Shown piece after piece: positions 1 through 35,094 of a stretch of DNA of 35,094 nucleotides; position 1 is the stretch's first letter; each line of letters opens with the position of its first letter. The notes beneath the pieces are model-generated. The model saw only the letters and a program-made list of their open reading frames with translations, made no database searches and was not told the DNA's origin. The position numbers were made by a program, and so were the translations under genes. This stretch comes from Pseudomonadota bacterium (lineage in GTDB: Bacteria > Desulfobacterota > Desulfobulbia > Desulfobulbales > SURF-16), in assembly GCA_018897105.1 (NCBI GenBank), contig JAHILF010000066.1, positions 79,021-114,114 on the forward strand, in the 5' to 3' direction.

Positions 1-501
1 CGGCACGATATTGTCAGGGTTGTCCTTCCATTGCCACATATAGGAGACAAAACCTTCGTTTCCGCTTTTGACCGTTTTGACAAATTCCACAAAAAGATGG
101 ACGTCATTAGGGTCGCTGAAATCGGATATATCCTGGCCTTCAAGGTCAGTGCGATAAGGGTGCATGACCATATGAGGCCGCATATCATTAATCCAGAAAT
201 AATCCTTGTTCCCGTCTCCGTAGCGCAGCACACGTATCTGCTCGATGGCAGCGTACTGGGCCTGGTCACGGGTCATCTCTCCGCTCCGCTCTTTCCGCTC
301 CAGTCCGGCCAGGATATTCCAGGCTGTCTGGGTCAGCTCCCGGATCATTTCTTTTTTGTCATTCAACAGCCTTTCCCTGTAAGTCGGCAGAAATAATCCA
401 AAGGCTGCAACCACAAATAAGATAACCGCCATAACAGCCGGTGTGACTATTTTGAGATATTCATCAGAACGTTTATAGGGTATGCGCATAAGAGGCCTCA
501 T
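1..501 (-). CDS. Cache-domain membrane sensor protein, N-terminal part (runs off the window)
   Basis: The minus strand is open from an ATG at 501 (second in-frame ATG at 489) to the left edge, 167 codons without a stop. Residues about 15-35 form one hydrophobic transmembrane segment after a short basic N-terminus (MRPLMRIPYKR). The following extracytoplasmic part contains YFWINDMRPHMVMHP, then LEGQDISDFSDPNDV and GFVSYMWQWK, which is the recognisable core of the single/double Cache_2 ligand-binding fold found in chemoreceptors, sensor kinases and diguanylate cyclases. The output domain lies outside the window, so whether it is a kinase, an MCP or a GGDEF protein cannot be decided. It is transcribed away from the 1045-3247 pair. 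No clear ribosome binding site decides between the two ATGs. Confidence 0.8.
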   Translation of the reverse strand, partial: MRPLMRIPYKRSDEYLKIVTPAVMAVILFVVAAFGLFLPTYRERLLNDKKEMIRELTQTAWNILAGLERKERSGEMTRDQAQYAAIEQIRVLRYGDGNKDYFWINDMRPHMVMHPYRTDLEGQDISDFSDPNDVHLFVEFVKTVKSGNEGFVSYMWQWKDNPDNIVP

Positions 502-1044
502 CGCTAAGCCGTTGTAAAAAATTAACATGGCCAGAGAAATGTGCGGAACGGCACTCTTTTCAGTACCCCCTTGAGGGGTATAAGGAGCCGTAACGAAATT
601 GAAAAAATGGCCATGTTATTTCGTAACGGCTCCTAAATATCAGAACCTGGGGGAAGGGCAACTTGTCATGCAGGGCCATGAGCTGAGATTATTTCAAATT
701 ATAGTAAAGCAAATGGACTCCGTCCAGGGTTTGTTGCCCGGATAGTGTAATGCCCATAACAGAACACTAACAATAGTTTTTTAAAGAGTGTCCATTCATT
801 TGAAGGGATATCATCCGGAAGGACATATTCATCCACAATATTCTTTAACAATTACTGCCTAAGCACAGAAGCAATTATCACTGGACAAGGAGGACGGAAA
901 AACGCATAATTATTAATCAACTAACCTCAGAACAGGAAAGACGACTTGCTTCAAACCACACACATTTATGTGTGGTTGGTTCCTCTTCAACTCTGTCATC
1001 AATATTCTGGATCCGGCCCTTTATTCCCCTTGGGAGAAACTACA
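502..1044. other. Divergent intergenic region without a confident gene
   Basis: This stretch separates the leftward Cache sensor from the rightward hypothetical/kinase pair. It holds the inverted-repeat cluster at 508-633, a strong orphan Shine-Dalgarno sequence (AAGGAGG, 887-893), and a hairpin AACCACACA/TGTGTGGTT at 954-977 with a 6-base loop. A 48-codon open frame beginning with ATA at 906 overlaps the next gene's start but has no standard start codon. No protein-coding gene is supported. Confidence 0.6.
508..633. repeat. Nested inverted-repeat cluster (ggagccgtaacgaaat family)
   Basis: Arm 584-599 (ggagccgtaacgaaat) and arm 618-633 (atttcgtaacggctcc) are inverted copies with one mismatch around an 18-base loop. 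The right arm plus loop (tggccatgttatttcgtaac, from 608) also matches, in inverted orientation, 508-533 (gccgttgtaaaaaattaac followed by atggcca). A short tacccc/ggggta stem sits between them at 564-580. The arrangement resembles a small palindromic intergenic repeat or MITE rather than a simple terminator. No coding capacity is present. Confidence 0.65.
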
Positions 1045-1806
1045 ATGTATGATTTCTTAAATTTCACAACAGTCGATGCGGTAAGGTGTGGTCGTGAAAT
1101 ACGCTCATTGGGATCGAATGCCCTTTCCATGGAAGAAGCGACGAATGAGATCGTTCACTTTTTCTATGATAATTTTATCGAAAAACATAGCGAAACCAAG
1201 TCATGTGTATTGGTCCGGTTATTCAAGACCCATGACTATACCGCGCTTGATGATAACCTCAAGACGTTTGCTCAGAAGCTTTCAGACAAGGCCGACAACG
1301 TTCGTGACTTTAAGTGCTTTACTCTTCTCTCAACCTGTGGTGTTAACGCAGAATGGAATTCGAGGAGAAATTCGATAGGACACCAGGCGATCCCTTTGAC
1401 CAGCATCAGCGTAGTGGAAAAAATACCGATGATGCGCAATTTAATTAAACAAATGGGATTAGAGATTAATACCGTCATTAACCCTGACCCTAAAATTATA
1501 ATGGACTTGTCGCAAAATACCTTCAGTGTTTTCCATATTCCCGAGGCCCTGGGTTCTCCTTACATCCCGGCTCAGAAAGAATTCGTAATACCCTATAAAG
1601 TTAGATCGGTACTTGGATTCGGTGGCGTTCTGCCCTCAGGTAATGTCTTCGTTGTAATTGTTTTCTCAAAGACTCCCATTGCCGTGGAAACCGCGAATTG
1701 TTTTGCGACATTGGCCCTGAACGTCAAGATGGTCATATTACCGTTTGAAGAAGCGGTTTTCGTTGGAGACTCAGGGGGAAATGAGCATGTCGCTGAAGGA
1801 AAATGA
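1045..1806 (+). CDS. Conserved hypothetical protein, GAF-like, partner of the downstream histidine kinase
   Basis: The protein has 253 residues when started at ATG 1045, which follows GGAGA with 7 bases of spacing. An upstream in-frame start at 946 would add a non-conserved leader and has no ribosome site. No domain with a proven function is recognised. The sequence reads as a compact alpha/beta cytosolic protein with the motifs AEWNSRRNSIGHQAIPL, SPYIPAQKEFVIPY and RSVLGFGGVLPSGNVFVVIV; the last resembles the closing strands of a GAF domain, which is inference. It has no signal peptide or membrane segment. Its end overlaps the start of the PAS histidine kinase, so the two are probably translationally coupled and act together, with this protein a likely input or modulator for the kinase. 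Confidence 0.8.
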   Translation: MYDFLNFTTVDAVRCGREIRSLGSNALSMEEATNEIVHFFYDNFIEKHSETKSCVLVRLFKTHDYTALDDNLKTFAQKLSDKADNVRDFKCFTLLSTCGVNAEWNSRRNSIGHQAIPLTSISVVEKIPMMRNLIKQMGLEINTVINPDPKIIMDLSQNTFSVFHIPEALGSPYIPAQKEFVIPYKVRSVLGFGGVLPSGNVFVVIVFSKTPIAVETANCFATLALNVKMVILPFEEAVFVGDSGGNEHVAEGK

Positions 1807-3247
1807 AACGATGAGCTTGCCTGAGAGGCAGATCAGAAAGCTTACTGCCCAAATTCATGCACTCAACGAGCTTCTCGAGGTATCCGAACAATCCTTCCTG
1901 GACGGAGCGAGTAAACTGGAGAAGGCCAATGCAAAATTGCAGGCTCTTAACGAAAATCTCAACATTGAAATCCACGAACGAAAAAAGGCAGAAGAAGCTG
2001 CAAGGCAAGGGGAACGTTTCCTATCCAGCATTTTAGCCGCGATACAGGATGGGATCAGCGTCCTTGACAACGACATGCGCATTGTTCGGGTAAATGAAAC
2101 TGTTGGGAAATGGTATGTCCATACTATGCAGTTGGTCGGCAGAAAATGCCATGAAGTGTACCAGTTGAGAAATCGCCCGTGCGAGAACTGTCCAGTGCAG
2201 GAAACCCTGAAAACGGGCAAACCCTCTTTTGCTGTTATCCCGTTCACGGAATCCGCAGGAAGTAAAATCAATTGGTTCGAAGTTTTCAGCTTCCCTATCG
2301 TCGATGAAACCACAAAAGAAATAAGCGGAATTGTCGAATATTTACGTAACATCACTGACCGTAAAATCGCCGAGGAAAAGCTGAATGCCGCCTTCAATGA
2401 ACTCAAACAGATGCATGTGCAACTGCTTCAGTCCGAGAAAATGGCTTCTATCGGCCAACTCGCCGCAGGGGTCGCCCATGAGATAAACAACCCCACCGCC
2501 TTCATACTCAGCAACCTCACTTCTCTCAGGAAATATTCGGCAAGTCTCACCGAACATATCCAGGTTCTGTCCGATGCCCTTGAAAAAACTTCAAAGCCTA
2601 CAGAAGAGAGTATGGAATCTATTCTCAAAACAGTTGCCGAGCATCGAAAGGCGAAGAAAGTCGATTATATCATTAACGATATCTGTCATCTTATCGATGA
2701 ATCCATCGATGGCGGCGTGCGTGTGAAAACCATCGTCCAGAACCTGAAGAATTTTTCCCGCATAGATGACGCGGACGAATATAAAGATGGAGACATAAAC
2801 GCCGCCATTGAGAACACACTGTCCGTGATATGGAACGAGCTCAAATATAAGGCGAAGGTGATAAAGGATTATGGAAATATCCCCTTGACTCAATGTAATG
2901 TGGGGCAGCTGAGCCAGGTCTTCATGAATCTTCTGATAAATGCCGCACAAGCCATCAAGATACAGGGTGAAATCACGATTAAAACACGTTGCGCTGATAA
3001 CACTATTCTTGTCTCCATTTCGGATACCGGCAGCGGGATCCCCCAGGAGTTCATCGGCAAGATTTTTGAACCCTTCTTCACTACCAAGGACGTAGGAAAA
3101 GGAACCGGGCTTGGTTTAAGCATTGCCTATGATATAGTTATGAAACACCATGGGCAAATAGAGGTTGAAAGCCAACCAGGCAAGGGGACGACAGTTACTA
3201 TCCTAATCCCGGTAGTCGAATGGACCCCGAAGACCGACGCCCCATGA
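1787..3247 (+). CDS. Soluble PAS-domain sensor histidine kinase
   Basis: The protein has 486 residues from ATG 1787, chosen because AGGGGGAA lies 6 bases upstream; ATG 1781 and ATG 1811 (GAAGGA upstream) are alternatives. Domains in order: N-terminal coiled coil (about 10-75), PAS (about 78-195) containing a Cys-rich NRPCENCPVQET motif that could bind metal or a redox ligand, HisKA with the phospho-acceptor H231 in AHEINNP, and HATPase_c with N box (NLLINAAQAI), G1 (SDTGSGIP), F box (EPFFTTK) and G2 (GKGTGLGLSIAYDI). All catalytic boxes are present. There is no membrane segment, so it senses a cytoplasmic signal. No response regulator is adjacent, so its target is unknown. It overlaps the GAF-like gene by 20 bases with this start. 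Confidence 0.92.
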   Translation: MSLKENETMSLPERQIRKLTAQIHALNELLEVSEQSFLDGASKLEKANAKLQALNENLNIEIHERKKAEEAARQGERFLSSILAAIQDGISVLDNDMRIVRVNETVGKWYVHTMQLVGRKCHEVYQLRNRPCENCPVQETLKTGKPSFAVIPFTESAGSKINWFEVFSFPIVDETTKEISGIVEYLRNITDRKIAEEKLNAAFNELKQMHVQLLQSEKMASIGQLAAGVAHEINNPTAFILSNLTSLRKYSASLTEHIQVLSDALEKTSKPTEESMESILKTVAEHRKAKKVDYIINDICHLIDESIDGGVRVKTIVQNLKNFSRIDDADEYKDGDINAAIENTLSVIWNELKYKAKVIKDYGNIPLTQCNVGQLSQVFMNLLINAAQAIKIQGEITIKTRCADNTILVSISDTGSGIPQEFIGKIFEPFFTTKDVGKGTGLGLSIAYDIVMKHHGQIEVESQPGKGTTVTILIPVVEWTPKTDAP

Positions 3248-3280
3248 ACAAACGGACGGCACCATAGGATTTCCTGAATT

Positions 3281-3316
3281 CCAGCGGCTGAAACCCGGTG
3301 GCAATCATTTTTTTTT
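3281..3316 (+). terminator. Probable rho-independent terminator after the kinase gene
   Basis: A short stem CCAGCGG/CCGGTGG (one mismatch) with a 7-base loop is followed after 6 bases by a run of nine T residues. It lies 34 bases after the kinase stop codon. The stem is weak, so this is moderate evidence. Confidence 0.45.
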
Positions 3317-3445
3317 GTGATAAACATCAAATTACGTGTATAAATCCCCCCCCGAACTTGACTTCACCGCGAAAATTCTTAACTTACTAGACACTTAAAT
3401 CAATGATATTTTTTTGCCAAACATACTCGACGAAATTACTGATAC

Positions 3446-4396
3446 ATGAAAAATCTGGACTATTATAAAGTACTGGGCGTAGCAAAAGACGCCTCAGCAG
3501 ATGAAATCAAAAAGGCCTACCGCAAACTGGCCCTGAAATTCCATCCTGACCGCAATCAGGGTAACAAGGAGTCGGAAGAAAAATTCAAGGAGGCCAACGA
3601 GGCCTATGCGGTGCTGTCTGATCCGGAAAAACGCAAGCAGTACGACACCTTCGGCTCAAGCGGTTTCCAACAGCGCTATTCCCAGGAAGACATCTTCCGC
3701 AACTCCGACATCGGCTCCATTCTCAGGGAGTTCGGTATCAACTTCGGCGGTAGGGGTGGAGGATTCAGTTCCGGAAATTTCCGCACCTTTTCCAGCGGCG
3801 GCGGCGGCCGTAGCCCTTTTGAGGAGATATTTTCCCAAGGCGGCCACCCCGGTCAGGGTTGCCGTCCCCAGCAGCCTGTCAAAGGCCAGGATCTCTCTCT
3901 TGAACTGTCCATATCCCTTGACGAAGTGCTGCACGGAGCGGAAAAAACCATCTCCCTCGGCCGGGGCGGAGAAAGGGTAACGGTTAAAATTCCCGCGGGC
4001 ATTGAAAGCGGCAAAAAACTGCGGGTGGCGGGCAAAGGATCATCCTCTCCCATAGGCGGCCAGGCCGGCGACCTCTATCTTCTCATCAAGGTCGAACCGC
4101 ACCCTTTTTTTGAACGGGAGGGCAACAATCTGGTTATTGAAAAAGCGATCTCTTTCAGCTCCGCTGTGCTGGGCACGGAAATTGACGTCCCGACTTTAAA
4201 CGGCAAACAGTTCAAGGTAAAAGTACCGGCCGGCATCCAGCCCCAGTCCAAACTGAGGCTGAAAGGCCATGGACTTCCTGTCGGCCCCCATGGCCCTCAC
4301 GGCGATATTCTGGTGAAAATCGCGGTTGAGATCCCCAAAAAGCTGAACAAGGCACAGAAGAAACTGTTGGGCGAACTTGCCGAGGCAGGGTTATAG
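3446..4396 (+). CDS. DnaJ-class co-chaperone, CbpA-like (J domain plus DnaJ C-terminal domain)
   Basis: The protein has 316 residues and is likely a cytosolic co-chaperone that stimulates DnaK ATPase and delivers unfolded clients. The J domain spans residues 4-68 with the HPD motif at 33-35. A Gly/Phe-rich linker follows (about 95-135, with [12 protein letters not shown] and SSGGGG). Two C-terminal substrate-binding beta domains follow (about 145-310, [21 protein letters not shown] and [13 protein letters not shown]). The four CxxCxGxG zinc-finger repeats of true DnaJ are absent, placing it in the CbpA/type II class at its usual length. It stands alone and is convergent with the U32 peptidase gene. 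The stop codon is TAG. Confidence 0.93.
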
Positions 4397-4403
4397 AGCG
4401 TGC

Positions 4404-4459
4404 GAACGCTGAAACGTTCAAGCGTTTAAACGTTGGAACACTTGAACGTTTGAACGTTC
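4404..4459. repeat. 56-bp imperfect palindrome built from gaacgtt units, probable bidirectional terminator
   Basis: The segment reads almost the same on both strands, with units gaacgct, gaaacgttcaagcg, tttaaacgtt and cttgaacgtttgaacgttc. It fills the space between two convergent genes almost exactly. It could form a long hairpin in either transcript, so a bidirectional terminator role is inferred from position. No T-tract follows on either strand. Confidence 0.6.
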
Positions 4460-4465
4460 CCCCGC

Positions 4466-6571
4466 TCAGGCCAGTCCCCGCTCATAGTTCAGAAAAGAGG
4501 TATCTGGCAACTTCCTGTCCTCGACAATTACCCGCAGCACTTCATGCCCTTTTGCCGAAGAGGCGCCGCAATGGCTGAGATCAACAATCATCTGTCTACA
4601 GCCCATCCCATGCAGTTCCTGCAGATGACCGGCGAGTGAAAAATCATGTTCACCGACAACCTCGGTCAGGCCGCTACAGTTCAGGATGCGATAGCCTTCG
4701 TCCCGATCCGATTGCAGCATTGATCCCGGCCGCACTCCTCTGACCGGGATACGGGACAGAAGAATAGGTTGGGGACTGTAAGCGGTCACAGCCAGGGGCA
4801 GAGGAAGAGAGCGGCTGTACAACTCTTTAAAATTGCTGCGGTCATCCTCGATATTCAAGGTAAGCCCGGCCAGCCCCAGTTCCTGCCATGCTAACGCAGC
4901 CTGACTGTTCATGGTGTAGCATCTGAAACCTCCCAGCAGCCTTGCCTCCGGTACCCCGGCAAACAGCGGAAGGTGGCCGAGATTGTTCAGACGAAACGTT
5001 CTGTATCCCTGCCCGGCCAGCATCTGCACCGCCCGCCGGTAGTCTTGCCACTCCGCCCCGAAAAGCATGACCGGCACTTCCCAGATGATATCCTCTTTGC
5101 GGTTGGCGAGTTTTCTCTCATTTTTCTGCACATCAGCCAGATTTTTCGATGAAAGAGGCAACTGCATCCTGGCCACCCGGGGTTGATCCAGCAGCTTGAT
5201 ATCTGCAAACCCGCGCCCTGCCACAGTGAGTTTCGGTAAATCAGCAGCGGGCACTGTTTTTTGCCGAGGCAGCAGCGCGGCCAGGGCCTGATCGGCCATT
5301 TCTCTGATGGCCGCAGGCAGAGTTGCGCCGGGAGACGGGAATACTGGCAATTTTTTCAGACAGGCCTCGCTGCTCAGGGTAAAGGCCGCTTTCCCACCCA
5401 CCTTGAAAACAGCATCGCCCACATGCAAAAAACCTTTGGCAAAATTTTTCACCCGCACGAAATCTCCGGCATCAACCTTCTTGACCTTTTTGTGCTCAAG
5501 CAGCATTTCCCGCACGGTAAAGCCGGTGCCCGCCTGGTCATTACGGGGCTGGATACGCAGACGGTCCCCCACATGCAGCCGGTCATTGACCTTCAAGCCG
5601 ATCAGCCCCTCACGCAGGGAAACGATATCACCCAGATGGCGGCCCAGGGTTCCCTGCTGGGAGGAAACGGCAATACCCGCCGCCACAAAGCCGGTGAGAA
5701 AACCCTTGGTGGTCTGCCGGCCAAAAGACAACTCCAGCTGCTCGGCCGCCTCGCGCAAAGCCGTTTTGCGCTCCCTGTCCGGGGCATCCAGCACCAGGCG
5801 ATACGCCGCCACCACCCGCGCCACATAATCGGCGCTCTTCATCCTGCCTTCGATCTTGAAACTCATGATGCCGGCCCTGATAAGCTCGGGCAGCAGTTCA
5901 ATGGCGCAGAGATCGCTGGTGGAAAAAAAGTAACCTGGCTGCTCTCTGTTATGGTAACGGCGGCGACAAGGCTGGGCGCAACGGCCGCGGTTGCCGCTCA
6001 TCCCACTGAGCGTTGAGGAAAAAAAGCACTGCCCGGAGATGGAAAAACACAGCGCCCCATGAACAAAGTGTTCCAACTCAATTTTCGTCTGCCGGCGGAT
6101 CTCCGTTATCTCCGACAGGGAAAGCTCCCGGGCCAGCACCGCCCGGACAAAACCCATTTTCTCAAGCATCTGCACCCCGGCCGCATTATGCACTGTCATC
6201 TGGGTGGAGGCATGCAGGGGCAGCTGCGGAAAGTAGGTGCGGGCTAGCCGCCAGACCCCGAGATCCTGGATGATGATGCCGTCCACGCCGATGGCGGTAA
6301 GATGCGCCAGAATATCGATCAGACGGGGCAACTCAACCTCTTTCAGCAGGGTGTTCAAGGTGACGTACAGACGTCTCTTCTGCTGATGGGCATAGGCAGT
6401 GAGCCTTTCCACCTCGGGCAGGGTGAAATTCTTGGCCTTTACCCGGGCGGAAAATTCCTTCAGGCCGCAGTAAACGGCATCCGCGCCATTTTCCATGGCG
6501 GCGAAAAAGGCCTCGACACTGCCGGCCGGAGCCAGAAGCTCCAAGGTGTTACTGTTTTTTTTCGTCATCAT
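4466..6571 (-). CDS. Peptidase U32 family protein with C-terminal DUF3656-like region (RlhA-like)
   Basis: The protein has about 701 residues from ATG 6571 (another ATG at 6568; the longer frame begins with TTG at 6580). The N-terminal U32 core starts with LELLAPAGSVEAFFAAMENGADAVYCGL and contains the family signature HGALCFSISGQCFFSS followed by GNRGRCAQPCRRRY. The four cysteines here are those that in characterised U32 members (RlhA, TrhP, UbiU/V) hold an iron-sulfur cluster. Those members are RNA- or quinone-hydroxylating factors rather than proteases, and RlhA acts on 23S rRNA. The length and long C-terminal half match the RlhA-type architecture, so an RNA-modification role is likelier than proteolysis, but this is inference. 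The gene is monocistronic and convergent with the DnaJ-like gene. Confidence 0.88.
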   Translation of the reverse strand: MMTKKNSNTLELLAPAGSVEAFFAAMENGADAVYCGLKEFSARVKAKNFTLPEVERLTAYAHQQKRRLYVTLNTLLKEVELPRLIDILAHLTAIGVDGIIIQDLGVWRLARTYFPQLPLHASTQMTVHNAAGVQMLEKMGFVRAVLARELSLSEITEIRRQTKIELEHFVHGALCFSISGQCFFSSTLSGMSGNRGRCAQPCRRRYHNREQPGYFFSTSDLCAIELLPELIRAGIMSFKIEGRMKSADYVARVVAAYRLVLDAPDRERKTALREAAEQLELSFGRQTTKGFLTGFVAAGIAVSSQQGTLGRHLGDIVSLREGLIGLKVNDRLHVGDRLRIQPRNDQAGTGFTVREMLLEHKKVKKVDAGDFVRVKNFAKGFLHVGDAVFKVGGKAAFTLSSEACLKKLPVFPSPGATLPAAIREMADQALAALLPRQKTVPAADLPKLTVAGRGFADIKLLDQPRVARMQLPLSSKNLADVQKNERKLANRKEDIIWEVPVMLFGAEWQDYRRAVQMLAGQGYRTFRLNNLGHLPLFAGVPEARLLGGFRCYTMNSQAALAWQELGLAGLTLNIEDDRSNFKELYSRSLPLPLAVTAYSPQPILLSRIPVRGVRPGSMLQSDRDEGYRILNCSGLTEVVGEHDFSLAGHLQELHGMGCRQMIVDLSHCGASSAKGHEVLRVIVEDRKLPDTSFLNYERGLA

Positions 6572-6768
6572 GACCAACAACAGACAGAGACCGTGACCCG
6601 CCCCGCCCTCTTTTCTCGTTTAAGGGGAAATTTCATCTGTTCCGTTATACAGTCTTTTCAGCAAACAGGCACTGAAATCCATGTGTACGGATTTAGCATG
6701 TGCAGTCTGCTTGCGAACGGTCTGAAAAAAGGATACAGTCGGGAAAGTGCTTAGTGAGGAACAGCTTT

Positions 6769-6800
6769 CTGTATATCATTCAATCTGGGGTGATATACAG
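6769..6800. repeat. Perfect 10-bp inverted repeat, operator-like
   Basis: ctgtatatca (6769-6778) is repeated exactly in inverted orientation as tgatatacag (6791-6800) around a 12-base spacer. The arms are AT-rich and the centre-to-centre distance is about two helical turns, as expected for a dimeric regulator site. It lacks a T-tract, so a terminator is less likely. Confidence 0.55.
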
Positions 6801-6817
6801 ATCTGTAGTATTACTTG

Positions 6818-6842
6818 TTCCCGGCGACTGCGTCGTCGGGAA
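6818..6842. repeat. GC-rich hairpin
   Basis: ttcccggcgac and gtcgtcgggaa form an 11-bp stem with one mismatch and a 3-base loop. It is followed by GC-rich sequence without a T-tract. It lies about 95 bases upstream of the PAS protein start and may be in its leader. Confidence 0.5.
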
Positions 6843-6938
6843 TCGCGGCGCTGACTTCGTCAAGCCTCCGGCTCGCCGACCGCTCCGCAGGTGAACGCCC
6901 GGATTGTGCATTCATACCTGAATCATTGAAGGGGAAAT

Positions 6939-7523
6939 ATGAAAGCTGAGACATTTGCAGCAACAATTCGTCGTCTGGACGTTGTTCTTAAAAACTCGAA
7001 TGATGCCATACTTGTTCACGATTTACAAGGCAACGTAATGGCTTGGAACAAAGGGGCTGAATTAGCTTATGGTTATAATGAAGCCGAGGCTTTGAAGCTG
7101 AATATTGCTAAAATTATCCGCGCGGACGACGTTACAAATTACATGGACGTTGTGAAACATGTGGCATCAGGCGTAACTATAGAACCGTTTGAAACGCAAC
7201 GTGTTTCTTCGGCCGGCAAAATACTAGACGTATTGGTCGCACTGACATGCCTAAAAGACGATTCGGGAGCCATCGTTTCCATCGCAACAACAGAACGTGA
7301 TATTACAGAAATGAAGGATAGACATAAGGCTGAGCTTAAAAAACTATCTGGGATATTGCCTATCTGTGCAAACTGTAAAAAAATAAGGGATGATAAAGGG
7401 TACTGGCAGCAAATAGAGATCTATATTCGGGACCATTCAGCGGCAGATTTCAGCCATTCAATTTGTCCCAAATGTGCAGAAAAATTATATCCAGAAACTA
7501 ACCCTTATAAGAACAATGGATAA
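6939..7523 (+). CDS. Small PAS-domain protein with C-terminal four-cysteine motif
   Basis: The protein has 194 residues. A PAS domain covers about 12-122 (NDAILVHDLQGNVMAWNKGA, ending in TTERDITEMK). The C-terminal tail has GILPICANCKKIRDDKGYW, with cysteines at 143 and 146, and HSICPKCAEKLYPE, with cysteines at 176 and 179, forming a probable zinc knuckle. This tail is common at the end of PAS and receiver proteins of Desulfobacterota, where its function is not established. There is no kinase, GGDEF or DNA-binding domain, so output must go through a partner. The gene is isolated, its base composition is more AT-rich than its neighbours, and both flanks carry inverted repeats, which together suggest an accessory origin. 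The start follows a good ribosome site (GAAGGGGAAAT). Confidence 0.85.
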   Translation: MKAETFAATIRRLDVVLKNSNDAILVHDLQGNVMAWNKGAELAYGYNEAEALKLNIAKIIRADDVTNYMDVVKHVASGVTIEPFETQRVSSAGKILDVLVALTCLKDDSGAIVSIATTERDITEMKDRHKAELKKLSGILPICANCKKIRDDKGYWQQIEIYIRDHSAADFSHSICPKCAEKLYPETNPYKNNG

Positions 7524-7875
7524 ATTGCACACCAGTCAATCCAACCGATCGCTACGCTCCGGCTGATTTCTTCGTTATGAATTCAACCAATGATAACAAT
7601 GCACTCCGACATTTATTAAAGATTGGCAATTAAATAAGGAGATTAGATCCTGAAAAATTTGAATTTTGGTTTCTTCGAGATTGCATTCAGCTAACCCCCA
7701 TCTCCGCAAGCGGGAACAACGAAACATGAAAGTTCGAGGGAGCGGGCCCTGCCCGCGACCTTTGGCATTGCCAAAACTCCGTTATCGCGGGCAAGGCCCG
7801 CTCCGACTGCAGGATGCATTACGCGCTGGGGAAAGGATTTTCGGATAAACTTTTCATTAACACGTACCTTTTGTC
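7524..7875. other. Intergenic region between the PAS protein and the efflux genes
   Basis: The region contains the REP-like palindrome at 7739-7804 and an orphan ribosome-site-like sequence (aaggag, about 7636-7641) not followed by a start codon. The plus-strand frame 7666-7848 lies across the palindrome and is rejected. No gene is supported, and the efflux operon promoter could not be identified. Confidence 0.5.
7739..7804. repeat. REP/BIME-like palindrome
   Basis: ggagcgggccctgcccgcga (7739-7758) and tcgcgggcaaggcccgctcc (7785-7804) are near-perfect inverted copies, and the loop contains a second palindrome, tttggcattgccaaa (7761-7775). The arm closely resembles the extragenic palindromic sequences well known in Pseudomonas, which are mobilised by REP-associated tyrosine transposases. 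No such transposase is visible here. Confidence 0.75.
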
Positions 7876-9006
7876 ATGAAAAAACGTATTTTTTTTGCTG
7901 TCCTTGGCTTACTTATTCTGGCCGGCGTACTCGGCGGTATCAAAGCCCTGCAGATCCGCCGCATGATCGAACAGAAAAGCAAATTCTCGCTGCCGCCTGA
8001 GGTTGTCACCACCGCCATCGTCCAATCCGACTCATGGGGCTCAACCCTGACCGCCGTTGGTTCACTGACAGCGGTGCAGGGAGTTATCGTGTCGGCGGAG
8101 GTGAGCGGCAAAATCACCCAGATCGCCTTCACCCCCGGCACCAAGGTGCAGGCCGGCGACCTGCTTATCCGCCAGGACACTGCCTCCGAGGAGGCCCAGC
8201 TCAGGGCGGCCGAAACTTCCACCGCCCTGGCAAAACTCAATCTGGACCGCTACACCGGACTTCTTGCCCAGCAGAACATCGCTCAATCTCTCTTTGATAA
8301 TGCCGAGGCGCAATACAAAGAGGCCAAGGCCCAGGCCGACAGCATCCGGGCAATAATCAACAAAAAGAATATCCGGGCTCCCTTTGCCGGAAGGCTCGGG
8401 GTTCGCCTGGTCAATCTGGGGGAGATCCTCAAGGAAGATGCCCCCATTGTCTCCCTCCAGGCGCTGGATCCAATTTTTGTCGATTTCCTGCTGCCCCAGC
8501 AGCATCTCGGGCAGGTTAAGAAAGGTCTTCCCGTGCGGATCAAAACAGACGCCCTGCCCGGACAGATTCTGGAAGGAAAAATAACAACCATCAATCCTGA
8601 AATAGACAGCGCCACCCGCAACATGCATGTCCAGGCCACGGTGGCCAACGAACAGGAACTGCTGCGCCCCGGACTCTTCGTCAACGTCGAGGTGGTAATG
8701 CCGACCCAGCGGAATGTCATCGTCATCCCGGCCACTGCTGTTCTCTATGCTCCTTACGGTGACTCGATTTTTGTGCTCAAAGAGACAAAAAACGAAAAAA
8801 CGGGCCAAAATGAAAACGTGCTGAACCAGCAGTTTGTCAAGCTCGGTGAAAAACGCGGGGACTTTGTCGCCGTGGTTTCCGGCATCAAGGAGGGTGAGAC
8901 AATCGTCAGCACCGGAGCTTTCAAGCTGCGCAACGGCCAGGCTGCTGTGGTCAACAACGAACTGGCCCCCGAATTCAAACTTGCGCCGAAACCAAAAGAG
9001 AACTGA
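7876..9006 (+). CDS. RND efflux membrane-fusion (periplasmic adaptor) protein, HlyD/AcrA family
   Basis: The protein has 376 residues. An N-terminal membrane anchor spans about 5-22 (IFFAVLGLLILAGVLGGI). The barrel-sandwich/lipoyl region begins at GSLTAVQGVIVSAEVSGKI with TPGTKVQAGDLLIRQD. A short alpha-hairpin follows (residues about 100-160, rich in Ala/Glu/Gln), then the second lipoyl half (NIRAPFAGRLGVRLVNLGE) and beta-barrel and membrane-proximal domains. It bridges an inner-membrane RND pump to an outer-membrane channel. The RND gene follows after 63 bases, so they form an operon. No TolC-like gene or local repressor gene is adjacent. Family identity is clear; the substrate is not. Confidence 0.95.
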   Translation: MKKRIFFAVLGLLILAGVLGGIKALQIRRMIEQKSKFSLPPEVVTTAIVQSDSWGSTLTAVGSLTAVQGVIVSAEVSGKITQIAFTPGTKVQAGDLLIRQDTASEEAQLRAAETSTALAKLNLDRYTGLLAQQNIAQSLFDNAEAQYKEAKAQADSIRAIINKKNIRAPFAGRLGVRLVNLGEILKEDAPIVSLQALDPIFVDFLLPQQHLGQVKKGLPVRIKTDALPGQILEGKITTINPEIDSATRNMHVQATVANEQELLRPGLFVNVEVVMPTQRNVIVIPATAVLYAPYGDSIFVLKETKNEKTGQNENVLNQQFVKLGEKRGDFVAVVSGIKEGETIVSTGAFKLRNGQAAVVNNELAPEFKLAPKPKEN

Positions 9007-9069
9007 TTTGCCGGGCTTCGCAGCCAGAACCGGTGATTTCTCCGCAAACCTCTGCCATCATGTCGCACC

Positions 9070-12000
9070 ATGAACTTTACTGACCTTTTCATCCGCCGCC
9101 CTGTTCTTGCCCTGGTGATCAGCCTGGTGATCATTATTGCCGGTCTGCAGGCGATCCGCACCCTGAACGTCCGTCAGTTTCCCATCAGTGAAAACGCTTC
9201 GGTCACTGTCACCACCGTCTATGTCGGGGCCAGCGCCCAGCTGATACGCGGCTTTATCACCTCGCCCCTTGAACGCGTCATTGCGGCGGCCGACGGTATT
9301 GACTACCTGGAGAGCCAGAGCTCCCAAGGCGTGTCCACCATCACCGCCCGGCTCAAATTGAACTACGACGCCACCAAGGCCCTGGCGGAAATCAGCTCGA
9401 AAGTCGACCAGGTGCGCAACGACCTGCCACCGGAAGCAGAAATTCCGATCCTCAACATCGAGTCAGCAGACAGTAGATTTGCCGCCGCCTATCTCAGCTT
9501 CACCTCAAGTGTTCTCCAGCAGAACGAGATAACCGACTACCTGGTCCGGGTCGTGCAGCCCCGCCTGTCAGCCCTGGAAGGGGTGCAGCGCGCCGATATC
9601 CTGGGCGCCCGCACCTTTGCCATGCGCATCTGGCTCAAGCCCGACCGCATGGCCGCCTATAACATCAGCCCGGCCCAGGTGCGCCAGGCCCTGGCCGCCA
9701 ACAACTACCTGGCGGCCCTTGGCAAGACCAAGGGCTCACTCATCCAAATCAACCTCACCGCCAACACCGATCTGCGGTCGGTGGAGGATTTCAAGCGGCT
9801 GGTCATCCGTGAACAGGACGGCGCGTTGATCCGGCTGGCGGACATCGGCGATGTGGTGCTGGGAGCGGAGGATTATGACAGCGAGGTTCACTTCTCAGGA
9901 CAGACGGCCGTGTTCATGGGGATCTGGCCGCTGCCCAACGCCAACTCCCTTGATGTGGTGCACAGGGTGCGCACCGCCATGGATTCGGTGCAGAAGAGCC
10001 TGCCCTCCGAAATGCAGGCCCGCATTGCTTACGATGCCACCGCTTACATTAATAATGCCATCCATGAGGTCATCAAAACCCTGGGTGACACCCTGATGAT
10101 CGTCGTGGTCATCATCTTTCTCTTTCTCGGCTCGTTCCGCTCGGTGTTCATTCCCGTAATAGCCATTCCGCTGTCCCTCATCGGCGGGGTGTTCCTCATG
10201 CAGGTCTTCGGCTTCACCATCAATCTGCTCACCCTGCTGGCCATTGTGCTGTCCGTCGGTCTGGTGGTGGATGACGCCATCGTGGTGGTGGAAAACGTGG
10301 AACGACATTTAAGCGAAGGCAAGTCTCCCATGGACGCGGCCCTGATCGGCGCCCGGGAGCTGGTCGGCCCCATCATCGCCATGACCGTTACCCTGGCGGC
10401 CGTTTACCTGCCCATCGGCTTCCAGGGGGGACTCACCGGCTCGCTGTTCCGCGAATTCGCCTTTACCCTGGCCGGCGCCGTCACCATTTCCGGCATAGTG
10501 GCCCTCACCCTGTCTCCCATGTTGTCCTCCAGGCTGCTGAAACCCGGGCTGGAAGAGCATGGCCTGGCCGGAAAAATCTCACGGGACTTCAAACGGCTGC
10601 GAAAGGCTTACGGCCGCTGGCTGGACGCCACCCTGAGCGCCCGCCCGGCGGTCTACCTGGTGTGGATCGTCGTCAGCCTGCTGACCATCCCCATGTTCCG
10701 GATGTCACCGGTTGAGCTCGCTCCCACCGAGGACCAGGGGGTTATTTTCGGCATCATCGATGCGGCGGCCAACTCCACCCTGGACCAGACCAGCCATTAT
10801 GCGGCAGCGGCCAACAAGGTATTTCTCAGCATACCGGAGACGGATTTCACCTTCCAGCTCACCCGGCCGAGTTCCGGTTTCAGCGGTATGGTTACCAAAC
10901 CCTGGGACCAGCGCAAACGCACCATCTTCCAGATCATGCCCGAGGTGCAGCAGAAGCTGCATGGCATACCCGGTATCCGCATCTTTCCCGTCTTCCGTCC
11001 CTCACTGCCCGGCGGCGGTCAGTTTCCGGTGGAGTTTATCCTGGCCTCCACGGCGGAAACCGAGGAGATTCTGCAGTTTGCCCAGCAGCTGCAGCTGAAG
11101 GCCATGAACAGCGGGCTTTTTGCCTTTCCGCCCACCATCGATGTGAAGATCGACCAGCCCCAGTCGGAGTTTATCATCAATCGCGACAAGGCGGCCGACC
11201 TGGGGCTCAATCTGCAAGAGGTGGGGTCTGACCTCGGGGCCATGATCGGCGGCAATTACGTCAACCGCTTTGACATCGCCGGCCGCAGCTACAAGGTCAT
11301 CCCGCAGATCCAGCGGGTGGACCGGCTCAACCCGAGCCAGCTCAAGGACATTTATATCACCGGGCCGGACGGGGGCCTGGTGCCGCTCAGCACCATCGCC
11401 ACCATCAGCAACTCCACGGTAGCACGCTCACTGAACCGCTTCCAGCAGCTCAATGCCGTCAAGATCAGCGGGGTGTCGGTCGTCCCGCTTGACGAAGCCC
11501 TGCGTTTCCTGGAGGATGAAGCAGCCAAGATCCTGCCAAAAGGGTACACCATCGACTACACGGGTGAATCCCGGCAACTGCGCACCGAGGGCAATAAATT
11601 TCTGCCGGCGTTCATGCTGGCCGTGGTGCTCATTTTCCTGGTGCTGGCCGCCCAGTTCAACAGTTTCCGCGACCCCTTCGTCATCCTGGCCGGCTCCGTA
11701 CCGCTCGGGATTTTCGGCTCCCTTATCTTCACCTTCCTGAAAATGCCGGATCCCAACGTGCCTTTCTGGACCAACGGCTGGACCACCACCCTTAATATTT
11801 ACTCCCAGGTCGGGCTTGTCACCCTGGTGGGTCTGGTTTCCAAAAACGGCATCCTCATCGTCGAGTTTGCCAATAAACTGCAGCTGCGCGGACTAAACAA
11901 ACTCGAGGCGATCAAAGAGGCTGCCATGACCAGATTGCGGCCGATCCTCATGACCAGTGCGGCAACGGCCGCCGGTCATTTCCCCCTGATCCTGGTGACA

Positions 12001-12177
12001 GGCGCCGGCGCCGCGGCCAGAAACTCCATCGGTCTGGTGCTGGTCAGCGGCATAACGGTGGGCACTTTTTTCACGCTGTTTATCGTGCCGTCTATCTATA
12101 TGCTGGTGGCCAGGGACCACTCAAAAGACCCGAATCAGGAAAGCACGACCCTTTCAGATGAAACAAAATCCTTTTGA
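9070..12177 (+). CDS. RND family efflux pump, HAE1-type inner-membrane permease
   Basis: The protein has 1035 residues, the usual HAE1 size. It begins with the typical FTDLFIRRPVLALVISLVI transmembrane segment and has two large periplasmic loops. The proton-relay pair D401-D402 is present in SVGLVVDDAIVVVENVERHL of TM4, and the second-half counterparts are visible (GLVTLVGLVSKNGILIVEFAN, TRLRPILMTSAATAAGHFPL). These show a complete proton-driven tripartite drug or solvent exporter. The N-terminal region (RQFPISENASVTVTTVYVGA) is that of the MexK/MexI-like branch. It forms a two-gene operon with the adaptor and must borrow an outer-membrane channel encoded elsewhere. The ATG at 9070 has no clear Shine-Dalgarno sequence. 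Confidence 0.96.
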   Translation: MNFTDLFIRRPVLALVISLVIIIAGLQAIRTLNVRQFPISENASVTVTTVYVGASAQLIRGFITSPLERVIAAADGIDYLESQSSQGVSTITARLKLNYDATKALAEISSKVDQVRNDLPPEAEIPILNIESADSRFAAAYLSFTSSVLQQNEITDYLVRVVQPRLSALEGVQRADILGARTFAMRIWLKPDRMAAYNISPAQVRQALAANNYLAALGKTKGSLIQINLTANTDLRSVEDFKRLVIREQDGALIRLADIGDVVLGAEDYDSEVHFSGQTAVFMGIWPLPNANSLDVVHRVRTAMDSVQKSLPSEMQARIAYDATAYINNAIHEVIKTLGDTLMIVVVIIFLFLGSFRSVFIPVIAIPLSLIGGVFLMQVFGFTINLLTLLAIVLSVGLVVDDAIVVVENVERHLSEGKSPMDAALIGARELVGPIIAMTVTLAAVYLPIGFQGGLTGSLFREFAFTLAGAVTISGIVALTLSPMLSSRLLKPGLEEHGLAGKISRDFKRLRKAYGRWLDATLSARPAVYLVWIVVSLLTIPMFRMSPVELAPTEDQGVIFGIIDAAANSTLDQTSHYAAAANKVFLSIPETDFTFQLTRPSSGFSGMVTKPWDQRKRTIFQIMPEVQQKLHGIPGIRIFPVFRPSLPGGGQFPVEFILASTAETEEILQFAQQLQLKAMNSGLFAFPPTIDVKIDQPQSEFIINRDKAADLGLNLQEVGSDLGAMIGGNYVNRFDIAGRSYKVIPQIQRVDRLNPSQLKDIYITGPDGGLVPLSTIATISNSTVARSLNRFQQLNAVKISGVSVVPLDEALRFLEDEAAKILPKGYTIDYTGESRQLRTEGNKFLPAFMLAVVLIFLVLAAQFNSFRDPFVILAGSVPLGIFGSLIFTFLKMPDPNVPFWTNGWTTTLNIYSQVGLVTLVGLVSKNGILIVEFANKLQLRGLNKLEAIKEAAMTRLRPILMTSAATAAGHFPLILVTGAGAAARNSIGLVLVSGITVGTFFTLFIVPSIYMLVARDHSKDPNQESTTLSDETKSF

Positions 12178-12230
12178 CCTGGCAGCCATCCTGTCTTTCA
12201 AGGTTGATGAATTCGTGAAAACTGAAAATT

Positions 12231-12312
12231 AACCACAGAGAGCACAAAGCCCACAGAGATAACTTACTGAAAATAAAAATATTTTCTCTGTGATCTCTGT
12301 GTGCTCTGTGGT
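12231..12312. repeat. ccacagag-type inverted repeat between convergent genes
   Basis: The left arm 12231-12259 (aaccacagagagcacaaag then cccacagaga) pairs imperfectly with the right arm 12285-12312 (tctctgtgatctctgtgtgc then tctgtggt), with an AT-rich loop. Each arm is itself built of short cacagaga units. It lies between the RND gene and the oppositely transcribed signalling operon, so it could end both transcripts. Repeats with this core occur between genes in many unrelated bacteria. Confidence 0.65.
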
Positions 12313-12355
12313 GAAAACAGACTTTTTACCCGCAAGGGGCATAAATACGAGTTTA

Positions 12356-12877
12356 TCATGGTTGGTTTTTGCCTTTTTCCGCGGGATGATCAAGAATCTC
12401 TCTTACCTTGCGGAGCAGGGTATCGAGACTCAGCGGCTTATAGAGAAAATTGATCCCTGCTTGCAGCATTCCCATTTTGTTTATCTTATCAGAAGGATAA
12501 CCGCTGACAAACAGGGCCTTTATCGCGGGCTTTACCATGATGATCTCCTGGTAGGCCTCACTGCCGTTTTTGTTCGGCATGATAACATCAAGCACAACCA
12601 GGTCAATCCTGTCACTGTTTTCCCGGAATCGATCAACCGCATCCTGACCGTCAACGGACTCAATGACCGTATAGCCATGACTCTGCAGGATCTTCAGCAC
12701 TAATTTCCTCAGCGTCGGGTCATCCTCGGCCACCAGGATGGTCTCGGTGCCGCCGGAGAGGGGTGTGGCTATAACCGCCTTCCCTGCCGCAACCGCCGCC
12801 TCCTTAACCAGCGGCAGATAGATCTTGAAGGTTGTTCCCTGGCCAGGCTCACTGTAGCAGTTGATATAGCCTGCATG
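12356..12877 (-). pseudogene. C-terminal end of the hybrid kinase: last HATPase strands plus receiver domain, cut off by an in-frame TAG
   Basis: Reading on through the TAG at 12878-12880 in the same frame gives HAGYINCYSEPGQGTTFKIY, which is the missing end of the HATPase fold, then a linker and a complete receiver domain. The receiver has the acidic pair AEDDPTL, the acceptor Asp in VVLDVIMPNKNG and the conserved Lys in INFLYKPLS. A GTG at 12733 could in principle start the receiver alone, but no ribosome site precedes it. The segment is therefore best seen as the stranded C-terminus of the neighbouring kinase. The protein ends at the TGA near 12356. A separately translated 125-residue receiver is the alternative. 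Confidence 0.75.
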
Positions 12878-14734
12878 CTATTTGATGATCCCGTACACAA
12901 TCGCCATGCCGAGCCCCGTGCCCTTACCCACTTCCTTGGTGGTGAAAAAGGGATCGAAAATCCTCTCCATTGTTTCCGCATCCATGCCCGTTCCACTGTC
13001 TGAAACGCTTATCAGGGCATACCCTCCGGGTTTGATGGCATACTTTTTCCTGTCAACATCTTCAGCCCGCAGTTCAACAGCGCAGGTGTCAATGGTCAGC
13101 ATGCCCCTGCCGGACATGGCATCGCGGGAATTAGCGGCAAGATTCAGCAGGACCTGTTCTAACTGCACGCGATCCGCTACGACAACCAGGGTTTTCGCGG
13201 AGAGATTGCTGCTCATGGTGATATCCTCACCCATGATGCGCCACAGCATCTTCTCCAGCCCCGTAATGATCTCGTTGATATTGACCGGCAAAAGCTCCAG
13301 CACCTGTTTTCTGCTGAAGGTGAGGAGGCCCTTGGTCAGTTGCGTGGCCCTGTTAGCGGCACTCAGGATATTGGCCAGAAATGATTTATCCTCATCGTCC
13401 GTCAGGGAGCTCTGCATCATGCTAGCGTAGCCGATGATGACATTGAGCAGATTATTGAAGTCATGGGCGATGCCGCCGGCCAGCGTACCGATGGACTCCA
13501 TCTTCTGGGCCTGGAAAAGCGCGGCTTCCAGCCGTTTCCGCTCGGAGATATCAATGACAACCGATCGGGATTCAATAACCTTGCCCGCAGCATCAAGCAC
13601 CGGATCAATGGACAAGCTTACCCACACCTGCGAGCCACCCTGTTTTTTCATCTGGCATTCTTCATTGCGCACCGAGTAACCGGCCCGCAATCTACTAAAA
13701 ATCGCCTGCGCCCTGGCCAGGCCTTGCGGGGTGTCTGCATAGAGATCAAATACCTTTATCATCAGCATGGTTTCCCGCTCATAACCGAAAAGCTGCACTG
13801 CCTGATTGTTGCATTGTAATATGGCTCCGTCCTGAGCCCGTATTGAGAAGTAAGCGATAGGGGCATTGTCATAGAGCTCCCGGTATCGTTCTCTGCTTCG
13901 GGATATTTCCGCTGCCGCTTGCTTCTGCTCGGAGATGTCCCGGGCAACATGAACCACGCCTGTAAGCTTACCCTGTTGGTCAAAAATGGGGGAACAGGTC
14001 ACCTGCAGGGGAATGCCGATGTTTGGATCATTTACCTCCTGGGTTGCCGTTTCCCGGGTCTCAAGGGTTCTGTCAAACGGACATCCTGGCCAGGGATGGG
14101 CAAGGTCATGCAGCAACTCATAACACTTTCTGCCGATGAGCTCTTCCGGTTTTACCCCGAGATGGTCGGCCAGAGCCTTGTTAACCCGGACAAGCCTTCT
14201 GTCCAAATCATGAACCGAAACAAAATCAGGAATGGCGTTAAAGGTGGCCCCCCAGTTCTCCGCCGCCTGAATAAGGGCCGCATCCATGGCCTCCAGCTTT
14301 CTTTCATTGCCTATATCGGAGAAGACCCGTTTGATGATATTGGGCAAGAGCTCGACAAACTCGGCTCCCTTGACGATGTAATCCCTGGCCCCGAGCTTCA
14401 TCATCTCAACGGCCACTCTCTCGTCCCCGTGGCCGGTCATGATGATAAAGGGGACCTCTGTCTCTCTTGCTGCGAGTTCCGTCAGGATTTCCCTGCCGGT
14501 CATGTCCGTCAGGACAAGATCAAGCAGCAGAAGAACATCAGGGGCAGCTGTGAGTGCGGCCAGCGCCTCCCTGCCCGTGCCGACCCCCTCCACCTGAAAG
14601 CCTTCCCGGCTGAGGTTTTTACGGATGAGGCGGTTCAGCCCCTCGTCATCTTCAACGACCAGCAGCGGCAGGCGGAAATCCTCGGTTATGGTCAGCCTGC
14701 TGTCAAGACTACGCTCTGCCATTGTTATCTTCAT
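12878..14734 (-). CDS. REC-PAS-PAS hybrid histidine kinase, truncated by a nonsense codon
   Basis: The 618-residue product has an N-terminal receiver (about 22-138, acceptor D72 in LLLLDLVLTDMTG, Lys122), two PAS domains (about 155-270 and 283-398), HisKA with H424 in GGIAHDFNNLL, and HATPase_c with N box (NLAANSRDAM), G1 (SDSGTGMD), F box (DPFFTTK) and G2 (GKGTGLGMAIVYGIIK). It stops at TAG directly after IIK, where relatives usually continue with QHGGYI. The normal protein would extend another 174 codons to a C-terminal receiver (792 residues, frame intact). The last HATPase strands are missing, so activity is doubtful unless the stop is read through or is a sequencing error. The gene starts at the last base of the upstream receiver gene's stop (TAATG), so it is translationally coupled as the final gene of the operon. 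Confidence 0.9.
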   Translation of the reverse strand: MKITMAERSLDSRLTITEDFRLPLLVVEDDEGLNRLIRKNLSREGFQVEGVGTGREALAALTAAPDVLLLLDLVLTDMTGREILTELAARETEVPFIIMTGHGDERVAVEMMKLGARDYIVKGAEFVELLPNIIKRVFSDIGNERKLEAMDAALIQAAENWGATFNAIPDFVSVHDLDRRLVRVNKALADHLGVKPEELIGRKCYELLHDLAHPWPGCPFDRTLETRETATQEVNDPNIGIPLQVTCSPIFDQQGKLTGVVHVARDISEQKQAAAEISRSRERYRELYDNAPIAYFSIRAQDGAILQCNNQAVQLFGYERETMLMIKVFDLYADTPQGLARAQAIFSRLRAGYSVRNEECQMKKQGGSQVWVSLSIDPVLDAAGKVIESRSVVIDISERKRLEAALFQAQKMESIGTLAGGIAHDFNNLLNVIIGYASMMQSSLTDDEDKSFLANILSAANRATQLTKGLLTFSRKQVLELLPVNINEIITGLEKMLWRIMGEDITMSSNLSAKTLVVVADRVQLEQVLLNLAANSRDAMSGRGMLTIDTCAVELRAEDVDRKKYAIKPGGYALISVSDSGTGMDAETMERIFDPFFTTKEVGKGTGLGMAIVYGIIK

Positions 14735-15180
14735 TAATGTTCTCCATCGACTGACGGCACCTCCACGATCAGGAGAAACAGGCCCAGCTGCCTGACGGCG
14801 TTGACGAATTTGTCATAATCCACCGGTTTGGTGATATAATTGCTGCATCCCAGCAGGTGGCAATGTTCAACCTCCCTGGGGTCATCCGTGGTGGTGACCA
14901 TGATCACCGGGATCTTGCGCAATTCCTTATCCTCCTTGATCTGCCGCAGCACTTCGATGCCGTCGACCTTGGGCATGCGGATGTCCAGCAGCAGCAGAAA
15001 GGAGTCCCCGGCTTGGCGATGGGGCCCGGCCCCTTTCCTGAGTAGAAAATCAAGCACCTGCTGGCCATCGGCAAAACGGATAATCTCGTTCTCTATTCCA
15101 GCCCTGCGCAGGTTTTTTTTAATCAAGGCGGCATGGCCGTCATCGTCTTCGGCAATGATGATATGTATTTCCTGCTTCAT
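14734..15180 (-). CDS. Single-domain response regulator (Rcp1-like receiver)
   Basis: The protein has 148 residues consisting of one receiver domain. The acidic pocket is AEDDDGH (residues 10-16), the acceptor is D66 in LLLLDIRMPKVDG, the conserved Thr/Ser is in VIMVTTTDD, and the Lys is in NYITKPVDY. The extended loop before the acceptor (KGAGPHRQAGDS) is typical of Rcp1-type receivers that pair with phytochrome-like kinases. It has no output domain, so it probably passes phosphate between the two kinases flanking it. Its ATG overlaps the upstream kinase stop by ATGA, and its stop overlaps the next start by one base. Confidence 0.94.
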   Translation of the reverse strand: MKQEIHIIIAEDDDGHAALIKKNLRRAGIENEIIRFADGQQVLDFLLRKGAGPHRQAGDSFLLLLDIRMPKVDGIEVLRQIKEDKELRKIPVIMVTTTDDPREVEHCHLLGCSNYITKPVDYDKFVNAVRQLGLFLLIVEVPSVDGEH

Positions 15181-17624
15181 TTTTCTTTTTCCCCCTTGGC
15201 TAAAGGTGTCACTGCGATTCTGGCTCTGTTTCCACCTTTCCAGCCCGGCAGGGACACATAAAAACTGCTGCCCTTGCCCTCTTCGGATTCAACCCATATC
15301 TTGCCGTCCAGTCGGTCAAGGATGCGGTTGACAATGGCGAGGCCCAGGCCTTCACCTTCACTTGCGGCCGGATTGAGCCGGTGAAAGATCTCAAAAATTT
15401 TACCCTGATGCTCCCTGGCAATACCGACTCCGTTATCAGAAACACAGTACACGGACCGGCCTTTGTCCTTTACCCCGTTCACATTGATCCGGCCTGGCCG
15501 GCCTGGATCCAGGTATTTTAAGGCATTCCCGAGCAGGTTGGAAAAAAGCTGATTGAGCTGATCTCGGTCACCCAGGCAGGTTGGCAGCCCGTCCACTATG
15601 ACCTCCACCCCGGCCTCATTGATCTGAAAACCCATGGTGGTGACGATATCGGTCAGCAGACGGTTCATGTCGCACTCCTCCAGGGTGGGACTGGCACGAC
15701 CAAGCCGGGACAGGCGCAGCAGTCCGCTGAGCAGAGCATCCATCTTACTGATGCCCTTCTCGATGAACTGCAGGGATTCGGGGATATCCTCATTCAGCAA
15801 AGGTTCGGCCTGCTGCCGGATCGCCGCGGGGATTTCAGGGTTTTGCCAGAGTGAGAGAAGACTCTTAATGTCTGCCGCTAGTTCCCTGCTGAACCCCTGG
15901 ACATTGACCAGCGGGGAGCGCAGATCGTGGGAGGTGACGTAGATGATCTGCTCAAGTTCATGATTTTTCCGGGCGAGCTCCATAGACAGTCGGTCCCGTT
16001 CCTGCTCGATTTTTTTGCGTTGGTCGATATCCTCTATTACCGAAACAAAATAGGCCGGAACGCCATCCTCATCCCTGACCAGGAAAACGGTCAGATTTGT
16101 CCATACCAGTGACCCGTCCAGACGAATGTAACGTTTTTCCAGGGAGTAGGTGAAAATTTCTCCGGCCAGCATCTGCCTGTGAAACTCAAGATCTGCGTCA
16201 AGGTCATCGGGATGGGTAATGTCCTGAAAGATGAGCTGCCGCAGTTTTTCCTCCGGGTAACCGACAATAGCGCATAATTTCCGGTTAACACTCAGCCAGC
16301 CTCCCTGGGGCGATACAAGGGCAATACCAACAGCGGCCTGTTCAAAGGTTGCCCGGAAACGGTTTTCGCTTTCCCGCAGGGCTTTTTCCGCCTTATTGCG
16401 TTCGGCTATTTCAGCGTTTAAATCATCCCGCGAGGCCGTGACCTCTTTCAGATTACTGACCATGCTGTTGAAAGCGCTGGCCAACTGCCCGAACTCATCG
16501 TTGCCTGCCAGCTCCATGCGAAAATCAAATTCCCCTTTGCCGATCCGCTCCGCGCCGGCGGTGAGCGCTGCCAGCGAGCGGTTGATGGTGCGGGAAAGCA
16601 CCAAGGCAAATACCATGCCCGCCATAATCAAAAGAATGGAGACGACGGCGATGCGCGTGCGCAGGACCTCTGCCGAAGCCAGCACCTCATCTGCATCGGT
16701 GCTCACCAGCAGGATCCAGCCAAATCCCGGGTAATGCTCTTTTCCCGTGGAGCGGGCATAGGAATAAAACCGTTGCACATTTTGTTCATTGCCGATAAAA
16801 AAACCTTTCTCTCCCTGAAGCCGGCTTAATAGATCTGTGTATGAAAAATCCTGCAGAAACCGATAGGGTCTGGTTCGGTAAATAATTTTTCCGTCCCGCG
16901 TCAGCAGCCTGGTCCGAGCCGATTGATATCTGCCGGTGGCAATCTCCGCCGTCTTGACAATCGGTCCCACATTGATAATTGCCCTGACCACCCCGAGAAA
17001 ATTGCCATCGCTATCACCGAGCCGCAGGGCAACGGCGATTCCGTAGGAATCCGATGGGGCATCATAGGCGATATCTTCTAATGACATACCCTGCTGCCGG
17101 GCAGTCTGCCACCAGGGCTCTTTGTCCTGCCGGTAACGGCGTGTCCGTCCGGTTGACGCGATAACGGCGCCATAGCGGTTGGTAACAAAAAGGTTGGGAA
17201 AGGAAGAATAGCCATAGTTCGCCACGAAGAAATTGATGAGGTGCTGCCGCAGTCTCCGGCTTAGCTCGTTATCCTCTAATTCCCCCATTACAGGGGATGG
17301 TGAATCCGGCGGGGCAGAAATCCATTCCCGTTCATTGCGGTTCATGAAATCCTCAGGTGAGTCCAGAGCGGCGAAGGATTGGTTGGACTTGGCGATGAAG
17401 GTAAGAATCCAGGCCTGTTCAGCATAGTTCCACACATACATGATCCTGTCATGGATGGTCAGATCAATGCGTTTCATGGTTTCCTGGGCCAGGATCAGCA
17501 ATTCATGGCTGATCGCCTCCTCCAGCGACCGGCGGCTGGCAAAGTCGGCATAAAAGGCCAGGGCCGCGGTCAACGTCAGGGTGACCAGGAAACCTGCCAT
17601 GATCTTCTGGCTGGTCCTCATCAC
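15177..17624 (-). CDS. Membrane sensor histidine kinase, dCache-HAMP-PAS-HisKA-HATPase
   Basis: The protein has 815 residues. TM1 spans about 8-27. A periplasmic double-Cache-like domain follows (about 30-320, with FPNLFVTNRYGAVIASTGR, KEPWWQTARQQG and GVVRAIINVGPI). TM2 is at about 325-345, HAMP at about 345-397, and PAS at about 420-535 with a PAC end (VSVIEDIDQRKKIE). HisKA of the phytochrome class has H566 in YVTSHDLRSPLVNVQGFS. HATPase_c includes LFSNLLGNALKY, SDNGVGI and GEGLGLAIVNRI. Signal is sensed outside the inner membrane, probably together with the binding protein encoded just upstream. Both junctions are 4-base ATGA overlaps. The likely phosphate acceptor is the adjacent single-domain receiver. 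Confidence 0.94.
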   Translation of the reverse strand: MMRTSQKIMAGFLVTLTLTAALAFYADFASRRSLEEAISHELLILAQETMKRIDLTIHDRIMYVWNYAEQAWILTFIAKSNQSFAALDSPEDFMNRNEREWISAPPDSPSPVMGELEDNELSRRLRQHLINFFVANYGYSSFPNLFVTNRYGAVIASTGRTRRYRQDKEPWWQTARQQGMSLEDIAYDAPSDSYGIAVALRLGDSDGNFLGVVRAIINVGPIVKTAEIATGRYQSARTRLLTRDGKIIYRTRPYRFLQDFSYTDLLSRLQGEKGFFIGNEQNVQRFYSYARSTGKEHYPGFGWILLVSTDADEVLASAEVLRTRIAVVSILLIMAGMVFALVLSRTINRSLAALTAGAERIGKGEFDFRMELAGNDEFGQLASAFNSMVSNLKEVTASRDDLNAEIAERNKAEKALRESENRFRATFEQAAVGIALVSPQGGWLSVNRKLCAIVGYPEEKLRQLIFQDITHPDDLDADLEFHRQMLAGEIFTYSLEKRYIRLDGSLVWTNLTVFLVRDEDGVPAYFVSVIEDIDQRKKIEQERDRLSMELARKNHELEQIIYVTSHDLRSPLVNVQGFSRELAADIKSLLSLWQNPEIPAAIRQQAEPLLNEDIPESLQFIEKGISKMDALLSGLLRLSRLGRASPTLEECDMNRLLTDIVTTMGFQINEAGVEVIVDGLPTCLGDRDQLNQLFSNLLGNALKYLDPGRPGRINVNGVKDKGRSVYCVSDNGVGIAREHQGKIFEIFHRLNPAASEGEGLGLAIVNRILDRLDGKIWVESEEGKGSSFYVSLPGWKGGNRARIAVTPLAKGEKEK

Positions 17625-18766
17625 TGGATTAACCTCAGCTGGCCCTGGTCAATCCTGGCAGGATAGAGCGGCATCATGATCTCCTGGCTGCCGGCCTTGA
17701 GTTCATAATCTCCCTGCACGCCGGAATAGAGGAAGCCCTGGGAAAGAAGAAACTGGACATTCCGCCGGGAAACCTCATTTCCCTCCAGCAGCCCGGCGAT
17801 CATCTTGACGCAATCATAGCCATTGGCCGCCTGGTGGCTGAATGGTTTGCCGAAACGAGCTTTATAGTTATCTTTGAATTGTCGGGCATAGAGAAAATCT
17901 TCATTGTAGACCAGGGGTGTGCCCACATAAACACCATCCGCCTCGGCCATTTCCGTGACCTGGGGATTGGCGGCTTCGGAGGCGGCAATGAGATGCCCGG
18001 CATAGCCGGCCTGACGCAGTTGTCTGATGGCCAGGCGGATATGCCCGACCAGGCCCACCACGTAGACAGCCTGCATGGTGCGCACCGTCTCTATCTGGGA
18101 GGTCAGGTCCGCCGCATCATAGGCAAAGGCGACATCTGTGGCGCTGCCTCCTGTAGTGGCAAAACTCTGCCCGAGCAGTTTGGCCACGGAATTGCCGTAA
18201 GGATCATCGGCATGGAGGATGGCCAGTTGTCGGACCTTGAGAGTATTCAGCATCCGCTGCGCCACCCGGGCTTCTTCCTGGGAGTTTGTATAATTGCGAA
18301 ACACCCATCTGCCCTGTTCGGCGAATTGCGGGGTCGAGGTCACCAGCCCCATCAGCACCACCTGGCGCCGGGCGGCAAGGGGCGCCAGGACCATTCCCAC
18401 TGAACTGAGAGCTGAGACATAGAGGAGTGGCTGCTGCTCCTGTTCAAGACGGAGGAAAATCTTTTCCGCCTCAACAGGGCTTGATTTGCTGTCTTCGATG
18501 ATCAGCTCTATTTTCCGGTCATCAACCCCGCCCAGGGCATTCACCTCTTCGGCGGCCATTACCATGGCGTCACGCAGATCGACCAGATAGCCGCCCACCC
18601 CGGACAGAGGCAGGATCGCGCCGATGCGGATCGGCTCTTTTCCGCTTCCGGGCAAATCCTTGAACTTGAAAAGGATTGCCGCAACCAGGATGAGAGCGAT
18701 GGGAATTACTATTTTCAGTAACGTTGAGCAGGACAATCGTTTGCGGCAAATATTTTTGTCAGGCAT
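17621..18766 (-). CDS. Membrane-anchored periplasmic ligand-binding protein, LivK/Peripla_BP_6 family
   Basis: The protein has 381 residues from ATG 18766; the longer frame begins with TTG at 18814 and lacks a ribosome site. A basic N-terminus is followed by one hydrophobic segment (LLKIVIPIALILVAAILF) without an obvious cleavage site, so it is probably tethered to the inner membrane. The rest is a type I periplasmic binding fold of the branched-chain amino acid class, seen in IRIGAILPLSGVGGYLVDLR, the VNALGGVDDRKIELIIEDSK stretch and YDCVKMIAGLLEG. No ABC permease or ATPase genes are nearby. Its stop overlaps the sensor kinase start (ATGA), so it likely acts as a ligand-sensing accessory to that kinase rather than in transport. 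It is the first gene of the operon. Confidence 0.9.
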   Translation of the reverse strand: MPDKNICRKRLSCSTLLKIVIPIALILVAAILFKFKDLPGSGKEPIRIGAILPLSGVGGYLVDLRDAMVMAAEEVNALGGVDDRKIELIIEDSKSSPVEAEKIFLRLEQEQQPLLYVSALSSVGMVLAPLAARRQVVLMGLVTSTPQFAEQGRWVFRNYTNSQEEARVAQRMLNTLKVRQLAILHADDPYGNSVAKLLGQSFATTGGSATDVAFAYDAADLTSQIETVRTMQAVYVVGLVGHIRLAIRQLRQAGYAGHLIAASEAANPQVTEMAEADGVYVGTPLVYNEDFLYARQFKDNYKARFGKPFSHQAANGYDCVKMIAGLLEGNEVSRRNVQFLLSQGFLYSGVQGDYELKAGSQEIMMPLYPARIDQGQLRLIQ

Positions 18767-19102
18767 AGTTTCAATACCGATGTGAAACTGCCAGGATAAG
18801 GTATATCCCGGCAAGCATGAAAAAAAATCCTTATCCCTGATGTCTGCGAAGCTTACGATAAGCTTTCATCTGGGGATATTTCTCTTTGCTGCAGAATTTC
18901 TGGCTTCTTTTGGGGCAGGCACTTCAGGTTGAGGATATTGACACGCCTCAGATTGATACGATTTTTTCACCAACCATAATACATGTTAGAGACTGAGAAT
19001 GACAAATGTCAAGCAATTATCAACGAGATTTCAGATGAAAAATCAGGATGATTGGCCATATTTATAAAGGCACAGAAAAGCTAAGCCTTCCTGAATCGCG
19101 GC
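18767..19102. other. Intergenic region upstream of the signalling operon
   Basis: Both flanking genes run leftwards, so this segment should hold the truA terminator is not here but the operon promoter is; the truA gene lies to its right and ends at 19103. A weak 6-bp stem around 19081-19106 may serve truA termination. No convincing -35/-10 pair or open frame was found. The region is more AT-rich than the genes. Confidence 0.4.
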
Positions 19103-19900
19103 TCAGAAAAAGCAGGGACGAATCGCATCTGAGGCGAGAAAGCTGTCCAGTTCCTCCTGGTTATAGAAGGCCCGTTCAAAGAAAAGCCCCTGGGCCGGGG
19201 CGGTGAAAAGGCTGAGGTTGACCGGCTCCTGCAGGAAACGCTCGAGATCGGCAGGGGTGAGCTGCTCCCGGCCGATTGCCGCCAGCACGCCGACCAGGCG
19301 ACGCACCATCTTCCACAGGAAATGGGAGCCGACAATACGGACCAGCACCAGATCGTCTGTTTCCGCAACCTGGGCCTTATTGATCATGACCAGCGGCGAC
19401 TTTTTCTTGATTACCTGCCGGTCAGTAAATGAGGTGAAGTCATGCATGCCCACGAGCAATTCCGCGGCCTGCCGCATGACACCGACCTTGAGCGGTTCAT
19501 CCAGCTGCCAGACATAGCCTTTGCAGAAGGCGGTCCGACGTTTGGCGAGCTGATAGAGATAACTGCGGCCGATGCAGTTGTGCCGGGCATGGAAGCGGGG
19601 TCCGGCCTTTTGTGCCTCAAGAATGTTGATGTCGTGGGGCAGCAGGACGTTCATGCGTCGGGCGATTTCCTGTGGGGCATCAGCGGTTGCCGCCTCCAGA
19701 TGGGCGACAAACTGCATGGCATGTACGCCGCCGTCGGTACGGCCGTTGCCCTGCACATCCACCCCATTGCCATACAGTTCGCCTGCGGCCGCAAGCAGGC
19801 TGCCCTGGATCGTCCTGGCATCATCCTGCTTCTGCCAGCCGCTGTAGCGCCTTCCGTCAAACTCCAGCAGCAGCTTAAAGCGGTGTGTTTTTCTCTCCAT
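19103..19900 (-). CDS. truA: tRNA pseudouridine(38-40) synthase TruA
   Basis: The protein has 265 residues from ATG 19900, preceded by CAGG at normal spacing; the in-frame extension to 20116 runs through the neighbouring gene and is rejected. TruA converts uridines 38-40 of the tRNA anticodon arm to pseudouridine. Visible family marks are the start FKLLLEFDGRRYSGWQKQ, the catalytic Asp (D56) in GNGRTDGGVHAMQF (most relatives have GAGRTDAGVHA), FHARHNCIGRSYLYQL, and the C-terminal FLWKMVRRLVGVL. The length is typical. It follows the thioesterase gene by 4 bases, so the two are cotranscribed. Confidence 0.96.
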   Translation of the reverse strand: MERKTHRFKLLLEFDGRRYSGWQKQDDARTIQGSLLAAAGELYGNGVDVQGNGRTDGGVHAMQFVAHLEAATADAPQEIARRMNVLLPHDINILEAQKAGPRFHARHNCIGRSYLYQLAKRRTAFCKGYVWQLDEPLKVGVMRQAAELLVGMHDFTSFTDRQVIKKKSPLVMINKAQVAETDDLVLVRIVGSHFLWKMVRRLVGVLAAIGREQLTPADLERFLQEPVNLSLFTAPAQGLFFERAFYNQEELDSFLASDAIRPCFF

Positions 19901-19904
19901 ATTT

Positions 19905-20411
19905 TTACCTGAAAAATTTTGCGGTGACCATATCCACCAGACCGGGGTCGATAATACCGAGTTTTTTTGCTGCCGCACTTGTAAAGAGGGCAAAAATTCC
20001 TTGGGAGGTGGCGCAGCGCTCCCCGGCGGGATTAAACAACTCGGCAGTAAGCAGCGCCTCCCGCTCACTGGTTTTTTCCCGGACCCGGCCTGCCAGCCAG
20101 AGCATCTCCCCGGCAAAAAGCGGTTTTTCGAACTGCACCTGCAGGGATTTGGTCAACACCAGACGCTTGAGCAGATAAATGGCGGTCCAGCCCATAACCT
20201 CATCCAGCATGGTGGTGATGACGCCGCCATGCACCACCATCCCCCAGCCGCAGAGATGATCCGGCACCACCACCTGGGAAACCACCGAATCGCCGTCGGA
20301 AAAAAAACGCATGCCGAGTCCCGCCTTATTCTGCGGGCCACACCCGAAACAGAATCCTTCCTCATGCCTGGGCAGCGGCTTAAATCCTTCTGTCAATTCC
20401 AGTGGGTTCAT
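19905..20411 (-). CDS. PaaI-like hotdog-fold thioesterase
   Basis: The protein has 168 residues from ATG 20411; GGAGA lies about 9 bases upstream, whereas the longer frame begins with TTG at 20414. The hotdog signature is HGGVITTMLDEVMGWTAIYL, with the usual catalytic acidic residue after the HGG turn. An N-terminal CFGCGPQNKAGLGMRF motif is typical of PaaI/4HBT proteins that cleave acyl-CoA thioesters in the cytosol. The substrate is unknown. It precedes truA in a two-gene operon, an arrangement with no clear functional link. Confidence 0.88.
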   Translation of the reverse strand: MNPLELTEGFKPLPRHEEGFCFGCGPQNKAGLGMRFFSDGDSVVSQVVVPDHLCGWGMVVHGGVITTMLDEVMGWTAIYLLKRLVLTKSLQVQFEKPLFAGEMLWLAGRVREKTSEREALLTAELFNPAGERCATSQGIFALFTSAAAKKLGIIDPGLVDMVTAKFFR

Positions 20412-21081
20412 CAATAGTTCTCCGACTCCTATGATGGTTTTTATTAGTTAGAAGGTCATCGGCAAAATTATTTTTTTTGACACACAAATGCTTACTTTAT
20501 AACGGCAGCATTGTTTTATCAAGCTGCCGTTTATGATTTTTTCTGCCTAACACTCCATTTTTTTTTGTCTTTCAATGCAACCTTTTAGCGCATCTAACCG
20601 TTTTAATAACAAGATCCCTAGCCCGAGTTTCCATTTTACATGTTTCAAATTGAAAGCGATTCAAAAGCAGGTCAAGTTACCGTAACAGCAAAAATGCTGG
20701 AGAACAAAGAGAGCACCTGACGTCCTGTAGGCAACAAAAAATTCAGCGAAGGAGATGAAAATAACCGACCAAGTTTTACAGCTAAGCATATAACAAAGGA
20801 TGCCGGCAGAGTATCTTGTTCCATTCAAAGGGCTCCGGGAATTGGTACAGGCTTCCTAATGTATGGAGGGGAGATTTTATTTTACCAGTTTTGTCTTAAA
20901 TCTCTCTGTTTATCTGACAATTATCTCAATCCATTCCTATCTGCTCTGCAAAAAATCTTGAAGTCCCCTTAGTTCAAATAGCTGCGGCAGGTATGAAGGA
21001 AACAAGAGAAGAAAGTGTAAAAGTCTTATGTGTTACAAAAAAGTAAACACACAAACATCAAACATCAAAAAGGAGGAAAAC
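20412..21081. other. Long gene-poor spacer between divergent genes
   Basis: This is about 670 bases of AT-rich DNA. It contains a hairpin with a T-run (20501-20543) and a frame from 20622 that stays open to 20970 apart from one TGA at 20718. The translation (for example GQVTVTAKMLENKEST, SFTAKHITKDAGRVSCSIQR) looks somewhat protein-like but is not recognised and has no start with a ribosome site. The strong AGGAGG at 21071-21076 belongs to the next gene. Confidence 0.5.
20501..20543 (+). terminator. Hairpin with T-run, orphan terminator-like element
   Basis: aacggcagc (20501-20509) and gctgccgtt (20523-20531) form a perfect 9-bp stem, followed by tatgattttttc. No plus-strand gene precedes it. 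A TTGACA box at 20477-20482 lies just upstream, 15 bases from TATAAC at 20498-20503, but that would place the -10 inside the stem. On the minus strand it would sit in the leader of the thioesterase gene. Confidence 0.4.
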
Positions 21082-21444
21082 ATGAAGGGTTCAATCAGTA
21101 AAATTCTGGCGGTTCTGGTGGTGGGTGCAAGCTTTGTCGCTACTCAGCCGGTTTCGGCAAAACAGCTTCTCGATTGCAGCACCTTGGTGACAGGAGACAT
21201 CTGCACCATCAATTATGACTCCAACTCAATTGACGTTTCTGCAGATTGTGCAGATCCTGATGCAGTAGTAACCACTGTCTTCGGAATTCCGCTCGATTAC
21301 CTTGTCAAATGGGAAGTATTGGAGGTGGTCGAAGGTCTAGAAGTAATCATCAATGCCCATGAGTGTCCCACCTCTGGCAAACTCATGGCCTGTGATATCA
21401 ACGACATCGAACTACGTCAGGGCAACCTTAAAAACTACAAGTAA
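21082..21444 (+). CDS. Small secreted protein with five cysteines, unknown function
   Basis: The protein has 120 residues from ATG 21082, chosen because a perfect AGGAGG lies 5 bases upstream; the frame upstream of this has no ribosome site. Residues 1-26 are a clear Sec signal peptide (MKGSISKILAVLVVG, cleavage after VSA). The mature protein is acidic, about 94 residues, with cysteines at 32, 41, 56, 95 and 104, an odd number, so one may be free or bind a ligand. No known domain is recognised. The strong ribosome site and the strong terminator after it point to a short, well-expressed single-gene transcript. It may act in the periplasm or outside the cell. Confidence 0.82.
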   Translation: MKGSISKILAVLVVGASFVATQPVSAKQLLDCSTLVTGDICTINYDSNSIDVSADCADPDAVVTTVFGIPLDYLVKWEVLEVVEGLEVIINAHECPTSGKLMACDINDIELRQGNLKNYK

Positions 21445-21491
21445 ACTTGGCTGGAAATGACCAGAAAGGCTATTAAACGCCTTTTAAACAC

Positions 21492-21540
21492 AAGATTGCC
21501 GGGAGAAAAGGAAGTCTCTCCCGGCAATCTTACTTTGATC
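21492..21540 (+). terminator. Strong hairpin terminator after the secreted cysteine protein
   Basis: A perfect 15-bp stem, aagattgccgggaga (21492-21506) and tctcccggcaatctt (21517-21531), has a 10-base loop and starts 48 bases after the stop codon. The following sequence (actttgatc) is only weakly T-rich, so it may also protect the mRNA end. It also lies at the end of the minus-strand relic on the other side. Confidence 0.7.
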
Positions 21541-21557
21541 ACTCAGTAACTGAAGCG

Positions 21558-21897
21558 CTAATTGAAGTTACCCACGGCGACATCCTGGGTGGCGCTTTCC
21601 TTCCATGTTCCCCAAGTTCTGCTCACTGAAGGTGGTACCCTAGGCTAAGTGCACTTTCCACAGGCACTTGGAGGAATCCAGGACGACGACGTCATCCTTG
21701 CCGTCGCCGTTAAAGTCTCCCATCCTTACGACCTGATAGAATTCATCCCACTTTTCCCATGAGGTGGTTGAGAAAGCTGAGCCGGTAGATACGGCGACCA
21801 TGTTCTGTCCGGTCGCGGCATCCCAGGTGAAGAGGTCGTCCTTGCCGTCGCCGGTGAAATCAACCGTGGTGTCTCTCCAGGCTGTGCCGGTGGACCA
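21558..21897 (-). pseudogene. Decayed FG-GAP/VCBS-repeat protein fragment
   Basis: On the minus strand the sequence encodes two FG-GAP repeats with calcium-site motifs: VDFTGDGKDDLFTWD and GDFNGDGKDDVVVLD, each followed by tryptophan-containing strands (TSWEKWDEF, WKVHLA). The frame is then broken by a TAG after HLA, and a one-base shift is needed to continue as WGTWKESATQDVAVGNFN and a final TAG at 21558. The 5' side ends at a TAA directly before the first tryptophan, so most of the gene is missing. Such proteins are usually large, secreted and adhesin-like. This is the 3' stump of one. Confidence 0.8.
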
Positions 21898-21971
21898 TTA
21901 TGAGGTGAACGGGGATCTGAAAACAGGTCAACCGGATTGAAACGTATTATGAAACCAGTTTGATTCGGGCG

Positions 21972-22316
21972 TTATTCCGTAACTTTACCGTTTGAAAGAG
22001 CCCGCTTTGTCTCCTTTGCTTTGGCTTTGGCTTTGGCAGTCTCTTTTTCAGCATCGGAATCTTTGTAACGCTGCTGATCCATGTCCTGATCCATGGATTT
22101 TTCCTGGTTGATATTTTTGTGCTGTTCCATCTTGCCGGAACTTGTTGCTCCTGCCGATCTTGTCATCATACCCATGGAAGAACTCCTGGCGGATCCTCCA
22201 CCACCACCTGCTCCGCCGGCTCCGCCACCACCACCGCCTCCCCTTGCAAAGGCTTCTCCATTAAACATCATCAAACAGCAACATACTGTAAAAATTGATA
22301 AAAATTTAATTCTCAT
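21972..22316 (-). CDS. Small exported glycine-rich protein, unknown function
   Basis: The protein has 114 residues, with ATG 22316 preceded by AGGAG at 7 bases. A signal peptide covers residues 1-24 (MRIKFLSIFTVCCCLMMFNG, ending EAFA). A glycine tract follows (RGGGGGGGAGGAGGGGG), then a Ser/Met-rich stretch and a highly charged Lys/Glu/Gln/Asp tail (KSMDQDMDQQRYKDSDAEKE) that is probably disordered or coiled coil. No family is recognised. A role at the cell surface or in the periplasm is inferred only from the signal peptide. It lies next to the FG-GAP relic and has no operon partners. Confidence 0.72.
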   Translation of the reverse strand: MRIKFLSIFTVCCCLMMFNGEAFARGGGGGGGAGGAGGGGGSARSSSMGMMTRSAGATSSGKMEQHKNINQEKSMDQDMDQQRYKDSDAEKETAKAKAKAKETKRALSNGKVTE

Positions 22317-22629
22317 ATTTATTCTCCTTTTGATTTTTTGAGAAATTTATAATTCTAAAACGTTACGATGCAGATAAAAGTTCCATAGCTTTGAATATTT
22401 CCTATCGCCGTCACCATAACCCTGAAAGCATTTCCCGCCTTATTACATCGATATGATTTAGAAAATAATTTTTAATATGGCTATTAACAATTCTCAGTTT
22501 GAACTGGGGCATGTGCCAAGCACGCATTCAACAATCGAAGCGGCAGCTCGTGTTACCAAAACCTCAGAAAATTGAGATATGTTCTTATCATGCAGCAGGC
22601 TGAAGGGTATTCTTTGTCGCACAGGCAGG
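22317..22629. other. Intergenic region without a recognisable feature
   Basis: AT-rich spacer upstream of the glycine-rich protein and downstream of the HDOD gene, both on the minus strand. A weak ctca/tgag stem near 22565-22580 might end the HDOD transcript. No open frame, strong promoter or repeat was found. Confidence 0.4.
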
Positions 22630-23505
22630 TTACGATGTCATGCTGCTTTCCAGTTCCCCCTGGATTTCAAGGCTGAATCCCTTGACATCCCACAGCTTCT
22701 CTTCCACCGCATCCATTATTTCATCGAGATCTTTCTGGGTCAGGTTCAGGAGCTGCCAGGCCGTCTTGCTGAGCGGTGGAACCCAGACGTCATCTCCGTG
22801 TCCGTAGCCCAGCCCCCGTATCAGAATATCACTGAAATGAATAATGGAAGCGCACAGCTGCTCATCCTTGGCCTCCAGAGGATTGTGGTGGCAGGCAATG
22901 GGTTCGACAAGCTTGGCCGGAAGATTCCAGCTCTTGGCCAGCCAGCCGCCCACCTCGGCATGATCAATACCCAACAGCTCTTTTTCTGCCTCAATCATGG
23001 GAATCTGCCGGTCATGAACCATTTGCTTTAACGTTTCAAATTCCTGCTTCAATTCCATCTTGATGGCCACCTTGCCGATATCATGGATCAGACCGGCAGT
23101 GCTCACCTCCTCGGGATCACTGACCCCCAGATGCTTGGCAAGCACGCTGCAAACCACGGCACAGCCCAGGGAGTGCTCCCAGAGTTCCACATCCTGGGAT
23201 TCCATCAGCTCAAAGATGGAAGAACTGATAATAAGGCTCTTGATAACGTTGAATCCGAGCAGAATCATAGCGCTGTTGAGGGAGCTGATCTTCTGCGGAA
23301 AGCCGTAAAAGGCGGAATTGACCAGCTTGAGCAGTTTCGCCGCCAGAATATGATCCTTGCTGATCACCTTGCCCATCTGCTCGGTGGTGGTATCGGGATC
23401 CTCCGCCATCCTGGTCAGTTTGACAATGATGCCGGGAAGAGTGGGAAGATTTTTCACCTCCCGCAGGGCCTTACGAAATTGGGATTGTCGAGTATCTTCC
23501 ATCAT
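22630..23505 (-). CDS. HDOD-domain signalling protein
   Basis: The protein has 291 residues. The HDOD domain covers about residues 12-210 (LREVKNLPTLPGIIVKLTRM, ILAAKLLKLVNSAFYGFPQK, SAMILLGFNVIKSLIIS) and retains an HD-like LIHDIGKVAI and HHNPLEA. HDOD proteins are usually non-enzymatic signalling adaptors in motility, cell-cycle or chemotaxis control, although this one keeps HD residues. The ATG at 23505 overlaps the upstream stop by ATGA, so it is coupled to the 103-residue protein. The second ATG (23502) is possible. Confidence 0.92.
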   Translation of the reverse strand: MMEDTRQSQFRKALREVKNLPTLPGIIVKLTRMAEDPDTTTEQMGKVISKDHILAAKLLKLVNSAFYGFPQKISSLNSAMILLGFNVIKSLIISSSIFELMESQDVELWEHSLGCAVVCSVLAKHLGVSDPEEVSTAGLIHDIGKVAIKMELKQEFETLKQMVHDRQIPMIEAEKELLGIDHAEVGGWLAKSWNLPAKLVEPIACHHNPLEAKDEQLCASIIHFSDILIRGLGYGHGDDVWVPPLSKTAWQLLNLTQKDLDEIMDAVEEKLWDVKGFSLEIQGELESSMTS

Positions 23506-23813
23506 GAGGTCTTTCTGCCTGCAACCTTACGCTGCATTATCTTTTTTTTGATATACATGAGAGGTGGGACTTGCTTGACCCTGGAAAATCTTTTTTCAAT
23601 ATCACGCAGTTCCTCCGCCAGACTTTTTTCCCCTTCGACCTTTACGGGGTGCCCCTCAACCGTGATGTAGCTGATATCCATTTTCCTGATTCTTTCAATA
23701 ATGGTAGAGGTTAAACTCGTCCCTTTGCCGCAGAGAATCCGCCCATCGGAGGTCAGCACATCCTTACCCAGAACCATACCTTCAGCAGCCTGCATACTTA
23801 ATATCTGTTGCAC
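23502..23813 (-). CDS. Small conserved protein coupled to HDOD, resembles the N-terminal module of HD-GYP proteins
   Basis: The protein has 103 residues and starts at GTG 23813 after GGGAGG with 5 bases of spacing. The pattern AAEGMVLGKDVLTSDGRILC, then GTSLTSTIIERIRKMDISYI and VEGHPV, is like the short beta-rich module found before HD-GYP or HDOD domains in Desulfobacterota. Its biochemical role is not established. Coupling by a 4-base overlap suggests that it works with the HDOD protein, possibly as its regulatory half split off as a separate chain. Confidence 0.8.
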   Translation of the reverse strand: MQQILSMQAAEGMVLGKDVLTSDGRILCGKGTSLTSTIIERIRKMDISYITVEGHPVKVEGEKSLAEELRDIEKRFSRVKQVPPLMYIKKKIMQRKVAGRKTS

Positions 23814-24036
23814 AATTTCCTCCCACTCAAGTCATTACCGGAAGCAAAAATATTCCCAAACAGTTGACAGACGACTAAAGCAACATTACACTTGATAACG
23901 TCGGATTGACTTGTAAACGGCCAGAACCATAATTTACACCATCTGTTCATGTGAAGATCCCGATCAGTTTCCGGCTTCAAATTAAATCTAATTTTATAGA
24001 TATAGTAAGATTATACCTTTTCCAGGGAGAACTCAA

Positions 24037-24297
24037 ATGCCTATTTATGAATACGAATGCCAGAAATGCAAGAAGGTGACCGAAGCATTTCAAAGTGTAT
24101 CCGATGAACCACTGACCAGCTGTCCGGACTGCCACGGCAGCCTCAAAAAACTGATTTCATCCAGCTCCTTCCAGTTAAAGGGTGGCGGCTGGTATGCGGA
24201 TGGATACTGCAGCTCAAAGCAGGGTAAATGCGAATCGAGCTCGTCAGCTCCAACCCCCTGCGGCAAGGAAACCGCCTCCTGCCCCTGCACCACTTGA
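24037..24297 (+). CDS. FmdB-family zinc-ribbon protein
   Basis: The protein has 86 residues. Two CxxC knuckles are at C8/C11 and C29/C32 within MPIYEYECQKCKKVTEAFQS and SCPDCHGSLKKLISSSSF, the standard FmdB/CxxC_CxxC_SSSS domain. A low-complexity Ser/Cys-rich tail (SSSSAPTPCGKE, then CPCTT) follows, as in many family members. Some relatives were described as regulators of formamidase genes, but the general function is unknown. The start follows GGAG with normal spacing. It is convergent with queA. Confidence 0.93.
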   Translation: MPIYEYECQKCKKVTEAFQSVSDEPLTSCPDCHGSLKKLISSSSFQLKGGGWYADGYCSSKQGKCESSSSAPTPCGKETASCPCTT

Positions 24298-24313
24298 TTT
24301 CCCCTGCCCGACA

Positions 24314-24340
24314 GGAAGGATGAGCGTTCTTCATCCTTCC
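24314..24340. terminator. Hairpin between convergent fmdB-like and queA genes
   Basis: ggaaggatga (24314-24323) and tcatccttcc (24331-24340) form a perfect 10-bp stem with a 7-base loop. It lies 17 bases after the fmdB-like stop and 16 bases before the queA stop. No T-run follows on either strand, so it is a candidate bidirectional terminator by position and stem strength. Confidence 0.6.
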
Positions 24341-24355
24341 CGCCGCCTTGTCTCC

Positions 24356-25447
24356 TCAGGCCCCGGAAATGATCATCGCATCTCCATAACTGAAAAACCG
24401 GTAACCGCTCTTCACCGCATGGGCATAAGCGGTTAAAATCCTCTCCCGCCCGACCAGAGCGCTTACCATAAAGAGCAGTGACGATCCGGGCAGATGAAAG
24501 TTGGTTATCAGATTGCTCACCACCTTGAAACGATAGCCCGGATACATATACAGATCACACCAGCCCTCTTTTGCCTGCACCGCGCCTGTCGCATCTGCCG
24601 CAAATTCCAGGGCGCGGACCGTGGTGGTGCCCACTGCCCAGATCCGTCCGCCTCGGTTGCGCACTTCATTAATTTTTCCGGCTGTCTGGGCCGACACCGT
24701 CAGGAATTCGGAGTGAATCTGATGCTGGCGGATGTCCTGGACCCGCACCGGGGCAAAGGTGCCATAGCCCACATGCAGGGTCACGCTCTCCCGTTCAACC
24801 CCTTTTTTATCAATGGCGGCAAGCAGCTCCTCGGTAAAATGCAGCCCCGCCGTGGGGGCGGCAATGGCCCCGGTTTCAGCGGCAAAAACCGTTTGATATC
24901 TTTCCCTGTCCCAGGGCTCTTCTCCCTGCTCCCGTTTGATGTAAGGAGGCAGGGGCAGTTGCCCGTATTTATCCAACAGGGGGGCCAGCTCACCTTGAAA
25001 ATGCAGATTCAGCCTGGCTTTTCCTGCCGCAAAAAGCTCGATAACCTCGGCGGTGAGGTCTTCGGCAAAAATGATTTTCTGCCCGGGCCGGAAGCCCTTG
25101 GAGCTTTTCAGCAGACCTGTCACGTCAACCTGGTTCCGGCTGCCGGCTGCCGTCACAATCTCCTGTGGGTAATGCAGGATAAGCAGTTCAACCCGACCGC
25201 CGGTTTCTTTACGCCCCAGGAGCCTGGCCGGAAAAACCCTGGTGTTGTTCACCACCAGCAGATCACCGGGAGAAAAAAAATCCACGATATCGGTAAAACA
25301 AAGATCGCGGATGGCGCCGGTGATGGAGTCCAGGGCCAGCAGACGGGAAAGCTCGCGGCTTGGGGCGGGCTGCTGGGCAATCCTGTCCGGAGGAAGACCG
25401 TACTGATAGGAGTCAATGTTATACATCAGGGGAATTTTCTCTACCAT
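24356..25447 (-). CDS. queA: S-adenosylmethionine:tRNA ribosyltransferase-isomerase QueA
   Basis: The protein has 363 residues, within the usual range or slightly longer. QueA transfers and isomerises the ribosyl group of AdoMet onto preQ1 in tRNA, giving epoxyqueuosine in queuosine synthesis. Diagnostic segments are DLLVVNNTRVFPARLLGRK, TAGLHFTEELL, HVGYGTFAPVR, GGRIWAVGTTTVRALE and NLITNFHLPGSSLLFMVSAL. The ATG at 25447 is used; an ATG at 25426 (MYNIDSYQYGLP) fits family N-termini equally well and neither has a strong ribosome site. No other queuosine genes are in the window. Confidence 0.97.
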   Translation of the reverse strand: MVEKIPLMYNIDSYQYGLPPDRIAQQPAPSRELSRLLALDSITGAIRDLCFTDIVDFFSPGDLLVVNNTRVFPARLLGRKETGGRVELLILHYPQEIVTAAGSRNQVDVTGLLKSSKGFRPGQKIIFAEDLTAEVIELFAAGKARLNLHFQGELAPLLDKYGQLPLPPYIKREQGEEPWDRERYQTVFAAETGAIAAPTAGLHFTEELLAAIDKKGVERESVTLHVGYGTFAPVRVQDIRQHQIHSEFLTVSAQTAGKINEVRNRGGRIWAVGTTTVRALEFAADATGAVQAKEGWCDLYMYPGYRFKVVSNLITNFHLPGSSLLFMVSALVGRERILTAYAHAVKSGYRFFSYGDAMIISGA

Positions 25448-25489
25448 ATAGGAACTGTAATTTTTATTTGCTGCCTGCGCAGGGGAAAT

Positions 25490-25687
25490 CTATATCAGGT
25501 TGGTCTGTTGGGTAAGATAGCAAAGCAGAAGACCCGCGCCCATGGCCAGCAGGCCGAGAACGCGTAAAACCGTGGGATTCACCTCGGAAAGCTGCCTCAA
25601 CCATTTCTGCATGGCCTCAGGACAGGCCACATACGGCAGCGATTCCAGGATCAGAACCATCCCTATTAAAGAAAGTAAATATTTCAT
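25490..25687 (-). CDS. DUF2065-family small membrane protein
   Basis: The protein has 65 residues from ATG 25687, where the family sequence begins (MKYLLSLIGMVLILESLPYV); ATG 25696 would add three residues. It has two transmembrane segments, residues about 2-20 and 42-60 (VLRVLGLLAMGAGLLLCYL), with a short amphipathic loop (PEAMQKWLRQLSEV). This is the whole of the DUF2065 pattern, whose function is unknown. It lies upstream of queA on the same strand with a gap of 42 bases and may be cotranscribed. Confidence 0.82.
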   Translation of the reverse strand: MKYLLSLIGMVLILESLPYVACPEAMQKWLRQLSEVNPTVLRVLGLLAMGAGLLLCYLTQQTNLI

Positions 25688-25827
25688 GGCCGGCATACTA
25701 GCAGGAGCATGACAGGAATTCAACAGTTTGCCATTTGATCAATAAAATATCCTGATGACGGATTCATCAAATATTCCCAACTTAGCACTTAAAACTTTTC
25801 GCAAAAAAGATTATAGTCTCAACGATT

Positions 25828-26895
25828 ATGATTACGAGAAAACCGACAAAACAGATAAAGGTGGGCAATGTGCCCATTGGCAACGACGCCCCCATCGCCG
25901 TGCAGTCGATGACCAACACCGACACCCGGGACGTGACGGCAACGGTTGCTCAGATTCACCGGCTGGAAGCTGCAGGTTGCGAGATTATCCGCGTTGCTGT
26001 GCCGGACCTGGAGGCAGCCCGGGCCATTCGCTCTATCCGCGACGGGATCAGCATCCCGCTTATTGCCGATATCCATTTTGACTATCGTCTGGCAGTGGCC
26101 AGCATGGAAAACGGCGCCCAGGGTATCAGAATCAATCCCGGCAACATCGGTGGGGCGGAAAAACTCGGCAAGGTGGTTGATGCCGCCAAAACCCACCAGG
26201 TACCGATCCGGGTCGGGGTCAATTCCGGCTCGGTTGAAAAAGATATCCTGGCCCGCCACGGACATCCGACTCCCGAGGCCTTGGTGGAAAGTGCCATCAG
26301 GAATATCCGGCTACTGGAAAATCTCCACTTTTTCGAGCAGAAGATTTCCATAAAATCATCAAGCACCCTGACCACCATCGCGGCCTACCGCCTGCTCTCC
26401 GCGCAGTGTGATTATCCCCTGCACCTGGGGGTAACCGAGGCAGGTGGTCTTATTGCCGGCACGGTAAAATCAAGCGTTGCCCTGGGCATGCTCCTGTATG
26501 AGGGAATCGGCGACACCTTCCGCATCTCACTCACCCGCGATCCGGTTGAGGAAATCCGCGTCGCCTTTGAGCTTCTCCGCTGCCTGCGCATCCGCGAGAG
26601 AGGACCCGAGCTGATATCCTGCCCCACCTGCGGCCGCTGTCAGATTAATCTCTTCAACCTGGCCGAGAAGGTGGAGGAACATATCCAGCACATGGAAACG
26701 CCCCTCAAAGTTGCCGTAATGGGCTGTGTGGTCAATGGCCCGGGAGAGGCAAAAGAGGCGGATATCGGCCTTGCCGGCGGCAACGGGGTGGGCATTATCT
26801 TCAAAAAAGGGCAGCTCTACAAAAAAGTTCCCGAGGACCAGTTGCTTGAAGTTTTTATTCATGAACTGGATGCCATGGCGCGCAATAAAAAATAA
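25828..26895 (+). CDS. ispG: 4-hydroxy-3-methylbut-2-enyl diphosphate synthase IspG (GcpE)
   Basis: The protein has 355 residues, typical for the short bacterial form. It catalyses the reductive step from MEcPP to HMBPP in the MEP isoprenoid pathway and needs a [4Fe-4S] cluster. The cluster ligands are C265 and C268 (ISCPTCGRC), C300 and E307 ([17 protein letters not shown]). Other family marks are [28 protein letters not shown] and RINPGNIG. The ATG at 25828 has no obvious Shine-Dalgarno sequence, but the protein start aligns with the family. It is followed after 37 bases by proS, then rsh, so the three probably share a transcript. Confidence 0.98.
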
Positions 26896-26932
26896 CTTTC
26901 ACTTTTTATATACTTTGTCAAAAGGACTTTCC

Positions 26933-28654
26933 ATGCGTTTTTCTCAACTCCTCTTACCAACCTTAAAAGAAACCCCTGCCGAGGCTGAGGTTGTCAGCCA
27001 TAAACTGATGCTGCGGGCCGGCTTTATCCGCAAACTGGCCTCAGGCATTTACTGCTACTTACCCCTTGGCCTGAAATCCATCCGCAAGGTGGAACAGATC
27101 GTCAGAGAGGAAATGAACAACGCCGGAGCCCAGGAACTGCTGCTGCCCATGGTCCAACCCGCCGACCTCTGGCAGGAATCAGGCCGCTGGCATAAATACG
27201 GCGCCGAACTGCTGCGCTTTACCGACCGCCACCAGCGGGAAAGCTGCCTCGGCCCCACCCACGAAGAGGTCATTACCGACCTGGTCAGAAAAAACATCCA
27301 TTCCTACCGCAGTCTGCCCCTTAATCTCTACCAGATCCAGACCAAATTCCGCGATGAGATACGGCCACGTTTCGGTCTCATGAGGGGCCGTGAGTTCATC
27401 ATGAAGGATGGCTACAGCTTTGACGCCACCGAAAAGGGGGCTGAAGAAACCTACGAGAAAATGAAGTATGCCTATCACCGGATCTTCACCAGGTGTGGAC
27501 TCAGCTTCCGGGCCGTGGAAGCGGATTCAGGCACCATCGGCGGCAGCTTTTCCCACGAATTCATGGTGCTGGCCGCTACCGGTGAAGACACCATCGTCAT
27601 CTGCAAAGAGTGTTCGTACGCTGCCAATATGGAGAAGGCGCGGGCCATGGAAACTCCGGCCCCTCAGGCAGAGGAAGAGCTTCCCCTGACTAAGGTGGAA
27701 ACGCCAGGCAAACGCAAGGTACAAGCGGTATGCGAATTTCTCGCTATCTCGCCTGCGAATCTGGTGAAAACGCTCATCTACATGGCCGACGGCAAACCGG
27801 TTGCCGTGCTGCTGCGCGGCGATCATGAGGTGCAGGAGGTCAAACTGCAGAACCTCCTGGGAGCAACTGAGGTCCGACTGACCGACGACAAGGAAACCTT
27901 TGACAGCACCGGCACCCCCAGCGGCTACCTGGGACCTGTGGGATTGTCCCTGCCCCTTGTCGCTGACCTGGAAGTTACAAAAATGGCCAATTTCACCGTG
28001 GGCGCCAATGAAAAGAACTTCCATCTGCAGAACGTCAACATCGGCCGGGACTTTACCCCGGCCAGAACCGCGGATCTGCGCATGGTGACCAAAGCTGACC
28101 GCTGTCCGGTCTGCGGCGGGCAGCTGGAACTCACCCGCGGCATCGAGGTAGGCCATATCTTTAAACTGGGCACCACCTACAGTGAGGCGCTCAAGGCCAC
28201 ATTTCTCGACGATCAGGGCAAAGAAATACCCTTTGTCATGGGATGTTACGGTATCGGTGTCAGCCGGGCTGTCGCTGCAGCCATCGAACAGAACCATGAC
28301 AAAGACGGCATCATCTTCCCTCTTCCCATTGCCCCCTTCCAGGTTATGTTGCTCAATCTCTCCACCCAGGATGAGGCAATCAGCAAGGCCGCGGAAAGTC
28401 TTTATGCTGATTTCACGACCAACGGCATTGAGGTACTTTTCGATGACCGGGACGAAAGGCCGGGCATCAAATTCAAGGATGCCGACCTCATCGGTATCCC
28501 TTTCCGGGTCATGGTCGGCAATAATTTAACCAAAGAAGGAAAAATTGAAATCAGGGAACGCGCCGGCAGCCGGACAACCGCCGTCCCTTTTGAAGAAGCG
28601 ACATCGAGGCTCAAACAGATGATAGAGTCCGCTATGAAAAACTGCCAACTCTAA
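26933..28654 (+). CDS. proS: Prolyl-tRNA synthetase, bacterial type with editing domain
   Basis: The protein has 573 residues from ATG 26933 with AAAGGA upstream. The open frame extends back to 26726 inside ispG and that part is rejected. The class II core starts with [20 protein letters not shown] and has motif 2 ([20 protein letters not shown]) and motif 3 ([20 protein letters not shown]). The inserted editing (YbaK-like) domain lies at about residues 225-395 ([20 protein letters not shown]), making it the ProS type 1 form that deacylates Ala-tRNA(Pro). The anticodon-binding domain closes the protein. It sits between ispG and rsh; rsh starts only 10 bases after it. Confidence 0.98.
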
Positions 28655-28664
28655 AGGTGGTTTC

Positions 28665-30878
28665 ATGGCACGACATCAAATTCATGCAAATCATGATCAG
28701 ATCACCATTGACGATCTGATCAAAGAGGCTCGGGAATACCTGCCGGAGAAGGATGCGGAAGATGGCCTGCGCAAGGCCTATGACTTTGCCCTCAAGGTGC
28801 ATGGCGACCGAAAACGACCCAACGGTACACTTTACATCAATCATCCGTTGATCGTTGCCCACATGCTGGCTCACATGCAGCTTGATCTGGAAACCCTGCA
28901 GGCCGCCCTGCTGCATGGAATTTTCAAGGATCCCGACAGTCCGGTAACCACTAAAGAGGTGAATGCGGCATTCGGTCCGGTGGTGGAGGCCATCGTTTCG
29001 GGCGTTACCAAGATCAACAAGGTTGAATTCAATACCAATCTTGACTACCAGGTCGAAAACATCCGCAAGATGCTTCTGGCCATGTCTTCCGACATTCGGA
29101 TCCTGCTGGTCAAACTGGCGGATCGCCTCCATCTCATGCAGCTGATGGATATGCCGAATGACCAGAAAAAAGCCTTTGCCCTTGAGACCATGGACCTCTA
29201 CGCACCCCTGGCCAGCCGGCTCGGTGTGGACTGGATGAAACGTGAGCTGGAAGATCTCGCCTTTGCCTGCCTCCACCCCAAGGAGTATCAGGACCTCGCC
29301 GCCAAAGTGGATTCCTCCACCACGGACAGGGCACGCTATGTGGAGGAAGTCAAAGAGCTGCTGTCAAAAAAGCTGCGCGAACAGGGGCTTACCGATTTCA
29401 AGATACTTGGCCGCCCGAAGCATCTCTACTCCATCTACAGAAAGCTTATTGCCCAGAACATTCCCCTGGAAAAGGTGTATGACAGGGTGGCCTTCCGCAT
29501 CATTCTGCCAAGTGTGCGGGAATGCTATGAAGTCCTTGGCCTGGTCCATTCCCTGTGGGCGCCGATTGCCGGCAGATTCAAGGATTTCATCAGCAGTCCG
29601 AAATCCAATATGTACCAGTCATTGCATACCTCGGTAATCGGCCCCCGCGGCAATTTCATGGAAATCCAGATCCGCACCAAGGAAATGGATAAAATTGCCA
29701 AAGAGGGCATTGCCGCGCACTGGGCCTATAAAGAAGGCACTGCCATCTCCCAGAAAGATGCCAAGATGTTTCAGTGGTTGAAACAGCTCATCCAGTGGCT
29801 GCAGGACCTCAAGGACCCGCAGGAGTTTCTTGATGCCTTCAAGGATGAACTCCATCAGGCGGAAATTTATGTACTTACTCCCAATGGAGAGGTAAAGGAA
29901 CTGCCCGAAGGCAGTACTCCTCTCGATTTTGCTTATGCCATCCACACCCAGGTCGGCAACCGCTGCACAGGCGCCAAAATTAACGGTCGTCTGGTACCGC
30001 TTAAGACCAATCTGAAGAATGGTGATGAGGTTGAGATTCTCAACTCTCCTCACCAGCAGCCCAGCAGAGGCTGGTTGTCTCTGGTCAAAACAAGCAGGGC
30101 CAAAAGCCGTATCCGGCAATTCCTCCGCCAGGAAGAGATGGAAAAAAGCCTCAAACTAGGCCAGGAGATCTGCGAACGGGAATTACGCAAGCATAATCTC
30201 AGCTTGAAGAAACTGATTAAAACCGGTCACTTAAAAGAGATTCTCAAGCGGGCCAACTCCAATGCCCTGGAGGATCTGCTGCGCAAGGTCGGCTCCGGCA
30301 AAATCCGCACTGATCAGATTGTCGATCTGATGCTGCCTCCTGAAGTCAAGAAAAGCAAGGAGGAAGCAGCTGCTGCTGCTGCTGCACTCCATGAGATACC
30401 GACGGAAACAGTAACACCTCCACGGCCTGGCAAAACACGTTCCGGCGACGCGATAGAAATCGATGGCATTGACAATCTGCTGATCAAAATCAGTCACTGC
30501 TGTCTGCCCATGCCGGGGGATGATATCATGGGCTTTATTACCACTGGTCGGGGTATTTCCGTCCATAAGGCCAACTGTCCCAATCTGCTGGCAATGGACC
30601 CCATAAGACGCATTGAGGTGCAATGGTCAAGTTCGACCAAGACCCAGCATCGCGCCCATATCCAGATCATCGCTCAGGATAAAAAAGGTCTATTGGTGAC
30701 GATCTGCAATGCCATCACCAATGACGATGCCAACATTCTCAATGTGGACGCCCATGCCACCAAAGACAACCTGGCCAGACTCAATATCGTTCTTGAGGTA
30801 AACAACATGGAACACCTGAGCACATTGCTGCAGCATCTGCGACAGCTTGATCAGGTAATTGAGGCGAGAAGAAGATAA
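28665..30878 (+). CDS. Long RSH protein (RelA/SpoT homologue) with degenerate hydrolase and apparently intact synthetase
   Basis: The protein has 737 residues with the full HD-SYNTH-TGS-Helical-ACT layout. The synthetase keeps YDRVAFRIIL, RFKDFISSPKSNMYQSLHT and EIQIRTKEMDKIAKEGIAAHW. TGS (VLTPNGEVKELPEGSTPLDF), the CC region (SHCCLPMPGDDIMGFIT) and a C-terminal ACT domain follow. In the HD domain the usual LLHDVVED reads LLHGIFKD (H84-G85, K88) and ADRLHN reads ADRLHL (L157), so a metal-ligand Asp, a catalytic Glu and a conserved Asn are changed. Hydrolysis of (p)ppGpp is therefore probably lost, leaving a RelA-like role. The first His (NHP, H60) is kept. Third gene of the ispG-proS-rsh group. 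Confidence 0.95.
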   Translation: MARHQIHANHDQITIDDLIKEAREYLPEKDAEDGLRKAYDFALKVHGDRKRPNGTLYINHPLIVAHMLAHMQLDLETLQAALLHGIFKDPDSPVTTKEVNAAFGPVVEAIVSGVTKINKVEFNTNLDYQVENIRKMLLAMSSDIRILLVKLADRLHLMQLMDMPNDQKKAFALETMDLYAPLASRLGVDWMKRELEDLAFACLHPKEYQDLAAKVDSSTTDRARYVEEVKELLSKKLREQGLTDFKILGRPKHLYSIYRKLIAQNIPLEKVYDRVAFRIILPSVRECYEVLGLVHSLWAPIAGRFKDFISSPKSNMYQSLHTSVIGPRGNFMEIQIRTKEMDKIAKEGIAAHWAYKEGTAISQKDAKMFQWLKQLIQWLQDLKDPQEFLDAFKDELHQAEIYVLTPNGEVKELPEGSTPLDFAYAIHTQVGNRCTGAKINGRLVPLKTNLKNGDEVEILNSPHQQPSRGWLSLVKTSRAKSRIRQFLRQEEMEKSLKLGQEICERELRKHNLSLKKLIKTGHLKEILKRANSNALEDLLRKVGSGKIRTDQIVDLMLPPEVKKSKEEAAAAAAALHEIPTETVTPPRPGKTRSGDAIEIDGIDNLLIKISHCCLPMPGDDIMGFITTGRGISVHKANCPNLLAMDPIRRIEVQWSSSTKTQHRAHIQIIAQDKKGLLVTICNAITNDDANILNVDAHATKDNLARLNIVLEVNNMEHLSTLLQHLRQLDQVIEARRR

Positions 30879-30965
30879 GGGAACCTTGAAAAATTGCCCT
30901 CTGGTCCGGTTACTGCTTCGCGGCGAAAAGAAAAATGCTCACATATACCCAATATGCGGAGTTTA

Positions 30966-30990
30966 CACCTCTTGAGGTGCTTTTTATTTT
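30966..30990 (+). terminator. Rho-independent terminator after rsh
   Basis: cacctc/gaggtg form a 6-bp stem with a very short loop, directly followed by ctttttatttt. It lies about 90 bases after the rsh stop and ends the ispG-proS-rsh transcript. Confidence 0.7.
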
Positions 30991-31043
30991 CACCGCTCCT
31001 TGTCCTCGAACCAGATGCCTAATTTCTCAAGCCTCCCGTAAGT

Positions 31044-31097
31044 AAAAAAAAATCCACCTGAAAAGGCAACATGGTGATGTCACATCTTCAGGTGGAT
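31044..31097 (-). terminator. Rho-independent terminator after rpmB
   Basis: atccacctgaa (31052-31062) and ttcaggtggat (31087-31097) form a perfect 11-bp stem. Read on the minus strand it is followed by a run of eight or more T residues (31044-31052). It lies 43 bases beyond the rpmB stop. Confidence 0.85.
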
Positions 31098-31139
31098 AAA
31101 AAAGAAAAGAGGTACTGAGAAGTATTGCCGACGGGGTGA

Positions 31140-31346
31140 TTATGCCTTCTGTACAACAGGCTTCACTACCGCACCGGAACGGATGCAGCGGGTGCATACA
31201 CGAATTTGCTTGGAACTGCCGGCTACGGTTGCAACCCGAACCTTCTGCAGATTGGGCAGCCAACGACGTCTCGTCTTGTTGTGGGCGTGACTGACATTGT
31301 TTCCGGTAACTGGCTTTTTGCCGCAGATTTCACATAATTTAGACAT
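31140..31346 (-). CDS. rpmB: 50S ribosomal protein L28
   Basis: The protein has 68 residues from ATG 31346, chosen because AAAGGAG lies 8 bases upstream; the frame's first ATG (31352) is too close to that site. L28 binds 23S rRNA in the large subunit. Family marks are [33 protein letters not shown] and VCTRCIRSG. The pairs C5/C8 and C51/C54 make this the zinc-binding (C+) form. It is a single gene with its own promoter and terminator. Confidence 0.97.
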
Positions 31347-31432
31347 AATCATACTCCTTTAAAATCGAAAGGCCGACGCAGCGGACTTCGAGGAAAGGCT
31401 CAAAACGAGCATATTTTTTATAAGAACCATGA

Positions 31433-31461
31433 TTTATACCTTGTCCTCCCCGGCATGGCAA
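31433..31461 (-). promoter_or_regulatory. Sigma-70 type promoter for rpmB
   Basis: On the minus strand TTGCCA (31456-31461) and TATAAA (31433-31438) are separated by exactly 17 bases. Transcription would start about 80 bases before the rpmB ATG. The leader can form small hairpins (gctcgttttgagc), which may take part in ribosomal-protein control. Confidence 0.75.
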
Positions 31462-31995
31462 GTTTTTTTTTATGAATAAACAGAAGCCGAGAAAAATGTA
31501 AAAGTAGCAAGCCTCTTGCAAAATGTTCAACCAGAGAGGACAATCAGTAAAGTTGTTAAGGTCAGACCTACAGAATGAACTGGCTTGACCTGGACAATGT
31601 CAATTTGGGCTAAATTTTCATGTACTGCTATGGCAACATGGGCGTACGTCTACCTTGTTTTATATTGTTTACGGTCTTTGAAACTCTATCCGAGCAACCG
31701 TATGATCTGATCAGCAAGTGTGTCACCGCCGGCAAAGCCGGTGGTTTTCAAAACCGTGGCCCGCCTAATGCGATATTTTTACAAAATTCTCTGACCACCA
31801 TTCGAAGGTCAACTATTGTCAACTTTCCTTGAATAGCGCTAGTTGTTTGATTGGCTGGCCTTCCTTTTCCTGATCTCTGACATAAACCTTCAAGCCTTCA
31901 TAATTAGCATCGTTATGACTCAAGCAATTTACTCTAATATGTTGTTGGAATTTGCAAATTTATGATTTTCATGCTTCATAGTTATTTCAAATCGT
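31462..31995. other. AT-rich intergenic region, no supported gene
   Basis: The 70-codon plus-strand frame at 31620-31832 has no ribosome site and no recognisable protein pattern. The frame crosses a hairpin caccgccggc/gccggtggt (31724-31745) that is followed by tttc, resembling an intergenic terminator or element end. Nothing else was found. Confidence 0.45.
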
Positions 31996-32025
31996 TTGTA
32001 ATTTGTTATCAAGTTTGCCTATAAT
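31996..32025 (+). promoter_or_regulatory. Candidate sigma-70 promoter for the TonB receptor operon
   Basis: TTGTAA (31996-32001) and a perfect TATAAT (32020-32025) are 18 bases apart. Transcription would start near 32032, giving a leader of about 200 bases before ATG 32234. This long leader has no recognisable riboswitch. Confidence 0.55.
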
Positions 32026-32233
32026 CATTAAAAATATACCAACCATTCTTACGCATAACACAGAGCGCTCACGTTTTGAAAACGATGACGGACAGCCACT
32101 ATTTGTGACATTGAGCATCACCCGGAGAGGGAAAAAGACCATGGAACAAGCCGTTCGCCCTCATGATAAGGAAACCGAAAAAACACATCGAAAACATAGG
32201 GGATATCATCTCCTGGCAATCACAGGACACTCA

Positions 32234-34234
32234 ATGAAGACAACCATCCGCAAAACCCTTGTGGTGCTTACCATCTACGCCGGCCTTATGATGCCATCGA
32301 CGGCTACTGTTCTGGCGAAATCTGAGACTGACGATAATTACTTCGACATGGGGCTGGCCCAGTTGATGCAAGTGACCATTACCTCGGTAGCGAAAAAGCC
32401 CCAACCCCTGGCCGACACCGCGGCGGCCGTTTTCGTAATCACCCAGGAGGATATCCGCCGCTCCGGGGTGACCTCCATCCCGGAAGCCCTGGCCATGGCC
32501 CCGGGGATACAGGTGGCGCGTATCAGTTCAAGCAAATGGTCAGTCTCCTCCCGAGGTTTCGGCGGTCTCACTTCCAATAAACTGCTGGTGATGATCGATG
32601 GCCGGTCAGTCTATACCCCAGCCTACAGCGGCACCTTCTGGGACATGCAGAATACGCTGCTCGAGGATATCGACCGGATCGAGGTGATCCGGGGTCCCGG
32701 CGGCACTATCTGGGGCGCCAATGCGGTCAACGGGGTGATCAACATCATCACCAAAAAATCGCAGGATACCCTGGGAACAATGGTGCGGGTCGGGGCAGGC
32801 AATGAGGAAAAATTCACGACAGGCGCCCGCTACGGGGCCACAATCGGTGATTCCGCCTTCGGCCGCTTCTATGTCACCGCCAACGACCGTGACAGCAATG
32901 AACTTGCCGGCAGCGAGCAGGATGCCCACGACGGCTGGCGTAATATCCAGGGCGGATTCCGTATGGACGGGATAGTCGGCTCCAAAAATGAGTGGACCCT
33001 GCTAGGGGATCTTTACCGGAATAAAGGCGATCAAATTGTTTTTCCCTTCTGGCTCGAAGGCGTTATTTACCCGGCTACAGATTATGGTGATTACACCTCC
33101 GAGGGCGGCAACCTCATCGGCAGCTGGCAGCACAGGTTATCCGGCGGTGATCTTTTGACCTTCAAGGCTTACTATGATAAAAATGACCGGGAGGAATCCT
33201 ATTACGAACAGACCTTTACCACCATTGACCTGGATCTGCAGTATGAAACCTCACTCGGTGATCGCAATAGTCTAACCATGGGGACAGGTTTCCGCCAGGT
33301 CGACGGCCAATTTCTACAAACCTTCCAGGTCATCGTTCCCGACCAGACCAATGACCTCTACAGCGCCTTTCTGCAGGACGAAATCAAGCTGATTGATGAT
33401 CGGTTATGGCTGACCGTTGGGACCAAGTACGAACACAATGACTTTACCGGCAGCGAATGGCAGCCAAGCGCCCGCCTGCTGTGGAAGCCGGCAATGGATC
33501 ATTCGCTGTGGACCTCTATTGCCCGTGCCGTCCGCACTCCTTCGCTGACAGAGATCAACGGCGCGGTCACAGTCGGTGTCTATCCGACCGGTTATGGTAC
33601 GCAAACTATACCGGTAAGAGTAGTCGGCAATTCCGACTTCGAATCGGAGACTCTCATAGCCTATGAAGCAGGATATCGCTGGTTGGTCAGCCAGCATTTT
33701 TCTTTCGATGTGGCAGCCTATTACAACGACTATGACAAAATCTACAGCAATGCATACATTCCACCCAGTCCCGACCTGCCACTTGTCAATGCAAAAGAGG
33801 GGGATGGTCATGGTGTGGAGATTGCGGCCAACTGGCAGACCAACTCCTGGTTGTCTTTTTATTTTGCCTACACGTGGCAGGAACTCAATATTGACGTAAA
33901 AGATTCCTGGAAACCGCTTATTTCCCAGGAAGAGTTCGACACCAATAACATCCCCAAACATCTTCTTTCCGTGCGTTCTGCCATCGATTTAACAGAAAAC
34001 TGGCAGCTTAACTGCTGGCTGCGTTACGTGTCGGGTATCGGCGATGGCAACAACGTAGATTCATATTATCTGTTTGATGCCAACCTGATCTGGAAACCCA
34101 GGAAAGATCTGGAGATCATGTTTGCCGGGCAGAACCTGTTCAACAACAATCAACTTGAATACGTTGCCGAATTTATTACCCCGCCCACTGAAATCGAGCG
34201 GAGTATTTACGGGAAAGTCACCTGGTGCTTTTAG
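32234..34234 (+). CDS. TonB-dependent outer-membrane receptor
   Basis: The protein has 666 residues from ATG 32234, after AGGAC and at the start of a clear signal peptide (MKTTIRKTLVVLTIYAG, cleavage after VLA); the longer frame from 32003 begins before or at the promoter and is rejected. The plug domain follows (VFVITQEDIRRSGVTSIPEA, DRIEVIRGPGGTIWGANAVN, GVINIITKKSQD), then a 22-strand barrel ending in the terminal aromatic Phe (YGKVTWCF). A TonB-box-like VTITSVAKK is near the N-terminus. It takes up a siderophore, vitamin or other ligand using TonB energy; the ligand is unknown. YfiR follows after 12 bases, suggesting a signalling rather than purely nutritional role. The stop is TAG. Confidence 0.95.
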   Translation: MKTTIRKTLVVLTIYAGLMMPSTATVLAKSETDDNYFDMGLAQLMQVTITSVAKKPQPLADTAAAVFVITQEDIRRSGVTSIPEALAMAPGIQVARISSSKWSVSSRGFGGLTSNKLLVMIDGRSVYTPAYSGTFWDMQNTLLEDIDRIEVIRGPGGTIWGANAVNGVINIITKKSQDTLGTMVRVGAGNEEKFTTGARYGATIGDSAFGRFYVTANDRDSNELAGSEQDAHDGWRNIQGGFRMDGIVGSKNEWTLLGDLYRNKGDQIVFPFWLEGVIYPATDYGDYTSEGGNLIGSWQHRLSGGDLLTFKAYYDKNDREESYYEQTFTTIDLDLQYETSLGDRNSLTMGTGFRQVDGQFLQTFQVIVPDQTNDLYSAFLQDEIKLIDDRLWLTVGTKYEHNDFTGSEWQPSARLLWKPAMDHSLWTSIARAVRTPSLTEINGAVTVGVYPTGYGTQTIPVRVVGNSDFESETLIAYEAGYRWLVSQHFSFDVAAYYNDYDKIYSNAYIPPSPDLPLVNAKEGDGHGVEIAANWQTNSWLSFYFAYTWQELNIDVKDSWKPLISQEEFDTNNIPKHLLSVRSAIDLTENWQLNCWLRYVSGIGDGNNVDSYYLFDANLIWKPRKDLEIMFAGQNLFNNNQLEYVAEFITPPTEIERSIYGKVTWCF

Positions 34235-34246
34235 TTAGTCCGACTC

Positions 34247-34789
34247 ATGATGAGACTTAAAAACAAAAGGTTTCTATGGCTTTTGCTGATCTGCATTCTT
34301 GGCCGTTTCGGTTCTCTGCAAGCCCAGGAAATCTCTCAGGAATATCGGCTCAAGGCAGCCTTTCTGGTGAATTTCGCCCGCTTCATCACCTGGCCGGAAC
34401 AATCCTTTTCTGCAAAACAGCAGGAATTCACCATCTGTGTGGCCGGAGTCAATCCATTCAGCAATGTCCTGAGTGCTGTGGAGTCCAAGCAAATCAATGG
34501 CCGCAAAATCCGGGTTACCTATGTGGATTCCCTCAGGAAGGTTCCGCAATGCCACCTGCTCTATGTCAGCAGATCCGAGGAAGAAGATCTTGCCTATTTA
34601 TCCACCGGCATCGCTCTGCACCCGGTGGTCACGGTCAGCGATATCCCCGGCTTCGTCAAGGCCGGCGGTTCCATAGAATTTATACTGAAAGAGAATCGAT
34701 TGTCCTTTATCATCAACCATTCCGCCCTGAAACAACGCGGCATACAGGCCGGCGCCTCCATGCTGGACCTGGCGGCATCAGTACGATAG
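34247..34789 (+). CDS. YfiR-family (DUF4154) periplasmic protein
   Basis: The protein has 180 residues; ATG 34247 or 34250 start it, neither with a strong ribosome site. A signal peptide covers about 1-27 (FLWLLLICILGRFGSLQA). The mature part begins with EYRLKAAFLVNFARFITWPE, the hallmark of YfiR/DUF4154, and has VTVSDIPGFVKAGGSIEFIL and GASMLDLAASVR near the end. In Pseudomonas YfiR is a periplasmic repressor of the diguanylate cyclase YfiN. In many Gram-negative genomes it lies between a TonB-dependent receptor and a CHASE8-domain kinase or cyclase, as it would here if the next gene were intact. The stop is TAG. Confidence 0.93.
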   Translation: MMRLKNKRFLWLLLICILGRFGSLQAQEISQEYRLKAAFLVNFARFITWPEQSFSAKQQEFTICVAGVNPFSNVLSAVESKQINGRKIRVTYVDSLRKVPQCHLLYVSRSEEEDLAYLSTGIALHPVVTVSDIPGFVKAGGSIEFILKENRLSFIINHSALKQRGIQAGASMLDLAASVR

Positions 34790-34800
34790 CGGAGGGAACT

Positions 34801-34923
34801 ATGAAGCAAAGGTTCATGAAACTCCCTATCCGTTACAAACTTTAGAGTATAGTCCTTATGGCAAGCACGGTTGCCCTGCTCCTGGCTACAATGGCCTCAT
34901 TCCTGATCCAGCAGCAAACAGGG
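34801..34923 (+). pseudogene. Broken 5' end of a membrane sensor gene (CHASE8-type kinase or cyclase)
   Basis: A ribosome site (GGAGG, 34791-34795) precedes ATG 34801. The frame reads MKQRFMKLPIRYKL, then TAG (34843-34845), then SIVLMASTVALLLATMASFL, IQQQTG and TGA. The LPIRYKL start and the following hydrophobic helix are the typical N-terminus of CHASE8 sensor proteins found after YfiR. The rest of the gene is not found in the following 170 bases. It has an in-frame stop plus loss of everything after the first transmembrane segment. Confidence 0.7.
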
Positions 34924-35094
34924 TGAACAATAGATACAGATTCTGTATACTTTTGCTGAGCCATGGTGCACCTCCAACATAATTTTTGTGATGAGAAATT
35001 TATTGGATTGTAACATGGCTCGTTATTACATTTTCATCTTTTGTTGTGCTCACGGCGCGCCGTGAGAATGAGAGTTTATATGAAAGTCCTTTCC
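34924..35094. other. Non-coding end of the window with two palindromes
   Basis: After the truncated sensor gene the sequence changes character to AT-rich DNA. It has atacag/ctgtat (34934-34948) and a perfect 18-bp palindrome at 35049-35066. A frame starting ATGAGAGTTTATATG at about 35068 runs off the edge and cannot be judged. The abrupt change may mark an insertion or deletion junction. Confidence 0.4.
35049..35066. repeat. Perfect 18-bp palindrome
   Basis: ctcacggcgcgccgtgag is identical on both strands with no spacer. It is GC-rich in an AT-rich setting. It could be an operator or the end of a mobile element, but nothing in the window decides this. Confidence 0.5.

Follow-up and report, generated by a model that had tools for sequence, protein, structure and literature searches.

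A long RSH with a degenerate hydrolase site

Does a long RSH whose hydrolase site has lost several conserved residues still work as a bifunctional Rel, and if not, what breaks down (p)ppGpp in its place? The question is raised by a protein, here called RSH-A, that is encoded in the window, i.e., the whole 35,094-nucleotide stretch of DNA analysed, which comes from a genome of the Desulfobulbales (Desulfobacterota). The sequence-only reading of this locus had proposed that the HD box LLHDVVED is replaced by LLHGIFKD and ADRLHN by ADRLHL, and both replacements are indeed found, at amino acids 82-89 and 150-157. The features of the gene that bear on its function are as follows.

28665..30878, + strand: RSH-A, long RSH of 737 aa, predicted to be synthetase-only (open reading frame and Pfam domains)
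28836..28850, + strand: INHPL, aa 58-62, Mn ligand H53 (aa 60) retained (alignment)
28908..28931, + strand: degenerate HD box LLHGIFKD, aa 82-89, with H77 and D82 retained, D78 replaced by Gly and E81 by Lys
29112..29135, + strand: KLADRLHL, aa 150-157, with D144 retained and N148 replaced by Leu
29571..29630, + strand: synthetase RXKD/G-loop motif GRFKDFISSPKSNMYQSLHT, aa 303-322, intact (alignment)
29658..29678, + strand: synthetase MEIQIRT with the catalytic Glu that corresponds to RelSeq E323, intact (alignment)

RSH-A has the long-RSH architecture HD-SYNTH-TGS-helical/ZFD-ACT, with the Pfam domains HD_4 (38-188), RelA_SpoT (249-358), TGS (401-459), RelA_AH_RIS (472-645) and ACT_4 (659-736), and it scores 720 bits with the NCBIfam model TIGR00691 (cut-off 499). 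The RelSeq numbering of its positions was set by alignment and matches the residues named in PMC13299517. A bifunctional Rel would have H53, H77, D78, E81, D82, D144 and N148 all intact; RSH-A has lost D78, E81 and N148 but still has H53 (aa 60), H77 (aa 84), D82 (aa 89) and D144 (aa 153). The sequence-only reading was right that an Asp, a Glu and an Asn are lost, but its description of the Asp as metal-binding has to be refined, as the direct Mn ligands, H53, H77 and D144, stay. The synthetase motifs GRPK, VYD, GRFKD...YQSLHT and EIQIRT are unbroken, and the synthetase carries RFKD and not EXDD, as had been noted. RSH-A is thus predicted to be a synthetase-only enzyme. A sequencing error behind the degenerate HD box is ruled out, because all 39 orthologues aligned from the Desulfobulbales lack at least two of D78, E81, D82 and N148, against 31 of 46 genomes elsewhere in the phylum in which Rel keeps all four.

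A second long RSH with the reciprocal loss

If RSH-A makes (p)ppGpp only, the cell needs another hydrolase, and a candidate, RSH-B, is encoded on another contig (C117) of the same genome. In this genome (G000, completeness 100), HD_4 matches two proteins only, RSH-A and the 702-aa long RSH-B (P0002), and the HD_4 search found no third. The hydrolase site of RSH-B is intact (HP, MLHDTIED, KLADRLHN) and its synthetase is ruined: GRPK is missing, VYDRVAFRI has become IENPLEIII, and MEIQIRT has become YLFKIRT. A RelA_SpoT protein of 379 aa (P0003, contig C157), in which Pfam shows no HD domain, is probably a short synthetase; by eye it retains D..GIR, GYSSIH and EFQLRT, which we take to be synthetase motifs. 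With RSH-A and P0003 on one side and RSH-B on the other, the cell would have a single RSH hydrolase against two synthetases.

The two patterns recur across the order. Among the 39 RSH-A, which cover all 15 families of our draw, 30 have none of D78, E81, D82 and N148 left, eight still have one of these residues and one has two; D78 is retained in 1/39, E81 in 2/39 and N148 in none. E81 is replaced by Lys in 35 and D78 by Gly in 32 (both jointly in 31), and the N148 position holds Asp in 29 and Leu in seven. The synthetase residue E323 is present in all 39. The 30 RSH-B comprise 21 from the window's order (10 families, window genome included), six from families f48 and f81, and three from named contigs. 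All 30 retain H53, H77, D78, E81, D82, D144 and N148, and all 30 have Leu in place of E323 and Lys in place of the Gln two residues on; this is the residue pattern of SpoT[Hs], with HD intact and SYNTH lost. The same pair is present in Desulfopila sp. IMCC35008, on a complete chromosome, and in Desulforhopalus sp. GLR1684. Both genera belong to the Desulfobulbales, and the Desulfopila RSH-A nests within the order's RSH-A clade in the tree.

At least two HD_4 matches were counted in 111 of 117 genomes of the order, with the identity of RSH-A and RSH-B read where the sequence was taken. The other six have one match. Three of them (G009, G039 and G106) carry the C-terminal part of an RSH-B on a separate contig, and in G049 a whole RSH-B accompanies a partial RSH-A. 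In G019 and G100 (90% and 86% complete), RSH-A was found and RSH-B was not, and the same is true of G020 (82% complete, outside the 117); these genomes count against the split. In all, a second HD-bearing RSH, whole or partial, occurs in 115/117 genomes (by HD_4 counts where unread).

Several loci were set aside. The 39 RSH-A exclude L011 and L216, whose HD domains contain in-frame stops; L207, which is truncated by a contig end and likewise has a changed HD box, LLHGVLKE; and L205, which is a different, third RSH. The 30 RSH-B exclude L101, a cut RSH-B with an intact HD box. The 32 intact Rels in the alignment include the named L144 and L179 and exclude L083, a near copy of L082. L237, L239 and L240 are L012, L215 and L034 plus flanks, and L238 and L241 are L022 and L070 repeated. 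An alignment scan of contigs for RSH-B with the patterns KLADRLHN and RDFIANPK, which bias it to intact Rels, returned mostly these, and RSH-B were L100-L103 among the 80 loci listed.

Distribution outside the order

Most of the 197 phylum genomes drawn have one HD_4 match. Beyond the order, Rel was read in 46 genomes, which were chosen and not random: 20 with at least two HD_4 matches, 20 from the match list (18 of them single-match) and six with low or middling HD_4 scores. Nine genomes with at least two matches were left unread (G157, G158, G172, G219, G225, G266, G278, G286 and G303). A hydrolase-degenerate Rel is present in 15 of the 46 (families f32, f48, f56, f71, f81, f89 and f90), and all 15 genomes have a second HD-bearing RSH; the 12 whose motifs were read all combine an intact HD with a degenerate SYNTH. 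In 30 of the other 31 genomes no further long RSH came to light beside the intact Rel: 24 have a single HD_4 match counted, and in six a search with RSH-A found no second protein longer than 262 aa. G231 has an intact Rel and a second HD_4 match at a locus that was not placed. A Fisher test of 15/15 against 0/30 gives 2.9e-12, which is descriptive only, because the genomes are related and chosen and so not independent.

Descent of RSH-A and RSH-B

It would be tempting to see in RSH-A a relative of beta/gammaproteobacterial RelA, either acquired or sharing its loss of hydrolysis, particularly since a quick whole-protein tree (LG+G4) put E. coli RelA beside the order's RSH-A with support of 92. 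This neighbourhood is gone under a mixture model on non-HD columns (SYNTH plus C-terminal columns, 70 rows, 527 columns, LG+C20 PMSF in IQ-TREE), and we attribute it to the mutual attraction of degenerate HD domains and of long branches. In the mixture-model tree, the order's RSH-A form a 100/100 clade inside a mostly Desulfobacterota Rel group (80/85), while RelA is a separate clade (100/93) joined to a Chloroflexi Rel (100/99). Constraining RSH-A and RelA to form one group lowers the log-likelihood by 96 units (AU p 1.3e-5), so that descent of RSH-A from RelA is rejected under the model used. The proteins also differ in character: RSH-A has RXKD where RelA has EXDD, its a6-a7 loop is not lengthened (14 residues, as in Rel, against 22.5 in RelA), and the hydrolase residues lost are not the same ones. 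Together with the gene order described below, this leaves a RelA origin with next to no probability, and the sequence-only view that hydrolysis was lost independently is supported. The separation applies to the beta/gamma RelA sampled, with no Moraxellaceae in the tree.

Two genes upstream of RSH-A form a conserved cluster with it.

25828..26895, + strand: ispG, which opens the conserved ispG-proS-rel cluster (NCBIfam ispG_gcpE, 428 bits above cut-off)
26726..28654 (listed ORF), + strand: proS, between ispG and RSH-A (NCBIfam proS_fam_II, 740 bits over cut-off)

The true start of proS is probably at about 26933, because the family model begins at residue 70 of the listed ORF. The arrangement ispG-proS-rel is shared by the window and three further members of the order (L237, L239 and L240), and it recurs beside intact Rels outside the order in L230, L232 and L144; parts of it remain at two further intact-Rel loci, with proS-rel in L233 and ispG upstream in L231. 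The degenerate Rels of f81 and f48 lie beside ispG (L234 and L235), and at the f56 degenerate Rel (L236) neither ispG nor proS was found, which counts against the reading of RSH-A given below. Because ispG-proS-rel also flanks intact Rels of the phylum, the gene order of RSH-A agrees with vertical descent. Given this shared order and the rejection of a RelA grouping, RSH-A is best read as the ancestral Rel stripped of hydrolysis. A grouping of the order's RSH-A with their f48 and f81 counterparts is not rejected (AU p 0.334), nor is a single clade of all sampled hydrolase-degenerate Rels of the phylum (AU p 0.194), and the split may have arisen once or more than once within the phylum.

In a tree of the HD domain, the RSH-B sequences cluster at 100/99 behind a long branch, placed weakly among Desulfobacterota Rels (86/54) and apart from the seven SpoT rows (no Moraxellaceae SpoT included), i.e., outside the SpoT clade. 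RSH-B may have arisen by duplication or by transfer. The gene adjoins rnr (ribonuclease R, NCBIfam) in all five order loci viewed (L006, L238, L100, L102 and L103), and rnr was not found beside RSH-B in the f81 locus L241.

Selection on the two proteins

We compared dN/dS among seven RSH-A of the genus and one neighbouring genus (21 pairs, 14 to 18 usable per domain) and among five RSH-B (10 pairs, two to six usable); the values are rough, because dS is high in many pairs and many are unusable. In RSH-A the medians are 0.133 for the pseudo-HD, 0.054 for SYNTH and 0.030 to 0.089 for the C-terminal domains, and the closest pair gives 0.154 for HD and 0.049 for SYNTH. In RSH-B they are 0.027 for HD, 0.066 for the pseudo-SYNTH and 0.063 to 0.098 for the C-terminal domains. 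The dead HD is thus the fastest of the five RSH-A domains and the live HD the slowest RSH-B domain, and every domain of both proteins is far below neutrality. The RSH-B pseudo-SYNTH is no faster than the C-terminal half, which counts against a mirror pattern; the mirror pattern therefore rests on the slow HD. Distances between RSH-A correlate with those between RSH-B (Mantel r 0.93, 22 genomes, p 1e-4), as expected if the pair is inherited together.

What the pseudo-hydrolase may do

Work on other enzymes indicates what the lost residues do. RelSeq binds Mn through H53, H77 and D144, and its D78 forms a salt bridge to R44 and nears the metal upon substrate binding; R44Q and D78A each abolish hydrolysis (PMC13299517). 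Substitutions of E82, D83 and N147 in Acinetobacter SpoT, which by position would correspond to E81, D82 and N148, make that enzyme hydrolase-inactive (PMC9974481). We infer by analogy that RSH-A would have lost hydrolysis, since it lacks, several at once, residues at positions where mutants of other RSHs lose it. Its metal site is nonetheless kept: the triad H53/H77/D144 is whole in 37/39 RSH-A and in 13/15 other degenerate Rels of the phylum, against 0/8 RelA. The retention of all three Mn ligands, unlike in RelA, suggests a metal-bound, catalytically dead regulatory domain.

The retained triad could also mean that hydrolysis of (p)ppGpp, or of a related nucleotide, persists in RSH-A and proceeds through H53, H77 and D144 by an altered mechanism, and in that case the conservation of the Gly/Lys replacement itself (31/39), unlike random decay, and the D82 retained in the window protein would make sense. 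Yet published mutants of other RSHs that are altered at any one of the positions D78, E81 and N148 have lost hydrolysis, the evolutionary rate of the HD domain is about 2.5 times that of SYNTH, and nearly every genome of the order has a second HD-bearing RSH, so we consider residual hydrolysis highly improbable. The opposite view, that the domain is a roleless decaying remnant whose removal would unfold the N-terminal half, draws on the same faster evolution, on in-frame stop codons within the RSH-A HD domain of two congeneric species (G006 and G009), and on the absence of the Gly/Lys box from eight of the 39, f5 and f9 rows among them. It is rather unlikely in view of a dN/dS of 0.13, far below 1, the conserved triad, a predicted HD fold, and the E. 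coli precedent in which the inactive HD domain of RelA controls synthesis (PMC8012599). The model of RSH-A has a normal HD fold (ten-residue blocks with pLDDT of 78-94 over residues 11-200), and comparison of its N-terminal half with S. aureus Rel with pppGpp gives a TM of 0.93 of the target. The pTM of the models is low (0.59 for RSH-A, and 0.54), and so we rely on them for the N-terminal fold alone and do not interpret the domain arrangement. Predicted fold, purifying selection and retained Mn ligands favour a regulatory role, and most likely the pseudo-HD of RSH-A regulates its synthetase.

Altogether, we think it very likely that RSH-A and RSH-B are a reciprocal pair, in which RSH-A is the ancestral Rel turned synthetase-only, with a regulatory pseudo-HD, and RSH-B is hydrolase-only; here the activities and the regulatory role are what we infer. 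What the analysis shows directly are the sequences, the reciprocal loss of residues, the correlated divergence, the phylogeny and the gene order. In the proposed course of events, the ancestral bifunctional Rel of the phylum would have become synthetase-only in its ancestral place. RSH-A, with the whole Rel architecture retained, would presumably make (p)ppGpp on starved ribosomes, and RSH-B, encoded elsewhere with a dead synthetase site, would perform hydrolysis, so that the two jointly do the job of one Rel. The folded, Mn-ligand-bearing pseudo-hydrolase would stay on as a regulator of the synthetase, like the pseudo-HD of E. coli RelA.

RelA has been speculated by the authors of PMC9974481 to have turned synthetase-only with the loss of Mn binding; RSH-A suggests that the two are separable. 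A more tentative extension is that RSH-A is a natural "metal on, catalysis off" factor, whose pseudo-HD may bind Mn, and perhaps (p)ppGpp, and sense metal or alarmone to switch synthesis. The usual replacements, Lys at E81 and Asp at N148, might then close the dead site, and the whole order would combine a sensor with a separate essential hydrolase. If true, this would run contrary to the suggestion that a synthetase-only RelA goes with loss of Mn binding.

Comparison with known divisions of labour

The pair is in kind like RelA[hS] and SpoT[Hs] of the Moraxellaceae (Acinetobacter baumannii), likewise synthetase-only and hydrolase-only long RSHs that retain their dead domains (PMC3153485, PMC9974481), and RSH-A shares with RelA[hS] a degenerate hydrolase site beside an intact synthetase site, yet the two proteins fall in neither clade. 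A further trait of RelA[hS] is that deacyl-tRNA on the ribosome activates its synthesis. The accessible text of PMC3153485 reports a complete split of synthesis and breakdown for the Moraxellaceae only. RSH-B is best read as working like the hydrolase-only SpoT of Acinetobacter. In published comparisons, hydrolase-only enzymes have shorter flexible regions and synthetase-only enzymes longer ones (PMC9974481), and this trend holds here in part. The median Core length is 38 in RSH-B, against 45 in intact Rel and 46 in the RelA rows; the median HEL-ZFD length is 44 in RSH-B, 52 in intact Rel, 60 in the order's RSH-A, 50 in other degenerate Rels and 52 in the RelA rows. RSH-B is therefore shorter than Rel in both regions, as SpoT[Hs] is.

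Other systems resemble the pair less closely. Rel[HS] is the typical deltaproteobacterial long RSH (PMC3153485); by tree and gene order, RSH-A is the orthologue of the Rel[HS] of other Desulfobacterota, with the same domains, but the hydrolase residues intact there are lost in RSH-A. The same paper describes RshD[HS] as second copies in four taxa listed as deltaproteobacteria, Desulfotalea psychrophila included, with the Desulfotalea and Syntrophobacter copies in one clade (PMC3153485). Desulfotalea belongs to the Desulfobulbales, so RshD is a second long RSH in the same order, and RSH-B of the order groups with the f48/f81 copies much as those two do; by its order and distribution RSH-B may correspond to RshD as described there. 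Against the RshD[HS] and Rel[HS] labels, the synthetase residues are lost here in 30/30 RSH-B and the hydrolase residues in 39/39 RSH-A. In Porphyromonas gingivalis, Rel is read as synthetase-only and RshB was inferred to be bifunctional (PMC6994654). This Bacteroidetes pair likewise combines a Rel without key hydrolase residues with a second RSH as hydrolase (PMC6994654), but RshB is inferred to keep both activities, whereas RSH-B has lost its synthetase residues. Among the matches listed in our literature search, in which subscription papers were mostly uncovered, we saw no description of an RSH split in the Desulfobulbales, although a mention could be missed; Atkinson 2011 (PMC3153485) was the only listed paper recognised as bearing on this order.

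The Desulfobulbales thus appear to show an order-wide reciprocal division of a bifunctional Rel, independent of RelA. A complete partition between two RSHs, described for a family, the Moraxellaceae, would here extend across a whole order, and it offers a second instance from which to learn what changes such a division requires. The lengthened a6-a7 loop, EXDD and Mn-ligand loss of the RelA rows are all absent in RSH-A. The shortened Core and HEL-ZFD of the hydrolase-only partner recur in RSH-B, as published for Acinetobacter SpoT. RXKD is an unreliable sign of a bifunctional enzyme: the RXKD/EXDD rule is weakened because RSH-A, predicted to be synthetase-only, has RXKD, and because EEFDD or GEFDD is present in two Chloroflexi Rels whose HD boxes are intact (L148 and L177).

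Further synthetase-like proteins

In addition to RSH-A, the long RSH with a degenerate hydrolase domain and intact synthetase residues, and RSH-B, which keeps the hydrolase residues and has lost those of the synthetase, a domain search of the genome identified the following protein on another contig (C157).

L007, 5713-6852, minus strand: RelA_SpoT-domain protein, 379 aa

Its synthetase motifs are conserved, as judged by eye, the match to NCBIfam is weak, and no HD domain was found in the domain search. It is probably a third alarmone synthetase. Another synthetase-like protein is found in Desulfopila sp. IMCC35008 (L202, G310:C1:4828683) and in a second genome (L219, G008:C9), with open frames of ∼470 to 560 aa, an EXDD-like motif (GSFDDY/GGFDDY), and no recognisable hydrolase catalytic residues.

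RSH-A and its surroundings

In the window, RSH-A has these neighbours.

22633-23505, minus strand: HDOD protein
24359-25447, minus strand: queuosine biosynthesis protein
32003-34231, plus strand: TonB-dependent receptor

In two species of one related genus, the RSH-A pseudo-hydrolase domain contains an in-frame stop (L011, G006:C80; L216, G009:C199). The codons differ (TAG versus TAA), their positions are not shared, and the frame is open in two further species of that genus. These stops may be assembly errors or may represent genuine loss of a dispensable domain.

Other RSH lineages

Two more RSH lineages of the phylum have an intact HD and a degenerate synthetase (L074, L075, and L076 in families f71 and f90; L077, L242, and L243 in f56 and f32), one of them only ∼480 aa long. 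Both occur in other phylum families, where the Rel that they accompany is degenerate, and neither groups with RSH-B in the HD-domain tree. One genome of the order encodes, along with its RSH-A (L206), an additional RSH with HD and synthetase motifs both intact (L205, G069:C5:1915). This protein, 38% identical to RSH-A and encoded on a 9-kb contig, would reflect transfer or contamination.

Rels on Dehalococcoidia and Anaerolineae contigs (L148 and L177) combine an EXDD-type synthetase motif with an intact hydrolase box. L177 joins RelA, the synthetase-only long RSH of beta- and gammaproteobacteria, in the tree (support, 100/99), and it is possible that such sequences hint at the source of RelA.
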